From the IMG/VR virus record IMGVR_UViG_3300036402_000117, positions 1 through 44,524 of that record: a DNA stretch of 44,524 bases, one strand, 5' to 3'. Source of the stretch: a virus. The position numbers were made by a program, and so were the translations under genes. The stretch's first letter is position 1, and each line of letters starts with the position of its first letter. Below the pieces are notes generated by a model that made no database searches, had not been told where the DNA came from, and saw only the letters and a list, made by a program, of their open reading frames with translations. Shown here piece after piece: positions 1 to 44,524 of this stretch.

Positions 1-97
1 ACTTCAATCCAGTCTCATCGATCGCGGCGCCAGACGCGGCGATCTTGAAGCGCGACTCGGAGTCCGGAGTGCGCTTGATGCAGACGGCAATTTTCAC
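1..97 (-). CDS. etfB: Electron transfer flavoprotein beta subunit, N-terminus only (host gene, cut by window edge)
   Basis: EtfB forms a heterodimer with EtfA that carries electrons from acyl-CoA and other dehydrogenases to the respiratory chain. The visible 32 residues begin at a GTG (97-95) and read MKIAVCIKRTPDSE, then FKIAASG and IDETGLK. This is the usual EtfB opening: a first beta strand, the KR-PD motif, then the K-I-G-ID segment. A G-rich ribosome-binding stretch lies just upstream at about 105-109. The rest of the gene is outside the window. It is the only host gene visible. The prophage is inserted upstream of it, so its coding sequence is intact as far as can be seen. Confidence 0.75.
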   Translation of the reverse strand, partial: MKIAVCIKRTPDSESRFKIAASGAAIDETGLK

Positions 98-118
98 CGC
101 CGAGCCCCCATGTGAAAA

Positions 119-218
119 GATTCACATGTGCGGCTCAGATTGCCGCACATCATTGCCGCTCGCGCTGCACTCGGTAATTCCAAGCCGACGCGCGCAGGCG
201 GTCGGGCAAATATAGCCC
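119..218. repeat. attL: left copy of the prophage-flanking direct repeat
   Basis: These 100 bases are identical to 44425-44524, and the match stops at 119 (a/t difference just before). The right copy runs to the window edge, so the true repeat could be longer. Inside lies a perfect 9-bp inverted repeat, ATGTGCGGC at 126-134 and GCCGCACAT at 142-150, around a 7-base spacer TCAGATT. This is the geometry of a tyrosine-recombinase core site with its overlap region. No tRNA was recognised in the repeat. On the - strand it also holds TATATTTG (214-207), which could be a promoter element of etfB. Confidence 0.85.
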
Positions 219-230
219 CGATGCACGAGG

Positions 231-250
231 CCGGGCGGGATTCCGCCCGG
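231..250 (+). terminator. Hairpin just inside attL, possible terminator
   Basis: CCGGGCGG (231-238) pairs perfectly with CCGCCCGG (243-250) across a 4-base loop. No U-tract follows, so it is a weak terminator candidate. It could separate host and phage transcription, or simply be part of the attP arm. Confidence 0.3.
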
Positions 251-253
251 ATT

Positions 254-262
254 TCGCCACAG
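254..262 (+). other. Possible arm-type integrase site (left)
   Basis: The 9-mer TCGCCACAG occurs here, 36 bases inside attL, and again at 44376-44384, 41 bases inside attR, in the same orientation. Paired short repeats on both phage sides of the core are what arm-type integrase or excisionase sites look like. Evidence is sequence repetition only. Confidence 0.3.
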
Positions 263-321
263 GCGACCGCTGTGGCGGTCGGCCCCCGGCACTGGCACCG
301 GCAGCGGGCCGGAGGCGCACT

Positions 322-684
322 GTGAGCCCCGCCAAGAAGCACGGCCGCCCACGCTGCATCACCTGCGCGTGCACGGAGGCTCGCGCCTGCCTCGTCAGCT
401 ACGGCGGCCAGACCCGGGGATGCGCCTGGATCCTCGTCGATCGCGCCAATGGCGAGGGCTTGTGCTCGGCCTGCGCGTCGCCTGAGCAGCTCGTCTACGG
501 CTGCCTTCGGGACAGTGGTGGCGGGCTATCGGTCAGCCAGCTCGCCGAATACACCGGTTGCGCCTCGACGCGGATCCGCCGGGCGCTTCGCCGCCTCGAG
601 TCGAAGGGCCTGGCCGAGCGGAAGATCTACGGCAGCGTCCGACCGGTTCCCACCTGGCAGCTGGTGGCGGGAGGCGCGCTGTGA
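322..684 (+). CDS. Zinc-finger plus winged-helix protein, first gene of the left operon
   Basis: This 120-aa protein starts at GTG 322, with GGAGG at 310-314 as ribosome-binding site. The N-terminal half has a Cys-rich pattern (CITCAC, ARAC, GCAW, LCSAC) known from small phage proteins and likely to bind zinc. Residues from about 58 onward read as a winged helix-turn-helix: QLVYGCL, then SVSQLAEYTG, then a recognition helix TRIRRALRRLESKGL and a short wing. A DNA-binding regulator of the left operon is the natural inference. The stop overlaps the next start (GTGA at 681). No promoter is obvious between attL and this gene. Confidence 0.7.
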   Translation: MSPAKKHGRPRCITCACTEARACLVSYGGQTRGCAWILVDRANGEGLCSACASPEQLVYGCLRDSGGGLSVSQLAEYTGCASTRIRRALRRLESKGLAERKIYGSVRPVPTWQLVAGGAL

Positions 685-902
685 GCGCCGGCGCGCAGTT
701 CGCCTACCGCCGTCGCGACGACGAGCTGGCAGCTCGCGGGTCGAAGCGCTGGCAGTTCTTCAAGGGCGGTAGCGCCATCGATGGCCGCGGCGATCGCCGC
801 AGCGCCAAGCGTCTCGCCCGGCAGGAACTCTGCCGGCGCCATGCCGTGACGTCCGGCCGGCAGTGGGTCCGCCTGCGGCGGCAGCTCCGGAGGCGCTCGT
901 GA
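681..902 (+). CDS. Small basic hypothetical protein
   Basis: This 73-aa protein is very rich in Arg (for example YRRRDDEL and LRRQLRRRS at the C-terminus). The GTG start overlaps the previous stop in a GTGA junction, with GGAGG upstream at about 669-673. No family is recognised. The charge suggests nucleic-acid contact, but nothing more can be read. Confidence 0.55.
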   Translation: MSAGAQFAYRRRDDELAARGSKRWQFFKGGSAIDGRGDRRSAKRLARQELCRRHAVTSGRQWVRLRRQLRRRS

Positions 903-1081
903 TCGTCGTCTGCCTTTGCCAGAGCCCGCTCATCGCCGGCACGAGCAAGACGATCGAGATCGACGGCGTCCTCGTCGAGAACGATCCGCCGATCTGCGTC
1001 CGCTGCTACGTCCGCGACCGCGAGCTGGCCGCGCAGCCGCACCGGTTCACCCCCGCCGGCGACGCCACGGGGACGCTATGA
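899..1081 (+). CDS. Small Cys-pair protein, hypothetical
   Basis: A 60-aa protein from GTG 899, overlapping the previous stop. GGAGG at 889-893 supports this start over in-frame codons farther upstream. It carries CLC near the N-terminus and CVRC near residue 40, so one zinc site of the CxC...CxxC type is plausible. Between them is a short beta-like stretch (KTIEIDGVLVEND). No function is known. Confidence 0.55.
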   Translation: MIVVCLCQSPLIAGTSKTIEIDGVLVENDPPICVRCYVRDRELAAQPHRFTPAGDATGTL

Positions 1082-2283
1082 GCGCAACCCTCGCCTGCAC
1101 TGGCCCGGGTGGTAGGGGCTGCACCTGCCAGTGGCACGAAGAGCGGCGCCCTCGCGCTCGCGAGTACGCCCGGCGCCACCGCGCGGCCGCGCTCGCCGTG
1201 CGGAACGCTGAGTCGATCCGCTGCCAGCGCCGAGCCGGCCCGGGGATCTGCAACACCCTGTTCGAGATCACTATCGAAGGCGGACGCACCGTCAGCCGCT
1301 GCCCCGCGTGTCGGCGTCGCGAGCGCGGCATCTGTCGCGACTGCCCGCTCCCGGTCTACGGCGCGGTCGGTCGGGCGCTGCGCTGCGCGACCTGCGCGGC
1401 GCGGGCCCAGCGGGAGCATATCCGAGCGAGCGGGGAGCGTCACCGGGAGAAGCGCCTCGCGGCGTCGCGCCGCTACTACCAGGAGAATGAGGAAATCCGC
1501 CGCCGGCGGAACGAGTACAAGAAGGCGTACCGCAAGGCGAACCCGGACAAGGTCCGCGCGCAGAAGCGTCGCGAGGCGCTCGCGCAGGGCGAGCACCGGC
1601 TCGCCTGGCACCGTCGCCACAACCGGAAGAAGGCGCGCATTCTGAGGAAGCGGCAACAGGCGCGACTCGCCTACTACCGCGATCATCCGACGCGCCCGGC
1701 GCCGAAATGCGACGGCTGCACCCGCTGGCTCGACTGGCAACCGATGCCGAACGGGCGCCGCGGCCGGCCACCGAAGTGGTGCGACGACTGCGCGCCGGTG
1801 ACGGAGAAGCAGCGCCGGGCTCGCACTGGTCGCTCCATTCCAGCCTGCGACGAGCAGCCGGTGTTGACCTATCTGCCGACGCTCCGCGAGCTCGAGAAGA
1901 CGAGCGACGGCCCGCGCACGTGCATCGCGAAGGGCTGCGACACCGTCCTGACCGGACGGAAGAAGAAGTGCACGAAGTGCAAGGAGCGCGAGACCGCGGA
2001 AGCGCGGCAGCTCTTGGTCAACTATCGCCCTCGCGGTGCGGCTGGGCCGCGCACGACAGCGCGGGAGCGGGAGCTCGCCCGGGAGCGGGCGGAGTACGAG
2101 CACCTGTCGAACCGGCTGGCGAACGGATACACGATCGCCGAGCTGTCGCGAGAGCTCCGACTCAGCGATGCGGAGCTCGTCGCAAAGCTCACCCAGCTCG
2201 GCGGCGACCTGGTCGCCCGCGCGTATGGCAATTCACGGGTGGCCCGTCCCGACTGGATCCATGGCGCGAGGGCCGCGTCATGA
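1078..2283 (+). CDS. Large Cys-rich basic protein with several zinc-ribbon-like knots
   Basis: A 401-aa protein starting at ATG 1078, which overlaps the previous stop (ATGA). It carries at least four Cys-pair clusters: CPAC and CRDC near 80-95, CATC near 109, CDGC with CDDC near 215-240, and CIAKGC with CTKC near 285-300. Between them is a long Arg/Lys helical stretch (about residues 120-205) with repeated YR and RR. The C-terminus has a helix-turn-helix-like stretch (YTIAELSRELRLSDAELVAK). No family is recognised. The layout suggests a nucleic-acid-binding scaffold. Its many paired Cys argue against an accidental open frame. Confidence 0.65.
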   Translation: MSATLACTGPGGRGCTCQWHEERRPRAREYARRHRAAALAVRNAESIRCQRRAGPGICNTLFEITIEGGRTVSRCPACRRRERGICRDCPLPVYGAVGRALRCATCAARAQREHIRASGERHREKRLAASRRYYQENEEIRRRRNEYKKAYRKANPDKVRAQKRREALAQGEHRLAWHRRHNRKKARILRKRQQARLAYYRDHPTRPAPKCDGCTRWLDWQPMPNGRRGRPPKWCDDCAPVTEKQRRARTGRSIPACDEQPVLTYLPTLRELEKTSDGPRTCIAKGCDTVLTGRKKKCTKCKERETAEARQLLVNYRPRGAAGPRTTARERELARERAEYEHLSNRLANGYTIAELSRELRLSDAELVAKLTQLGGDLVARAYGNSRVARPDWIHGARAAS

Positions 2284-2510
2284 GCCGCCGCCGCATCGCC
2301 ACCGATCCGAAGCGTGAGCGCTTCGACCATTGCGGGCCCACCCGAAAGGTGCGCTACCGGTCTGAAGGGGCCGCGGAAGCGCGGCTAGACGAGTTGCGCG
2401 TGATGGGGCGCGTCGGGCTCGATCTGCACCGGCGGGAGGCGCGCGCGTACGAGTGCATCAAGTGCGGCGGCTGGCACCTCACCTCGCAGCCGAAGGTGCA
2501 GAGCACATGA
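2280..2510 (+). CDS. Small zinc-ribbon phage protein
   Basis: A 76-aa protein starting at ATG 2280, overlapping the previous stop. The C-terminal half contains YECIKCGGWHLTSQ, a Cx2C-GGWHLT motif common in short phage proteins, which may be half of a zinc ribbon. Function is unknown. It is the fifth gene of the tightly coupled left run. Confidence 0.6.
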   Translation: MSRRRIATDPKRERFDHCGPTRKVRYRSEGAAEARLDELRVMGRVGLDLHRREARAYECIKCGGWHLTSQPKVQST

Positions 2511-2782
2511 GCCGCACCCCTACGGTCCGCGAGCTCGAGGTGCTCCGCTACCTCGCGGCCGGCATGTACATCCAGCTCGCGCCGACGAAGCAGCGCCTGC
2601 ACCCGGTCATCGCCAAGAACGTCACGGTGATCTCGATCCAGCCGGCCACGCTCACCGCGCTCTACGTCGCGGGCTGGGTGGACGCGAAGTTTGCCGGCAA
2701 GGCGACGATCACCCACGCCGGGCGCGACGTCGCCGAGTGCAAGACGTTCGTGCGGGCCTTCGCCGAAGGCGCGCAGCCATGA
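2507..2782 (+). CDS. Small winged-helix-like hypothetical protein
   Basis: A 91-aa protein from ATG 2507 (ATGA overlap). It opens with a helix TVRELEVLRYLAAG and has a later segment ATLTALYVAGWVDAKFAGKATITHAGRD. That second part resembles the recognition helix, wing and terminal 'T-AGR' stretch of small winged-helix phage proteins. No enzyme motif is visible. A DNA-binding or structural role is inferred. Confidence 0.55.
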   Translation: MSRTPTVRELEVLRYLAAGMYIQLAPTKQRLHPVIAKNVTVISIQPATLTALYVAGWVDAKFAGKATITHAGRDVAECKTFVRAFAEGAQP

Positions 2783-3177
2783 GCCGCCCCGGCGAGCAGA
2801 ATGCGCGATGGAAGGGCGGGACGTGGGTGAACAGCTCCGGCTACGTCATGGTGCTGGTCGGCCGCGAGCACCCGATGGCCTCCTGCCGGGCGTACGCCAA
2901 GCGCTGTCGCCTCGTGTGCTACGAGACGCACGGCCCGCCGCCCACGCCGGAGCACCACGCGCACCACATCAACGGCGACAAGACGGACGACCGGCCGGAG
3001 AACCTCGAGTGGCGTGAGGCCTCCGACCACGGCCGCCACCACCTGAGCTCCAAGCGCGCCAAGGAAATCGGCGCCAAGGGCGGGCGAAAAACCGCGCGGC
3101 TGCGGCGGCGTGCGCAGCGAGAGCAGAAGCACCAGGCGCCCCGCCGCCCGAAGAAGCGAACCCCTGCAGCAGCCTGA
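2779..3177 (+). CDS. HNH endonuclease (HNH_3 type)
   Basis: A 132-aa homing-type nuclease starting at ATG 2779 (ATGA overlap). The HNH core is clear: HHAHHINGDKTDDRPENLEW at residues 59-78, with the metal-binding His pair, the Asp after Asn-Gly, and the late Asn. The family cuts DNA with a single divalent metal. The N-terminal GYVMVLV segment is typical of the type found in free-standing phage HNH genes. The C-terminus is an Arg/Lys-rich tail (about 95-132) that may bind DNA. It could be a mobile intruder or have a replication role; the context does not decide. Confidence 0.8.
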   Translation: MSRPGEQNARWKGGTWVNSSGYVMVLVGREHPMASCRAYAKRCRLVCYETHGPPPTPEHHAHHINGDKTDDRPENLEWREASDHGRHHLSSKRAKEIGAKGGRKTARLRRRAQREQKHQAPRRPKKRTPAAA

Positions 3178-3202
3178 CCACCATCACCCAAGGACCGATC
3201 CA

Positions 3203-4090
3203 ATGACCCGCATGAGTCTGGACAGCATCGAAGAGCACTACACCACCGAGCCACCACGCGTGGTGATCTATGGGCCGCACGGGATCGGCAAGACGACCTT
3301 CGGCGCGTCCGCGCCGGGCTCGGTCATCCTGCCGATCGAGAAGGGCCTCGCCGGCATCCGCGCGAAGAAGTTCCCGCTCGCCAAGAGCTACCCGGAGGTC
3401 ATCAGCGCGATCAACACGCTGCTCACCACCGAGCATCCGTACCAGGCGCTGGTCGTCGACTCGCTCGACTGGCTCGAGCCGCTCGTGTGGGAGTACACGG
3501 CGTTCCGGGGCAACAAGGAAAACATCGAGGACTTCGGGTACGGCAAGGGATTCAAGCTCGCCGACGAGCACTGGCGCACGGTCCTCGACGGTCTCACCGC
3601 CCTGCAGGAGAAGGGCATCGTCGTGATCTGCATCGCGCACGCGGCGATCAAGCGCTTCGACGCGCCCGATACCGACGCGTACGACCGGTACCAGATCAAG
3701 CTCCACGACCGCGCCGCGGCTCTGGTGAACGAGTGGGCCGACGTCATCGGCTTCGCGCACCTCGAGACGGTCACCGTCACGAAGGGCGAGGGAACGGCCA
3801 AGTCCACGAAGGGCCAGAGCTCCGGCGCCCGCGTGCTCTCCGTGGAGGAGCGCCCCGCCTACCAGGCGAAGAACCGGTACGGCATGCCGGCGGAGATCCC
3901 CTTCCCGAAGGTCGGCGCCTGGGACGTGTTCGCGTCGGCCGTCGCCGGCGCCTACACCGCGCCGCCAGCGCCGGAGCCCGCTCCCGTCGACAACGAGCCC
4001 ACGGACGAGCAGCTCTTCGGCGTCGAGATCCCCGACGACATCGAGCGGTCCGACGACGTCGCGTTCACCGACGCCGTCCCCACGCTCTAG
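3203..4090 (+). CDS. Sak4-like RecA-fold ATPase, phage single-strand annealing or recombination protein
   Basis: A 295-aa AAA_24/Sak4-type ATPase. Walker A is GPHGIGKT at residues 24-31. Walker B is LVVDSLD at about 83-89. A conserved IAHA segment follows near 150, and a substrate-loop region runs through HDRAAALVNEWADVIGFAH. Sak4 proteins promote recombination of single-stranded DNA with help from a phage SSB. The acidic C-terminal tail (about 250-295) is proline-rich and resembles the tails that contact partner proteins. AAGGA at 3190-3194 sets ATG 3203 as start. The genes that follow (conserved small protein, DUF669, helicase) are its usual neighbours. Confidence 0.8.
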   Translation: MTRMSLDSIEEHYTTEPPRVVIYGPHGIGKTTFGASAPGSVILPIEKGLAGIRAKKFPLAKSYPEVISAINTLLTTEHPYQALVVDSLDWLEPLVWEYTAFRGNKENIEDFGYGKGFKLADEHWRTVLDGLTALQEKGIVVICIAHAAIKRFDAPDTDAYDRYQIKLHDRAAALVNEWADVIGFAHLETVTVTKGEGTAKSTKGQSSGARVLSVEERPAYQAKNRYGMPAEIPFPKVGAWDVFASAVAGAYTAPPAPEPAPVDNEPTDEQLFGVEIPDDIERSDDVAFTDAVPTL

Positions 4091-4104
4091 CAGCTGCAGG
4101 ACCC

Positions 4105-4129
4105 GGCCGCCGGCTGAGTGCCGGCGGCC
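4105..4129 (+). other. Intercistronic stem-loop
   Basis: GGCCGCCGGC (4105-4114) pairs perfectly with GCCGGCGGCC (4120-4129) around TGAGT. There is no U-tract. It lies between the Sak4-like gene and the next ribosome-binding site and resembles the hairpin at 4457-4481. A processing or stability element is more likely than a full terminator. Confidence 0.5.
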
Positions 4130-4158
4130 ACGATCACCACCACCAGGAGAGCACCACC

Positions 4159-4437
4159 ATGAGGATGCGCGCGAAGATGGTCGTGACGAGCATCAAGCCG
4201 TACGGCGAGCCCGTCACCCAGGAGAACCTCTCGCTCATGGCCGTCACCGGGAAGTATCCGTTCGGCCCCAACGGCGAGAGCGAGGACAACACGTACGCTC
4301 GATACACGCCGATGGCGAACCTGAGCATCACGATCAACAACCCGGCGCTGATCGGGCAGTGCAAGGTCGGAGACCGCTTCTACGTCGACTTCACGCCGGT
4401 CGAGCAGCAGCAGGCCGACGGCGCCACCGGCGGCTGA
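4159..4437 (+). CDS. Conserved small phage protein of the recombination module
   Basis: A 92-aa protein from ATG 4159, with AGGAGA at 4144-4149. It has a beta-rich pattern (KMVVTSIKPYG, then YTPMANLSITINNPALIG, then VGDRFYVDFTP). This pattern recurs in small phage proteins encoded between recombination ATPases and DUF669 or SSB genes. Function is not established. The position suggests a helper of the ssDNA-binding or annealing machinery. A short Gln/Gly tail closes it. Confidence 0.65.
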   Translation: MRMRAKMVVTSIKPYGEPVTQENLSLMAVTGKYPFGPNGESEDNTYARYTPMANLSITINNPALIGQCKVGDRFYVDFTPVEQQQADGATGG

Positions 4438-4456
4438 TCACCACCAAGCAGCACCC

Positions 4457-4481
4457 GGCCGCCGGGAACCGCCCGGCGGCC
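4457..4481 (+). other. Second intercistronic stem-loop
   Basis: GGCCGCCGGG (4457-4466) pairs perfectly with CCCGGCGGCC (4472-4481). It shares the ACCCGGCCGCCGG arm and the CCGGCGGCCA arm with the hairpin at 4105-4129, so the two probably arose by duplication. It is followed by CCAAGGA and the next gene. Confidence 0.5.
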
Positions 4482-4510
4482 ATCACCGAACCAAGGACTC
4501 AGTTACCCCC

Positions 4511-4993
4511 ATGTCAGACGCAATCAACTTCGACGCGACGACCGTCGCGCCACGCTCGACCCCCGACCCAGTCCCGAACGACTGGTACCGCGCGATGATC
4601 GTCGAGAGCGCGGTGAAGCCCACCAAGAAGCAGGACGGCAGGTACCTGCAGCTCGACTGGCAGATCCTCGATGGCCCGCACAAGGGCCGCATCGTCTGGG
4701 ATCGGCTGAACGTGCAGAACCCGAACGAGACCGCGCAGAAGATCGGCCAGGAGCAGCTGTCCGCGGTGTGCCACACGCTCGGCGTGCTCAAGCTCCAGAA
4801 CTCGTCGCAGCTGCACAACATCCCCGCGATGATCAAGGTCGTGGTGAAGCAGGACCCGGGACAGGATCCGCAGAACGAGGTGAAGAAGTACAAGGCGATC
4901 GAGGGGGCCGCCCCGGCAGCCAAGACGGCGCCCGCCGGTGCACCGCCCGCCGCAGCCGCCGCGCCGGCGTGGGCCCAGAAGAAGGCCAGCTGA
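4511..4993 (+). CDS. DUF669 family protein, probable ssDNA-binding partner
   Basis: A 160-aa protein with the DUF669 signature: FDATTV near the start, PVPNDWYRAMIVESAVKPTK (about 20-39), then YLQLDWQILDGPHKGRIVWDRL, and a later VKVVVKQDPG. DUF669 proteins are beta-barrel-like and are commonly encoded beside Sak4-type ATPases and helicases, where an SSB-like role has been proposed. The last 30 residues are Ala/Pro-rich and end in AWAQKKAS, a flexible tail. ATG 4511 is preceded by AAGGA at 4493-4497. Confidence is high for the family, lower for the job. Confidence 0.8.
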   Translation: MSDAINFDATTVAPRSTPDPVPNDWYRAMIVESAVKPTKKQDGRYLQLDWQILDGPHKGRIVWDRLNVQNPNETAQKIGQEQLSAVCHTLGVLKLQNSSQLHNIPAMIKVVVKQDPGQDPQNEVKKYKAIEGAAPAAKTAPAGAPPAAAAAPAWAQKKAS

Positions 4994-5000
4994 CCCACGA

Positions 5001-5031
5001 GCTGGGAGCACGGCTCGCCCGTGCTCCCAGC
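5001..5031 (+). terminator. Stem-loop after the DUF669 gene
   Basis: GCTGGGAGCACGG (5001-5013) pairs with its perfect complement at 5019-5031 around CTCGC, a 13-bp stem. It is followed by GTCACCTCTCTC rather than a clear U-run. It is the strongest hairpin of this module and is likely to reduce read-through or protect the upstream mRNA. Confidence 0.5.
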
Positions 5032-5049
5032 GTCACCTCTCTCACTTCC

Positions 5050-5160
5050 ATGACCGAAGGACAGTTTCTCTACGCGATGAGCGTCGGGCTCGTCATCGGC
5101 TCCATGCTCGGCGCCATCGCGATGCTCGTGATCGCGATGCGGCGAGGGTGGTTCCGGTGA
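5050..5160 (+). CDS. Small single-span membrane protein
   Basis: A 36-aa reading frame: MTEGQFLYAMSVGLV, then a hydrophobic helix (about residues 8-28) ending in RRGWFR. Its stop overlaps the GTG start of the helicase, which suggests translational coupling. No family is recognised. It could be a genuine small membrane protein or merely a coupling peptide for the helicase gene. Confidence 0.45.
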   Translation: MTEGQFLYAMSVGLVIGSMLGAIAMLVIAMRRGWFR

Positions 5161-6911
5161 GCTTCACCCTCCGGCCGTACCAGGCGGCCGCCGTGGATGC
5201 CATGTTCGAGTGGGTCTCCCGCTTCGAGGGGCACCCGCTGCTCGTCGTCCCCACCGGTGGCGGGAAGACGCCGATCATGGGCGCGATCATCCGCCGCGTC
5301 CTCGACAACGCGCCGACCGCGCGCGTCCTGGTGCTCGCCCACCGGAAGGAGCTGCTGCAGCAGAATGTGCGCGCGGTCTCACAGTCGATCCCGCTCCTCT
5401 CGCTCGGCATCTACTCCGCCGGCCTCAAGACGAAGGACACCAGCTCGCCGGTCATCGTCGCCGGGATCCAGTCGGCCGCGAAGAATCCATACAAGCTCGG
5501 CGCCTTCGATCTGATCCTGATCGACGAGGCGCACCTGGTGCCGACCGATGACGACACCCTGTACCGGAAGTTCATCACCGCAATGCGGACCATGAACCCG
5601 GCGGTGCGCCTCTGTGGGCTGACGGCCACGCCGTACCGCCTGAGCTCCGGTCTCCTGCACCGGGGGAAGAACCCGCTGTTCACCGAGATCGCCTACGAGG
5701 TCCCGGTCAAGGACCTGGTCGCCGAGGGCTACCTCTGCCCGCTGATCTCGAAGGCGACACTGGCGAAGCTCGACACCGCCGGCGTCGCCACCCGCGGCGG
5801 GGAGTTCGTCGCCGGTGCGCTCGAGCGGGCCGTCGACCAGGAGGACCTCACCGATCGCATCGTCGCGGAGATGTGCCGCCTGTTCGCCGATCGCCACAAG
5901 TGGCTGATCTTCTGCTCCGGCGTCCAGCACGCGGCGCACGTGGCCGACGCGCTCTCCCGCGCCGGGATCCCGGCGGGCACCGTGCACGGCGCGCTCGACG
6001 CCACGACGCGCGCCGACCGCCTCGCAGCATTCAAGGCGGGGCAGCTGCGCGCGCTGACGTCGATGGACGTGCTGACCACCGGCTACGATGAGCCGGCGAT
6101 CGATGCGATCGCGATGCTCCGGCCGACCAAGTCGACGGGCCTCTACGTCCAGATGGTCGGCCGCGGCTTCCGCCTGCACGCGTCGAAGGTCAACACGCTG
6201 GTGCTCGACTTCGCGGGCAACGTGGAGTCCCACGGTCCCGTCGACGCGATCACCGTCGAGCGCGCCGCTGACGCCGGGCTCACCGCGGGCGAGCACGCGG
6301 CCCCATCGAAGGTCTGCCCGATGTGCCAGGAGATCGTCTTCCTGGGCGCGAGGACCTGCCCCGCGTGTGAGTTCGCCTTCCCCGAGCCGGAGAAGCCGCC
6401 GCTGTTCCCGGAGGCCTCGACCCGGCCGATCATGTCGAGCGAGCCGGAACCGATCGAGTGGGTCCACGTCGTCGACGTCCACTACTCGCGGCACGAGCGC
6501 GAGGGCAAGACGCCCTCGATGCGCGTCGACTACTGGAACGGATACAAGCTCCTCGCCTCCGAGTGGATCTGCTTCGAGCACACCGGCTTCGCCCGACAGA
6601 AGGCGGAAGCCTGGTGGGCGCGGCGGTCAACGGAGCCGACCCCGGTCACGGTCGACGAGGCGCTCCTCACCGCAGACCACCTGCCCATGCCGTCGAAGAT
6701 CGCAACCCAGCGCGACGGGAAGTGGACGCGCATCGTGGACTCGGACGTCGAGTCGCCGACGCGCGCTGTCTCCGCGCACCCGAAGGCCTGCTGGACCTGC
6801 GTGCACTTCAACGACACCGATCGCTGCTGCCAGAAGTGGAACGCGGCACCACCCGCCGACGTCGTCCTCGTCGGCTGCGACGCCTGGGAAGAAGAGGAGC
6901 TCCCATTCTGA
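5157..6911 (+). CDS. SF2 DEAD/DEAH-box helicase with C-terminal zinc ribbon
   Basis: A 584-aa replication or recombination helicase. The Q-like region LRPYQ opens the protein, followed by Walker A PTGGGKT at residues 32-38, motif II DEAH at 123-126, motif III TATPYR near 158-163, and C-terminal RecA-lobe motifs including TTGYDEPAIDA and QMVGRGFR. A zinc ribbon follows, with CPMC and CPAC near 385-405. A C-terminal domain holds further Cys (CWTC, CCQKW, GCDAW). Helicases of this type unwind DNA from phage origins or forks and commonly sit beside DUF669. The GTG start at 5157 overlaps the preceding small gene. Confidence 0.85.
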   Translation: MSFTLRPYQAAAVDAMFEWVSRFEGHPLLVVPTGGGKTPIMGAIIRRVLDNAPTARVLVLAHRKELLQQNVRAVSQSIPLLSLGIYSAGLKTKDTSSPVIVAGIQSAAKNPYKLGAFDLILIDEAHLVPTDDDTLYRKFITAMRTMNPAVRLCGLTATPYRLSSGLLHRGKNPLFTEIAYEVPVKDLVAEGYLCPLISKATLAKLDTAGVATRGGEFVAGALERAVDQEDLTDRIVAEMCRLFADRHKWLIFCSGVQHAAHVADALSRAGIPAGTVHGALDATTRADRLAAFKAGQLRALTSMDVLTTGYDEPAIDAIAMLRPTKSTGLYVQMVGRGFRLHASKVNTLVLDFAGNVESHGPVDAITVERAADAGLTAGEHAAPSKVCPMCQEIVFLGARTCPACEFAFPEPEKPPLFPEASTRPIMSSEPEPIEWVHVVDVHYSRHEREGKTPSMRVDYWNGYKLLASEWICFEHTGFARQKAEAWWARRSTEPTPVTVDEALLTADHLPMPSKIATQRDGKWTRIVDSDVESPTRAVSAHPKACWTCVHFNDTDRCCQKWNAAPPADVVLVGCDAWEEEELPF

Positions 6912-7675
6912 TGACAAATGCCAAGAAGGTCTGGACCCACGACGATTGCGCGCCCGACGCCGAGAGCACGAAGGAGGCGTACCACAGAATCACAGGCGAG
7001 CCATTCGCGCGGGAGGACGCCGTGTCCGCGACCGATCACGGCGACGCGGACGAGTACCTCATGCAGAACGGCTATCGGGTGGTCTTCTCGTACCCCGGCG
7101 CCAGCTGCATCTACGCGCCTGAGTCAGCGACCCCCTCGCCGGACGCGGGAGCGGGGACACGGCTCTGCGCCGATCCGAAGTGTGGACACGCTGAGCGCTG
7201 GCATCCCTTCGACGGGCCGTGCGAGATCGACCCGCACAGGCTCGGGTCGCGCCCCTGTACCTGCCAGCATTTCGTCGCGCCCGTCTCGCCCCCGAGCGCG
7301 CTGGAGGTGGAGACGGACGAGCGGATCGTGAAATGCGCGGCTCGATTGAAGGCGCTGGACGACGCGCCATCGTTCAGTCAGCAGGCACAGAAGGCAGAGA
7401 GCGCCTTCCGCTTCATGGCGATCAGCGATGTTCGCTACCTGCTCGGTCGGGTCGCCGCCCTCACGTCCGAGCACGCCCGGCTGACTGCCGAGATCGCGCG
7501 GCTGGAGGAGGTCGTTTTGCGTGCCGATGGTCTCGCCTTCGCCGCGCACACCGCGATCCAGGGCAAGGGGCCGCTCAACGCAAAGCAGCACCTCGAACTT
7601 CTGAAAGGCGCATGGGGCCGGTACTGCGCCGCTCGGTCGCCTCAGCAGCGCGAGGGAGGCAACGATGGGCGCTGA
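6911..7675 (+). CDS. Hypothetical protein with Cys/His cluster and C-terminal coiled coil
   Basis: A 254-aa protein from ATG 6911, sharing a base with the helicase stop. The centre holds a metal-site-like pattern (LCADPKCGHAERWHPF, CEID, CTCQHF). The C-terminal third is helical and likely coiled (YLLGRVAALTSEHARLTAEI onward). The end overlaps the next gene by 11 bases. No family is recognised. A role in replication is suggested only by location. Confidence 0.55.
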   Translation: MTNAKKVWTHDDCAPDAESTKEAYHRITGEPFAREDAVSATDHGDADEYLMQNGYRVVFSYPGASCIYAPESATPSPDAGAGTRLCADPKCGHAERWHPFDGPCEIDPHRLGSRPCTCQHFVAPVSPPSALEVETDERIVKCAARLKALDDAPSFSQQAQKAESAFRFMAISDVRYLLGRVAALTSEHARLTAEIARLEEVVLRADGLAFAAHTAIQGKGPLNAKQHLELLKGAWGRYCAARSPQQREGGNDGR

Positions 7676-8540
7676 CGAGGCCTTCCGCCGGGGCGACGTG
7701 CCGCCCGCGATCGACGCACGGGACGGAGAGACACGACTGCACCGCTACGAGTCGCAGTCGTTCCGCGGGTCGTTCCCCCGGTACGTCTGCCGCGATTGTG
7801 GCGTCGTGTCCACCTCCGCGAAAGCTGAGAATCCCTGCCCCGGTCCCGCCGCCGCGCCCACCGCTGAGGCCCCGACGCGGGAGACGGAGAGCTATCCTGC
7901 CGACTGGCCGAAGTGCGTGCGCTGTGGGAGGCCGATAGAGCGCGGCGCCGAGAAGACCTTCACGGTCTGCACGCCATGCTTTGACAGGCCGGGGGGCACG
8001 TTCACCCCCGCGTCTCCCCTCGCCGCGCCCCCGGCGTGCGCGAAGTGCTCTCACGAGGCGCATCCCGGCCGAGCGTGCATGTGGACGGTTCGCGCCGATG
8101 GGCACTTCACGTCATGCGGCTGCTGCATTTCCGCCCGCACCGCGCCCGCCAAGGCACCGGAAGCACTGTGCGCGTGCTGCACGCCGCCCTCGTTACAGCG
8201 GACCCACGACGCCCCCGCCGCGCCCACCGCTGAGGGACCGCCGCGTGAGCCGGGAGACAGCGAGACGTTCTCGCAGTACGTCACACGGACGAAGGGACGC
8301 GAGGAGGCGATCCGCCTCACCGCGATCATTGATGAGCAGCGGCGCGCCTTCCCCGATCTGATGGCTATGACGGCGCTGGTGCGCGCAATGGCGGATCGCC
8401 TCGCCTCGCCGCTCCGGTGCCCCATCTGCGACTGCCCGATGTTCGTGGGCTTCCACGAGCACGCCACGGAGGAGGACGACGGGCCGATCTGCCCCGTGTG
8501 CAAGCCTGCCGCCGCCACCCACTACCTCAACACGCCATGA
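7665..8540 (+). CDS. Hypothetical protein with multiple zinc-ribbon motifs
   Basis: A 291-aa protein from ATG 7665, with GAGGGAGG just upstream. It has five or more Cys pairs: CRDC (about 42), CVRC with CTPC (about 84-103), CAKC, CGCC, CACC, and a C-terminal CPIC...CPVC pair. The linkers are Ala/Pro-rich. The tandem ribbons look like repeated modules. Nothing catalytic is visible, and function is unknown. Confidence 0.55.
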   Translation: MGADEAFRRGDVPPAIDARDGETRLHRYESQSFRGSFPRYVCRDCGVVSTSAKAENPCPGPAAAPTAEAPTRETESYPADWPKCVRCGRPIERGAEKTFTVCTPCFDRPGGTFTPASPLAAPPACAKCSHEAHPGRACMWTVRADGHFTSCGCCISARTAPAKAPEALCACCTPPSLQRTHDAPAAPTAEGPPREPGDSETFSQYVTRTKGREEAIRLTAIIDEQRRAFPDLMAMTALVRAMADRLASPLRCPICDCPMFVGFHEHATEEDDGPICPVCKPAAATHYLNTP

Positions 8541-9115
8541 CCGGCAACGGCTGGACAACCTGCACGGTCGACGGGGGAGTGGTCTACGCCTTCCACGTCC
8601 CGTGCCGTCGCGCCTTCATCGTGCCGCAGGAGCACGTCTGTTCCTCCCCACCCAGCGGCGAGACAGCCCCCTGGTCGTCACCGTTCGGCTGTCCGGACAC
8701 CTGTAAGGCCGAGGTGCGCGGCTATCCGGCGCCGTGCATCGGGAACCCGGTCGCGCCGGCGGGCTGTATCCACCACGCCGAGCGGAGTGCGGCGGTGCTC
8801 GCGAAGCTCGACGAGCAGGCGGCGGCTCGCCTGGATCGGATGAGCGCGTGGAGTGATCGCCTCTGGGCCGAAGCGGAGCGCGTGGCGGCTGGGCAGGATG
8901 GCGCGGCGGTCGTTCGCGCACTGGCCGAGGCGAGCCGCGCGGTCTGGGCTGCGGGCCTGGATCACGCCTTCGCCGCGATGCGTGCCGAACTGCTCGAGGA
9001 CGAGATGTCTCTGGAGACTGCGACGGCCTTCGATGCGACGTGGCTGTCCGTGTTCGTCGTGACCCTGCATGTCGCCTCCTCCCCTCCCCCCGCGGACCGC
9101 CCCAATGCGCGCTGA
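8537..9115 (+). CDS. Hypothetical protein
   Basis: A 192-aa protein from ATG 8537 (ATGA overlap with the previous stop). The N-terminal third has scattered Cys (TCTVDGG, PCRR, HVCSS, GCPDTC, PCIG, GCIHH). The remainder is predicted to be mostly helical (AKLDEQAAARLDRM, RALAEASRAVWAAG). No known family is recognised. It overlaps the next gene by 11 bases. Confidence 0.5.
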   Translation: MTGNGWTTCTVDGGVVYAFHVPCRRAFIVPQEHVCSSPPSGETAPWSSPFGCPDTCKAEVRGYPAPCIGNPVAPAGCIHHAERSAAVLAKLDEQAAARLDRMSAWSDRLWAEAERVAAGQDGAAVVRALAEASRAVWAAGLDHAFAAMRAELLEDEMSLETATAFDATWLSVFVVTLHVASSPPPADRPNAR

Positions 9116-9359
9116 TCCGAATATCAAGTTGGACGCGACCGTGACCATCACGCTCACGGAGGAGGAGGCGCGCGTCCTCGGCCATCTGTGCGGCTACGAC
9201 CCGGGCGTCATCGTCCAGAACGTTACACGTGAGTTCAGCGTGGATGTCCTGCAGCGGGTGGCGCAGGGCGCGCGCGGTCAGTTGGAGACCGCCGTCGAGC
9301 GGATCGCCGCTGCCCGACAGGCCCTTCAACGGGCACCAGCCCAGCGAGACCTCCGATGA
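9105..9359 (+). CDS. Small hypothetical protein
   Basis: An 84-aa protein from ATG 9105. It has a beta-strand start (KLDATVTITLTEEEARVL) followed by a helical C-terminal half (LQRVAQGARGQLETAVERIAAAR). This is a common shape in short phage accessory proteins. No function is known. Its stop overlaps the start of the DUF4031 gene. Confidence 0.5.
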   Translation: MRADPNIKLDATVTITLTEEEARVLGHLCGYDPGVIVQNVTREFSVDVLQRVAQGARGQLETAVERIAAARQALQRAPAQRDLR

Positions 9360-9718
9360 GCGTCTACGTCGACGACATGCGTGCGCCGTTCGGGCGGATG
9401 ATCATGTGCCACATGATCGCCGACTCGCGCAAGGAGCTGGACGCGATGGCCGATCAGATCGGTGTCGCCCGCCGGTGGATCCAGAAGCCGGGCACCTACG
9501 AGGAGCACTACGACATCGCCCTCTCAGCCAGAAAGAAGGCCGTCGCCGCCGGCGCGGTCGAGGTGCCCCGGCGCGAGCTCGTGCTCCGCACCTGGTTGCG
9601 ATCACCTTACGCGCATCACCGCATCATGGCCGAGCGGAAGCTCGCCGAGTCGGCGGCGTCAGGCGCTCTCGTCAGCCCCGAGTTACATGCGTCGCCATCC
9701 GGTCCACGTCCGCCGTGA
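9356..9718 (+). CDS. DUF4031 domain protein
   Basis: A 120-aa protein with the DUF4031 signature in its first 75 residues: VYVDDMRAPFGRM, MCHMIADS, ELDAMADQIGVARRW, HYDIALSARKKAVAAGAVEV. The family is small and of unknown function, common in phages and their hosts. The C-terminal extension (from about residue 80) is less typical, and its last 47 bases overlap the 3' end of the opposed gene at 9672-10346. This suggests that insertion of that gene altered the original end. Confidence 0.7.
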   Translation: MSVYVDDMRAPFGRMIMCHMIADSRKELDAMADQIGVARRWIQKPGTYEEHYDIALSARKKAVAAGAVEVPRRELVLRTWLRSPYAHHRIMAERKLAESAASGALVSPELHASPSGPRPP

Positions 9719-10346
9719 CGCCGCCTGGTTCTAGCCCGAGACGCGCTAGGCGTCGATTGTGTCTTGCAAGGTGCAGGCGCCTGCGCAGTGATCCGATCAC
9801 AGGGATTGAGAACGTGGGACGTTTCTTGAGGTCCGCCAGAGTCGTGCGGGTTGTGGACTGCGGAATTACAAGAATGGCAGAGAGTTGTTGGTATTCCCAC
9901 CAAAGTGCGTCATGTAATTCGTGTCCGATCCAGAAGTGTTCATCAGCCAACTCCTGGAGTGCGTTGCTGATCCGCGTATCGACATCGTCCACTTCCGAAA
10001 TTCGCTCATCTCGCACCTCTTCGAACGCCTTTTCTATGACCGTGAGTTCTTCCTCCGATGGGGCTCCCCCAAAGAAAGTCTTCGTTAGGTGTGTTCGGAT
10101 CAGTGCCTCGTGCAACAGAGTGTTTGCCAGCCGGCGGGTAGCATTCCTGAGGTCAGTGAAGGTTGCGACCGCTTTCGCAATTCTTGGCATCCGCTCCTCT
10201 GCCAACGTCGCGCGCACCGCCTGTTTCGACTTCCTCGACTCAAGAGCTCGATTCGCGAGAAAGCCCACTCCTACTACAACAGACCCAAGCACGGCCTTGT
10301 CCAGCAAAGTGAGAAGCATCTGTTCGCGAAATGATAGGTCAGTCAC
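9672..10346 (-). CDS. Membrane-anchored helical protein, probable lysogenic cargo gene
   Basis: A 224-aa protein if GTG 10346 (TDLSFREQ) is the start; ATG 10319 is an alternative. A membrane helix runs DKAVLGSVVVGVGFLANRAL (about residues 16-36), followed by a charged, mostly helical cytoplasmic domain (residues 40-180) ending in an Arg-rich region. It runs against all its neighbours. Hand counts of two 60-base lines inside give 52% and 48% GC, against about 70% in the next gene. These are signs of recent transfer. Single-anchor helical proteins of this kind occur in mobile elements; superinfection exclusion or defence is inferred, not shown. No strong ribosome-binding site is seen. Confidence 0.65.
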   Translation of the reverse strand: MTDLSFREQMLLTLLDKAVLGSVVVGVGFLANRALESRKSKQAVRATLAEERMPRIAKAVATFTDLRNATRRLANTLLHEALIRTHLTKTFFGGAPSEEELTVIEKAFEEVRDERISEVDDVDTRISNALQELADEHFWIGHELHDALWWEYQQLSAILVIPQSTTRTTLADLKKRPTFSIPVIGSLRRRLHLARHNRRLARLGLEPGGVTADVDRMATHVTRG

Positions 10347-10370
10347 ACGCACGCTCGGATTGGGTGTGGC

Positions 10371-12830
10371 GTGAATATGCCCACCGCAGCAGCGGCCGCT
10401 ATCCTCACTCCACAGGGGGGCTTCGAGGCGGATCCGCGCGAGCTCGACACGTTCGTCCAGGCGCTCTTCCGCTACGCGGACGCCGGGGCGCACGTGTCGT
10501 GGCGTGCCTTCCGCGACGATCGGAAGGACGCCCCGCCCGTGTTCATCGAGTCGTCGCACGTGCTCGAGGATGGCCTCGGGCACCTCGCCACGGCGGCCAC
10601 GTACTGGGCGACGAAGGCGGCGCAGCATCCTGACCCGGTCGTCTTCTGCCCACCGATCGCCACCTTCACGAGTGCCAAGCGCGCCCGCGAGATCGATCTC
10701 GCCAACGGGCTCGCGCTCTCCGTCGAATGCGACGCGCACCCACAGCGCGCGCGCCAGCTACTCGAGCAGCTCCTGGGACCGGCGACCGTGGTCGTCGCCT
10801 CGGGCGGGGTCTGGAGTGATCCAGTGTCCCAGGAGCTCCACGAGAAGCTCCACCTGCACTGGCGCCTGGCCGAGCCGACGTCGGACGCCGGCGAGCACGC
10901 CCGCCTCAAGCGCGCGCGGATCCTCGCCACTCGGCTCGCCGGCGGGGACGCCACCAACATCCCCGCGGTGCATCCCATCCGGTGGCCGGGCTCCTGGCAC
11001 CGGAAGGCGAGCCCGCGCCTGGCGCGCATCGTCGTGGCCGACCTTGCCCGCGAGGTCACGCTCACCGACGCCCTCGCGCAGCTGGAGCTGGCGGCGGTCG
11101 CGCTCCCGCCGGACAAACGAGAGCAAATCCCCACGGAATCGTGGGGAACCCACGAGGGTGTGGGAAACCCAACGGCGGAGCTCGTCCGCCAGCTGATGAC
11201 GGGCGAGGCCATACACGCGCCGCTCTGTGCACTCGCGTGGCGCTACCTCCTGGGCGGCATGTCCGACGCGATGGCCGTCACCACGCTGCGCGGGATGCTC
11301 GACGCCATCCCCGTGGCCGTGCGCGGCGAGCCAGGGCGCTGGGAGGGGCATTATGGCGACGTGCCGCGCACCGTGCGCTCAGCGCGGGAGAAGATCGGCC
11401 ACGCGCCACCCGGCGGGCAGGCGGCCGACCTCGGGGACTTCGTCGCGAGCTTTACCCCCTCGCCGCCGGCGATCATCATTGCGCGGCCCGCCGATCGGCC
11501 GATGGAGATCCCGGCCGAGCTGCTCATCCCGCCCGGCGTCCTGGGCGACGTCGCGCGCTACGGGGTGGAGACCGCCGTCCGGCCGGTGCCGATCTTCGCC
11601 GCCCAGGCGGCGCTCGCGCTCGGGAGCGTGGTGCTCGGCCGCCGGTACGTCACCTCACAGCGCAACTACGCCTCGCTCTACTTCCTCAACGTGGCCAAGT
11701 CGGGCACGGGGAAGGAGGAGGCGAAGACGACGATCGAGCGCGTGCTCACCGCCGCCGGCGTGCGGCGCCTCGTGGGCCCATCGGCCTACTCCTCCGGCAA
11801 CGCCGTGTTCTCGGCGCTCCTTCGGAAGCCGGCGCACATCGCGATCATCGACGAGTTCGGGAAGTACATGGAGGCCGCGGCGAAGGAGTACGACAACTAC
11901 CGCGCGGACACGATCAAGCAGCTGATGGAGGCCTTCGGGCGCGTGCACGGCGACATGGCCACGCCGCAGTTCTCGACGATGACCATGTCGGCCGCCGCCG
12001 GCGCGGACATCGAGCCCAAGGTGATCCAGCGGCCGTCGATCACCCTCCTCGCCATGACGACGCCGAGCTCGTTCTACGACGCGATGCGAAGCGCCCGGAT
12101 CCAGGACGGCTTCCTCAACCGGTTCATCATCGCCGAGCATGCCGCGCCCCGCACGCCCGCCGGCGAATGGAGGGACATTCCCGTGCCCCAGGCCGCGGTC
12201 GACTGGGTGCACCAGATGCTCGCGCCGCACTGTCAGATGGACATGGGCGTCCTGGTCGACGGGATCCCCGACGCGGCCCTGGTGGAGTTCACGCCCGACG
12301 CCCTCGAGCGGACGAAGCTCTTCGAGCGGAAGATGCTGGCCCTCTCCGAGCAGCTCGATCGCGAGGGGCTCGGTGACATGCCGATCCGCTCCCGCGAGCT
12401 CGGGATGCGGCTCTCGCTCATCTGCGCGCTCTCGGACACGCCGGACACGCCGACGATCACGACCGACATCGTCGACTGGTGCTTCAGCTACGTCGAGTTT
12501 TTCCTCCACCAGACGCTTCACTCGCTGCGCACCCGCGTCGCCGACTCCACCACCGAGCGGACGCGCAACCAGGTGCTGGCCGCCATCCGGCTCGCCGGCG
12601 AGCGCGGCGTCACGAATCGTGACCTCAACCGCGGCAAGGCGTTCATCGGGCTCCCGAAGCGCGATCGCCAGGACGCGATCGAGTCGCTGCTCGCCGCGGA
12701 GCTCGTGGCCTGGGCGACCGTGCAGACCCCAGGACGTGCCCGCGTCGCGCTCGTCGCCCTCGATGACGCTGGCGCAGAGCCCAGCCTGGCACTACACTCG
12801 GAATCCCACCCTCAAGACGATGCTGCGTAA
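10371..12830 (+). CDS. Primase-helicase: RepB-type primase domain plus DUF3987-like ATPase
   Basis: An 819-aa replication protein. The N-terminal part (about 90-235) resembles the RepB/AEP primase fold: SVECDAHP with the catalytic-type acid, GPATVVVASGG, then ELHEKLHLHWRL and RWPGSWHRK. The C-terminal half (about 370-740) is a DUF3987-like ATPase with an atypical Walker A, AKSGTGK at 442-448, and Walker B IAIIDEFGK at 491-498, followed by an NRF motif. It would prime and unwind at the phage origin, which fits the iteron array immediately downstream. Start is GTG 10371 or ATG 10377. Only about 25 bases separate it from the opposed gene. Confidence 0.8.
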   Translation: MNMPTAAAAAILTPQGGFEADPRELDTFVQALFRYADAGAHVSWRAFRDDRKDAPPVFIESSHVLEDGLGHLATAATYWATKAAQHPDPVVFCPPIATFTSAKRAREIDLANGLALSVECDAHPQRARQLLEQLLGPATVVVASGGVWSDPVSQELHEKLHLHWRLAEPTSDAGEHARLKRARILATRLAGGDATNIPAVHPIRWPGSWHRKASPRLARIVVADLAREVTLTDALAQLELAAVALPPDKREQIPTESWGTHEGVGNPTAELVRQLMTGEAIHAPLCALAWRYLLGGMSDAMAVTTLRGMLDAIPVAVRGEPGRWEGHYGDVPRTVRSAREKIGHAPPGGQAADLGDFVASFTPSPPAIIIARPADRPMEIPAELLIPPGVLGDVARYGVETAVRPVPIFAAQAALALGSVVLGRRYVTSQRNYASLYFLNVAKSGTGKEEAKTTIERVLTAAGVRRLVGPSAYSSGNAVFSALLRKPAHIAIIDEFGKYMEAAAKEYDNYRADTIKQLMEAFGRVHGDMATPQFSTMTMSAAAGADIEPKVIQRPSITLLAMTTPSSFYDAMRSARIQDGFLNRFIIAEHAAPRTPAGEWRDIPVPQAAVDWVHQMLAPHCQMDMGVLVDGIPDAALVEFTPDALERTKLFERKMLALSEQLDREGLGDMPIRSRELGMRLSLICALSDTPDTPTITTDIVDWCFSYVEFFLHQTLHSLRTRVADSTTERTRNQVLAAIRLAGERGVTNRDLNRGKAFIGLPKRDRQDAIESLLAAELVAWATVQTPGRARVALVALDDAGAEPSLALHSESHPQDDAA

Positions 12831-12845
12831 GCACTTGCGGCACTC

Positions 12846-13121
12846 CTTCTGGCATCACCCCACCCCGCGCCCATGCCAGAAGCCCTCATTTCAACTTCCA
12901 TGATTCCAACGCGTTACACGATCCGCTGACCCTTCTGGCGCTTCTGGCACTTCTGGCGGGGGGTAGGCCCCTCTCTAATAGAGGCGGGAGAAACGTGTAC
13001 CCCATGCCATAAGCACCAGAAGTACCAGAAGGTATTACTCACTTATCTAACTCTCTAATTACTCAACGACTTAGCCACCCTCCCCTTCTGGCACCGCTCG
13101 ACTCCCCTTCCCTGCCAGAAG
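12846..13121. repeat. Symmetrical iteron array, candidate replication origin
   Basis: This gene-free stretch (12831-13149) carries ten copies of a 9-bp unit CTTCTGGCA or its complement. An outer inverted pair sits at 12846-12854 and 12874-12882. Three head-to-tail units start at 12932, 12941 and 12950. Three in the opposite sense lie around 13005-13031 (the first is degenerate). A second inverted pair is at 13085-13093 and 13113-13121. Both outer pairs span exactly 37 bp with 19-base loops. An AT-rich segment lies at about 13033-13075, suited to strand opening. Position after the primase-helicase supports an origin; an operator array is the alternative. Confidence 0.7.
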
Positions 13122-13149
13122 TGACCGAATCCCTCCCCAGAGGATCCCG

Positions 13150-13587
13150 GTGGTTCAGCCGACGACACTCACGCTCTCCCTGCCAGAGCCGCCCTCGATC
13201 AACCAGATGCTGGAGCTGGCCATGAAGCGCACGAGGCGCTCCCGGTCCGGCGGCTGGATGAAACGGGCGGTGCCCGGCATCGTGTACGACCAGGCGCACG
13301 AGGCGTACGACCTCCAGTGCCTCGCCATGGCCCGCACAGCCGATCTCCTGCCACGCTGGGCGCCCTGGCGCCGCTGGGAGATCAGCAGCGTGCACTTTCG
13401 CTTACATGGGCTCCGAGACCTGCCTGAGCTGATGGCCGGCTTGAAGTGGCCCGTCGACTTCCTGGTGGCGCAACGCTACGTCGTCGACGACAGCCCCCGG
13501 GAGCTGCTCGCCGTCTGTCTGCCGACGCAGGCGATCGCTCGAGCGAACCGAGGGGTCACCATCACGATCCGTGAGGTGGCGGCGTGA
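13150..13587 (+). CDS. RusA-like Holliday junction resolvase, divergent
   Basis: A 145-aa protein from GTG 13150, with AGAGGA at 13138-13143. It opens with LTLSLPEPPSINQML, the beta strand and P-x-S-x-N start typical of RusA. A later KWPVDFLVAQRYVVDDSPREL carries acidic residues where RusA has its metal-binding Asp cluster. RusA cuts four-way junctions during phage recombination. The match is to pattern and size (RusA is about 120 aa), and not every catalytic Asp can be assigned, so this is a moderate call. Confidence 0.55.
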   Translation: MVQPTTLTLSLPEPPSINQMLELAMKRTRRSRSGGWMKRAVPGIVYDQAHEAYDLQCLAMARTADLLPRWAPWRRWEISSVHFRLHGLRDLPELMAGLKWPVDFLVAQRYVVDDSPRELLAVCLPTQAIARANRGVTITIREVAA

Positions 13588-13955
13588 TCGCCGCCGCCAC
13601 ACTATCACCCAACGCGGTACCGGCCAGGGCCAGTCGCTACCTCGTGTGGCAGGGCAAGGAGATCCTGCGCGGCGTCGGGTTCCTCGAGGGAGACGTCATC
13701 AAGTGCCCATCGCACCACGTCGTGCGGCCGGACATGCTGCTCCTGGGCGACGGCGTGATCGTGTGTGACAACCGTCCAGGGAAGGGACACGCCGCCTGCG
13801 GGGCGCTGATCTACATCCAGGTGATCGCCGGCCGCGGCGCCACGAAGCGCCTCTGGCTCGCCGACTGCACCCGCGCCGAGATGCGTGAGATCGAACGACT
13901 CGGCCTCGACGCGGATGGCGTCCGCGCCTACTTCGGTGCATCGTTCTCGCGCTAG
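13584..13955 (+). CDS. Hypothetical protein with possible zinc site
   Basis: A 123-aa protein from GTG 13584 (GTGA overlap with the RusA-like gene). The middle has IKCPSHH...VCDNRPGKGHAACG, a Cys/His set that could bind zinc. Beta strands surround it (LVWQGKEILRGVG, LIYIQVIAG). No family is recognised. Confidence 0.5.
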   Translation: MIAAATLSPNAVPARASRYLVWQGKEILRGVGFLEGDVIKCPSHHVVRPDMLLLGDGVIVCDNRPGKGHAACGALIYIQVIAGRGATKRLWLADCTRAEMREIERLGLDADGVRAYFGASFSR

Positions 13956-13990
13956 TCGTCCCCCCTTCGTCCCTCACCAGGTAACGCGCC

Positions 13991-14248
13991 ATGAATCTCT
14001 GTTGGATCATCCCGCTTGCCGGTGGATCCGAGAAGCGTGACGTACAAGCGGCGGACCTGAAGGAGTTGCTGGCTTCCGGCTATCATGAATGGCGCCTCGT
14101 GTGTCATCGAGCGAGCGGCCCGCGAGAGATCACGCTGTACGCCCAAGGCGATGGGAAGACACCGCCGTCTGCGATCGAGGCGGCGAAGGGCGCGCGCCAC
14201 TTCTTCGGTGAGTGCGAGACAAACGAGGTGTTCAGGCCACACACCTGA
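13991..14248 (+). CDS. Small hypothetical protein
   Basis: An 85-aa protein from ATG 13991. It mixes short strands and helices (LKELLASGYHEWRLVCHRASG, REITLYAQGDG). No family or motif is recognised. It is the last gene before the promoter and leader region that precedes the packaging genes. Confidence 0.5.
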   Translation: MNLCWIIPLAGGSEKRDVQAADLKELLASGYHEWRLVCHRASGPREITLYAQGDGKTPPSAIEAAKGARHFFGECETNEVFRPHT

Positions 14249-14260
14249 GCAGCTGACATC

Positions 14261-14290
14261 TTGCGCGCTCGCTCGTCTCTGACGTAGACT
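14261..14290 (+). promoter_or_regulatory. Candidate late promoter before the packaging genes
   Basis: TTGCGC (14261-14266), an 18-base spacer and TAGACT (14285-14290) resemble -35 and -10 boxes, though each is weak. The TAGACTG word recurs at the same place before the second copy of the leader (35417-35423). That repetition is the best support for a real promoter. Confidence 0.4.
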
Positions 14291-14300
14291 GGTCCACATA

Positions 14301-14387
14301 GGGCAGCTCGACCGCCCACCCTAGCCGCCGTACCTGACACCGGCACCACTGACTCCTCTCACGAGGACGTCTGTTGGTGCCGGTGTC
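14301..14387 (+). promoter_or_regulatory. Structured leader, copy 1 (two hairpins joined by a conserved linker)
   Basis: A short hairpin (GGGC 14301-14304 with GCCC 14314-14317) is followed by a linker containing ACCCTAGCCGCCGTA. Then a 13-bp perfect stem (14336-14348 with 14375-14387) is topped by an inner TCCTC/GAGGA stem. A 32-base stretch (14316-14347) matches 35444-35475 with one difference. The A-T closing pair of the main stem is C-G in the other copy, so the stem base pair is conserved although the bases differ. A terminator, attenuator or antitermination site are all possible. Confidence 0.6.
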
Positions 14388-14389
14388 GT

Positions 14390-14794
14390 TTGCGTTTCCG
14401 GGAGCCACGTTCTGATCTGCCGTCTCGCCCCCCGCGCCCGTGCCCGCACCCTGGCTGCCCTCAGCTTACTGATGGCGGCCGCTGCGCTGCCCACCAGCGC
14501 GAGCAGCGCCGAGCCGAGGACGCGTACCGCGGGACCTCGAGCGAGCGTGGCTACGATCCCCGATGGCGACGATACCGCGCAGCCTACCTACGCACTCACC
14601 CGCTCTGCCGTGCCTGCGGAGCTCGCGGACGCGTGGTGGCTGCGACGGTCGTCGACCACATCGTCGCGCACAAGGGCGACCAGGCACTCTTCTGGGACCC
14701 GCAGAACCATCAGCCGCTCTGCCGCTCGTGTCACGGGCGCAAGTCGGCCACCGAGCCAGGCGGACGCGCGCACCGGCCCGAGTGGGCAGGATGA
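14390..14794 (+). CDS. HNH endonuclease of the packaging module
   Basis: An HNH nuclease of about 134 aa, the type encoded beside P27-like terminases. It has Cys pairs at CPHPGC and CAAH, then YDPRWRRYRAAYL, CRAC, and the HNH core TVVDHIVAHKG with Asp89-His90, Asn106 in PQNHQPL, and CRSCHGRK. In HK97-type phages such HNH proteins work with terminase in cutting the cos site. The start is uncertain: TTG 14390 is the first codon of the frame, directly after the leader hairpin, and later alternative codons also exist. Confidence 0.8.
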   Translation: MRFREPRSDLPSRPPRPCPHPGCPQLTDGGRCAAHQREQRRAEDAYRGTSSERGYDPRWRRYRAAYLRTHPLCRACGARGRVVAATVVDHIVAHKGDQALFWDPQNHQPLCRSCHGRKSATEPGGRAHRPEWAG

Positions 14795-14799
14795 CGACG

Positions 14800-14843
14800 T
14801 GTCACTCACAGGTGACAGCACCGACTGTCACCCACAGGTGACA
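14800..14843. promoter_or_regulatory. Two tandem palindromes between HNH and terS genes
   Basis: The 18-mer TGTCACYCACAGGTGACA occurs at 14800-14817 and 14826-14843, so the centres are 26 bp apart. Each has TGTCAC/GTGACA arms. Just downstream are CCCCGGGG (14893-14900) and an inverted repeat GTTTTG (14900-14905) with CAAAAC (14916-14921). The location suggests terminase-binding sites or the cos region; operators for a regulator are the alternative. Confidence 0.5.
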
Positions 14844-14944
14844 GGGGGAGGGGGCATCGGATCTCTGGGCCCTCAGCACCTAGCGACCGTTCCCCCGGGG
14901 TTTTGTGCACGTTGTCAAAACTCGACATGGGGGGGTCTGCGCTG

Positions 14945-15415
14945 ATGCCGGGCGGTCGTCCCCGCACCCCGACGCGCGTGCTGCAGCTGCGCGGCACGCA
15001 CCGGAAGGACCGCCACGGCTCGCCGGAGTCGGAACCGCAGTTCGCGGTGCTGACGGAGCTGCCGCCCTGCCCCGGGTTCTTCGACGACGTGGCGAGCTTC
15101 GAGTGGAGCCGTGTCGGCCCGGAGCTCGTTGCGAAGCAGCTGCTCACCGAGATGGACCTCGCGGCGTTCACGCTCTACTGCCTGAACGTCGCTCGCGTCG
15201 TGGCCTGCGAGAAGACGCTGCGCCTCGGGATGACCCTGCTCACCCCGCAGGGCTTCATCCAGGCGCGGCCCGAGGTGTCGATCGCGCGCCAGTGTGGGGT
15301 CGAGGTGCGGAAGTTCGCCCAGGAATTCGGCCTGACGCCGAGCGCCCGGACCCGCGTGCGCGCCCCGGAGACGGCAAAGCCGGCGCCGAAGAGCGGGTGG
15401 GAGGACGTCGGCTGA
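14945..15415 (+). CDS. terS: Terminase small subunit, P27 family
   Basis: A 156-aa DNA-recognition subunit of the packaging motor. The family opening MPGGRPRTPTRVLQLRGTHRK is present, with PPCPGFFDD and then helical segments (FEWSRVGPELVAKQLLTEMDLAAFTLYC) typical of P27-like TerS, and a C-terminal EVRKFAQEFGLTPSAR. ATG 14945 is preceded by a run of seven Gs (14929-14935). It lies downstream of the repeat sites at 14800-14843, which it may bind. The next gene starts on the stop (TGATG). Confidence 0.85.
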   Translation: MPGGRPRTPTRVLQLRGTHRKDRHGSPESEPQFAVLTELPPCPGFFDDVASFEWSRVGPELVAKQLLTEMDLAAFTLYCLNVARVVACEKTLRLGMTLLTPQGFIQARPEVSIARQCGVEVRKFAQEFGLTPSARTRVRAPETAKPAPKSGWEDVG

Positions 15416-15819
15416 TGCCATGGCCCCTTCGTCTCTACCCCTCGCACCAGGCCGCGCGCGACGCCCACGGCTTCGTGCCGGTCGGCGCGATGTGGCCTGT
15501 CGACGTGGATTACGTCGAGCAGTGGCTCAGCGTCTGGGCCGATAATGTCGCGCCGAAGTACCTGCGCGACTGGAAGGACACGCGCCCGCCGATGTTCGTG
15601 AAGCTGCCGGACGGCACGGAGTTCTGTATCGACACCCGCGCGCGGAGCCGCGAACTCGGGCCCCACGGCGAGGGCTGGACCGTCACCGGCGAGCCGCCGG
15701 CCGTCACGCTGGAGCCGTCGATCAATATCGTCGGCAGCTACCACGGCTACATCACCGCGGGCGTCATCACGGACGATTGCGAAGGGCGCACCTTCCCCAA
15801 CGCGCGAGGCTTCGAATGA
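15415..15819 (+). CDS. DUF6527-like protein between terminase genes
   Basis: A 134-aa protein. The C-terminal half has GWTVTGEPPAVTLEPSINIVG, then YHGYITAGVITDDCEG, which resembles the DUF6527 pattern (W-x-V-x-G, PTLxPSI, then a G-containing strand). Proteins of this family are small, phage-linked and uncharacterised. The ATG lies on the terS stop and the end overlaps the terL start, so it is embedded in the packaging operon. Confidence 0.5.
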   Translation: MPWPLRLYPSHQAARDAHGFVPVGAMWPVDVDYVEQWLSVWADNVAPKYLRDWKDTRPPMFVKLPDGTEFCIDTRARSRELGPHGEGWTVTGEPPAVTLEPSINIVGSYHGYITAGVITDDCEGRTFPNARGFE

Positions 15820-17573
15820 CCGAGTCTCGCGACTACGCCGCGATCGCGCTGCAGTATGCGCGCGACGTTGTCGATGGCACCCGTGCCGCGTGCAAGCTGG
15901 CGATCGCCGCATGCCAGCGGCAGCTCGACGACCTCGCCCGCCAGGAGACGCCCGGCTTCCCCTTCCGGTACGAGCCCGCTCGCGGGGCGCGTATCTGCCG
16001 GATGCTCGATCTGCTGCCGCACATCAAGGGGCGGTGGAAGACGAAGACGATCCGCCTCGAGCCGTGGCAGATCTTCATCCTGATGGTCGTGTTCTCGTGG
16101 GCCTGGGCGACCGCGGGCGCCGCGGATCCCGCGCTGCGCGAGAAGGACGGGCTGCGCCGCTTCCGCACCGTCTACGAGGAGGTGCCGCGCAAGAACGCGA
16201 AGTCGACGAAGGCCGCTGGCGTCGGGCTCTACATGCTCGGCCCCGATGGCGAGGAGGGCGCCGAGTGCTACTCGGCGGCCACGACGAAGGACCAGGCGCG
16301 GATCGTGTTCGATGCCGCGCGCGCGATGGCGCGGAAGACCCCGGAATTCTGTGACCGGTTCGGCGTGGAGATCGGCACGCACGCGCTCACGGTCCCGGCC
16401 TCGGAGTCCACCTTCAAGGCGCTCTCGAGCGAAGACAACTCGCTCGACGGACTCAACCCGCACGTCGTCATCATCGATGAGCTCCACGCCCACAAGACGC
16501 GGGGCGTGTACGACGTGCTCGAAACCGCAACCGGCGCGCGCGCGCAGTCGCTCCTCTGGACGGTCACCACCGCGGGGAGCAACCGCGCCGGGATCTGCTA
16601 CGAGGTGCGCACTTACGCCACGAAAGTGCTCGACGGCTCGACCGTCGACGAGACCTTCTTCGCGATCATCTACACGATCGACGAGGGCGACGACTGGACG
16701 GATCCGGCGGTGTGGGCGAAGGCGAACCCGAACTATGGGGTGTCGGTCTTCCCCGACGACATCGCGCGGCTCTGTCGGAAGGCGCAGGAGATGCCGAGCG
16801 CCCAGCCCAACTTCCTCACGAAGCGGCTGAACGTCTGGGTCAACGCCGACAGCCCGTGGATGGACATGCGCCGCTGGGACAAGGGCGCCGTGCCCGGGCT
16901 CTCGATCGACGACTTCGCCGGCGAGGACTGCTTCGTCGCGGTCGATCTGGCGAGCAACGTCGACATCGCGGCCAAGCTCTACCTCTTCCGCCGCCTGGTC
17001 GACGAGACGAACAAGGCCGGCGAGACGGAGCAACACCTCCACTACTACCCCTTCCTCCGCGCCTACCTGCCCGAGGACGTCGTCGAGGAATCCGACAACA
17101 GCCAATACAAGGGCTGGGCGAGCTCCGGTCGCCTGATCACCACGGACGGGAACATCATCGATCAGAATGCCATCCAGGACGATCTCCGGCTGGCGAAGGA
17201 TCAGTACCGGATCCGCGAGGTCGCGTACGACCCGTTCCAGGCGACGAAGTTCGCGACGGAGCTGCTCACCGAAGGGTTCCCCATGGTGGAGATGGGCGCC
17301 ACGGTGAAGAACTTCTCCGCGCCCATGAAGGAGATTGAGGCCTTGGTGCGCGCCGGCCGCCTGCACCACGACGGTGACCCGGTGCTCGCCTGGATGATGT
17401 CGAACGTGGTGTGCCACGTCGACAAGAAGGACAACGTCTTCCCGAACAAGCAGACGGCGAAGAACAAGATCGACGGCGCCGTCGCGCTGATCATGGCGGT
17501 CGGTCGCGCGATGCACGCGCCCGCGCCGGTCCGCAGCGTCTACGAGGATCGCGGCGTGAGGTCCTTCGGATGA
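15816..17573 (+). CDS. terL: Terminase large subunit (packaging ATPase and nuclease)
   Basis: A 585-aa Terminase_1-type protein. The ATPase domain has LEPWQIFI (about 81-88), a Walker A-like loop VPRKNAKST at 123-131, and Walker B VVIIDE at 217-222 followed by HAHK. The nuclease domain carries FVAVDLASNVDIAA, then AYDPFQAT and a late KNKIDGAVALIMA, the Asp residues expected for its metal site. It pumps phage DNA into the procapsid and cuts it at cos or pac ends. The ATG overlaps the previous stop and the end overlaps the portal start (ATGA). Confidence 0.95.
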   Translation: MTESRDYAAIALQYARDVVDGTRAACKLAIAACQRQLDDLARQETPGFPFRYEPARGARICRMLDLLPHIKGRWKTKTIRLEPWQIFILMVVFSWAWATAGAADPALREKDGLRRFRTVYEEVPRKNAKSTKAAGVGLYMLGPDGEEGAECYSAATTKDQARIVFDAARAMARKTPEFCDRFGVEIGTHALTVPASESTFKALSSEDNSLDGLNPHVVIIDELHAHKTRGVYDVLETATGARAQSLLWTVTTAGSNRAGICYEVRTYATKVLDGSTVDETFFAIIYTIDEGDDWTDPAVWAKANPNYGVSVFPDDIARLCRKAQEMPSAQPNFLTKRLNVWVNADSPWMDMRRWDKGAVPGLSIDDFAGEDCFVAVDLASNVDIAAKLYLFRRLVDETNKAGETEQHLHYYPFLRAYLPEDVVEESDNSQYKGWASSGRLITTDGNIIDQNAIQDDLRLAKDQYRIREVAYDPFQATKFATELLTEGFPMVEMGATVKNFSAPMKEIEALVRAGRLHHDGDPVLAWMMSNVVCHVDKKDNVFPNKQTAKNKIDGAVALIMAVGRAMHAPAPVRSVYEDRGVRSFG

Positions 17574-18880
17574 GCCGCTTCGGCCAGGCGATCGCCCGCG
17601 CCGCGATGCGTCTCGCTCCGGCGAACGTGCGTGCGATGATCACGAGCTACGACATCTATCGCGAGCTGCTCGCCGAGTCACGCTCCGCGAGCGGCGCGGT
17701 GGTGACCCCGGAGACGTCGATGCGCGTCGCCGCGGTCTACTCCTGCGTGAAGGTGCTGTCCGAGGACATCGCCGCCCTGCCGCTGCCGCTGTACCGCCGC
17801 CAGCCGCGGGGGCGTGAGGTCGTTACCGATCACTGGCTCGCCGAGCTTCTCCGCCAGCCCAACACCTGGCAGACGGGGATGGAGTTCCGCGAGATGCAGC
17901 AGGCGCACCTCGAGCTGTGCGGGAAGTTCTTCGCCCTCAAGACGGTCGTCCGCGGCGAGGTGCGGGAGCTGCTCCCGATTCCCCCGCACCGGATGCAGGT
18001 CACCCAGGGGAAGGATTGGCAGCTGAAGTACGTCCTCACGTGGCCTGATGGAACGCGAGAACCCGTGCCGCCGGAGCTCGTGTATCATGTGCGCGGCCTG
18101 ACCCTCAACGGGTTCGATGGGATCTCCCCCATCGAGTATCAGCGCGAGCTCGTCGGCCTGACGATGCAGCTGGTCAACTACGGCTCGCGGCTGTTCCGCA
18201 ACGGCGCGATGATCGGCGGCACGCTCGAGCACCCGGGACAGCTCAGCGAGCCGGCGGCGAAGCGGCTCAAGGAATCGTTCGAGGAGAAGTACGCCGGCGC
18301 CGATAACGCGCACAAGGTCATCCTCCTCGAGGAAGGGGCGAAGTTCACCATCACCGGGATGAAGGCCGACGAGGCCCAGTTCCTCGAGTCGCGGAAGATG
18401 TCGCGCTCGGAGATCGCCGGCATCTACCGTGTCCCGCCCCACCTGATCGGGGACCTCGAGCGCTCAACGTTCTCGAACGTCGAGCAGCAGACGCTCAACT
18501 ACGCGATCTGCGGCCTGCTGCCGCGGGTGCGTCGGATCGAGGCTCGCATGGCGGTGAGCCTCCTCCAGCCCCGGGACCGGGCCTCGCTCTACGTCGAGCA
18601 CAACATGGACGGCCTCCTCCGCGGCGACTACGCCGCCCGGATGCGCGGCTACCAGGTGGCGGTGCTCTCCGGGTGGATGACCCGCAACCAGGTGCGCGAG
18701 CTCGAGAACATGAACCCGGGTCCCGCGGATCTCGACGTCTACCTCGCGCCGATGAACATGACGTCCTCGACGAGGATCGATCCGAACCAGGAGGATCAGG
18801 TCCCGGGGAATCCCGCCAAGACCGACGAGCAGAACCCCGGCATGCCCACCGCCTTGCAGGAGCGCCTCCGTGCCATCTAA
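17570..18880 (+). CDS. Portal protein, HK97 type
   Basis: A 436-aa portal. The family hallmarks are visible: TPETSMRVAAVYSCVKVLSEDIAALPLPLYRR (start of the wing), LLRQPNTWQTGMEF, then NGFDGISPIEY and, in the crown region, ESRKMSRSEIAGIYRVPPHLIGD with the downstream NVEQQ segment. The portal forms the dodecameric DNA gate at one vertex and binds terminase and head-tail connectors. It ends 11 bases inside the protease gene. The Pro-rich C-terminal tail is typical. Confidence 0.95.
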   Translation: MSRFGQAIARAAMRLAPANVRAMITSYDIYRELLAESRSASGAVVTPETSMRVAAVYSCVKVLSEDIAALPLPLYRRQPRGREVVTDHWLAELLRQPNTWQTGMEFREMQQAHLELCGKFFALKTVVRGEVRELLPIPPHRMQVTQGKDWQLKYVLTWPDGTREPVPPELVYHVRGLTLNGFDGISPIEYQRELVGLTMQLVNYGSRLFRNGAMIGGTLEHPGQLSEPAAKRLKESFEEKYAGADNAHKVILLEEGAKFTITGMKADEAQFLESRKMSRSEIAGIYRVPPHLIGDLERSTFSNVEQQTLNYAICGLLPRVRRIEARMAVSLLQPRDRASLYVEHNMDGLLRGDYAARMRGYQVAVLSGWMTRNQVRELENMNPGPADLDVYLAPMNMTSSTRIDPNQEDQVPGNPAKTDEQNPGMPTALQERLRAI

Positions 18881-19706
18881 CCGCAGCCCCTTTCGCCGGA
18901 GCCCGGCGAACCTCCGCATCGTGCGGAACGCCGCGGCCGACGAGGCCGATGTGATGCTCTACGACGAGATCGGCTTCTGGGGTACCGAAGCCAGGACGTT
19001 CGTGCGGGATCTCGCGGCGCTCGACGTCTCGACGATCAACCTGCACATCAACTCCCCGGGCGGCAACGTGTTCGACGGGCTCGCGATCGCGAACGCGCTC
19101 CGGGCGCACTCGGCACGGGTGATCACCCACGTCGACGCGCTGGCCGCGTCGATCGCCTCCGTGATCGCGCTCGCCGGCGACGAGGTGCGGATGGCGGACA
19201 ACGCGTTCCTGATGATCCACGATCCGATGACGGCCCTCTATGGGAACGCCGCGGAGATGCGGGACACGGCCACCCTGCTCGACAAGATCGGCGGGTCGCT
19301 GGTGAACGAGTACGTCAAGAAGACGGGCCTGACCGTCGACGAGGTGAAGCAGTACATGGCCGATGAGACCTGGTTCGACGCCACGGAAGCGGTCGACCTG
19401 GGCTTCGCCGACACCATCATCGAGACGAGCGCCGTTACCGCGGCGTTCGACCTGAGCGTCTACGCGCACGCTCCGGCGGCACTCCTCAGCGCGTCGACCC
19501 CCGCGGCTCCGCGCCCGCCCCAGACCATTCGAGAATTCGAGACCCAGCTTCGGGAGAAGCTTGGGCTCTCACACGCCGCCGCCCGCGCCATCGCGGTCGG
19601 TGGCTTTTCGCCCACGTCGGAGCCTCGGGATGAGGACTCATCGGGCGACACGCTCCAACCGCTGGCGGACCTCGCCAGCGATCTCCGTCAACTCATCTCG
19701 AGGTAA
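18870..19706 (+). CDS. Head maturation protease, ClpP-like (S14)
   Basis: A 278-aa prohead protease. The ClpP fold is shown by INLHINSPGGNVFDGLAI, with the oxyanion-site Gly pair, by the nucleophile Ser94 in ALAASIAS, and by His117 in FLMIHDP. A downstream ETWFDATEAVDLGFAD segment carries the acidic partner region. It removes the scaffold domain of the capsid protein during assembly. GTG 18870 has AGGAG at 18857-18861 and overlaps the portal by 11 bases. The C-terminal 80 residues are a flexible tail. Confidence 0.9.
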   Translation: MPSNRSPFRRSPANLRIVRNAAADEADVMLYDEIGFWGTEARTFVRDLAALDVSTINLHINSPGGNVFDGLAIANALRAHSARVITHVDALAASIASVIALAGDEVRMADNAFLMIHDPMTALYGNAAEMRDTATLLDKIGGSLVNEYVKKTGLTVDEVKQYMADETWFDATEAVDLGFADTIIETSAVTAAFDLSVYAHAPAALLSASTPAAPRPPQTIREFETQLREKLGLSHAAARAIAVGGFSPTSEPRDEDSSGDTLQPLADLASDLRQLISR

Positions 19707-19708
19707 CC

Positions 19709-21289
19709 ATGCACATCCAGTCTCACGCCGCCATCGTGCTGCGAAAGGTGGGCGGCCGGCTGACTGCCTGCTGGAGCTCGGCGTCGCGCGCGATCGCGAT
19801 GCCGTCGCCCGCAGCTGCTGCCCCGTCCCTGCTCGGACTCGTCGGGGCGTTCGCGCTCTTCCTGGCGCTGCCGCTCCTCCTGCTCGGCGCGGCCGTCTTC
19901 CTCATCTCGCACCCGACGTCGCTCGCCAGTCACAGCGCCCCCTCCGCGTTCTCCCTGGCGTTCCCCGCGGCCGCGGTGCTGGACGTGAAGGCGCTGAAGG
20001 ACGACATCATGAAGGCCGTCAACGACATGCGCGAGGCGAACGACGAGCGCATCAAGCAGCTCGAGACCAAGGGCACTGCGGATCCGCTCCTGGTGGCCAA
20101 GGTTGACAAGGCGAACGGCGAGATCTCGGCGCTGACCGCCCAGCTCGCAGAGGTGCAGGCCAACCTCCGCATCGTCGAGAATGATCGCGCCCGGTACAAC
20201 GCCAAGGGGACCGAGAAGGAAGTCGAGACCCTCCGCGCCCACACCCGGGCGTTCCTGGCCAGGGTGCGCGGCGTCTCGCCCCGGAAGATCGAGGTGAATG
20301 ACGCGGACGTCGAGTCGTTCCGGAAGTACGAGGACGCCTTCGATTCCTATCTGCGCCTGGGTGACAAGGCGGTGACGGCCGATATCAAGGCGGCGCTCCA
20401 GGTGGGATCGGATCCCGCCGGCGGATACTTCGTCACACCGGCGCACGAGGGCCGCATCGCCGAGCTCGTGTTCGAGACCACCCCGATGCGACAGCTTGCG
20501 ACCGTCGAGACCATCGGGACCGACGCCATGGAAGGCGACTACGACCTCGACGAGGCGGCCAGCGGCTGGGTCGGCGAGACGGGCGCCCGGACGGAGACCA
20601 ATACGCCGACGCTCGGCCAGTGGCGGATCCCGGTGTTCGAGCAGTATGCCGCGCCGAAGCTCTCGCAGAAGCAGCTCGACGACTCGAACCGCGACGTCGG
20701 CGGATGGCTCGACAAGAAGGTGTCGAACAAGTTCTCTCGCGTCGAGAACGCGAGCTTCGTCAGCGGCGACGGCATCAACAAGCCGCGAGGGATCCTGACG
20801 TACCCGGCCGGCACGCCCACCAAGTCGGCCTTCGGCAAGATCGCGCAGCAGGCGACGGGCGTGTCCGGAGGCTTCGCGGCCGCACCCAATGGCGGCGACG
20901 CGATCATCGACCTGGTCTTCGGCCTCAAGGCGGCGTATCGCCAGGCCGCGTCGTTCCTGATGGCGCGGAACACGGTCGCCGCGGTCCGGAAGCTCAAGGA
21001 CAACCAGGGCGAGTACATCTGGCAGCCCGACTTCACCATTCGCCAGAACGGGACCCTGCTCGGCTTCCCGATCGCGGAGGGTGAGGACATGCCGCAGATC
21101 GCCGCGGCCTCGCTCTCGATCGCGTTCGGCAACTTCGCCGAGGGCTACCAGATCGTCGATCACGCGGTCGGGTCGCGCACACTGCGCGATCCGTTCACGA
21201 ACAAGCCCTGGGTGATCTTCTACACGACGAAGCGTGTGGGTGGCGACGTCGTGAACTTCGAGGCGATCCGCCTCCTGAAGTTCTCCTGA
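19709..21289 (+). CDS. Major capsid protein, HK97 fold, with unusual hydrophobic N-terminal extension
   Basis: A 526-aa protein. From about residue 93 it reads as a normal HK97 capsid protein: a coiled delta domain (VKALKDDIMKAVNDMREAND), then LQVGSDPAGGYFVTPAHEG, the E-loop and spine region, and DPFTNKPWVIFYTTKRVGG at the end. The first 92 residues are extra and include a membrane-like helix at 41-67 (LLGLVGAFALFLALPLLLLG and more). CGAGGT before ATG 19709 supports this start. By my count only 8 of the 92 extension codons end in A or T, so the extension looks translated. GTG 19985 is the alternative start. Confidence 0.85.
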   Translation: MHIQSHAAIVLRKVGGRLTACWSSASRAIAMPSPAAAAPSLLGLVGAFALFLALPLLLLGAAVFLISHPTSLASHSAPSAFSLAFPAAAVLDVKALKDDIMKAVNDMREANDERIKQLETKGTADPLLVAKVDKANGEISALTAQLAEVQANLRIVENDRARYNAKGTEKEVETLRAHTRAFLARVRGVSPRKIEVNDADVESFRKYEDAFDSYLRLGDKAVTADIKAALQVGSDPAGGYFVTPAHEGRIAELVFETTPMRQLATVETIGTDAMEGDYDLDEAASGWVGETGARTETNTPTLGQWRIPVFEQYAAPKLSQKQLDDSNRDVGGWLDKKVSNKFSRVENASFVSGDGINKPRGILTYPAGTPTKSAFGKIAQQATGVSGGFAAAPNGGDAIIDLVFGLKAAYRQAASFLMARNTVAAVRKLKDNQGEYIWQPDFTIRQNGTLLGFPIAEGEDMPQIAAASLSIAFGNFAEGYQIVDHAVGSRTLRDPFTNKPWVIFYTTKRVGGDVVNFEAIRLLKFS

Positions 21290-21297
21290 TCCTCGAG

Positions 21298-21331
21298 GCG
21301 GAGGGCCCCGCGTCCACGCGGTGCTCTCCGC
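21298..21331 (+). terminator. Hairpin after the capsid gene
   Basis: GCGGAGGGC (21298-21306) pairs with GCTCTCCGC (21323-21331) with one G-T pair. An inner CCGCG/CGCGG stem is present, and the sequence after it is pyrimidine-rich (TGTTCGTGCTTCTCC). A partial terminator that favours capsid expression is plausible. Confidence 0.4.
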
Positions 21332-21384
21332 TGTTCGTGCTTCTCCTCGCGCTCACACTCGCTCTCTTTCCAGGAGTTTCGTTC

Positions 21385-21789
21385 ATGTCCACTCGCGATC
21401 TCGTCAACCGGGTCTCCCCGGCACAGTCGCTCAAGGCCCAGGTAGTGACGGCCGCCGTCAACGGCTCCGGCGTTGACCTGCAGGGCTTCGATAGCGCCGT
21501 CTTCGTCGTCGACGCCGGCGCCATCACCGGTACCACCCCGACCATCACGCCTCGTGCGGAAGAGTCGGACGACAACGCCACGTTCACCCCGATCGCGGCG
21601 ACCGATCTCGACGGCGGCCTCCTCGTCAACATCGCTACCGGCGCCGACAACGTGATCCAGAAGCGCGGGTATCTGGGCGCGAAGCGGTATGTGCGCCTCG
21701 CGATCTCCGCGGTGGGCGGCACCACGCCGTCGGCGCCGATCTGCGGTTCGGTGGTCCGCGGCCACCCCCACCTGCTGCCCACGCCGTAA
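21385..21789 (+). CDS. Conserved phage structural protein after the capsid gene, possible decoration protein
   Basis: A 134-aa protein starting at ATG 21385 with CAGGAG at 21371-21376. The pattern MSTRDLVNRVSPAQSLKAQVV, DLQGFDSAVFVVDAGAI, EESDDNATF and GAKRYVRLAIS is common in proteins encoded directly after HK97-type capsid genes. It is beta-rich and may decorate the head, but no direct function is known. An in-frame GTG at 21337 would add a hydrophobic stretch; the good ribosome-binding site argues against it. Confidence 0.7.
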   Translation: MSTRDLVNRVSPAQSLKAQVVTAAVNGSGVDLQGFDSAVFVVDAGAITGTTPTITPRAEESDDNATFTPIAATDLDGGLLVNIATGADNVIQKRGYLGAKRYVRLAISAVGGTTPSAPICGSVVRGHPHLLPTP

Positions 21790-21801
21790 CCGGCGACCAC
21801 C

Positions 21802-21827
21802 TGGACCGGCGAACGCTCGCCGGTCCA
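21802..21827 (+). terminator. Perfect stem-loop before the connector gene
   Basis: TGGACCGGCGA (21802-21812) pairs perfectly with TCGCCGGTCCA (21817-21827) around ACGC. It lacks a U-tract. It would block initiation at GTG 21829, so the connector start is more likely at GTG 21856. Confidence 0.45.
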
Positions 21828-21855
21828 AGTGGCCCCGGGGCTCACCGCTCCTCTC

Positions 21856-22464
21856 GTGATCAACTACTACCTCCTCACGCCGGCGACCGTCGAGCCGGTC
21901 ACGCTCGCAGAGCTCAAGGTGCACCTCCGCCTCGATCTTACGGACACGTCCGAAGATGCGATGCTGGGCGTGCTGATTGGGGCTGCGCGCCAGCAGGCCG
22001 AGGAGTACACGCGCCGGTCATTCCTGACCCAGACCTGGCGCATGACGATGGACACGTTCCCGATCGGCGTCGATCCGCTCGTGGACGTGATCCGGTTCCC
22101 GCGTGGGCCGGTGCAGTCGGTGACGTCGGTCAAGTACATCGACATCAACGGGGTCACCCAGACCTGGGATACGGCGAACTACTTCGTGGACCTCCACGCC
22201 GTCCCGCCGTTCCTCACCGTCCAGTGGGCGGTGATCTGGCCGATCACTCGCGGCTACTACCAGCGGAACGCCGTGACGATCGACTACGTCACCGGGTTCG
22301 GTGATGCGCCGGCCGACGTGCCCGCGCCGATTCGTCAGGCCCTGCTGCTGATCTGCGGCGATCTGTACCAGAACAAGGAAGCCTCGATCGTCGGGACGAT
22401 CTGGACGGAGAACCCGGCCGTGAAGGCGCTGCTCGACTTCTACCGCCTCCCGGAGTTCCGCTGA
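21856..22464 (+). CDS. Head-tail connector, gp6-like
   Basis: A 202-aa protein if GTG 21856 is used. It reads YLLTPATVEPVTLAELKVHLRL, the usual opening of gp6-type connectors, then helix-rich AMLGVLIGAARQQAEEYTRRSF and a central beta domain (VDVIRFPRGPVQSVTSVKYID). It ends in helices PAPIRQALLLICGDLYQNKEA. The family forms a ring under the portal. A GTG at 21829 would add nine residues but sits right after a strong hairpin. It ends on the start of the next gene (TGATG). Confidence 0.8.
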   Translation: MINYYLLTPATVEPVTLAELKVHLRLDLTDTSEDAMLGVLIGAARQQAEEYTRRSFLTQTWRMTMDTFPIGVDPLVDVIRFPRGPVQSVTSVKYIDINGVTQTWDTANYFVDLHAVPPFLTVQWAVIWPITRGYYQRNAVTIDYVTGFGDAPADVPAPIRQALLLICGDLYQNKEASIVGTIWTENPAVKALLDFYRLPEFR

Positions 22465-22796
22465 TGTCGCCCCTTCGCGCCGGCCAGCTCCGGTCTCGCG
22501 TCACGCTGCAGGCGAAGACAGAGACGCCCGACGGGCAAGGCGGTACCACGAAGACGTGGGCCACCGTCGCGCCGCTCTGGGCGCGTGTCGCGCCGACCGA
22601 TACGAGCGGAGAGTCGGCTGAGGGCGACGCGACGATCTCGCGCCGGCGGTACACCGTGACCATCCGGAAGCGCGTCGGCGTGACCTCGGCCATGCGGCTG
22701 CTCCGCGGCGCGCAGCCCCTCGAGATCCTGAGCGTGATCGACGACGACGGCGCCCGCGACCAGCTCATCCTCGAATGCCGCGAGGTGCCGCTGTGA
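22464..22796 (+). CDS. Head-tail adaptor, SPP1 gp16-like
   Basis: A 110-aa protein. The family shape is clear: an N-terminal AGQLRSRVTLQAKTETPDGQGG strand-turn, TWATVAPLWARVAPT, a beta-rich YTVTIRKRVGV, and a terminal LEILSVIDDDGARDQLILEC. These proteins close the head after packaging and dock the tail. The end overlaps the next gene by 4 bases (GTGA). Confidence 0.8.
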   Translation: MSPLRAGQLRSRVTLQAKTETPDGQGGTTKTWATVAPLWARVAPTDTSGESAEGDATISRRRYTVTIRKRVGVTSAMRLLRGAQPLEILSVIDDDGARDQLILECREVPL

Positions 22797-23329
22797 GCGC
22801 GAAGATCACCGGCGTCGTCTCCGGCATCAGCGAGGTGCGAACCGCCTTCCGGATGCTCGACACCGGTCTCCAGGCGCGGCTCCGCGGCGCGGTGGCCGAG
22901 TCGACGCACGCGATCGAGGGAGGCGCGAAGGCGCGCGTCGCGGTGTCTGGCCCCAACTCGCGCAAGGCGAAGGGACGCCCTGGCCCCGGCGAGCTCCGCG
23001 ACTCCATTCGATCCGAGTTCTCCGAAAGCGGGTTCGTCGGCTACGTGAAGGCGGGCTACGGAAAGCTCCGCCGGTCCTCCAAGGCGAAGGCTCCGACCAG
23101 TGCCGGCCAAGCGCGCCGCCAGGGGAAGCTCCGGGCCAAGGCCAAGCGTCGGGCCGGCAGCACGAAGGGACTCGGGATGCACGCGATGGTCATCGAATAC
23201 GGGGCGCCCAGGGAAGGCAAAGAAGCACAGCCGTACATTCGCCCGGCCCGCCAGGCAGAGATCGAACCGCATGCCGCCCGCTGCCAGCAGGCGATCAACG
23301 GCGCCGTCGACGCGGCGGGAGGCGCCTGA
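22793..23329 (+). CDS. HK97 gp10-like tail or neck component
   Basis: A 178-aa protein from GTG 22793. It opens with a helical SEVRTAFRMLDTGLQARLRGAVAESTHAIEG, followed by ARVAVSGPNSRKAKGRPGPGELRDSI, and later YIRPARQAEIEPHAARCQQAI. The shape and place match HK97 gp10-like proteins that join head and tail. A basic linker of about 30 residues in the middle (KAKAPTSAGQARRQGK) is longer than usual. The next ATG overlaps the stop (TGATG). Confidence 0.75.
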   Translation: MSAKITGVVSGISEVRTAFRMLDTGLQARLRGAVAESTHAIEGGAKARVAVSGPNSRKAKGRPGPGELRDSIRSEFSESGFVGYVKAGYGKLRRSSKAKAPTSAGQARRQGKLRAKAKRRAGSTKGLGMHAMVIEYGAPREGKEAQPYIRPARQAEIEPHAARCQQAINGAVDAAGGA

Positions 23330-23757
23330 TGCCCATCAGCAAGGCTTCCAGCCCCGTCCAGGCGGCGATCTATGCCCTGCTCACTGGGGATAGCGCCCTC
23401 ACCGCGCTGGTCGATCGGATCGGCGACAGCATGCCCGAGGGGACGACCGCCCGCGAGTACATCGTGATCTCGGTGACGTCGGAGGTGCGCGAGCGCCGAC
23501 TCGTCACCGGCGCTGGCGGAAATGCCTCGCGACTCCTGGTGAGCATCGCCTCACACGTCGAGGACACCCAGGACCGCACCGGCGCCAAGACCGTCCAGGC
23601 GATCGACCAGCGCATCGTCGAGCTGCTCGACAGTGCTACGCTGACGGTCACCGGCTGGACCTTCGTCAGCTGCGACTATGTCGACTCGGCGACACAGAAG
23701 GACGGCGCCTGGCGCTCGATCACCAGCGACTTCGAGATCCTCGTGGAGGACACCTGA
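23329..23757 (+). CDS. DUF3168 tail completion protein
   Basis: A 142-aa protein with the DUF3168 pattern: VQAAIYALLTGDSALTALV, YIVISVTSEVRERRL, LLVSIASHVED, TVQAIDQRIVELL, and a final strand SITSDFEILVEDT. The family caps the tail tube where it meets the head. It sits in its usual place after gp10-like and before the tail tube proteins. Confidence 0.8.
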   Translation: MPISKASSPVQAAIYALLTGDSALTALVDRIGDSMPEGTTAREYIVISVTSEVRERRLVTGAGGNASRLLVSIASHVEDTQDRTGAKTVQAIDQRIVELLDSATLTVTGWTFVSCDYVDSATQKDGAWRSITSDFEILVEDT

Positions 23758-23996
23758 TGCGCCTCAGCCAGCGCGACGTCGCCGCGATCATCGCCCGCCT
23801 CGAGCGGATCGACGAGGAGCGGCAGCAGATCCTCGATCTCCTGCTACCCGATTCAGGCGACGAGGGGGACGACGCCTGCGCGCATCCTGATGAGGTGCTC
23901 CGCGACCTCTCCACGCTCGGCGACGAGCGGTACCAGTGCACCGCGTGCGGTGCCGAATTCACGCAGCACCCACGCACCATCAACCCCGAGGACTGA
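23757..23996 (+). CDS. Small zinc-finger protein among tail genes
   Basis: A 79-aa protein. Residues 1-30 are a coiled helix (VAAIIARLERIDEERQQILDLL), followed by an acidic linker and a zinc-ribbon-like end (CAHPDE...YQCTACGAEFTQH). It interrupts the otherwise standard order of tail genes. Function is unknown. Its ATG overlaps the stop of the tail completion gene (TGATG). Confidence 0.55.
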   Translation: MRLSQRDVAAIIARLERIDEERQQILDLLLPDSGDEGDDACAHPDEVLRDLSTLGDERYQCTACGAEFTQHPRTINPED

Positions 23997-23999
23997 TCC

Positions 24000-24410
24000 A
24001 TGGCCGCAACCGCAGGCAAGAAGCTTCGTGTCGCCGTCGCCGTATTGATCGGCGGCGCCTACAACAACGTCGTCGGCATCAAGAGCGCGAGCCTCAAGCG
24101 CTCCGGCCAGATCATCGACGTCACGCAGCTCACCGACACGGAGCTCGTGAAGATCATGGGGATGCGGGATAGCGTGCTCACGCTCTCCGGCAACTTCGAG
24201 GTCGACGCCACCGGGCAGGGCGTCATCCGCACGGCGTTCGCGAACGACACGCCCCTGTTCGCCAAGTTCCAGCCCGACGGCGGCACCACGGCCGGCATCA
24301 ACTCCACCGTCGAGGTGAAGGTCGCCGACTACTCCGTCGACGGCGACCAGGGGAGCGAGGTCAAGGTGTCGATCGAGCTGCAGGGCACCGGCGCCGTCAC
24401 GGTCGCGTAA
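24000..24410 (+). CDS. Tail tube protein candidate 1
   Basis: A 136-aa beta-rich protein: LRVAVAVLIGGAYNNVVGIKSASLKRSGQIIDVTQL, then LTLSGNFEVDATGQGVI and a terminal VEVKVADYSVDGDQGSEVKVSIELQ. It resembles short phage tail-tube proteins in size and strand pattern. It begins MAATAGKK, the same words as the next protein. One of the two is probably the main tube subunit. Confidence 0.65.
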   Translation: MAATAGKKLRVAVAVLIGGAYNNVVGIKSASLKRSGQIIDVTQLTDTELVKIMGMRDSVLTLSGNFEVDATGQGVIRTAFANDTPLFAKFQPDGGTTAGINSTVEVKVADYSVDGDQGSEVKVSIELQGTGAVTVA

Positions 24411-24439
24411 GTGGATTCCCCTCCCGTTAGGAGCTGACT

Positions 24440-25063
24440 ATGGCCGCGACCGCGGGCAAGAAGGTTCGACTCAAGATCTCCGGGGCGCCCATCGCCTTCG
24501 TCGCCGACCCGATGACGAACTCCGGGGACAGCAAGACGTACACGATCACCAACGCCGCCAAGCGCGTCTGGGATCCGAGTGTCGCGATCACCGTGTTCTA
24601 CAACGCCGTGCTCCAGCCGGCGGCCAGCTACACGATCAACCGCCTCACCGGCCAGGTCACGTTCACCGCCGCACAGGGCGCGAGCGCCGTGACGGTCACC
24701 GGGTCGTATCTCCCGACGACGACGATCGCCGAAGGGAAGTCGTTCAGCTTCTCGGGGAAGGGGATCAACGGCGAGGACAACGCGTTCGGGGACACCGACA
24801 TCACGCGCCAGCAGCTGCAGCGCACGTGCTCCGGAGCCATCGGGCAATGGTGGCTCGATAACGCGTTCCACGCGGCGTTCCTCGCGCTCGCCGTCCTCGT
24901 CGTCGAGATCTCGATCGCCGACGGCGCCACCCCGATCGCGCGTGCGTGGGCGCTTCTGACGGAGCGCGCGCATGAGGTCGCGAACGGGGGACTCCAGGAA
25001 GAGCCACTCACCTGGGAAGGGTCGGCCGACGTCGACAACCGCTCCTTCGCCTTCCTCGTCTAA
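24440..25063 (+). CDS. Tail tube-like protein 2
   Basis: A 207-aa beta-rich protein with TTAGGAG before its ATG. It starts MAATAGKKVRLKISG, matching the first eight residues of the preceding tube-like protein. It contains ITVFYNAVLQPAASYTINRLTGQVTFTAAQ and later SFSFSGKGINGEDNAFGDTD, a pattern seen in tail tube-like proteins. The end region is hydrophobic (FHAAFLALAVLVVEISIADG). It could be the main tube protein or a terminator/tip variant. Confidence 0.6.
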   Translation: MAATAGKKVRLKISGAPIAFVADPMTNSGDSKTYTITNAAKRVWDPSVAITVFYNAVLQPAASYTINRLTGQVTFTAAQGASAVTVTGSYLPTTTIAEGKSFSFSGKGINGEDNAFGDTDITRQQLQRTCSGAIGQWWLDNAFHAAFLALAVLVVEISIADGATPIARAWALLTERAHEVANGGLQEEPLTWEGSADVDNRSFAFLV

Positions 25064-25081
25064 CACCCTCCTCTGACAGCC

Positions 25082-25429
25082 ATGCCGACCACGAAGAGAG
25101 AACGCCTGTTCAACCAGGCCCGCCGCACCAAGACCGTCACGCTCACCACGGGCGACGTCGTCGAGGTCCGCCCGCTCACGATCACCGCCCGGACCAAGCT
25201 CGCCCAGGCATGCAAGGACGAGGACGGGCAGGTGGATCTCGTGAAGCTCGTCCCTGAGCTCCTCATCGCCTGCACGTACGACCCGGAGAACGGTGAGCCG
25301 CTCTTCACGATCGGCGACCGCGAGACGATCGAAGCCCTCCAGGCGACCGACGTCGATCCCATCTGGACCGCCGCCGCGGCGCTCAACGGATTCGCTGAGG
25401 ACGCTGTCGAGGTCGCGGAAAAAAACTAG
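25082..25429 (+). CDS. Tail assembly chaperone, upstream product (gpG-like)
   Basis: A 115-aa protein preceding the tape measure gene, the expected place for the gpG-type chaperone. It is mixed alpha/beta (TVTLTTGDVVEVRPLTITARTKLAQACKDEDGQVDL) with an acidic C-terminus (EDAVEVAEKN). Its last codons form a slippery run, A AAA AAC, directly before TAG, so most ribosomes would stop here and a minority would read on in the -1 frame. The protein probably coats the tape measure protein until the tube is built. Confidence 0.75.
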   Translation: MPTTKRERLFNQARRTKTVTLTTGDVVEVRPLTITARTKLAQACKDEDGQVDLVKLVPELLIACTYDPENGEPLFTIGDRETIEALQATDVDPIWTAAAALNGFAEDAVEVAEKN

Positions 25430-25590
25430 CAGCGGACGGCGAGCTCGAGTTCCTCTTCACGCTCGCCGCCCGTCTCGGAATGACCGTCGCGCGGCTCCGG
25501 ATGGAGCTCGACTTCGATGAGCTCGTGCACTGGATCGCGTGGTACAAGCGCAACCCTGACCCTCGGCCGCAATGTCAGCTGGGACGCTAG
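25082..25590 (+). CDS. Tail assembly chaperone, -1 frameshift fusion (gpGT-like)
   Basis: Slippage at 25420-25426 would join the 115-residue upstream product to 54 more residues read from 25426 to the TAG at 25588, about 169 aa in total. The added part reads LAADGELEFLFTLAARLGMTVARLRMELDFDELVHWIAWYKRN. The R-L-G-M-T-V-x-x-L and F-D-E-L-x-x-W-I-A-W-Y elements are typical of gpT-type extensions. The extension overlaps the start of the tape measure gene at 25572. A fusion protein of this kind is usually required for tail assembly in siphoviruses. Confidence 0.75.
25420..25426 (+). promoter_or_regulatory. Slippery heptamer A AAA AAC for -1 frameshift
   Basis: The heptamer fits the X XXY YYZ form in frame with the chaperone gene, followed at once by TAG (25427-25429). 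It is part of a run of seven As at 25419-25425. A GC-rich segment downstream (AGCGGACGGCGAGCTCGAG) might form a stimulatory structure, but none was folded. Confidence 0.8.
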
Positions 25591-28019
25591 TCGTCAAGAT
25601 CGCCGCCAATATCACCGACTTCTCCAATGGCCTCGACGCCGCGGAGAAGCGGTTGATGCGGGCGGGCGACAAGCTCGCCACCCTGGGCGGGAACCTGACG
25701 ACCCGCGTCACGGCGCCCCTCATTGCGGCGGCGGGCTTCTTCGCGCAGTCGGCCGCTGAGGATGCGGCCAGCGTCGAGAAGCTCGGGCGGGTGTTCGGGA
25801 AGGCGCAGGGGGACATGGAGCAGTTCGCGCAGAGCCTCATGAAGTCCGTCCCCGAGACGGATGATGCGCTCCGCGGGATGGCGTCGACGACGGGCACGCT
25901 GCTGATGCAGCTGGGCCTTGCGCCACAGAAGGCGACGGCGATGAGCCAGACCGTGCTGCGGCTCGCCGGCGATTTCGGCGCGTTCAACAAGGAGCTCGGC
26001 GTGGCTGGCGCCGCGGACGCGCTGGACAAGGCGTTGATGGGCAAGACGAAGGGGCTCGCCGGATTCGGCGTTGCGATCTCCGAGGCGGACATCAAGCAGA
26101 AGGCGTACAAGCTCGGTCTCGCCACGGTGGGCGAGGAACTGTCCAAGGCCGCGACCGCGCAGGCCGCGCTGACGCTCGTGCTCGAGCGGAGCACGAAGAT
26201 CCAGGGCGAGGCCTCGCGGACCTATGGAAGCGACGCCAACGCGCTGGCGCGGCTCAAGCAGGCCGCCGATGGTGTCGCCGACTCGTTCGGGGCGGTCGTG
26301 CTGCCGACGTTCGTACAGGTGATGAACGGGGCGAAGGGACTGCTCGACGGACTGACCGCGCTGCCCGGACCGATGAAGAGCGTCATCGTCGCGGGATTCG
26401 CGGTCGGGGCCAGCATCGGCCCCCTCGCCTATGTGGTGGGGAACCTCACCAAGGCGTTCACGCTGCTGCGCGCGGCGGGCGCGGCGCTCGGGTTCTTCTC
26501 CCTGAGCCAGACGATCTTCGGCGTGCAGGCCGCGTTCGGCGCGGCGGCGATCGCCGGGACGGGCTTCCGCGGGGTGATGATCGGGCTCGGGCCCGTGATG
26601 GCGCCGTTTCTGCTGACGGGCGCCATCGTCGCCGGCGTGCTCGCGATCGGGGCCGCCTTCTGGAAAGCCGGCGAGGCGGCACGCAAGGCCGCCGCCGACA
26701 CCGAGAACTTCAAGGCGAAGCTCGCCTCGCTCTCGTCGGCCAAGGACTCTCAGGCGGAGGCGAAGGCGCTCGTCGCGAAGATCGCCGAGCTGGACGCGCG
26801 CCCGGCGTGGGTCGGCGATCTCGCGATGTTCGAGGAGGGGCGCCGCAAGACGGAGCGCGCGGGGTTGGTCGAGCAGCTGCGGGCGGCGAATGCGCGGTCG
26901 CGCCAGCTCGCGGCGCCGGACCTGCCGACGATCACCCCGCCGGACGTGCCCGGGAGCGGGAAGGAGAAGAAGGATCCCTATGCGAAGCTCGAGGCGAATG
27001 CGAGCCTGCTCGGCCGCGTCTATGAGTTGACGAATGCGAAGGGGCATCCGCTGGTCGGATTGAATGGGCGGATCACCGAGACGATCGACGCGCTCAACCT
27101 CGCGCTCTCGCAGCAGAAGAATCAGTGGGGCGAGGTCGCCTTGCGCATCCGCGAGGCGACGGAGTCCCTCAAGCGCTACGGGGAAGCGACGCTCCTCGCC
27201 GGGAATGCACAGCTCCCGTCGCTCACCTACAAGCAGGTGATCGCAAAGATGGGGAACGTGCAGGGGAACTCGAGCCAGATCCCCGGCGTGAACGCGCCGG
27301 TCCCGACGATCGGGACCGCGGACATCCCGGCGGCGTTGCGCGCGCAGGTCAACCAGCCGCTCATCACGCAGGTCTCGCTGCAGCAGCGGATGGTGGCCTC
27401 CCTCGCCACGCTGCCCGGAGAATTCGCCGCCACCCTGGGCAGCTACCTCGGGCCCGTGATCGCGAAGATGGGCGGCGGGACGGGCGGGGCGATCGGCGCG
27501 GCCCTCGGCGGCGCGACGGGGAAGGCGCTCGCCACCGCCGCGATCACGTCGGCCGCCGGTCAGGTCGCCGGCGGCGTGATCGGCTCCGTTGTGCCGGTCG
27601 TCGGCACCATCCTTGGCAGCATGGCGGGCGCGGCGATCGGCGGCGCGATCGGGAAGCTGTTCGGGCGCAGCAACACCGCCGCGGATGGAGCGGCCGCGGC
27701 GTTGCAGCGGATGGCCGATGCCGCGCGCAAGGTGCAGGAAGCGATCACCGGGTTGCCCCAGGGGATCAAGATCGCCGCGTATCAGTTCGAGGCCTCGAAC
27801 AGTGCGTCCGCGGCCGGTGCTGGCGATAGCGGACGGACGGCGACGGGCAAGTCGAGCAGCTCGAGCGCGGGCGGCCGCACGATGGTCTTCAGCGGACCGA
27901 TGCACTTCCATGGCGTGCAGAACGTCCAGGAGCTCTACCGACAGCTGGTCGCGGAAGGCGAGAACCAGGACCGCCGCGGCGGGTCATTCGGGTTCCAGCT
28001 CGCCACGGCGGGGCTGTAA
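25572..28019 (+). CDS. Tape measure protein
   Basis: An 815-aa protein that sets tail length. It opens with TLVVKIAANITDFSNGLDAAEKRLMRAGDKLATLGGNLTTRVT, the standard tape-measure start. Long helical and hydrophobic segments follow, for example at about 270-380 (GPMKSVIVAGFAVGASIG, FLLTGAIVAGVLAIGAAFW), and a Gly/Ala-rich segment near 635-700. No lysozyme or peptidase motif is recognised. The ATG overlaps the frameshift extension, and the gene ends at TAATG with the next start. Using the usual 1.5 angstrom per residue, the tail would be about 120 nm. Confidence 0.9.
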   Translation: MSAGTLVVKIAANITDFSNGLDAAEKRLMRAGDKLATLGGNLTTRVTAPLIAAAGFFAQSAAEDAASVEKLGRVFGKAQGDMEQFAQSLMKSVPETDDALRGMASTTGTLLMQLGLAPQKATAMSQTVLRLAGDFGAFNKELGVAGAADALDKALMGKTKGLAGFGVAISEADIKQKAYKLGLATVGEELSKAATAQAALTLVLERSTKIQGEASRTYGSDANALARLKQAADGVADSFGAVVLPTFVQVMNGAKGLLDGLTALPGPMKSVIVAGFAVGASIGPLAYVVGNLTKAFTLLRAAGAALGFFSLSQTIFGVQAAFGAAAIAGTGFRGVMIGLGPVMAPFLLTGAIVAGVLAIGAAFWKAGEAARKAAADTENFKAKLASLSSAKDSQAEAKALVAKIAELDARPAWVGDLAMFEEGRRKTERAGLVEQLRAANARSRQLAAPDLPTITPPDVPGSGKEKKDPYAKLEANASLLGRVYELTNAKGHPLVGLNGRITETIDALNLALSQQKNQWGEVALRIREATESLKRYGEATLLAGNAQLPSLTYKQVIAKMGNVQGNSSQIPGVNAPVPTIGTADIPAALRAQVNQPLITQVSLQQRMVASLATLPGEFAATLGSYLGPVIAKMGGGTGGAIGAALGGATGKALATAAITSAAGQVAGGVIGSVVPVVGTILGSMAGAAIGGAIGKLFGRSNTAADGAAAALQRMADAARKVQEAITGLPQGIKIAAYQFEASNSASAAGAGDSGRTATGKSSSSSAGGRTMVFSGPMHFHGVQNVQELYRQLVAEGENQDRRGGSFGFQLATAGL

Positions 28020-28366
28020 TGGCTTTCCTCACCGTCGGCGGCAACGTGATCCCGATCGCGCAGGCGCCGGGCGCGAAGATCGACATCGAGGAAACCGGCG
28101 GCCGCGAACGGATGTTCGACGCCTCACTCCTCGAGTCGATTCGCGCGCGGAAGATGGTCGTGCCGGGGCTGACCACCCCGTACGTCGCTCGCGCGCTCGC
28201 CGAGACATACCGGGGCTACCTGGTCGCCGCGCCCCCGCTGGTGTGCAACGGCGATCTGTTCAACGGCGCGGCCACGAATTGCTTCGCGCGATACGAGGGC
28301 ATGGACGCGATCGGCGTCCCTGGCAGCCAGAAGTGGCGCGTCCGGTTCTCCCTGTTCGAGGCATAA
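28019..28366 (+). CDS. Small tail component after the tape measure
   Basis: A 115-aa protein starting at the TAATG junction. It reads as a beta-rich tail protein (AFLTVGGNVIPIAQAPGAKIDIEETGG, RGYLVAAPPLVCNGDLFNG) with a final FSLFEA strand. The place, directly after the tape measure, is where distal tail or baseplate adaptor proteins lie. No specific family is assigned. Confidence 0.6.
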   Translation: MAFLTVGGNVIPIAQAPGAKIDIEETGGRERMFDASLLESIRARKMVVPGLTTPYVARALAETYRGYLVAAPPLVCNGDLFNGAATNCFARYEGMDAIGVPGSQKWRVRFSLFEA

Positions 28367-28369
28367 GCG

Positions 28370-31300
28370 ATGGCGCGCACGCAGACCACCGCCCAAGCCA
28401 ACGCCAACGCCGCGCCGCGCCGGAAGGAGTTCACCCGCGTCTTCGTCCAGAATCCGGACGGCGGGATGACCGACGTCTCCGCGTATCTCGTCTCGGCCGA
28501 TCCTGACGCGTCGATCGACCAGCCGATCGCCGGGATGACCATCCGGTTCCGGCGCGACATGGGCCCGACGCTCTCGCTCTCGCCGCTCCGGACGGACTCC
28601 ACCCTCAACCGCAACGCCGCACTCGCCTACGCGCCACTCCTCGACGTCGCCCGCGCGGTGTACGTCGAGGTCGCGCTGCTCGACCCCTCGGTAGCCACCA
28701 CCCCAGCGGCCGGCGACTGGCAGCGGATCTTCCAGGGCACCTTCGACGTGGTCGACCCGGCCGGCGGGGGCGAGGAGGTGATCTGCACCGCGCGTGATCT
28801 GGGTGCGCGTCTGCAGGATACGACGCTCGAGCAGCCTACCGCGGTGGTCGTCGCCGGCGGCGCGACGCTGTCGATGGAAGCGGCGATCCAGCAGGTGCTC
28901 GACACGGCCTTCGGTGCCGGAGTGATCCCGCTCTACACGCCGACGTCGCCGAGCTACACGGTCACGCGGTTCGGCTATCAGCGCGAGCCGGTCTACGACG
29001 CGATCCTGCGCCTGGTGCAATCGATCGGGTGGGACTGCCGGTTCCTCTGGGACTCCGGCACCTCGAGCTATCGCCTGACGCTCTACAATCCGCCGCGCAC
29101 GAAGACGGTCCCCGACCACACCCTGGGGCCGTCGCGGTACATCAGCCTCCGACGACTCTCGATCAGTCGCGCGAGTGTCCGGAACCGCGTGAAGGTCTTC
29201 TACACGAGCCCGACCTTCGCGCGCGGCGACATCACCGTCAACGATACGGCGAGCCAGGCGCGCTACGGCATGCGCCCGATCGTCATCGAGGAGGCCGGCG
29301 ACAGCGTCATCGACACGCCGGCCGAGGCGACGACGATGGCGAACGCGCTCCTCGCCGATCTGAAGGACCCGAAGGCCGACGGCGAGTGCGAGATGCCGTT
29401 CTTCTGGCCGGTGGAGCTCGGGGACCTGATCCGGTTCTCCACCAATGGCGTCCACTTCAACAGCAACCAGGATCTCGCCGTCGTCGGGATCCGGCACTCG
29501 CTGGTGACAGCGCCTGGTCAGATCTCCAAGACGACGCTCACCCTCCGCGGCTCGCCGGCCGGCGGGTATCGCGCCTGGATGGCTCGGGCGGGCGTGGGCA
29601 TCGGGACGGGGCAGACGATCCAGCCGCCCTGGGTGTCGGTCTCCCCGTTCGACCAGAGCCGCGGGAACGAGAACGTGACGCTGAATGGGGGGGCCGCGAG
29701 CAATGCGCCGGCCACGCCGTTCCAGTGGCGGCAGCGCGAGACGGTGAACGGGGTCGTGGGCGCCTGGTCAGGCTACTCCTCTGCGGTGCTCCCCCAGCTC
29801 ATCACCATTCAGCGTGACCCGTACTACCAGAAGTACACCGAGTTTGAGGTGCTGCAGGCGGACGGCCAGAGTACTCCCGTCGTCTGGCCGACGCTGAGCA
29901 AGATTGGCTTCCTCACCGGCCACTCGACTGGCCATGCGATCGGCCAGGTGACGATCGACGACGGCCGCGCCGGCGCCGGTGGGATGCCGACGCCGCGCGG
30001 ACGGCTGGCCACCGATCCGATCTACGACGCGACGGGCGCGACGCCGCTGATCGACCCGGTGACCCGTCGCATCCAGCTCGGGCTGCTCATGCCTGGTGGA
30101 ACGTCACCCGATGTGACCGAGCGGGGTGGGAACAAGGGCGACACAGCCCTCGACTCGGGCAATTCGATCCTCGCAAGCTATGTCGACTTCTCGCGGTCGT
30201 TCCTGAACAAGCATCTGGGGTACGTCCCCGACGATGCGACGTCGGACCGGCGCTCCGCCACGGCGAATGAAAAGACCGGTGGCTCCCGTGGCTTCACGGC
30301 GATCGACTCCGGCGGCGTCGCGATCGCCGCGGCGCTCGACTTCACGCGGAGCTACACGGGCAAGCACTTCGGCAACGTACCCGACGACGCCACCTCTGAC
30401 CGGCGCGCCGCGACCGCGAATGAGAAGACGGGCGGGGGACGCGGGTTCATCGGTTTTGACTCCTCGAGCATCGTCGTCGCGGGCTCGGTCGACTTCGCCC
30501 GGAGCTACACCGGCAAGCACTTCGGCAACGTCCCGGATGATGCGACCTCAGATCGTCGGGCCGCGACGGCAAATGAGAAGACCGGCGGATCGCGTGGGTT
30601 CAGCGCGATCGACTCCGGCGGCGTGGCCGTAGCGGCGGCAGTGGACCTGTCGCGGGGCTACACGAACAAGCACATGGGGTACATCCCTGACGACGCCACC
30701 TCGGATCGCCGGGCCGTCACCCTCGTGCAGAAGAACGCCGCCACGCGTGCCGATGCGGCGCTCGACGGATCGAACAAGTTGCAGACCGGCGTGACCACTG
30801 GCGCGACGGCTGCCGATGGCGTGGCCGGCATCGAGAGCGGAAAGGGCGCTAAAACGAAGGCGGCGCGAGGCGCTGGACACGCCGGCGCCCAGGTCACCAC
30901 CGACAATACCCGAGGTGGAACGGGCGGGCTGCCAACACCGGGCGCGCGTGTGCACTCGGAACCGATCTACGACGCGACGGGCGCGACGCCGCTGATCGAT
31001 CCGGTGAGGCGGGAGATCCTGAGCGGCCTCGGGATCGGAACCGGTGTCCGGAGCGCCTCTGACTTCGCCGTCAAGAATGCGGCCGGGGCCCTCGCCTTCG
31101 GCACCAACCGCCACAATGACGAGAAGGTCGCGACGAACGGGGTCACGAAGACTTTCGATTTCGACTTCGATCACGCCCCGCAGATCCGAGCCATTCCGCA
31201 ATCGTTCCTGCTGCCGGGGACCAATTCCACGGTGGACCGGAAGATCGAGTTCGCCGCGATCGACATCACGGTGAGCTCCTTCAAGGCGCGCTCCGTGTTG

Positions 31301-31798
31301 ACGACCGGCTCATCCAGTGCTGCGCAGACGGATGATTTCTCGGCATCGCAGAACACCACGCCCGGCAGCGCTGGGGGCGTGGCGCTTCAGGCGCCGGGGG
31401 CCGTGGCCTACTGTCAGCTCGCCAGCGCCACGGCGATCTCGACCAACTACACCGGATACTATGACGTCAACACCGTCGACATGGACCCGGCGAACACCGT
31501 CTACGTGGACTTCTACCGCAACGATTCGGCGGGGTCGACGACGTGGACGCTGATCGGGGGAGCCTCGTACGGATCCGGGATCAACACCACTGGCATCCCG
31601 TTCCCCTTCACCGCGGCGCTTGGCGCGAACTGGGACATCCGGATGGTCATCAGCTACGCCTTCACGCCCAGTCCCACCTTTACCCGGGCGACGATCACCG
31701 CCGATCGCGTCGACTACGACGCGGTCACCGGAGGGACGGAGGTGTCGCTTACCCCCGCCGGAACCGGCGTCCTCTACCAAGCCATGGAGGCCCCGTGA
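28370..31798 (+). CDS. Large tail tip or baseplate hub protein with tandem repeats
   Basis: A 1142-aa protein. Residues 1-400 resemble a phage hub/tail tip domain: KEFTRVFVQNPDGGMTDVSAYLV, IFQGTFDVVDPAGGGEEVICTARDLGARLQD, and an IRLVQSIGWDCRFLWDS-like stretch. About residues 585-790 hold four 51-residue repeats, each with KHxGxxPDDATSDRR. Flanking these is a duplicated segment around PIYDATGATPLIDPV. The C-terminal 250 residues are a beta-rich domain (FDFDFDHAPQIRAIPQSF, TGYYDVNTVDMDPANTVYVDF) that may contact the host. Repeats in such proteins often form a stalk and vary between strains. Confidence 0.8.
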   Translation: MARTQTTAQANANAAPRRKEFTRVFVQNPDGGMTDVSAYLVSADPDASIDQPIAGMTIRFRRDMGPTLSLSPLRTDSTLNRNAALAYAPLLDVARAVYVEVALLDPSVATTPAAGDWQRIFQGTFDVVDPAGGGEEVICTARDLGARLQDTTLEQPTAVVVAGGATLSMEAAIQQVLDTAFGAGVIPLYTPTSPSYTVTRFGYQREPVYDAILRLVQSIGWDCRFLWDSGTSSYRLTLYNPPRTKTVPDHTLGPSRYISLRRLSISRASVRNRVKVFYTSPTFARGDITVNDTASQARYGMRPIVIEEAGDSVIDTPAEATTMANALLADLKDPKADGECEMPFFWPVELGDLIRFSTNGVHFNSNQDLAVVGIRHSLVTAPGQISKTTLTLRGSPAGGYRAWMARAGVGIGTGQTIQPPWVSVSPFDQSRGNENVTLNGGAASNAPATPFQWRQRETVNGVVGAWSGYSSAVLPQLITIQRDPYYQKYTEFEVLQADGQSTPVVWPTLSKIGFLTGHSTGHAIGQVTIDDGRAGAGGMPTPRGRLATDPIYDATGATPLIDPVTRRIQLGLLMPGGTSPDVTERGGNKGDTALDSGNSILASYVDFSRSFLNKHLGYVPDDATSDRRSATANEKTGGSRGFTAIDSGGVAIAAALDFTRSYTGKHFGNVPDDATSDRRAATANEKTGGGRGFIGFDSSSIVVAGSVDFARSYTGKHFGNVPDDATSDRRAATANEKTGGSRGFSAIDSGGVAVAAAVDLSRGYTNKHMGYIPDDATSDRRAVTLVQKNAATRADAALDGSNKLQTGVTTGATAADGVAGIESGKGAKTKAARGAGHAGAQVTTDNTRGGTGGLPTPGARVHSEPIYDATGATPLIDPVRREILSGLGIGTGVRSASDFAVKNAAGALAFGTNRHNDEKVATNGVTKTFDFDFDHAPQIRAIPQSFLLPGTNSTVDRKIEFAAIDITVSSFKARSVLTTGSSSAAQTDDFSASQNTTPGSAGGVALQAPGAVAYCQLASATAISTNYTGYYDVNTVDMDPANTVYVDFYRNDSAGSTTWTLIGGASYGSGINTTGIPFPFTAALGANWDIRMVISYAFTPSPTFTRATITADRVDYDAVTGGTEVSLTPAGTGVLYQAMEAP
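30125..30736 (+). repeat. Four tandem 153-bp repeats inside the tail tip gene
   Basis: Units start at 30125, 30278, 30431 and 30584, each coding for 51 aa. The middle two copies are the most alike; the first and last have drifted. All carry PDDATSDRR near the same place. The duplicated segment at 30017-30062 and 30962-31007 matches at 45 of 46 bases and brackets the array. Copy number is likely to vary by slippage or recombination. Confidence 0.9.
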
Positions 31799-32244
31799 AG
31801 ACGCTCGCCGACTTCCCGGCGATCGCCGAGCCGCTACGCCTCCACCGGGACGAACCGTGGGACTCCGCGCGGGTCTGGATGGTGGTGGCCCCCTGCTGCG
31901 GTCGCCGCACAGCGGCCGACACGGTCGTCGACGTGCGCGACGTCTCCGGAACCGTCGTGCGCGCCGGGGGGCACCAGGCGCCGCGAGATCATGCGTGGCT
32001 CTGTGACGGCTGTGTGCACCGGCTCTTCGCCGATCCGCACAACGCCTGGACGCGGTCGACGCTGCTCTCGGCCTGCGGGGCCCCGCCGGAGCGAGTGCGA
32101 GAGCACCATGCGCGGGAGCTGGCGGATGCCGCGGCGCAGGCCGACTTCAAGGCGGGCCGATCACACCGACCGGAGGCAGCGCATGCTGCTGCGCTCGCCT
32201 CCCTGCCGGTGGGCATCGATCCGCACCGGCGGAGGCACCTATGA
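31795..32244 (+). CDS. Hypothetical protein with CC...CxxC site
   Basis: A 149-aa protein from GTG 31795 (GTGA overlap). It has a VVAPCCGRRTAADTVV segment and a CDGCVHR segment that together could bind one zinc. The C-terminal half is helical and rich in His, Arg and Ala. It lies between the tail tip gene and the opposed lipoprotein gene. No family is recognised. Confidence 0.5.
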   Translation: MKTLADFPAIAEPLRLHRDEPWDSARVWMVVAPCCGRRTAADTVVDVRDVSGTVVRAGGHQAPRDHAWLCDGCVHRLFADPHNAWTRSTLLSACGAPPERVREHHARELADAAAQADFKAGRSHRPEAAHAAALASLPVGIDPHRRRHL

Positions 32245-32246
32245 CG

Positions 32247-33044
32247 TCAGGGCGTGAGAGATACTCCAGCAGCGGTCCACTGCTGGAGTTGGCCACTGGC
32301 CGTGAGGTACCGCGCGCGACCGAGCAGAACGTCGTTGGCGCCTTGCAGCTCCACGACGTATCCGGACGACGGGGTGTTGGCGGGCGCGGCGACGATCGTC
32401 CTCGCGGCGACCGTTCCGACCGTGTCGCCCTGCACGACGATACGCCCATCGCTCACGATCCGGAACGGCAAGGCGTTGCCGAACTGGTCGACCACCGAGC
32501 CCGCTGGCATGATCGCGGGGAAGTTGGCGATCGGGATGTTCGAGGTGCGGTAGGTCGGGCTCGCGGCGCCAGGCAGGATCGTGGCCAGCACGCTGTCGGT
32601 GATGACGGTGACCTGATTCACCGTCGCCTTGACCAGCGCCTTCGAGACGCCGGCAATCGAGTCGCTGTGAAAGGTGAACCATGCGATCCCGTCGGCGCCG
32701 GTCGCCGTGCAGAGCACCTCGGGGATGAGAGCGTGCTTCGGGTCCGGCGAGTCGGGGCACGCGACCACGCCAGGGACGCTTACCACGCCCGTCTGGGCGT
32801 AGGCCTTGGGCGGCAGCATCGCGTCGAGGACGCGGAGCGCGACGGAACCGTTCGGCAATCGCACGGCTTGCACGCCGACGTTCTTCGGAAGTCGCGCGCT
32901 GCGGGCGGCAGGCACCGTCTGATTGTTTCCGGCCATGACGCCGACCTTCACCGGCCCATCGGCGATTGGCGCGGCGCTGCCGCTGCCACACGCGGCGGTG
33001 AACACCAGCACCGTACCGAACGCCCTCACCAGATTCGCCTTCAT
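32247..33044 (-). CDS. Exported lipoprotein, likely surface exclusion or conversion factor
   Basis: A 265-aa protein from ATG 33044 with GAGGCGGG just upstream. Residues 1-18 are a signal peptide (KANLVRAFGTVLVFTAA) followed by Cys19-Gly-Ser, a lipobox-like end. After cleavage the chain is beta-rich with Ig-like features: NGSVALRVLDAMLPPKAYA, PGVVACPDSPDPKH, VDQFGNALPFRIVSDGRIVVQGD, and VELQGANDVLLGRARY. It is opposed to the tail genes on both sides, with its stop 3 bases after the previous gene. Phage T5 Llp is a known case of a lipoprotein beside the receptor-binding gene that blocks reinfection. The same role here is inference. Confidence 0.75.
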   Translation of the reverse strand: MKANLVRAFGTVLVFTAACGSGSAAPIADGPVKVGVMAGNNQTVPAARSARLPKNVGVQAVRLPNGSVALRVLDAMLPPKAYAQTGVVSVPGVVACPDSPDPKHALIPEVLCTATGADGIAWFTFHSDSIAGVSKALVKATVNQVTVITDSVLATILPGAASPTYRTSNIPIANFPAIMPAGSVVDQFGNALPFRIVSDGRIVVQGDTVGTVAARTIVAAPANTPSSGYVVELQGANDVLLGRARYLTASGQLQQWTAAGVSLTP

Positions 33045-33171
33045 GTCGTCCCGCCTCGCAGAAAGGGATGGCATGACGATAACGATCGGCTCCGCCACCG
33101 GCCATCCCTGTCACGCCAATGGGCACGTGTTATTAGCGCGCCATGGCCTTCACTCCGCTGAGACGATTCTC

Positions 33172-33438
33172 ATGAACGCACCCGACAAGACCCGTGACCA
33201 ACTGATCGCCGACGAGCGCGCGGCCGAGCGTCGCGTCGTCGAGGCAGAAGTTGCCCAGCGCCTCGCTGAGGCGATCGGCACGCTGGAAGAAGTTGCCGCC
33301 GCCCGCGACGCGGTCGTCACGGCGCGCGCCGAGTCCCTCGCGATCCGGCAGACGATGCAGGAGGGCCTTGCCGCGTGGACGCGGTACGCTGCCTACCTCG
33401 AGGCGGTGGCGCACGCGCACGACGCGCTGGGAGGCTGA
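33172..33438 (+). CDS. Small helical (coiled-coil) protein
   Basis: An 88-aa protein from ATG 33172. Almost all of it is one predicted long helix with heptad-like spacing (DQLIADERAAERRVVEAEVAQRLAEAIGTLEEVAAARDAVV). It precedes the fibre gene by three bases. It may be a trimerising or assembly factor for the fibre, but no family is recognised. Confidence 0.5.
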   Translation: MNAPDKTRDQLIADERAAERRVVEAEVAQRLAEAIGTLEEVAAARDAVVTARAESLAIRQTMQEGLAAWTRYAAYLEAVAHAHDALGG

Positions 33439-33441
33439 CGC

Positions 33442-34794
33442 ATGGCACTCTCTCGATCCTCCGTCCTGCACTACTGGTCCAGCCGGTACGGCCCGCTCCC
33501 GGTCATTGGTGGCAAGCCGGTACACTCGCGCAACTCGGCTGGTTTCGTCGCCGACGGGCGCGGCGAGTGGTACAACGCCATCATCAACACGCCGCGCTTC
33601 GCGACGGAGGTTGACAAGTCGACCCCGGCGAACGAGCGGCGGGCGATGCTTCTCCTGGAAGGCGCCCGACCCAATCAGCTCACGCGCAGTAACGATCTCT
33701 CCCATGCGGCGTGGACGACCGCATCCGGCACGGGCACCGCGTCGCTCAACGCCATCGGGATGGACGGTTCGCCGAACGCCGCGACCACGCTGACCGATAG
33801 CGATGCCGCCGGCTTCTACGGCCGTTATAACTCGGTGACCATCGCCAACGACGGCGACACCCTTGCCGCGCGATTCTGGATTCTCAAGGACAGCAACACC
33901 ACTCGCTTCCCGATCCTCGTCTTCGGCCTGCAGGGTGGCGTGACGCCAAAGACGCAGGACATCATGCTCAACACCTCAACCGGCGCCATCGCGTCCAGCT
34001 CGATCTCCGGGGGCGGCAGTGCCGGGGCGTATGCCGTGTTCGACGATGGATTGTACTGGCAGATCGTAATCCACCTGCAGAATAACGCGACCGGCAATAC
34101 GACCGCGCGCGCGTCGGTGTACCCGGCAGGCGGATCGGTGATGGGCACGGAAGCGGCCGCTTCGACCGGCAGTTGCGTCGTCGGCAACGTACACGTCGAG
34201 CCCAACGCGACAGCAGGCATCACGCGCGGCACGCCGATCTTCACCGCTGCGGGCGCCGCAAGCCGCTCGGCTGACAGCTTCTACTGGAACTTCCCGGCGC
34301 CACCACAGGCGATGATGATCCACTCTCGGCATGTCGAGAGTGGCGGCGATTCGGCACGCCGCATATTCGAGATCAGCAGCGCCACTGAGACCGGCCCGGT
34401 CTTCGCCGCCTTTATCTCCGGCGGTTTCTATGCCATCCAGCACTACAACGGGGTTGGATCGGTCACGCAGACCCTTGGCGCGGCGCCGGCCCTGGGCGAT
34501 ACGGTCGACTTGGCCGCGCTCCTCACGCCGACCGGGCAGGTGCAACTCATTCAGTCGATCAACGGCGCGGCCGTGAGCACCTCCGCGCTATCCGGTGCGC
34601 TCTCTCTCCCGGCCGCGTGGGGAGATACGAAGCTCTGGCTCGGCGCCGTGGGTGCCGTTGCCAGCTCATTCGGGCTGAATCGGCATGCAGAGATTCGCGC
34701 AGTTAAGTACGGCGACGTAGCGGCCGTGACGTCGCAGGGCATCATGGACGAGCTCCGCGGGTTCGAGCTCGGCCCCAACGGAGATCAGCTCTAA
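33442..34794 (+). CDS. Tail fibre or receptor-binding protein
   Basis: A 450-aa protein. It contains LLLEGARPNQLTRSNDLSHAAWT, a motif shared with many phage fibres and carbohydrate-binding tail proteins. Beta-sandwich segments follow (AARFWILKDSNTTRFPILVFGLQGG, YWQIVIHLQNNATGNTTARASVYPAGG) and a later jelly-roll-like SRSADSFYWNFPAPPQAMMIHSRH. It probably decides host binding, together with the tail tip gene. Its end overlaps the next start (TAATG). Confidence 0.7.
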   Translation: MALSRSSVLHYWSSRYGPLPVIGGKPVHSRNSAGFVADGRGEWYNAIINTPRFATEVDKSTPANERRAMLLLEGARPNQLTRSNDLSHAAWTTASGTGTASLNAIGMDGSPNAATTLTDSDAAGFYGRYNSVTIANDGDTLAARFWILKDSNTTRFPILVFGLQGGVTPKTQDIMLNTSTGAIASSSISGGGSAGAYAVFDDGLYWQIVIHLQNNATGNTTARASVYPAGGSVMGTEAAASTGSCVVGNVHVEPNATAGITRGTPIFTAAGAASRSADSFYWNFPAPPQAMMIHSRHVESGGDSARRIFEISSATETGPVFAAFISGGFYAIQHYNGVGSVTQTLGAAPALGDTVDLAALLTPTGQVQLIQSINGAAVSTSALSGALSLPAAWGDTKLWLGAVGAVASSFGLNRHAEIRAVKYGDVAAVTSQGIMDELRGFELGPNGDQL

Positions 34795-35390
34795 TGCACC
34801 GCATCATCCACACGCTCCGGCAGATCGCCGCGGCCGACCTCCCGACCGTTACGTCGCTCGACGGCACCACGCGGACGATGACGGCCGGCGAGCTGCTCAA
34901 CGTCGGGATCGTCCACCTCCACGACGACGTGTACGACTGCGTCGAGCAGCACCGGAGCGACGACGACGAGGCCGCGGCGACCGGCGTGCGGACCTGGGCG
35001 CCGCACGGCGAGCCGCTGCCTGGGACGCCGATCAGCGCCGGCTCGCACCGGGAGCGCTACGCCCGTGTCCCGGCGGAGCATGCGCCCAAGGTGTTCCGAG
35101 CGCAGGTCATCCGCTCCGCTGATCCGGCGGCACCCGCCGCGACGATCGTCACGGCGAACCTCACCGAGGTGGCGACCGCGATCGCGGAGTACGTCGGCGA
35201 CGTCTCCGGCGCGCCGCTCGTCGATCTCTCTGGCCCGGCGGCTGTGCTCAAGGAGGCGCAGCGCCTGGTCCAGATCCCTGACAACGGGATCGACCGACAC
35301 GTCGTTCCGATGGCCACCGTCGACCCCGGCGATGTCGTCGAAGCCGACCGGATCATCCCGCATCGCTGGCACGGGGAGTCCCACCGCTAA
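34794..35390 (+). CDS. Hypothetical protein after the fibre gene
   Basis: A 198-aa protein from ATG 34794. The N-terminal stretch (RIIHTLRQIAAADLPTVTSLDGTTRTMTAGELLNVGIVHLHDDVYD) is mixed helix and strand, and the rest is Ala/Pro/Asp-rich. A tail-fibre assembly or accessory role is only suggested by location. The gene is the last of the tail block. Confidence 0.5.
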   Translation: MHRIIHTLRQIAAADLPTVTSLDGTTRTMTAGELLNVGIVHLHDDVYDCVEQHRSDDDEAAATGVRTWAPHGEPLPGTPISAGSHRERYARVPAEHAPKVFRAQVIRSADPAAPAATIVTANLTEVATAIAEYVGDVSGAPLVDLSGPAAVLKEAQRLVQIPDNGIDRHVVPMATVDPGDVVEADRIIPHRWHGESHR

Positions 35391-35416
35391 CGCTGGCTCG
35401 TTTGAAACACCCGTAG

Positions 35417-35511
35417 TAGACTGAGACCAGGCCCGCTGACGGGCCACCCTAGCCGCCGTATCTGACACCGGCACCCAACGACCCTCCCCAGGGTCGACGG
35501 GTGCCGTCGTC
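35417..35511 (+). promoter_or_regulatory. Structured leader with promoter-like word, copy 2, before the lysis genes
   Basis: TAGACT (35417-35422) is followed by a hairpin GCCCG/CGGGC (35431-35443), the conserved linker with ACCCTAGCCGCCGTA, and a stem GACACCGGCACCC (35464-35476) with GGGTGCCGTCGTC (499-511 of the same line), 11 of 13 pairs. An inner CGACCCT/AGGGTCG stem is present. The 32-base core at 35444-35475 matches 14316-14347 with one difference. See copy 1 for possible roles. Confidence 0.6.
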
Positions 35512-35541
35512 GTTTCTGGACCTTCTCCGGACGAACCGCCG

Positions 35542-35877
35542 ATGACGCTGCTCTCCCTCCTCCAAACCGCCCAGGCTGTCGCCGTGGCTGCGCAGGATTC
35601 GGCTGCGGGCGACTACCTCGTGCGCGGCGCCATCGCGCTCATCCTCGGGCTCCAGGCGTGGAGCATCCGGACGGTCAACAAGACGCGCGAGGACCTGGGC
35701 GTGATCACCCAGGCGCTCTTCGGCCGCCGCGGTGACAATGGCATCGAGCGCACGGTCGAAGCGCACGGGGCCGAGCTCGTCGACCACGACCGGCGGCTCA
35801 CACAGAGCGAGGGTCGCCTTGACCGGATCGATGTCGAGCGACGGCCGTTGGCTCCGCATCGCGGAGGGATCACATGA
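35542..35877 (+). CDS. Membrane-anchored coiled-coil protein, lysis block
   Basis: A 111-aa protein from ATG 35542. A membrane helix (YLVRGAIALILGLQAWSI, about 25-42) is followed by a charged coil (RTVNKTREDLGVITQALFG...ELVDHDRRLTQSEGRLDRID). This layout resembles XhlA-like or holin-associated phage proteins. It is the first gene after the second structured leader and precedes a candidate holin and the endolysin. Role in lysis is inferred from order. Confidence 0.6.
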   Translation: MTLLSLLQTAQAVAVAAQDSAAGDYLVRGAIALILGLQAWSIRTVNKTREDLGVITQALFGRRGDNGIERTVEAHGAELVDHDRRLTQSEGRLDRIDVERRPLAPHRGGIT

Positions 35878-36170
35878 TCGACCTCCGTCGCCTCCTCGGC
35901 CTCCTTGCCTCGTTCCTCATCGGCCTTGGCCTCATCTGGTACGCCCACGAGCACCTCGAGCGGGAGCTCGCGCGGCCCGAGCGCTCGATGGCCCTGCTCG
36001 CGATCTACGGCGTGATCGGGCTGCTCGGCATGCTGATCGTGCCGACGATCCGTGACCGCGTGATCCCCGCCGCAAAGACCGGCTTCACCCTCGCGAGCCT
36101 GGGCCGCCGCGCGTATGACGGCAAGGCGGTGGTCGACGACGCGCCTCCTTCCAAGGACAGTGCCCCATGA
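35874..36170 (+). CDS. Putative holin
   Basis: A 98-aa protein from ATG 35874 with two membrane helices (LLGLLASFLIGLGLIWYAH, and MALLAIYGVIGLLGMLIVP) and a charged, soluble C-terminus. Size and two-helix plan fit a class II-like holin. It lies immediately upstream of the endolysin. Holins are diverse, so the call rests on topology and position. Confidence 0.6.
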   Translation: MIDLRRLLGLLASFLIGLGLIWYAHEHLERELARPERSMALLAIYGVIGLLGMLIVPTIRDRVIPAAKTGFTLASLGRRAYDGKAVVDDAPPSKDSAP

Positions 36171-36691
36171 TCCCCGCCGAACTGCTTCGGACGGAGTCCT
36201 CGCTCGTCATCAACATCCTGCAGGCCTCGACGGACCTCATCGCGGTCTGCGAGGATCCGCCGGGATCCAACCGCGGCGAGGACATCGACGCCTGGGCGAA
36301 GAAGTTCGGGAGCCCGCCCGGCTCCTACTGGTGCGCGCTCATGCAGGGCGAGATCGCCGATCGTTCGCACTCCTGGCGGCCGACCCACGACGTCGGCAGC
36401 TGTGACGAGTGGTACCTGCAGGGCACGAAGGCGGGCCTCCTGATCATGGACCCGCGGCCTGGAGCGATCGTGCTGTACACGAACGGCACGCGCCTCGAGG
36501 GCGGGCGGTACGACGGCCGCCTCGACGCGACGCACATCGGCCGGGTGATCCGCGCGACGCCGGTGCCGATGGCGATCGAAGGCAATACCACGCTGGGCAA
36601 GTACGACCGGAATGGGTTCGTCTCCACGCTGAAGCAGATCGAGAAAGCGCGAGTGCTCTGCTACCTGGCCCCGGCGCCGAGGGCCGCATGA
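36167..36691 (+). CDS. Endolysin, CHAP/NlpC-P60-like peptidase
   Basis: A 174-aa protein with the Cys-His arrangement of amidohydrolase endolysins: Cys56 in GSYWCALMQGEIAD, then CDEWYLQG, PRPGAIVLY, and His123 in DATHIGRVI followed by EGNTTLG. These enzymes cut peptidoglycan peptide bonds. There is no signal peptide, so it needs the upstream holin to reach the wall. It overlaps both neighbours by 4 bases. Confidence 0.8.
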   Translation: MIPAELLRTESSLVINILQASTDLIAVCEDPPGSNRGEDIDAWAKKFGSPPGSYWCALMQGEIADRSHSWRPTHDVGSCDEWYLQGTKAGLLIMDPRPGAIVLYTNGTRLEGGRYDGRLDATHIGRVIRATPVPMAIEGNTTLGKYDRNGFVSTLKQIEKARVLCYLAPAPRAA

Positions 36692-37215
36692 AGTGGCTCG
36701 CGCAGGTCCCGGGGATCGCCTGGGTGATCGCCGGCGTGCTGATGCTGATCGTCGTCGGCTACTGCGCCGGGGTCCGCGCCGGTGCCGTGAAGGTGCACCG
36801 CGCGGCCCTCGAGGACTCGACCGGCACGCAGCTGGCGGCCGTCGCCACCGCCACGACGAAGAGCGATCGCGTCGTCGCCATCGCGCACCGCGCCCGGGCG
36901 ATCTCTGGATCCGGGCGGGCGAAGCGCGAGCTCGCGCGGCTCGCGGTGGCCGCGGCGTTGGACTCGGCGCCACCGGCGATCGTGCAGCTGGTCCACTCCG
37001 ACGACGCCCTCCTGCGGCAGGACTCGGTCACCATCGCCGTCCAGGCCGCGGCGATCGACACGCTGCTCCTCGAGCGGGCGGCGCGCCAGCAGCTCGACAC
37101 GCTCCGGGCGCACGAGCTCGCGCTCGGGGCGAATGACGCCGGCCGTGCCCTCCCCATCGTCTTCGTGCTCGCGACTGCGACCGCCGTCCTCACCCTGTTG
37201 CACCTGGTCCGATGA
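36688..37215 (+). CDS. Spanin-like protein with membrane helices at both ends
   Basis: A 175-aa protein from ATG 36688. The N-terminus is a clear membrane anchor (VPGIAWVIAGVLMLIVVGYCAG), the centre is Ala-rich helical (RAKRELARLAVAAAL, TLLLERAARQQLDTLRAHE), and the C-terminus is a second hydrophobic helix (LPIVFVLATATAVLTLLHLV). A single-anchor i-spanin (Rz) normally lacks the second helix, and no lipobox for a u-spanin is visible. Position after the endolysin supports an outer-membrane-disruption role, but the topology is unusual. Confidence 0.5.
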   Translation: MKWLAQVPGIAWVIAGVLMLIVVGYCAGVRAGAVKVHRAALEDSTGTQLAAVATATTKSDRVVAIAHRARAISGSGRAKRELARLAVAAALDSAPPAIVQLVHSDDALLRQDSVTIAVQAAAIDTLLLERAARQQLDTLRAHELALGANDAGRALPIVFVLATATAVLTLLHLVR

Positions 37216-37472
37216 GAGCCGCCAGTATTCCCGGCGTTCAGCATTACGTGTTCGACCATGCCGCCCTGCCGGCGTGGACCGGGCCCGTCGTTCGGCTGGG
37301 CGACCTGTCCGCAGCGGAGCGGGTCGAGCTCGGCGATCGGACGCTCGCCCGGCCGCGGAGCGTGCACCTCACCTGGCGCTGCGCAGCGCGCCATTGCCGA
37401 CAGTTCACGATGCACGGCGCGTACAAAATCGGGCGGTGCAACTTCTGCCACGAGCCGCGGCCGAGCGCCTAG
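37212..37472 (+). CDS. Small zinc-ribbon protein
   Basis: An 86-aa protein from ATG 37212 (ATGA overlap). The C-terminal half reads CAARHCRQFTM...GRCNFCHEP, a clear CxxxxC...CxxC-type metal site. The N-terminal part is a short strand region. Function is unknown. Confidence 0.55.
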   Translation: MRAASIPGVQHYVFDHAALPAWTGPVVRLGDLSAAERVELGDRTLARPRSVHLTWRCAARHCRQFTMHGAYKIGRCNFCHEPRPSA

Positions 37473-37533
37473 TAGTGCGGTGAGACGAGGACGGCCAGCC
37501 TGGCAAGGCACACCCTATGCGCCAATTCAAGAC

Positions 37534-37878
37534 ATGAGGAGTCCCATTCCCTACGCCGAGATCGAGCCCTATCTCGACCTCGGCATTCGCCCGATCGTAG
37601 CGCTCTTGCGCGCTCACCACATCGAGACGGTCGAGTCGTGCGAAGGGGGAACCGGGCATTGCTTTCCGGTGCCGACGGTGCGGTTCTCCGGCGACCGCAC
37701 GATTGGCTTCCGCGCGTTCGCGCTCGCGACGGAACACGGCTACGCGATCGCCGACCTGAAGCGCTGTTGGTCCATCGTCGACGGCGAGCCAGTGGGGCCG
37801 GAGTGGGAGATGACGCTGGCCCGGCGGGGAGCTCCTGGCGAACCGGAGCCTCCGCCGGACGTAGCGCGCGGATGCTAG
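37534..37878 (+). CDS. Conserved phage hypothetical protein
   Basis: A 114-aa protein from ATG 37534. It has LLRAHHIETVESCEGGTGHCFPVPTVRF followed by GFRAFALATEHGYAIADLKRCWSIVDGEPVGPEWEMTL, a pattern repeated in short phage proteins of unknown function. The C-terminus is Pro-rich. Its stop shares bases with the stop of the opposed gene at 37875. Confidence 0.6.
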   Translation: MRSPIPYAEIEPYLDLGIRPIVALLRAHHIETVESCEGGTGHCFPVPTVRFSGDRTIGFRAFALATEHGYAIADLKRCWSIVDGEPVGPEWEMTLARRGAPGEPEPPPDVARGC

Positions 37879-38036
37879 CAGCCGCTGGTGCGCACCAGGT
37901 GCTTGCACTCCTCGCACATCGGCTTCCCGCCGTCGCCTTGCCTGAGGTTCTCCGATTCGATGTTGTTCCCGGTGTTGCAGTTCGTACAGACGTGGTGCAC
38001 CGTCGACTTCACCGAATGCCACGGGGATTTCCGCAT
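37875..38036 (-). CDS. Small zinc-ribbon protein on the - strand, short gene
   Basis: A 53-aa protein from ATG 38036 to TAG 37875. The motif VCTNCNTGNNIESENLRQGDGGKPMCEECKHL is a compact four-Cys ribbon (Cys pairs CTNC and CEEC) of the kind seen in small conserved proteins. GTGAGG (38045-38040) provides a ribosome-binding site. It is below the usual size cut and is easily missed. Its last bases overlap the end of the gene on the + strand. Function is unknown. Confidence 0.6.
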   Translation of the reverse strand: MRKSPWHSVKSTVHHVCTNCNTGNNIESENLRQGDGGKPMCEECKHLVRTSGC

Positions 38037-38156
38037 CGTGCCTCACAGGTGAGGGGAGGACGATACGCTACGCGAGTCGGGCAGCACCGCTAGGGCGCAT
38101 CCCGCCAGAGGTTCCATGGTGAAACGAGCACGCTGAGAGTCGTCTCAGGAAACGTC

Positions 38157-38188
38157 GACGGCCAGCGCCGACATGAGCGCTGGCCGTC
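38157..38188. terminator. Strong hairpin between - strand genes, likely bidirectional terminator
   Basis: GACGGCCAGCGC (38157-38168) pairs perfectly with GCGCTGGCCGTC (38177-38188), a 12-bp stem. Short T-runs lie on both sides (GTTTCC on the - strand side, TGTC on the + side). It would end the immunity transcript coming from 38847 downwards. Confidence 0.6.
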
Positions 38189-38265
38189 TGTCATCTCAGG
38201 CAGTCGTTCGATCCCGCCGCATCGCGAGACCCGAGGAGAGTCTACGCTGCAGCGTCAGCGGGGCG

Positions 38266-38847
38266 TCACCGATCGGAAGAGGTGGCCTTCTTCTTCGGGG
38301 TCGCCTTTTCCTTCATCCGCCATTCGATCGACCCGCCCATCAGTTCCTTGAAGTCGATCTGGGTCGGGCGTAATGCCGGATTCTCCGACATCATCACCTT
38401 AAACGGTGAAGTCTGGCCAGGCAGAATCGGGTTCAGCTCAATGAGTGTCGACTCACTGGTCGCGTGCTCGCCGCTCTTCGTCGAAAAGGTTACCAACGCC
38501 TCAACGTTTTTCAGCGACTGCGCGGAGATGTTCTTGACTCGCCCTTCAACAATTGCGTACCCATACTCGGTGTGCCAGCTCCACGACTGCAACTCGAGCA
38601 ATGGAACTGCCGGCGCCGCGACAGCGGCAGAACTGTACGAGGATGGCGAGGATGACGATTTGTTCCCACCAACGACTCCACCGATGACCGCGAGGACGAT
38701 GATCGACAGACATCCCCACGCCACGCATCCGGTCTGTTGTTTGGTCGCGGCTACCGGCGCTGGTTTATGAGGGCGCCCACAATTGGGGCACGCGGCGGCG
38801 GCATCCGAGAATTCCTTTCCGCAGTCCGGGCACTTGATCAAGGCCAT
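38266..38847 (-). CDS. Zinc-ribbon membrane protein with extracellular FxLYD-like domain
   Basis: A 193-aa protein. Cys6, Cys9, Cys20 and Cys23 form a zinc ribbon at the N-terminus (CPDCGKEF, CPNCGRP). A membrane helix follows at about 43-60 (WGCLSIIVLAVIGGVVGG), then a Ser-rich linker and a beta domain with GRVKNISAQSLKNVEALVTFSTKSG, the pattern of FxLYD-type domains. A hand count of one line gave 57% GC, lower than the neighbours. It is the third gene of the leftward immunity operon. A conversion or exclusion function is plausible but not shown. Confidence 0.65.
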   Translation of the reverse strand: MALIKCPDCGKEFSDAAAACPNCGRPHKPAPVAATKQQTGCVAWGCLSIIVLAVIGGVVGGNKSSSSPSSYSSAAVAAPAVPLLELQSWSWHTEYGYAIVEGRVKNISAQSLKNVEALVTFSTKSGEHATSESTLIELNPILPGQTSPFKVMMSENPALRPTQIDFKELMGGSIEWRMKEKATPKKKATSSDR

Positions 38848-38873
38848 TGGCGCTCTCCTGTTCGATCATAGGT

Positions 38874-39350
38874 CTAGCTCAGTGGCTTCCGAATCTGCAG
38901 GCGGCGCAGGTTCCGGAGTGCATGCTGCAGCGCAGTCTCCTGCTCCGGGATGGGGATGAACGGTCGCGACCGCGTCGGGCCCATCAGCACCAGCTCGGCG
39001 AAGAGCTCCGCATCATCCTCCCGCGGATCCGCGCCCCAGTGGGTGTCCATGTTGTAGACGCGCTCCCAGCGGTCGTGCTGCGTATCGTGGTGACACCACA
39101 GATGCCCGAGCTCGTGCGCGCCCAGGTAGAGGTGTCGCCGGCGCGGGGCGCCCGGGCTGAGGAGGATCGCCCACCGGCCGCCGTACGGCACCAGCTGCGC
39201 GGGGCGCGGCATCTCCACCGGCGACTGGCGGATCTTCACCTGCTCGCGCTCGCAGATCCGAGTGAACGCGGGCCACGTGAGGGGACGGGCGAGCTCCGGG
39301 TGCAGGTCGCGCTTGCGGGCGATGACGTCCGCGATCTGCTCCACCTTCAC
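38874..39350 (-). CDS. ImmA/IrrE-family metallopeptidase
   Basis: A 158-aa zinc peptidase. The catalytic motif is HELGH at residues 79-83 (ARRRHLYLGAHELGHLWCHH nearby), and an acidic partner lies in DDAELFAELVLM near 122-133. ImmA-type enzymes cleave the repressor encoded beside them when the host is stressed, and so induce the element. Its start overlaps the repressor gene by 4 bases (ATGA on the - strand), so the two are translationally coupled. The pair resembles ImmR/ImmA of ICEBs1. Confidence 0.85.
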   Translation of the reverse strand: MKVEQIADVIARKRDLHPELARPLTWPAFTRICEREQVKIRQSPVEMPRPAQLVPYGGRWAILLSPGAPRRRHLYLGAHELGHLWCHHDTQHDRWERVYNMDTHWGADPREDDAELFAELVLMGPTRSRPFIPIPEQETALQHALRNLRRLQIRKPLS

Positions 39351-39901
39351 GAGATCTTCCTCCCGCGTTCGTTGAGCTCCGGGATCACGACGCCCTCCCC
39401 GATCGCCTTCATGCCGCGCAGCACCTGGTCTTCGTTGAACTCACTCAACGCGCCCCCCTTGTAAAAGGTGAAGAGCTGCGGGGACTGCATGAGACTCAAG
39501 GCCTCATCGATCTCCTCGTCCGACGCGCCGCCTCTGATCAGGCGCAACCGGAACTCGCCGAGGTACTCGCGAACCGAGAGCGGAAGGGCGCGGGCGTGCC
39601 GCGGCGCACTCCGCGATAGTCTCGCGAGCTCGTCGGCCTCCCGAGCCATCTCGTCGTCGTCCTGGGGCACACTGGCTCCCTTAAGGTCTGCCGCGACCCT
39701 GAAGAGCTCGTCAATGGGGAGCTCCAGCGCGTGCGCGAGGGCGGAGAGTCGGCCGGACGGAAGCGAGATCGCCCCGGCTTCGTACTTCACCACGGTCTGC
39801 TTATGGACGCCAAGCCGTTGCGCGAGCTCAGCTTGGGTGATCCCGAGCTTCTCGCGCTGCCGCTTAATCGATTCGGCCAGCCAGTTCGTCGCCACAGCCA
39901 C
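39347..39901 (-). CDS. XRE-family phage repressor (CI-like, ImmR-type)
   Basis: A 184-aa protein. Helix-turn-helix at about residues 9-60: SIKRQREKLGITQAELAQRLGVHKQTVVKYEAGAISLPS. The C-terminal half (about 70-184) is acidic and helical, with DDDEMAREADELARLS and no LexA-like Ser/Lys protease motif. That agrees with cleavage by the adjacent ImmA-type enzyme instead of self-cleavage. Start is GTG 39901 (alternative GTG 39895). It diverges from the Cro-like gene with operator half-sites between them. Confidence 0.85.
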   Translation of the reverse strand: MAVATNWLAESIKRQREKLGITQAELAQRLGVHKQTVVKYEAGAISLPSGRLSALAHALELPIDELFRVAADLKGASVPQDDDEMAREADELARLSRSAPRHARALPLSVREYLGEFRLRLIRGGASDEEIDEALSLMQSPQLFTFYKGGALSEFNEDQVLRGMKAIGEGVVIPELNERGRKIS

Positions 39902-39912
39902 AGACGCCCCAT

Positions 39913-39966
39913 GTTACCGGGCCAGGGTTACACCCCTTGACGGCGTAACCCTGACAGTGTTACCCT
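39913..39966. promoter_or_regulatory. Repressor operator and rightward early promoter
   Basis: GTTAC half-sites occur at 39913-39918, 39924-39931 (AGGGTTAC), 39945-39952 (GTAACCCT, the exact complement) and 39959-39966 (GTTACCCT). TTGACG at 39937-39942 with TACCCT at 39961-39966 (18-base spacing) makes a rightward promoter overlapped by these sites. Its leftward partner is not clear. Confidence 0.65.
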
Positions 39967-39996
39967 ATGTCACCGCTGCACGCTTACTCGCACCGG

Positions 39997-40245
39997 ATGA
40001 CGATGACCTCGTACCCCCGTAAGGCTGACAAGTCAGGCAAGCTAACGCCGCAGCAGCTGCGCCGAAAGATCGCGCTGCTCGAGGCTGGTTTGTCGATCGC
40101 TGACGTTGCGCGGAAGGCAGGCGTATCGCGCCAGACCGCGTGGGAAGTGCTGATGGACAAGTGCGCGAGCCAGCGGGTGCAGGAGGCGTACGCGCACGCA
40201 ACGGGCAAGGCGCTCGACTTCCTCTTCCCTTCCCGCGCGGCCTAG
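39997..40245 (+). CDS. Cro-like small HTH protein
   Basis: An 82-aa protein using ATG 39997 (ATG 40003 also possible). The HTH reads LRRKIALLEAGLSIADVARKAGVSRQTAWEVL at about residues 21-52, followed by CASQRVQEAYAHATGKALDFLF, a tail like those of small Cro/Ner-type regulators. ATG 39967 is in frame but sits on the -10 box, so it is unlikely to be used. It faces the repressor and should set the lytic direction. Confidence 0.7.
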   Translation: MTMTSYPRKADKSGKLTPQQLRRKIALLEAGLSIADVARKAGVSRQTAWEVLMDKCASQRVQEAYAHATGKALDFLFPSRAA

Positions 40246-40251
40246 CAGGAC

Positions 40252-40269
40252 CCCGCCGACGCCGGCGGG
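40252..40269 (+). terminator. Hairpin after the Cro-like gene
   Basis: CCCGCCG (40252-40258) pairs with CGGCGGG (40263-40269) around ACGC. There is no U-tract. It is a possible attenuator before the next early gene. Confidence 0.35.
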
Positions 40270-40326
40270 TGCAGGTGGTGGTGAACGAGTTGGTGGCATG
40301 ACCGCAATCCTACCCGTGAGGTTCCG

Positions 40327-40893
40327 ATGGCGCACACGAAAATGACCACCGCGTTCGCGCGCGGCGGTCGACTGACCCCCGCCGAGATGAGTCTCGGTGA
40401 GGAAGCCCGACAGGTCTGGCTCGTCGTGACCAGCAACAAGCTGCTCCGCGAGCTGCTGATGGCGACGCCGGTCAAGCACATCATCTACCGCCTGCGCAAG
40501 GAGAACGAGCGCTCCGATCCCCTCGAGCTGCTCGCGCGCATCATCGTCACCATGGCGGCGGTGGGCTATCCCGAGTCGACCGTCGACCTCCTCATCCTCC
40601 ACCTGCAGGGCGTGAAGGCGCGCTGCTACGTGGGCAACGCCCACCGCTCGCTCGACGAGCTGGACGTCGAGGAGGTGAAGCACGAGGCGCAGGAGAACGA
40701 GCTCGCCATACGCCGCCGCATCGCCGGCGACGCGGTCACGCCCGAACAGCTGCTGGCCGAGGCCCAAGTCAATGAGCTCGAGGCAACGCTCCAGTTCGAG
40801 CGGGCCAAGGAGCTCCGCCGGCGGGCGCGCCAGGCGCCCGGCCGCGTGCTCTCCTTCCGCCGTGAGTTCGCCCGGCCGGGGGTGACGTCGTGA
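40327..40893 (+). CDS. Hypothetical early protein
   Basis: A 188-aa protein from ATG 40327 with GAGGT just upstream. It is mainly helical (LTPAEMSLGEEARQVWLVVTSNK, RIIVTMAAVGYPESTVDLLILHLQGV, VTPEQLLAEAQVNELEATLQF) and ends in a basic RRRARQAPGRVLSFRREF. No family is recognised. Position directly after the Cro-like gene suggests an early regulator or host takeover protein. Confidence 0.55.
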   Translation: MAHTKMTTAFARGGRLTPAEMSLGEEARQVWLVVTSNKLLRELLMATPVKHIIYRLRKENERSDPLELLARIIVTMAAVGYPESTVDLLILHLQGVKARCYVGNAHRSLDELDVEEVKHEAQENELAIRRRIAGDAVTPEQLLAEAQVNELEATLQFERAKELRRRARQAPGRVLSFRREFARPGVTS

Positions 40894-41222
40894 TCCGCGC
40901 GAACTACCTGCCCCTTCCGCGATTCCACGACCGCAAGACCACGACCCTCTCGAGCACGATGGTGAGCGGGTGCTACGTGCGCCACTACTCCATCCGGACG
41001 GGCGTCCGCCAGACCGGCTACGCGCGCGGCGGACCCGAGGGGCCCCTCGGACCGATCATCGGATGGGGCGTGCAGATCGACGACCCGGAGGGGTGCATCG
41101 CCCTGGTTGACGAGACACGCGATCCGGCCTCCGCGCGTGCACTCTACGAGCGGGCGATCTCCGGCAATCCGATCGAGGTTGCCGTCGCCATGCAGTACCC
41201 GCAGCTGCAGGTGACATCATGA
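40890..41222 (+). CDS. Hypothetical early protein
   Basis: A 110-aa protein from GTG 40890 (GTGA overlap). It is Gly/Pro-rich in the middle (GGPEGPLGPIIGWG) with a strand-like start. No motif or family is recognised. Its end overlaps the next start (ATGA). Confidence 0.5.
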   Translation: MIRANYLPLPRFHDRKTTTLSSTMVSGCYVRHYSIRTGVRQTGYARGGPEGPLGPIIGWGVQIDDPEGCIALVDETRDPASARALYERAISGNPIEVAVAMQYPQLQVTS

Positions 41223-41455
41223 GTGCCGAGTTCCCGCTGGCCGTCGCCCGGGCCGAGGCGCGGGCGATGCTCGCGAAGCGCCATGCCTGGTCGGCCGCGC
41301 CGCACGGCAGTCCGGAGCGCCGCGAGGCAGCGATGGCGTACCAGGATGCGCGCGAGCTCCTGACCTGGACGCTCGTGCACATGCTCCTGCCCGCGGAGGA
41401 GATCGCCGCGTCGCTCGTCACGCCGGCCGCCGCGGTGGAGGCCGTCCTCGCATGA
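41219..41455 (+). CDS. Small helical early protein
   Basis: A 78-aa protein from ATG 41219. Almost all residues favour helix (FPLAVARAEARAMLAKRHAW, REAAMAYQDARELLTWTLVHM). No family is recognised. The last bases overlap the next gene. Confidence 0.5.
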   Translation: MSAEFPLAVARAEARAMLAKRHAWSAAPHGSPERREAAMAYQDARELLTWTLVHMLLPAEEIAASLVTPAAAVEAVLA

Positions 41456-41832
41456 GCATCGCCGAGGAGATGGTCCCCGAGACCGAGGTGGTGAAGCGGG
41501 AGCGAGCAGCGTTCCGCTTGGGCGCCGGCTGGTTCTACAGCAACTCCGAGGTTCCGGGCCACCTCCACCCGCTGCTGGCGACGGCGGAGAAGGTCGCCGT
41601 GGTGCGGTATCCCCTTCCGACGGTGACGGTGACGCGGCCCCGCGTGCTGGAAGACGAGTACGGATGCGAATGGCGTCTGGTGCACGGACATATCGAGTGG
41701 CGCGGGCTCGGTCAGCCGTGGGGCGACAAGCTCGCTCGCGAGTCGGTGTCCCTCACCATCACCCAGCGTCGCGCCGAAGTGATCGCTACGCTCGTCGCCA
41801 ACCCCACCGAGACTGTGGAGGTCGAACCATGA
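41452..41832 (+). CDS. Hypothetical early protein
   Basis: A 126-aa protein from ATG 41452. A mixed strand region lies in the centre (KVAVVRYPLPTVTVTRPRVL, EWRLVHGHIEWRGLG). No family or motif is recognised. ATGA-type junctions link it to both neighbours. Confidence 0.5.
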   Translation: MSIAEEMVPETEVVKRERAAFRLGAGWFYSNSEVPGHLHPLLATAEKVAVVRYPLPTVTVTRPRVLEDEYGCEWRLVHGHIEWRGLGQPWGDKLARESVSLTITQRRAEVIATLVANPTETVEVEP

Positions 41833-41957
41833 ACGCCACCGAGCAGTACGCCTGGTTCGTCGACTGGGAGGCGTGCGAGTGGCGCGTGTGGGCCATCGAC
41901 CGTGGGACCGTCATCGCCGCGCTCTCGTTCTGTGCCACGCTGGATGGTGTCGCATGA
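41829..41957 (+). CDS. Very small early protein
   Basis: A 42-aa protein from ATG 41829, rich in Trp (FVDWEACEWRVWAIDRG). It overlaps both neighbours by four bases, which supports a real gene in a coupled operon. No function is known. Confidence 0.4.
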   Translation: MNATEQYAWFVDWEACEWRVWAIDRGTVIAALSFCATLDGVA

Positions 41958-42091
41958 GCATCGCCGCGCGGTGCGGCCAGGCGGCCGTCGTGCTGGTGCT
42001 CGCCGGGCTCCTCGTCTGGCGCGCGGTGGTGGCGCACCGTCAGCGGCGCGCGCTGCAGCTCGAGCGCTTCCGACGATACCAGGAGCCCTAA
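41954..42091 (+). CDS. Small membrane protein
   Basis: A 45-aa protein from ATG 41954. It has one membrane helix (QAAVVLVLAGLLVWRAVV) and a basic C-terminal tail (HRQRRALQLERFRR). Function is unknown. It precedes a strong hairpin. Confidence 0.4.
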   Translation: MSIAARCGQAAVVLVLAGLLVWRAVVAHRQRRALQLERFRRYQEP

Positions 42092-42093
42092 CA

Positions 42094-42131
42094 GAGAGAG
42101 CGCGAACAGCTCTCGCCGTCCGCGCTCTCTC
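42094..42131 (+). terminator. Hairpin after the small early genes
   Basis: GAGAGAGCGCG (42094-42104) pairs with CGCGCTCTCTC (42121-42131), an 11-bp stem. A second hairpin GTGAGG/CCTCAC follows at 42144-42161. Together they may reduce read-through toward the J-domain and integration genes. Confidence 0.45.
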
Positions 42132-42195
42132 ACCTACCCGTGTGTGAGGTTCGCGCCTCACGCCTGAAAGATAGTCACCTCTCGACTCGAATCCA

Positions 42196-42831
42196 ATGGC
42201 GCTCGTCTACACCATCACCGATCTGCCCCCAGTGTGGCCAGGGAAGCGCACCAGCTTCCCCAAGAAGGCCCCGTTCAAGTCCTCCTGGGCGAAGGACCTC
42301 GCCGCGCTGGATCGCGAGCTGCGGCACCTGGGAGCACGGAAGGTGGAGCTCGCGCTCGAGCTGAAGCGCGGCGCCATGGACCTGCGCCAGGACGGCATGC
42401 TGAAGGCCGACGCCCGCCCCGGCCGCGCGATCATCCTATCGTTCCTCGACAAGGACGGGGTGCGGCACGCATACCCCTGCGACACGTACGGATGGTGGCA
42501 GGACAACGTGCACGCGATCGCCGTCGTGCTCGAGGACCTGCGGCGCGCCGAGCGGTACGGCGTGCAGTCGGCACTCCTGCGCGCCGGCTTCAAGGCGCTC
42601 CCGAGCCAGACCGCGCCGACCATGGATTCGCACGGTGCGGCGCGCACGCTCGCGTTCTTCGCCGGGTGCGACGTCGCTGAGGTTCTCGCGAACCCTTCGG
42701 CCGCGAAGGACGCGGTACGGTCTGCCGTCAACAAGACGCATCCCGATCGGAACGATGGCAAGCGCGACGCATACGATCGCGTCGATGATGCGCGGAAGGT
42801 GCTCAGCTCTCACCATGGAGTGAGCCTCTGA
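42196..42831 (+). CDS. J-domain (DnaJ-like) protein
   Basis: A 211-aa protein. The C-terminal 45 residues carry the J-domain signature HPD at 182-184 (VNKTHPDRND) followed by RVDDARKVLSS. The N-terminal part (PPVWPGKRTSFPKKAPFKSSW, YGWWQDNVHAIAVVLEDLRR) matches the shape of J-domain proteins seen in phages. HPD proteins stimulate Hsp70 ATPases, so recruitment of host DnaK is the likely job. It overlaps the excisionase-like gene (TGATG). Confidence 0.7.
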   Translation: MALVYTITDLPPVWPGKRTSFPKKAPFKSSWAKDLAALDRELRHLGARKVELALELKRGAMDLRQDGMLKADARPGRAIILSFLDKDGVRHAYPCDTYGWWQDNVHAIAVVLEDLRRAERYGVQSALLRAGFKALPSQTAPTMDSHGAARTLAFFAGCDVAEVLANPSAAKDAVRSAVNKTHPDRNDGKRDAYDRVDDARKVLSSHHGVSL

Positions 42832-43112
42832 TGCCGACTCCGGACGCCACCGAGCGCATGGCCCGCATCCGCGCGCGCGCGACTGCGCACGACGAAGCGA
42901 TCGAGTCGGTGAAGTGGCCGACGGCCGCGCAGCTCGCCGCGCGCTGGAATGTCAGCCTGACCACGGTCTACGAGATCCCGCGAGAGCGGCTGCCCTACAA
43001 GGAGTTCGGCGGCGGCCAGAAGCCGCGCCGCCGCTATCGCCCGACCGACGTCGCCGCCTTCGAGGCCGACGACACCGCGTACACCACCGCCAAGCCGGCG
43101 AAGAGCGCCTGA
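42831..43112 (+). CDS. Excisionase-like small HTH protein
   Basis: A 93-aa protein. The HTH is PTAAQLAARWNVSLTTVYEIPRERLPYKEFGGGQKPRRRYRPTDVAAFE, a MerR/Xis-type helix with a wing. Its position directly before the integrase (shared ATG/TGA) is typical of an excisionase that turns integration into excision. The assignment rests on fold and neighbour. Confidence 0.65.
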   Translation: MPTPDATERMARIRARATAHDEAIESVKWPTAAQLAARWNVSLTTVYEIPRERLPYKEFGGGQKPRRRYRPTDVAAFEADDTAYTTAKPAKSA

Positions 43113-44350
43113 TGTACAAGAACTCGGCGACCGGCTATTGGGAGGCGGACATCCGACGCGAGAAGATCGCGCCGCGTCTGCACGTCTCCTACGGCACGAA
43201 GAAGAAAGACGAGGCGGCGCGTCTGCACGCGGCGGTCCTCCGGCTGTTCAAGGAGGGCAACCGGGACGCCATCGATGCGCTCCGCGCGGGGCGTCTGCCG
43301 GTCGGCGAGATCGCGCGGCTCCAGGAGGAGGGGAAGCCCCTTTTCGCGCCGCCCGTCGCTGCCGGCCCGCTGCCCTGGCCGAGCGTGCGCACGGCCGTCG
43401 AGGAGTACCTGGCGTGGCTCGACACCAATCCGCGCAAGACCGCGGGCACGCACCGGTTCGCGAAGACCATGTGCGATCGCTTCGTCAACTGGCTGGGCGA
43501 CGATGCCGAGCTCCCGCTCGACCAGATCCCGACGCGACGCGTGAGCGACTATCAGGCGTCGCTCATCAAGGGCGAGGCCGCGGTCAACACCGTCACCGCG
43601 GCGGTCTGGCGCGTGGGGACGGTGTTCCGCTGGCACCGCGACCGCGAGCTGCGGGAGGCCCAGGAGGAGAAGCGCACGCCGCGGTTCCTGCACGTCCCAC
43701 TGGATCCGGACACGATCTCGACGGCGCGCACCCATCGGACGCGCTATCTCACCGAGGCAGAGGCCGAGCGACTGCTCGCCGCGTGCCCGGGCCGGCTCCT
43801 CTGCCCCGTCGCCATCGGACTCTTCGCCGGGCTCCGGATCGACGAGGTGATGCACCTGCGCCCGGCGTACGACGTCGACCTCACCCTCGGCCTACTGACC
43901 GTCCAGGAGCAGCCGGGCTGGCGCCCGAAGTCGGGGAAGCGGCGCTTCGTGCCGATCGCCGCACCCCTGCGCCTACTCCTCGAGGCGCAGCTCGCGCGCT
44001 ACGCCTCCGAGGAATGGCTCGTACCGTCCTCGGTCGACGCGACGCGGCCGCAGAACCCGAACAGCTTCATGGTGCACTTCCGGCGGATCGTCGAAGACGC
44101 CGAGCTCGTCGCGGGCCGGAAGGACCCGAAGGGCGTCGTTTTCCACACGCTGCGCCATACGTTCGCGAGCTGGCTCGCCACCCGCGGCGTCGACCTGTAC
44201 ACGATCGCCCAGCTGCTCGGCAACTCGCTCAAGCAGGTGGAGCAGACGTACGCGCACCTCTCTCCCGACTTCAAGGCGGCGGCGATCAGCAAGCTGGCCG
44301 GCGTTGTGGCGGTGCCGTCCCTGCCGGATCGGACGGAGGGCGGCGCATGA
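43112..44350 (+). CDS. int: Tyrosine integrase
   Basis: A 412-aa site-specific recombinase. The N-terminal arm-binding and core-binding domains (about 1-205) precede the catalytic domain, with Arg242 (FAGLRIDEV), Lys273 (RPKSGKRR), His345-x-x-Arg348 (HTLRHTF) and Tyr380 (EQTYAHL). At the usual second-His position the protein has Asn371 (LLGNSLKQ), a known substitution. It lies about 75 bases from attR and would recombine attP with the host site at 126-150. Start is ATG 43112, overlapping the excisionase-like stop. Confidence 0.9.
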   Translation: MYKNSATGYWEADIRREKIAPRLHVSYGTKKKDEAARLHAAVLRLFKEGNRDAIDALRAGRLPVGEIARLQEEGKPLFAPPVAAGPLPWPSVRTAVEEYLAWLDTNPRKTAGTHRFAKTMCDRFVNWLGDDAELPLDQIPTRRVSDYQASLIKGEAAVNTVTAAVWRVGTVFRWHRDRELREAQEEKRTPRFLHVPLDPDTISTARTHRTRYLTEAEAERLLAACPGRLLCPVAIGLFAGLRIDEVMHLRPAYDVDLTLGLLTVQEQPGWRPKSGKRRFVPIAAPLRLLLEAQLARYASEEWLVPSSVDATRPQNPNSFMVHFRRIVEDAELVAGRKDPKGVVFHTLRHTFASWLATRGVDLYTIAQLLGNSLKQVEQTYAHLSPDFKAAAISKLAGVVAVPSLPDRTEGGA

Positions 44351-44375
44351 CGATTGCCCGCGAAGTGCCAAGAAA

Positions 44376-44384
44376 TCGCCACAG
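44376..44384 (+). other. Possible arm-type integrase site (right)
   Basis: TCGCCACAG, matching 254-262, lies 41 bases before attR on the phage side. Confidence 0.3.
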
Positions 44385-44424
44385 AACAGCACTTTCCCCC
44401 TCACCGTGCCCCACGATGGGACAT

Positions 44425-44524
44425 GATTCACATGTGCGGCTCAGATTGCCGCACATCATTGCCGCTCGCGCTGCACTCGGTAATTCCAAGCCGACGCGCG
44501 CAGGCGGTCGGGCAAATATAGCCC
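44425..44524. repeat. attR: right copy of the prophage-flanking direct repeat
   Basis: Identical to 119-218 and extending to the last base of the window. The core inverted repeat is at 44432-44440 and 44448-44456 around TCAGATT. The integrase gene ends 75 bases upstream. The outer host flank is not visible. Confidence 0.85.

What the first reader, a model, noticed from the sequence alone, without database searches (positions are those of the whole stretch)
12831..13149. Symmetrical 9-bp iteron array, candidate phage replication origin of a new type
Ten copies of CTTCTGGCA or its complement form a palindromic layout: an outer inverted pair, three head-to-tail units, three in reverse, and a second outer inverted pair. 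Both outer pairs span exactly 37 bp with 19-base loops. The triplets keep a 9-bp step, close to one helical turn short of strand alternation, so bound protein could wrap the DNA. An AT-rich stretch lies beside it, and the primase-helicase gene is directly upstream.
Basis: partly seen in the sequence, partly recalled or inferred. Interest (0 to 1): 0.85.

Follow-up and report, generated by a model that had tools for sequence, protein, structure and literature searches.

The report
Phage replication origin beside its initiator
A 320-base gap in a temperate phage genome holds a mirror-image array of short repeats that most likely marks where the phage starts copying its DNA, and relatives keep the spacing while rewriting the repeat, which suggests that each phage's own helicase reads its own private start signal.

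Summary
The array is real and non-random: nine exact CTTCTGG cores in 290 bp, where shuffles give 4-6. It fills the gap directly after a DUF3987 primase-helicase gene (10371-12830), and the AT-richest 45 bp of the whole 44.5 kb window (13029-13073) lies inside it. The three nearest relatives found (60-66% identity) all carry an array in the same place. Two keep nearly the same spacing although spacers are only about 41% identical; L143 has a rewritten repeat (CTTTAGACA), and the third, L224, has inner blocks only with an unrelated repeat (GAATTGATC). Among 54 non-redundant relatives such arrays directly follow the gene in 10, against 1 of 747 control stretches. The protein is modelled as an MCM-like helicase with a C-terminal winged helix. 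Best explanation: a self-encoded replication origin bound by its own initiator helicase, working like SaPI/PICI rep-ori and phage P4 alpha-ori. 'New type' is too strong: it is a new variant of a known kind. Binding and replication start are not shown experimentally.

The parts
10371..12830 (+). DUF3987 primase-helicase gene (P0001, 819 aa), proposed initiator
   Evidence: PF13148 2.3e-14, phrog_3022 'DNA primase' 2e-81
11535..12521 (+). MCM-like AAA+ helicase domain, residues 389-717
   Evidence: predicted model, Z 19.8 over 266 residues
12549..12758 (+). C-terminal winged helix, residues 727-796, proposed repeat reader
   Evidence: predicted fold; binding inferred
12834..12842 (+). degenerate eleventh repeat copy (2 mismatches)
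   Evidence: position conserved in L143 and L144
12846..12882 (.). outer left inverted pair, 37 bp span
12932..12958 (+). inner left triplet, 9-bp step
12959..13004 (.). central spacer with a weak dyad
   Evidence: z -0.8 in the window; stronger hairpins in L143 and L224
13005..13031 (-). inner right triplet, 9-bp step, degenerate copies
13029..13073 (.). AT-richest 45 bp of the window, candidate unwinding element
   Evidence: same in relatives
13085..13121 (.). outer right inverted pair, 37 bp span
13150..13587 (+). next gene, marks the right border; RusA-like by eye only
   Evidence: homologous gene follows the array in L224 and L143; no family hit

Best explanation
The array is the phage's own replication origin. 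The primase-helicase encoded just upstream binds the repeats, most likely through its C-terminal winged helix. Because the repeats form two oppositely facing blocks, two helicase rings would be placed facing opposite ways; the adjacent AT-rich stretch opens, the helicases load on the exposed strands, and the N-terminal primase module lays the first primers, giving two outgoing forks. Shown here: array, AT stretch, conserved geometry, linkage to this gene family, predicted helicase and winged-helix folds. Inferred: binding, ring loading, melting, priming there, and a bidirectional start.
For: Array directly 3' of the gene in the window and in L143, L144, L224. Spacing kept in window, L143 and L144 (9-9-55-9-9-62; 9-9-57-9-9-61; 9-9-55-9-9-61; the third right-hand unit of L144 is degenerate and placed by eye) while spacers are 41-42% and repeats 64-79% identical. 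Each genome's copies match their own consensus: nine near-exact CTTTAGACA in L143 and none in the window. Window and L144 share nearly the same repeat although the N-terminal modules differ (17% identity; Prim-Pol+PriCT-2 in L144) while helicase and winged helix are 76% and 58% identical. Inverted 7-mer arrays directly follow the gene in 10 of 54 non-redundant loci against 1 of 747 control stretches; AT-richest 45 bp within 600 bp downstream in 26 of 54, 4.5 expected. MCM-like helicase and winged-helix folds. Comparable helicases bind iterons downstream of their own gene by the C-terminal domain (PMC7581432).
Against: No binding or replication data. 42 of 54 relatives show no array within 420 bp by an exact 7-mer test; some have one 0.8-1.5 kb further on (L155, L172) and the test misses L224, which has one, so either the rule is not universal or the test is blunt. 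Repeat similarity tracks winged-helix identity only weakly (Mantel p 0.03). GC skew shows no clear turn here.
Confidence: 0.85

Rival explanations
1. The array is an origin, but a protein other than the primase-helicase (another phage protein or a host initiator) reads the repeats and brings the helicase in.
For: Several genes of the replication region have no known function; binding by P0001 is not shown.
Against: Near-identical repeat goes with a shared helicase/winged-helix half in L144; the repeat changes between related phages, unlike a fixed host site. SSB and SF2 helicase are shared by all four phages, including L224 with an unrelated repeat.
Confidence: 0.1
2. The array is an operator cluster: a regulator binds it to control the next genes or the primase operon.
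For: Inverted pairs resemble operators; winged-helix proteins are often regulators.
Against: No promoter-like or terminator-like site in 12600-13400 (only sigma-70 types covered); next gene differs between relatives while the array stays with the primase-helicase; AT-richest stretch and 10-11 sites are more than an operator needs.
Confidence: 0.05
3. The array is a packaging start (cos or pac) site.
For: It lies between the replication genes and the terminase; in L160 the next gene is a likely small terminase subunit.
Against: Window terminase starts about 2.9 kb further on; no relative of it is found in the flanks of L143, L144 or L224, and L143 has its own unrelated terminase-like genes, yet the layout is kept. 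Elsewhere other genes such as VRR-NUC nucleases follow the array.
Confidence: 0.03
4. The array is a partition or incompatibility site of a plasmid-like prophage.
For: Iteron-like repeats can serve copy control.
Against: An integrase is encoded (42914-44350); no ParA or ParB hit among the genes scanned, though not all genes were scanned.
Confidence: 0.02

Closest known systems
PICI/SaPI pri-rep-ori module (PMC6092414; SaPI and SCCmec Cch2 in PMC7581432)
   Same: Origin immediately 3' of the initiator gene; short iterons in two sets flanking an AT-rich region; the initiator is a helicase with a fused or separate primase; DNA recognition by the helicase's C-terminal domain (shown for Cch2).
   Different: Here in a temperate tailed phage with a DUF3987 helicase; 9-bp-step inner triplets facing each other around a central spacer plus outer 37-bp inverted pairs; AT-rich stretch off-centre.
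Phage P4 alpha protein and its origin repeats (as summarised in PMC4234260)
   Same: Primase-helicase fusion whose C-terminal winged helix binds origin repeats, followed by unwinding and priming.
   Different: P4 alpha has a Toprim primase; its repeats and layout were not compared here.
pRN1 plasmid ORF904 origin (PMC4234260)
   Same: Element needed for replication lies directly downstream of a prim-pol/helicase/winged-helix gene; sequence diverges while structure is kept.
   Different: A 100-nt stem-loop without iterons; SF3 helicase.
DUF3987 primase fusions (PMC5862659)
   Same: The protein family: predicted new helicase; a C-terminal winged helix was suggested to recognise origins in the PrimQH primases, some of which carry DUF3987.
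   Different: In the passages read no origin is named for DUF3987 proteins; this work offers a candidate.

Membership tests
PICI/SaPI-type rep-ori | origin immediately 3' of the initiator gene | tested here: met
   first exact repeat 16 bp after the stop codon
[quoted passage not shown]
   AT-richest 45 bp lies between the inner right triplet and the outer right pair
PICI/SaPI-type rep-ori | carried by a phage satellite that lacks its own virion genes | tested here: not met
   terminase, portal, major head protein and tape measure genes present, so the element is not a PICI
PICI/SaPI-type rep-ori | rep plus ori replicate a plasmid | not testable with these tools
   needs an experiment
DUF3987 (phrog_3022) helicase | profile match | tested here: met
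   2.3e-14 and 2e-81
DUF3987 (phrog_3022) helicase | conserved GK and DE residues of the ATPase | tested here: met
   G447, K448, D494, E495 invariant
MCM-like AAA+ helicase | AAA+ core fold like MCM | tested here: met
   Z 19.8, 3.3 A over 266 residues of the predicted model; fold only, activity untested
AEP primase (N-terminal module) | profile match to an AEP family | tested here: inconclusive
   no Pfam hit in window, L143 or L224; AEP-like motifs by eye; low model confidence there
P4 alpha type initiator | C-terminal winged helix that binds origin repeats | tested here: inconclusive
   fold predicted; binding not testable
lambda O type origin | iterons inside the initiator gene | tested here: not met
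   all listed repeats lie after the stop codon
pRN1 type origin | long stem-loop without iterons | tested here: not met
   iterons present; central hairpin weak, z -0.8

The most novel reading that the evidence does not exclude
DUF3987 proteins are a widespread class of phage self-loading, MCM-like initiator helicases. Each reads its own fast-changing repeat through the winged helix, and two inverted triplets with near-constant spacing place two rings facing opposite ways, a phage counterpart of MCM double-hexamer loading without ORC or Cdc6.
Probability: 0.3. Interest if true: 0.8.

Novelty: new variant of a known kind. Interest (0 to 1): 0.55.

Why it matters
It gives a concrete, testable origin for a large group of phage primase-helicases whose helicase was only predicted and for which I found no described origin. 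The layout extends an origin organisation that a 2018 paper called unique to PICIs (PMC6092414) to ordinary phages. Natural swaps and rewritten repeats offer ready-made pairs for finding which residues read the repeat, and for asking how an MCM-like helicase loads itself.

Tried and rejected
Searching phage records for the array DNA itself gave nothing useful. Scanning viral contigs for three tandem CTTCTGGNN mostly returned coding repeats of glycine-serine/threonine type, not origins. The exact outer pair found only a cyanobacterial-type virus contig without a primase in reach. The five characterised phages nearest in protein sequence lack CTTCTGG arrays, as expected if repeats are private. 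The single genome-contig scan found one distant relative (L223) without an evident array. N-terminal module: no match by Pfam, PDB sequences or comparison with the RepB-type primase of Moraxella phage Mcat11. GC skew is uninformative. No Rfam match. Central hairpin: weak in the window, so not used as a defining part. Papers on DUF3987 with phage or iterons gave no described origin.

Full report
What is there. The window is an IMG/VR virus record of 44,524 bases that encodes Sak4, SSB and an SF2 helicase, the primase-helicase, terminase, portal, head and tape-measure genes and an integrase, so it is a temperate tailed phage. Between the stop of the primase-helicase (12830) and the next likely start (13150) lie 319 bases with the described array. 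All positions were confirmed. Five of ten copies are exact CTTCTGGCA, four have one mismatch and one has two; an eleventh weak copy at 12834 is at a position conserved in two relatives. Nine exact CTTCTGG cores in 290 bp compare with at most 4-6 copies of any 7-mer in 100 shuffles of the whole window. The AT-richest 45 bp of the window is 13029-13073, inside the array.

Relatives. A profile scan of viral contigs found three close relatives of the protein: L144 (66% over residues 369-797), L143 (61%) and L224 (60%). All three have an array at the same place. Distances between units are 28-58-9-9-55-9-9-62-28 in the window and 28-62-9-9-57-9-9-61 in L143; L144 has 9-9-55-9-9-61 in its core, its third right-hand unit being degenerate and placed by eye. 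Over this stretch spacers are 41-42% identical and repeats 64-79%. The repeat differs: CTTCTGGCA, CTTTTGGCA (L144), CTTTAGACA (L143), and in L224, which has the inner blocks only, GAATTGATC. Geometry kept while the sequence changes in concert is what co-evolution of a DNA-binding protein with its sites would give.

Family survey. Among 54 non-redundant loci of this family, collected by protein and not by repeats, an inverted array of at least five identical 7-mers lies within 420 bp downstream of the gene in 10 (9 of 53 without the window), against 1 of 747 control stretches of the same contigs (p 9e-12); the AT-richest 45 bp lies within 600 bp downstream in 26 of 54, where 4.5 are expected. 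Arrays include GCCGACA (L160, L229), CGTCGAA (L227), GTGAAAA (L247) and, outside that survey, GCAGACA in Moraxella phage Mcat11 (L020) and AATTCCA in Sinorhizobium phage AP-16-3 (L019). In 42 of 54 the test found nothing adjacent; a few have arrays 0.8-1.5 kb further on, and degenerate arrays such as that of L224 are missed.

Which protein part reads the repeat. Window and L144 share nearly the same repeat but have different N-terminal modules: 17% identity, with Prim-Pol and PriCT-2 domains only in L144; helicase and winged helix are 76% and 58% identical. L224 shares the N-terminal module (61%) but not the repeat. So the C-terminal half is the better candidate. A Mantel test over 14 loci gives rho 0.31 (p 0.03) for winged-helix identity, 0.20 (p 0.14) for the helicase and 0.07 (p 0.28) for the N-terminus: weak but in the same direction. 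Iteron consensus words for that test were chosen by hand.

Structure. The model of P0001 (mean pLDDT 66; good from residue 380 on) shows an MCM-like AAA+ fold at 389-717 (Z 19.8, 3.3 A over 266 residues). Residues 715-805 folded alone give a winged helix (pLDDT 83; top matches are winged-helix domains). The N-terminus is modelled poorly and matches no family; by eye it has AEP-like motifs.

Mechanism. By analogy with SaPI Rep and SCCmec Cch2, which bind iterons directly downstream of their own genes, Cch2 through its C-terminal domain (PMC7581432), and with P4 alpha (PMC4234260), the likely sequence is: winged helix binds repeats, two rings assemble facing opposite ways, the AT-rich stretch opens, helicases load, primase primes. 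Only the sequence anatomy, its conservation and the predicted folds are shown; the steps are inference.

Rivals. A packaging site is unlikely: the terminase lies 2.9 kb on, L143 has unrelated terminase-like genes, and the next gene varies between relatives. An operator is unlikely for the same reason, and no promoter- or terminator-like site was found, though only sigma-70 types are covered. An origin read by another protein remains possible.

Novelty. [quoted passage not shown] DUF3987 was predicted to be a helicase, and a winged helix in such fusions was suggested to recognise origins (PMC5862659). No paper found describes an origin for DUF3987 phages, but the library lacks most subscription journals. 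I rate it a new variant of a known kind.

Noticed in passing
L068 about 4650-4780, L092 about 8640-8750, L101 about 1200-1320, L103 6591-6870: Non-coding CTTCTGGTA/GTACCAGAA arrays with the same three-forward, several-reverse layout directly downstream of a different primase-helicase family (phrog_1156, Prim-Pol + PriCT-2 + DUF5906).
   Followed up: partly
L142 310-490: Virus contig with a dense non-coding array of CTTCTGCC and TGCCAGAAG-like words, one pair with the same 37-bp span as in the window; no primase gene in reach.
   Followed up: no
L144, L145, L151, L020 and window 10371-11480: DUF3987 helicases carry interchangeable N-terminal modules: Prim-Pol with PriCT-2, Toprim, RepB-type with a zinc ribbon, or (window, L143, L224) one without any family match.
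   Followed up: partly
L172 and L175, about 1.5 kb after the primase stop: Ten copies of GCCATAA in two facing blocks, displaced by about 1.5 kb from the gene.
   Followed up: no
L160, L229, L256: Three related loci share the repeat GCCGACA, so repeats are not always private.
   Followed up: partly
window 2737-3177: HNH endonuclease gene just upstream of the Sak4 gene in the replication region.
   Followed up: no

Follow-up and report, generated by a model that had tools for sequence, protein, structure and literature searches.

In the lambdoid phages lambda, 21 and 82 the late promoter pR' is followed by a short leader, a terminator and then the late genes, and the Q factor gives read-through (PMC6606751). 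At PalpB of Pseudomonas aeruginosa the promoter-loaded antiterminator AlpA passes a downstream intrinsic terminator before the lysis genes; its binding element GGGACG is located between the -35 and the -10, and a sigma-dependent pause is involved (PMC9371919). In Caulobacter, a high-GC host, GafZ acts by anti-termination and lets the phage-type late genes of the GTA cluster be transcribed through GC-rich repeat terminators (PMC11150451). Phage HK022 contains two related RNA elements of two hairpins each, putL and putR (PMC9378689), which follow early promoters, act in cis on distant terminators and have no terminator of their own. In cluster K mycobacteriophages repeated inverted repeats (ESAS) precede gene starts, and their left arm is better conserved than the right one (PMC3203893).

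Here we analyzed a leader of about 110 bases that is present twice, both times on the + strand, in IMG/VR record IMGVR_UViG_3300036402_000117 (44,524 bases, 68% G+C); this whole stretch of DNA is called the window. The order of box, short leader, terminator-like hairpin and late gene resembles the lambdoid Q leaders, whereas here two such cassettes are found in one genome and no Q protein is recognisable. With AlpA and PalpB the elements share a putative intrinsic terminator located downstream of the box and, in copy 2, before presumed lysis genes. The likeness to GafZ is looser: unlike here, the terminator of that system comes after the first gene, and its element between -10 and -35 is palindromic. 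ESAS occur in many copies with 17-bp arms and a 13-bp start-associated sequence, in contrast to the two copies with a terminator-like tail seen here. The element itself is an orphan; its mechanism class is already known and the arrangement is familiar from other phages.

By its gene content the window is a temperate tailed phage, since Sak4-like, helicase, primase, HNH, TerS, TerL, portal, protease, major capsid and integrase genes are present. A direct repeat of 114 nt is found at both ends (105-218 and 44411-44524, 96% alike), with the integrase gene immediately before one copy, and these end repeats are likely the prophage attL and attR. Close kin are lacking from the collections scanned: the nearest TerL relatives show 57% identity, and for the capsid protein the best matches, to Bradyrhizobium and Azospirillum phage capsids, reach 42-49%. 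Searches of these collections with the MCP, the primase, the product of gene 34794-35390 and the endolysin-like protein yielded no relatives.

The two elements almost fill intergenic gaps of 141 and 151 nt. Local alignment of the two gaps matched them end to end (14266-14391 and 35391-35515), from CGCTnGCTCGTnT at 14266 and 35391 to GTCGTTT at 14391 and 35515. The alignment is better than that of shuffled sequences both upstream (p 0.004) and downstream (p 0.03) of the core. TAGACTG, a small hairpin, a 32-base core, a two-tier stem and GTCGTTT follow each other in the same order in both copies:

14266-14278, + strand: shared upstream motif CGCT[C/G]GCTCGT[C/T]T of copy 1, from the gap alignment, 6 nt from the TAGACT box
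14285-14291, + strand: TAGACTG, -10-like box and putative promoter of copy 1, assigned by sequence
14301-14317, + strand: small hairpin GGGC(9)GCCC of copy 1, -6.8 kcal/mol
14316-14347, + strand: invariant 32-base core of copy 1
14324-14344, + strand: possible alternative, antiterminator-like hairpin in the core of copy 1, weak, from stepwise folding
14335-14388, + strand: two-tier, intrinsic-terminator-like stem of copy 1, followed by TTTGCGTTT, -39.6 kcal/mol, z -7.2
35391-35403, + strand: shared upstream motif of copy 2, from the gap alignment, 13 nt from the box
35417-35423, + strand: TAGACTG, -10-like box and putative promoter of copy 2, assigned by sequence
35430-35445, + strand: small hairpin GGCCCG(4)CGGGCC of copy 2, strong, -12.7 kcal/mol
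35444-35475, + strand: invariant core of copy 2, identical to copy 1 at 31/32 bases
35452-35472, + strand: possible alternative hairpin in the core of copy 2, weak, from stepwise folding
35463-35512, + strand: two-tier, intrinsic-terminator-like stem of copy 2, followed by TTTCT, -34.4 kcal/mol, z -4.5

The z-scores of the two-tier stems were computed against dinucleotide shuffles. The core, searched as a 31-mer with Y, occurs exactly twice in the window at up to three mismatches and not at all in 100 shuffles. TAGACTG is likewise found only twice in the window, both times inside the elements, and the same holds for GTAGACTG, in which the TAGACT box is conserved together with one flanking base per side. 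A sequence-only reading of this DNA had described an element at 14261-14387 and 35417-35511 sharing TAGACTG, a hairpin, a core and a long stem; the duplication was confirmed, and the homologous unit proved slightly larger than these coordinates. With just two copies, a mobile repeat is unlikely. A third TAGACT is located at 38239-38244 on the - strand, just 3' of a repressor-like operon, and lacks both the G and the core.

Copy 1 is preceded by gene 13991-14248 and copy 2 by gene 34794-35390. Downstream of copy 1 are the HNH, TerS and TerL genes, downstream of copy 2 a holin-like, lysis-like cassette:

14390-14794, + strand: HNH endonuclease, first gene after copy 1 (PHROG 144, E 3e-37)
14903-15415, + strand: terminase small subunit (Pfam Terminase_4, E 1.5e-21)
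15777-17573, + strand: terminase large subunit (PHROG 9, E 9e-173)
35542-36691, + strand: presumed lysis cassette encoding proteins of 111, 98 and 174 aa, assigned by anatomy only

Neither ATG nor GTG is present at the expected start of the HNH gene (14390-14419). Translation probably starts at CTG 14417 rather than at TTG 14390, since the former gives (M)PSRPPRPCPHPGC, the usual HNH N-terminus, and has GGGAG upstream; the tail of copy 1 would end about 26 nt before this start, a distance similar to that in copy 2. In the cassette after copy 2 the 98-aa protein has two hydrophobic segments and the 174-aa protein is endolysin-like by eye. The block is likely a lysis block, an assignment that stays unproven because none of the three proteins has a family match above the cut-off.

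The sequence-only reading had further stated that the stems are kept while the loops differ. This holds for the upper tier, which differs in sequence between the copies and is nevertheless paired in both, but the lower stem has 14/14 pairs in copy 1 and only 12/14 in copy 2 (A.C and C.U mismatches). The change of the closing pair from A-T in one copy to C-G in the other is real on a pair-by-pair check and is the one compensatory change in the lower stem. The count of compensatory change is no better than chance, being equalled in 264/500 shuffles; with one double change against two broken pairs, selection on RNA structure, as claimed earlier, is weakly founded. Compensatory change beyond chance among homologues, as in a structured RNA family, was not seen in just the two copies. 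The two pairs are broken in copy 2 because the 5' arm belongs to the sequence-conserved core while the 3' arm has drifted. Conservation is best upstream of the hairpin and, within it, in the 5' arm only: both copies retain TAGACTG and about 19 bases that are unpaired, and the loop and the 3' arm have diverged. These 19 nt lie between the two hairpins and are unpaired in the terminator fold of both copies. Selection for the sequence of the core, 5' arm included, would account for this conservation better than selection for pairing alone.

To compare the stems with the rest of the phage, all hairpins on both strands of the whole 44.5 kb were scored with the d'Aubenton-Carafa formula, in which the score d combines the hairpin energy per base and a weighted T content over the 15 bases that follow. 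Copy 1 ranked fourth (d 26.5) and copy 2 sixth (d 22.8) in the window. The terminator-like score is limited to the + strand in both cases, the T-rich tail being one-sided, which excludes a DNA palindrome as the main reading, and both hairpins are located shortly 5' of the next gene. Other high-scoring intergenic candidates on the + strand are found at 251, close to the left end, and at 21333, directly behind the major capsid gene. The U-tracts are short (UUUGCGUUU in copy 1, UUUCU in copy 2), and a simpler motif scan for terminators picked up only a portion of copy 2 and gave no call at copy 1. The results support hairpin 2 as a putative intrinsic terminator, located in both copies between the box and the first gene, as in a promoter-proximal attenuator.

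Two stems of about 20 pairs each would also suit RNase III processing sites or 5' stabilising hairpins of the late messages. Such a function leaves the T-rich tail, present on the 3' side only, and the conserved unpaired core unexplained, and we consider it very improbable.

The main and serious rival to an attenuator is that duplication gave rise to a pair of ordinary terminators at operon boundaries, which end the upstream transcripts (13991-14248 and 34794-35390) with no regulated read-through; TAGACTG would then be a relic of a downstream promoter or would have been copied along with the rest. Such terminators would be expected to score well and to lie at gene boundaries, as both sites do, the candidates at 251 and 21333 indicate that this phage does place terminators between genes, and the promoter is unproven, the consensus scans being empty at both sites. 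The pattern of conservation described above, with the box and the unpaired bases kept and the loop and 3' arm drifting, argues against it, and altogether we regard plain terminators as possible but rather unlikely. The 19-nt unpaired stretch favours an attenuator, since a plain terminator would not need conservation there.

TAGACT matches TAnnnT, and the TAGACTG box may be a promoter element. A scan for consensus promoters found none at either element nor elsewhere in the window, and no -35 was evident upstream of either box. The spacing between the shared upstream motif and the box differs, with 6 nt in copy 1 against 13 nt in copy 2; thus, the motif is neither a fixed -35 nor a binding site at fixed spacing, and a Q- or AlpA-type binding element, which sits at fixed spacing between -35 and -10, was not found. 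Neither a GGGACG-type element nor the pause of the AlpA system was detected in the phage elements. The -10-like pause sequence that Q- and AlpA-type leaders have early in the transcribed region is likewise missing: in the 30 nt after the box no TANNNT or NANNAT is present in either copy.

We favour, at an even chance, the reading of the duplicated late-gene leader as a promoter-proximal attenuator that is used twice. RNA polymerase would initiate some 6-7 nt past TAGACT, around 14297 and 35429, transcribe the small hairpin and then the invariant core, and meet the intrinsic terminator about 90 nt downstream, right before the first gene of the late block. Early or in lysogeny most transcripts would end at this terminator; late in infection a phage factor would act via the shared sequence and cause read-through at both sites, releasing packaging and structure together with lysis. 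A shared attenuator had been one of the suggestions of the sequence-only reading and is the best one, with both hairpins among the top terminator candidates, on the + strand only and before the next gene. It is favoured by the end-to-end homology, which includes the TAGACTG box and extends beyond the hairpin alone, by the position of both stems among the top six terminator-like sites, on the + strand only, by the location of both copies directly before late or presumed late blocks, and by a core hairpin that excludes the base of the terminator during stepwise folding in both copies. Against it stand the missing consensus promoter and -35, the variable spacing of the upstream motif (6 versus 13 nt), the short U-tracts, the weak core hairpin and the failure to recognise an antiterminator or a homologue.

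The leader contains no start codon before the terminator in either copy, which rules out ribosome-mediated (leader-peptide) attenuation. No antiterminator protein was recognised in the phage, and the upstream genes at 13150-14248, candidates for a Q- or AlpA-type protein, gave no family match. Structure models of two proteins, one of them encoded at 13584-13955, were unusable (pLDDT 31 and 36).

RAT/terminator attenuators of the BglG/LicT family have a conserved core of about 30 nt that folds as an antiterminator and overlaps the 5' arm of the terminator. The phage core could fold in this way: when the RNA was extended stepwise it first formed, in both copies, GCCG(CC)GU(AYCUG)AC(AC)CGGC, a hairpin incompatible with the base of the terminator. 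However, the hairpin is weak (-6.1 kcal/mol), core shuffles fold as well in 13/200 cases for copy 1 and 16/200 for copy 2, so that it is not significant, and no BglG-type protein was recognised. A RAT-like switch is therefore just a possibility, given this energy and the shuffles that equal it. More specifically, the core may be the recognition site for a phage antiterminator at two attenuators, maybe holding the antiterminator hairpin over the 5' arm and synchronising packaging and lysis in trans; we regard this as doubtful.

If the attenuator reading is true, the same promoter-leader-terminator cassette controls two separate late blocks of the phage and offers a two-site system for finding an antiterminator in a phage in which neither Q nor AlpA is recognisable; otherwise both sites are just ordinary terminators. 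Since the element is without known relatives, its value for now is that of a local hypothesis.

The sequence-only reading had also compared the element to the antitermination sites of HK022, in which the RNA binds polymerase and confers resistance to terminators further downstream. Two related copies with two hairpins each do recall putL and putR (PMC9378689), hairpin 1 being weak in copy 1, where it competes with UAGGG/CCCUA. But the second hairpin is itself terminator-like, the sites precede late and not early blocks, hairpin 1 is poorly conserved, and neither a sequence family match nor a sequence relation to put was found. The comparison is unsupported given the late location and the terminator-like hairpin 2, and a put-like function is the least probable of the readings considered here.

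The two copies could also be genes whose product is a trans-acting small phage RNA of about 90 nt with its end at the terminator, because a -10-like box, a structured stretch of about 90 nt and a terminator are the shape of an sRNA gene as well. When the core was searched for antisense pairing to the phage genes, the longest match was 10 nt, and no complementary target of more than 10 nt is present in the phage. Rfam contains no match for the element. An sRNA is improbable on these grounds.

Searches for homologues returned no occurrence of the full core pattern in viral_contigs and none of a relaxed core in genome_contigs. A 16-mer of the core was found in four stretches that have neither hairpin nor promoter box and were taken as chance, and a gapped pattern of TAGACTG and core matched once, inside an ORF of 948 aa. 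Comparison with phages by blastn gave just matches with E 2 to 5. The element is absent from the TerL relatives (80 loci, best 57%), and none of 19 relatives, some with little upstream sequence, showed a comparable duplicated leader 5' of TerL; the gap-based search for duplicated leaders is insensitive, since even the pair in the window escaped it. About 1.2 Mb of relatives, scanned with a covariance model, gave nothing convincing, the best match (18 bits) lying inside a methyltransferase gene of a Bradyrhizobium phage. The covarying homologues in related phages that the first reading had proposed to look for were thus not found; with kin at about 57% TerL identity their absence is weak evidence. 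With close kin of the phage lacking from the collections, missing homologues say little on function, and evolution cannot yet test the structure of the leader.

One TerL relative (G002) carries 5' of its terminase a 49-nt repeat, 96% identical and 1.7 kb apart (L097, 17632-17680 and 19317-19365), which is unrelated to the leader described here. At the left end of the window, the 104 bases left of the repeat at 105-218 resemble by eye, on the - strand, the first part of a gene for an electron-transfer flavoprotein beta subunit; the stretch is too short for a Pfam match. The single near-identity match to named phages is at 9353-9484 (81% over 132 bp, phage Simon from raw sewage) and sits within a DUF4031 gene. 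In the 1142-aa gene 28370-31798, which probably encodes a tail protein, three tandem units of 153 nt (30208-30721, 74-76% alike) correspond to protein repeats of 51 residues.

Follow-up and report, generated by a model that had tools for sequence, protein, structure and literature searches.

A lipoprotein gene lying opposite to the late genes of a siphovirus-like phage (positions 32247 to 33044, minus strand, 265 residues) was found to travel with an exchangeable adsorption cassette, since little besides one contiguous block is shared between its phage and two others, G001 and G002. The simplest reading of these genomes is that a host-recognition cassette was exchanged between phages and that the opposed lipoprotein is a fixed part of it. 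The favoured proposal, by analogy with known systems, is a new family of lipoproteins that would exclude superinfecting phages by masking the receptor; we regard it as evenly balanced. The strongest support for a role like that of Llp of phage T5 is the conservation of the gene in an adsorption cassette exchanged across different head modules.

The window, that is, the whole stretch of DNA that was analysed, spans an entire IMG/VR virus record, 44,524 bases long. It encodes a TerL, a portal, a ClpP-type protease, an HK97-type capsid protein, a tape measure and tail genes. As a tyrosine integrase is located at 43112 to 44350 (plus strand), the phage is probably temperate. A peptidase M78/IrrE-like ORF (38874 to 39350, minus strand) likely belongs to the lysogeny region alongside this integrase. 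Motif similarity raised the suspicion of a Gemmatimonadota host, and a diderm host is probable. The matches of the major capsid protein and TerL were too distant for naming a host, and the Rfam and tRNA searches gave no match.

Between 13600 and 37300, the lipoprotein gene is the sole minus-strand ORF among the 27 called. Translation from the ATG at 33044 places the lipobox cysteine at residue 19, while the alternative GTG at 33098 gives 283 residues. Codon use was scored with a model trained on five window ORFs. The lipoprotein frame obtained +0.34 bits/codon, equal to the fibre-like gene, which is itself a member of the training set. A long antisense ORF (32241 to 33161, plus strand) was ruled out as the true gene because its score was negative (-0.47 bits/codon). 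By its codon use, the minus-strand frame is a real gene. A perfect 10-bp hairpin with a 7-nt loop (32263 to 32289) falls in the last codons of the gene; it is without a T run and is possibly a two-way terminator. Just 5' of the start, a 12-nt inverted repeat (92%, 28-nt spacer, 33061 to 33112) is a possible operator or a chance occurrence, and the corresponding stretch of G001 contains no such repeat. No sigma-70-like promoter was found for the gene.

Residues 1–19 (32988 to 33044, minus strand) form a predicted signal peptide and lipobox, ending in VFTAAC with glycine at position +2, as judged from the lipobox rule and the alignments. The rule was a PROSITE-like pattern. It was passed by the lipoprotein, with Cys19, and by one other of the 54 called window ORFs, a weak pass at 40890 to 41222. 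When any start was allowed, 5 of the 420 window ORFs of at least 60 residues passed. All three homologues (window, G001 and G002) agreed with the rule. The remainder of the protein comprises a conserved N-terminal domain (residues 32–162, 32559 to 32951, minus strand; 51% to G001, 29% to G002) and a diverged C-terminal part (residues 163–265, 32250 to 32558, minus strand; 22% to G001, 30% to G002). A conserved cysteine pair, Cys96 and Cys112 in the window protein, falls in the N-terminal domain, and its members are 15–16 residues apart in all three proteins (Cys96/112, 104/120 and 95/110). The window and G002 lipoproteins have exactly three cysteines, the anchor and the pair; the G001 protein has three further.

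The preliminary description had assigned Ig-like beta segments to the protein. These were not confirmed: Pfam yielded no hit to the lipoprotein with the threshold relaxed to E 10, and the AlphaFold models were unusable (mean pLDDT 31 and 39). A search against solved structures returned nothing better than E 0.3. Foldseek gave a best E of 0.84, and the hits listed were mostly antibody/Ig or FN3 folds with TM below 0.4; this list was set aside because the AlphaFold model was of low confidence.

On one side of the lipoprotein lies a tail-tip-like gene (28370 to 31798, plus strand), whose N-terminal part matches the tail-protein family phrog_1887 and whose C-terminal part is common to G001 and G002. 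At about 30000 to 30750, the tip protein contains tandem repeats of ~45 residues (YTGKHFGNVPDDATSDRRAATANEKTGG and similar), which recur in the G002 tip. On the other side is a fibre-like protein of 450 residues (33442 to 34794, plus strand); because it had no Pfam or PHROG match, the label "fibre" rests on position and homologues. The shared block ends with a 198-residue protein (34794 to 35390, plus strand), and putative lysis genes were assigned by eye at 36167 to 37215. The preliminary claim of an exported lipoprotein opposed between tip and fibre genes is upheld, with coordinates, codon use, lipobox and strand all in agreement. The tip and fibre-like genes do bracket it, but its immediate neighbours are two intervening genes. 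The first is a convergent, Cys-rich small protein (31795 to 32244, plus strand; APCCGRR ... DHxWLCxxC), conserved directly 3' of the tip gene in all three phages. It has no family match and is possibly a zinc-binding tip accessory or chaperone. The second is a divergent 88-residue ORF (33172 to 33438, plus strand), with a homologue in G002 and none detected in G001.

The homologue set comprises three phages, all metagenomic. G001, a 38,625-base IMG/VR phage, was reached through a search with the fibre-like protein. Its lipoprotein (390 residues, 125 longer than that of the window) is opposed, occupies the identical place and aligns at 44% over 218 residues. G002, a 48,981-base IMG/VR phage, was reached through an alignment of the Cys-rich neighbour. 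Its lipoprotein, also opposed and in the corresponding place, aligns at 28% over 232 residues (E 4e-13) and measures 265 residues from the chosen ATG or 275 from the first. A whole-record search confirmed both homologues (E 1.2e-37 for G001, 1.5e-14 for G002). In G002, the lipoprotein frame scored +0.47 bits/codon against -0.31 for the antisense frame, and the gene was the only opposed call within its 17-kb piece. In G001, one more low-scoring ORF of 71 residues was called on the lipoprotein's strand, inside the tip gene. Given that the homologues are placed and oriented alike in two other phages, the layout is not a matter of chance. Two further ORFs were observed in these genomes: a second small lipoprotein-like ORF on the late strand of G002 (L023:15617-15994, minus; LVLLMACTST...), without a Pfam match, and, in G001, another fibre-like paralogue encoded upstream of its cassette (L018:3739-4896, minus), at 38% over 131 residues to the window fibre.

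All 54 window proteins were compared with G001 and G002 at a threshold of E<=1e-4. Five matched G001, and these were contiguous: the C-terminal part of the tip, the Cys-rich protein, the lipoprotein, the fibre-like protein and, over 95 residues, the 198-residue protein. Seven matched G002, namely the same five, the 88-residue ORF and one 28-residue match elsewhere. The TerL proteins belong to phrog_9 (window), phrog_15 (G001) and phrog_3717/phrog_2 (G002), and the best portal matches were phrog_12, phrog_21 and phrog_2662, respectively. The portals of the window and G002 are distant relatives, since each also matches the other's best family (the window portal phrog_2662, the G002 portal phrog_12). 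The capsid proteins of the window and G001 both match phrog_10, likewise distantly. In their N-terminal parts, the tip proteins are unlike, matching phrog_1887 in the window and phrog_1101 in G002. A further block, outside the cassette and including a 129-residue protein at 59%, is common to G001 and G002, so that the cassette is the main exchange among these three phages without being the only one. The lipoprotein showed the lowest identity of the five cassette proteins in all three phage pairs, at 40, 31 and 34% (window–G001, window–G002 and G001–G002). The values in the same order were 42, 36 and 46% for the tip C-terminus, 49, 39 and 44% for the Cys-rich protein, 51, 40 and 39% for the fibre-like protein, and 49, 47 and 39% for the 198-residue protein.

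Further relatives were sought in several collections. The lipoprotein alone gave no match among viral or genome contigs, an absence that is weak evidence given the few exact seed patterns used. Equally weak, owing to exact-pattern seeding, was the absence of matches in the phage search with the fibre, Cys-rich and 198-residue proteins, the tip C-terminus and the G001 and G002 lipoproteins, and in the plasmid search with the fibre and the G001 lipoprotein. The Cys-rich protein alone against viral contigs and its three-sequence alignment against genome contigs, again with insensitive exact seed patterns, returned none. When the three-sequence fibre alignment was run against viral contigs, G001 and G002 were again the only phages recovered. 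An Enterococcus phage match to the lipoprotein in the phage search (E 0.2) was dismissed as chance, and its best PHROG match had E 0.026. NCBIfam and PADLOC gave no real match for the lipoproteins; an NCBIfam LptM row (E 0.29) is confined to the signal peptide of the G002 protein. Distant fibre-domain matches were seen in four phages (L007–L010); these had no detectable lipoprotein homologue nearby (0/4) and, lacking a homologue of the Cys-rich protein as well, were rejected as cassette relatives. The ORFs listed by a lipobox scan of L008 and L010 were all on the plus strand, and none matched the window lipoprotein. One of them, in L010 (13729-14112), has a lipoprotein-like N-terminus. Among titles and abstract starts of the open-licence literature, no description of a family of this opposed lipoprotein was found.

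Known exclusion lipoproteins lie beside tip, receptor-binding protein or fibre genes in six of six phages (T5, T1, Rtp, N15, HK022 and phi80). The window lipoprotein shares this position and the lipobox signal peptide with the small exclusion lipoproteins Llp and Cor, and an anchor cysteine plus two more is found alike in Llp, Cor, Rtp45 (by alignment) and the window protein. The gene is opposed to or divergent from the recognition gene in three of the six (T5 llp, T1 cor and rtp45) and co-directional with the tip in the cor of N15, HK022 and phi80; orientation is not diagnostic. In contrast, the lipoproteins described here, at 265, 390 and 265 residues (window, G001 and G002), are more than three times longer than Llp and Cor (about 75–78). 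Neither alignment nor profile comparison detected homology to Llp, Cor or Rtp45; in the profile comparison, only the signal peptide aligned, with a probability of 12%. Membership of the Llp/Cor group is not claimed because of this lack of homology.

T5 is a non-temperate phage. Its Llp resembles the window lipoprotein in adjoining the receptor-binding gene, with llp divergent from oad, and differs in its 77 residues against 265 and the lack of alignment. The receptor-binding and llp genes of T5 and BF23 have been exchanged together, as has the lipoprotein with its cassette. In T5-like phages, hrs and llp form a functional module inside which recombination occurs (PMC4728585), and Llp blocks FhuA, acting from the periplasm (PMC9586334). 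The comparison with T5 Llp in the preliminary description fits as to layout (T5, T1 and Rtp opposed) and cassette co-inheritance, and fails as to sequence relation and size. Cor, for which a cassette is described (PMC13164509), likewise lies just after the tail tip region, before the tail fibre gene in N15 and phi80, occurs in temperate phages and is opposed to the tip in T1; its size, its co-directional genes in the other three phages and the absence of homology set it apart. Rtp45 is also encoded just after a J-like tip gene on the opposite strand, and it binds and blocks LptDE, precluding binding of the receptor-binding protein (PMC12685063). It is, however, about 6 kDa, accompanied by rtp44 on its own strand, and not homologous. 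A looser likeness is offered by CwpV of Clostridioides difficile, a surface protein giving phage resistance, described in a paper in which both "superinfection exclusion" and "Ig-like domain" occur as terms; unlike the window lipoprotein, CwpV is a host-encoded, Gram-positive cell wall protein (PMC4737114).

As a masking factor, the lipoprotein would be exported, probably anchored in the outer membrane, and would be a member of the host-recognition module. It would be expressed separately from the opposite strand, either in a lysogen or at an early stage of infection, and would bind or cover the receptor that the tip and fibre proteins encoded next to it use. Adsorption of the same phage or its relatives to the masked cell and its debris would then cease. 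We infer the outer-membrane location, the separate expression, the receptor binding and the exclusion. A real gene with a lipobox, the cysteine pair kept in all three homologues, its same place and orientation in 3/3 phages, its co-inheritance with the adsorption cassette despite differing packaging modules, its divergence, the greatest among the cassette proteins, and the precedents of Llp and Rtp45 speak for masking. The absence of homology to Llp, Cor and Rtp45, the larger size, the lack of a detected promoter, an orientation that is not diagnostic, the distant fibre-domain phages and the small set of three metagenomic instances speak against it.

The main rival is a surface-altering lysogenic-conversion gene, or moron, which would change the host surface (adhesion, stress) with no role in phage adsorption, the late-operon junction merely tolerating insertions. 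This we consider rather unlikely, although the phage is probably temperate with an integrase, the gene ends in a hairpin and runs against the late operon around it, and cor of HK022 carries a moron annotation. A free moron would be expected at other positions or be missing from some phages, whereas the lipoprotein occupies one and the same joint in three phages whose packaging modules differ, and is co-inherited with the recognition genes. An empty site was not seen in relatives; it was occupied in all three phages with the cassette. Alternatively, and improbably, the gene could encode the phage's copy of a lipoprotein from the host surface, one that itself serves as receptor or co-receptor, acting as a decoy or a phage-supplied receptor. 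Its place beside receptor-binding genes and its two-part structure with a diverged C-terminal part would suit such a copy, but genome-contig scans with the lipoprotein or its neighbour, which used insensitive exact patterns, found no cellular homologue. Still less probable is a virion adsorption accessory or a tail-assembly factor needing export or membrane anchoring: co-inheritance with tail genes agrees with it, but the gene lies opposite to the late operon, and a lipobox signal peptide would take the protein out of the cytoplasm, where tails are assembled. An outer-membrane spanin or other lysis lipoprotein, conceivable for a phage lipoprotein in an inferred diderm host, is highly improbable, as o-spanins are small proteins whose genes overlap that of the i-spanin or come after it, while these proteins have 265–390 residues, are opposed and are separated from the putative lysis genes by the fibre-like gene.

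Returning to receptor masking, a more specific and doubtful version is a mobile cassette that carries its own cognate mask. The large two-part lipoprotein would extend outward from the outer membrane and cover the receptor externally or along its length, in contrast to Llp, a small periplasmic plug. Its N-terminal domain is conserved; its C-terminal part, exchangeable and fast-changing on this view, would set which receptor is masked.

Judged from its sequence, the lipoprotein is without named relatives and is a new kind of exported lipoprotein. If it is an exclusion factor, receptor-binding genes and a matching self-exclusion gene would move as one unit between unrelated phages, beyond the coliphages, and the diverged part of the lipoprotein would point to the receptor. 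The arrangement would then also provide a genomic signature for exclusion genes in uncultured phages, where sequence recognises none.

Follow-up and report, generated by a model that had tools for sequence, protein, structure and literature searches.

Genomic context of the leaders

The stretch of DNA analysed here ("the window") comprises positions 1-44,524 of IMG/VR record IMGVR_UViG_3300036402_000117 and holds a temperate phage of Gemmatimonadota, a poorly known phylum from soil; it is an apparently excisable Gemmatimonadaceae prophage integrated at etfB. Two similar leader sequences lie within it, and the parts of both leaders, the HNH and terminase genes, the three genes behind copy 2 and the hairpin at 38157 are all on the plus strand. 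Copy 1 precedes the HNH-terminase-portal-protease-capsid operon, in which the HNH endonuclease gene comes first (14390-14794; phrog_144, E 3e-37; PF01844; true start perhaps 14414) and the terminase large subunit is encoded at 15777-17573 (phrog_9, E 9e-173). Copy 2 (35417-35511) is located inside a 151-bp gap between the last tail-region gene (34794-35390) and a presumed lysis cassette of three overlapping genes (35542-36691). The first of these (35542-35877) is an open reading frame for a 111-aa protein with one hydrophobic stretch and no family match; the second (35874-36170) translates into a holin-like protein of 98 aa that has two hydrophobic stretches; and the third (36167-36691) encodes a presumed endolysin of 174 aa, in which CHAP-like motifs (WCA...HIG...EGNT) were recognized by eye and which had no family, PDB or phage match. 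The hydrophobic stretches and CHAP-like motifs make it plausible that these are lysis genes, as the first-pass annotation had called them, but the family libraries recognized neither the 98-aa nor the 174-aa protein. The predicted structure of the 174-aa protein was too poor for use.

Three small genes (13150-14248) close the early operon ahead of copy 1; going by position only, this is where one would look for the gene of a Q-like factor. Searches of 13150-13587, 13584-13955 and 13991-14248 against Pfam, NCBIfam and PHROGs returned no family match, and no homologues of these genes were found in phages, nor any of 13584-13955 in viral contigs. A single-sequence structure model of the 123-aa protein from 13584-13955 was uninformative (pLDDT 36). 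Among the early genes scanned, none matched Q, N or other antiterminator families.

The ends of the window document the integration site. Positions 1-128 are host DNA, matching the 5' part of etfB in a Gemmatimonadaceae genome at 92% identity, and the left end is therefore attL; a degenerate EtfB pattern matched Gemmatimonadota only, and EtfB was recognized by eye in the translated flank. The right end (44411-44524) repeats 105-218, but there the common core GATTCACATG is preceded by phage DNA, which marks this end as attP. With attL on the left and attP on the right, the contig seems to derive from both the integrated and the excised form. An integrase gene (phrog_1, 42914-44350) adjoins the att site. 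Elsewhere, an AT-richer intergenic stretch past the primase gene (12845-13122) carries seven copies of CCTTCTGGCA in 280 bp (0-1 mismatch, both orientations), a motif found ten times in the window against 2.2 expected; judging by this iteron-like arrangement, the stretch is likely a replication origin. Three tandem 153-bp repeats (30208-30721, 74-76% alike), corresponding to 51-aa protein repeats, lie within the gene for a 1142-aa tail protein (28370-31798). The immunity region (38266-40245) includes minus-strand genes for an HTH_3 repressor (39347-39901), an M78/ImmA-like peptidase (38874-39350) and a zinc-ribbon protein (38266-38847). An HTH gene at 39967-40245 faces the minus-strand immunity genes, and an inverted repeat, CAGGGTTAC/GTAACCCTG, at 39920-39956 is operator-like in appearance.

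Two leaders with a common layout

Each leader fills about 150-165 bp ahead of a late operon, in identical orientation, and both are built from an upstream CGCTnGCTCGTyT block, the -10-like GTAGACTG, a 5' stem that varies, a fixed linker of about 19 nt, a long GC-rich hairpin and a GTCGTTT end. The upstream block of copy 2 (CGCTGGCTCGTTT, 35391-35403) is identical at 11 of 13 positions to that of copy 1 (CGCTCGCTCGTCT, 14266-14278), which was located by segment comparison and pattern search. The -10-like block GTAGACTG lies at 35416-35423 in copy 2 (TAGACT at 35417-35422), with a putative start site near 35429, and a pattern search placed its counterpart in copy 1 at 14284-14291 (TAGACT at 14285-14290). 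Folding of copy 2 then yields a 5' hairpin, GGCCCG-CUGA-CGGGCC (35430-35445), whose sequence is not common with copy 1 (p 0.33); the corresponding stem of copy 1 (GGGC/GCCC, 14301-14317) is weak and has an alternative pairing, UAGGG/CCCUA, with the linker.

The 32-nt core, consisting of the linker CCACCCTAGCCGCCGTATCT and the left hairpin arm GACACCGGCACC, follows at 35444-35475 in copy 2 and, by pattern search, at 14316-14347 in copy 1. Direct comparison bore out the match of 31 of 32 bases given in the first-pass annotation, with T for C as the sole difference. The core pattern had no match in 100 shuffles, the chance expectation being none, and no further copies were found on either strand of the window with up to three mismatches. 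A self-BLAST of the window likewise paired the two leaders (48 nt, 87.5%, E 1.2e-8). Oriented like copy 1 and placed like it with respect to the operon that follows, copy 2 is a genuine second copy, and the two together form a real, well-defined leader element of one orphan phage.

The main hairpin of copy 2 (35464-35511) keeps 11 of 13 stem pairs (35464-35476 with 35499-35511), the number first noted, and contains an inner 7-bp helix (35479-35485/35490-35496); its stem is interrupted by a 2x2 internal loop at 35467-35468. In copy 1 (14336-14387) all 13 pairs form (14336-14348 with 14375-14387), again around an inner helix. The conserved tail GTCGTTT of copy 2 (35509-35515) carries a short U run and is terminator-like. 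The interval 35417-35511, as originally delimited, indeed begins at the -10-like TAGACT and finishes with the hairpin, but falls short on both sides, as the conserved block reaches upstream to about 35391 and the GTTT extends to 35515.

Conserved and diverged segments

Having two copies allowed conserved parts (linker, both long-hairpin arms and -10-like block) to be separated from variable ones (5' stem and loop), as the first-pass annotation had anticipated. In a segment-wise comparison, the upstream segments, including CGCTnGCTCGTyT and GTAGACTG, were kept (p 0.004), as were the core (p 0.0005) and the long hairpin's right arm plus the adjoining GTTT (14 of 16 identical, p 0.003). Similarity was absent in the 5' stem (p 0.33), the loop (p 0.79) and the downstream sequence (p 0.91). 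Taken singly, the short upstream motifs are mildly unlikely to occur twice: CGCTNGCTCGT (CGCTnGCTCGT) occurs in the whole window only at 14266 and 35391, with 9 of 100 shuffles reaching two occurrences, and GTAGACTG only at 14284 and 35416, with 4 of 100 shuffles doing so. The spacing between the upstream and -10 blocks is 8 bp in copy 1 versus 15 bp in copy 2.

The only clean compensatory change within the hairpin affects the thirteenth main-stem pair (A-U in copy 1, C-G in copy 2); inner helices are present in both copies with differing sequences. Such mosaic conservation is the pattern predicted for an element that may act through RNA structure plus sequence. No relatives were found in the collections searched, and the evidence for selection is the contrast between kept and diverged segments within one genome.

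Folding and terminator-likeness

Both leaders folded better than all 200 of their shuffles (z -3.7 and -3.8). When 8,893 plus-strand segments of 60 nt were ranked by stability, the hairpin of copy 1 came first and that of copy 2 came 44th. Of the 5' hairpins, that of copy 2 is strong and that of copy 1 weak, so this stem does not count as firmly conserved. Among the 38 strong perfect hairpins of the window (9-bp seed), that of copy 1 and one at 38157 ranked highest for T content after the stem (4 of 8). This ranking fits terminator-like use, although the U run is short: both GC hairpins are followed by GUUU, giving a run of only three, and a scan for consensus terminators left copy 1 uncalled and called copy 2 weakly, on a smaller hairpin. 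No match to the sigma-70 consensus, and no consensus -35, was found at the leaders. The hairpin at 38157-38188, a perfect 12-bp GC stem situated after the lysis operon and before the immunity genes on the minus strand, is a likely terminator and, the lysis region and immunity genes being convergent, likely acts in both directions.

Search for relatives

The core was absent from 2.9 million viral contigs (IMG/VR), from about 85,000 genomes (GTDB, exact match), from named phages and plasmids (distant BLAST), from about 395 Gemmatimonadota genomes (up to three mismatches) and from 15 TerL-related viral records; the core-pattern search of viral contigs also gave four chance 16-mers, none accompanied by the leader hairpin. 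In none of these collections did it lie in unrelated coding DNA, which the first-pass annotation had said would mark it as a random repeat. A covariance model run on 179 Gemmatimonadaceae genomes reached at best 31 bits, a chance-level score compared with 100-112 for the real copies, and a comparison of the window with Rfam gave no hits above the gathering threshold, the best weak ones falling far below. Self-comparison of 14 TerL-related viral records revealed no repeated intergenic leader; one candidate, G478, was rejected because it lies within a coding region.

Queries with TerL, HNH, the 1142-aa tail protein and the 111-aa lysis-region protein identified no close phage. The closest terminase among the matches listed was 57% identical, and a terminase relative at E 1e-60 occurred in 2 of 394 genomes of the class. 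Because the collections hold no close relative, comparing the regions upstream of lysis genes in related phages gave nothing. Two further candidate explanations were rejected: a dispersed repeat of the REP or MITE type, given only two copies and none in 395 Gemmatimonadota genomes (three mismatches) or in the viral or genome collections; and a leader peptide or start-codon sequestration, given that the gene behind copy 2 starts 30 nt past the hairpin.

Discussion

We tentatively favour a reading that we regard as possible rather than probable, namely that both copies serve as a late-promoter leader carrying a terminator-like hairpin, through which the two late operons are controlled together by a common, Q-type trans factor. 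The leaders would be the start-proximal parts of two late operons, one for packaging, head and tail and one for lysis, each with a late promoter composed of the -10-like TAGACT and the shared upstream block. The first 90 or so transcribed nucleotides would present the fixed linker as a single strand and, directly after it, the strong GC hairpin with its short U run; polymerase should pause or terminate there, before it reaches the first gene. Release would depend on a trans factor common to both leaders, for which the most likely candidate is a protein that the phage makes late in its early operon. By recognizing the promoter block, the core or both, this factor would let polymerase through, so that both operons would be switched together. 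Q-type control is favoured by the presence of exactly two copies in the same orientation, one before each late operon, and by the retention of the -10 block, linker, both arms and GTCGTTT while the 5' stem and loop have been replaced yet remain foldable. Against it stand the lack of a match to any antiterminator family, the short UUU run, the missing consensus -35 and the unequal block spacing (8 versus 15 bp), unexpected of a fixed site for a protein; moreover, with only two copies, covariation amounts to one base pair, and there is no homologue in which to test conservation. That either copy acts on RNA polymerase, as the first-pass annotation considered, is plausible but was not supported by the searches, in which no Rfam family, no similarity to putL and no recognizable Q or N protein was found; we infer such action from the layout.

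Other explanations at the RNA level account for parts of the data. A protein-free, put-like RNA, whose two-stem leader binds RNA polymerase and enables read-through of later terminators (for copy 1, along a 21-kb late operon), would agree with the two-hairpin layout of about 90 nt right behind a promoter-like block, with two copies per phage and with the failure to recognize an antiterminator gene. We consider it doubtful, however, as the leaders lack sequence similarity to putL, put stems I and II are joined at one position (G35) instead of being set apart by a fixed 19-nt linker, the 5' stem of copy 1 is weak, put serves early operons, and a strong GC hairpin with UUU rather resembles a terminator. 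Equally doubtful is a stabilizer of mRNA 5' ends or an RNase processing site, with hairpins protecting or processing the late mRNAs and the linker as recognition site: a very stable hairpin does lie close to the presumptive 5' end of both mRNAs, but the shared upstream block, the -10 block and the strict linker would be left unexplained. The location of both copies exactly at operon junctions, and the similar perfect 12-bp hairpin that ends the last operon at 38157, could point instead to an insulator that mainly stops transcription from the upstream operon, the core being part of the terminator or of an overlapping promoter. This is unlikely, because only about 2-30 nt (depending on copy and start codon) separate hairpin and next gene start, too short for another promoter, so that the next operon would have to start ahead of its own terminator; in addition, plain terminators need no fixed 19-nt linker, and the 38157 hairpin lacks the core.

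The remaining alternatives place the signal in DNA or deny it a function. A phage regulator, either a late activator or a repressor, could bind the 32-bp core as a DNA site, with the hairpin incidental; strict conservation of the core, and retention of the copy 2 left arm even where two pairs are lost, would suit this idea. Conversely, the right arm and GTTT, 25 nt away, are kept (p 0.003), unlike the loop, and the core lacks a dyad and lies downstream of the -10 block; together these points make a DNA-level site quite improbable. That a 48-bp piece was recently duplicated without the copies having a common function would be compatible with there being two copies only and no relatives, but is very improbable: the core and arms have stayed alike whereas the loop, 5' stem and flanks have diverged past recognition, and both copies sit at equivalent operon starts.

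Beyond these, the leaders might represent a new class of polymerase-acting leader RNA in Gemmatimonadota phages, in which the fixed, unpaired linker between two hairpins, alone or with a phage factor, would license read-through and couple the packaging and lysis operons, a prospect we consider fairly unlikely. The literature searched yielded no account of transcription control in any Gemmatimonadota phage. A leader at both late operons offers a concrete two-copy test object for the timing of packaging and lysis and, if it acts on polymerase, would be a new read-through signal, made of RNA or of RNA plus protein, in a phylum far from the known ones.

Among known systems, the extended start-associated sequences (ESAS) of cluster K mycobacteriophages are phage-specific imperfect inverted repeats with a variable spacer that precede genes and are missing from the host (PMC3203893). 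The leaders resemble them in having imperfect inverted repeats with a variable spacer before genes and a left arm nearer to consensus than the right, and in being phage-specific and missing from the host. In contrast, ESAS occur in association with the SAS GGGATAGGAGCCC and at many genes, whereas only two copies occur here; allowing two mismatches, the SAS 13-mer GGGATAGGAGCCC matched the window twice against 1.1 expected, neither time near the leaders.

HK022 putL and putR are about 70 nt long, form two stem-loops and occur twice per genome (PMC9378689). Alike are the two copies per phage, the length below 100 nt and the two stem-loops close to a (here putative) promoter, of which the main hairpin is firm in both leaders and the 5' stem in copy 2 only. 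The leaders differ in their 19-nt linker, their association with late rather than early operons and their terminator-like second hairpin. Membership of the put family would also imply binding to the beta' zinc-binding domain of RNA polymerase and protein-free suppression of termination. No put relative was found, and blastn (word size 7) of both leaders against a 12-kb HK022 region gave no putL match, only a chance 13-mer elsewhere.

In Q-type control, a promoter, a Q-binding element, a -10-like pause and a terminator precede the late genes (PMC6606751). The lambdoid pR'/tR' regions with Q antitermination (lambda, phage 21 and 82) have in common with the leaders a terminator-like hairpin that comes soon after a promoter (putative in the leaders) and ahead of late genes, and the region behind the early operon matches the usual site of Q, by position only. 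Unlike these systems, the present phage has a copy at each of two separate late operons and a fixed transcribed core; no Q family was matched, and neither a clear direct-repeat site for Q nor a -10-like pause is evident. For the Q-binding element, which in Q-type leaders falls between -35 and -10, the candidate is CGCTnGCTCGTyT, upstream of TAGACT at two different spacings in the two copies. With its order of blocks repeated at both late operons, the arrangement most resembles a late promoter plus an early terminator that would be released by a trans factor.
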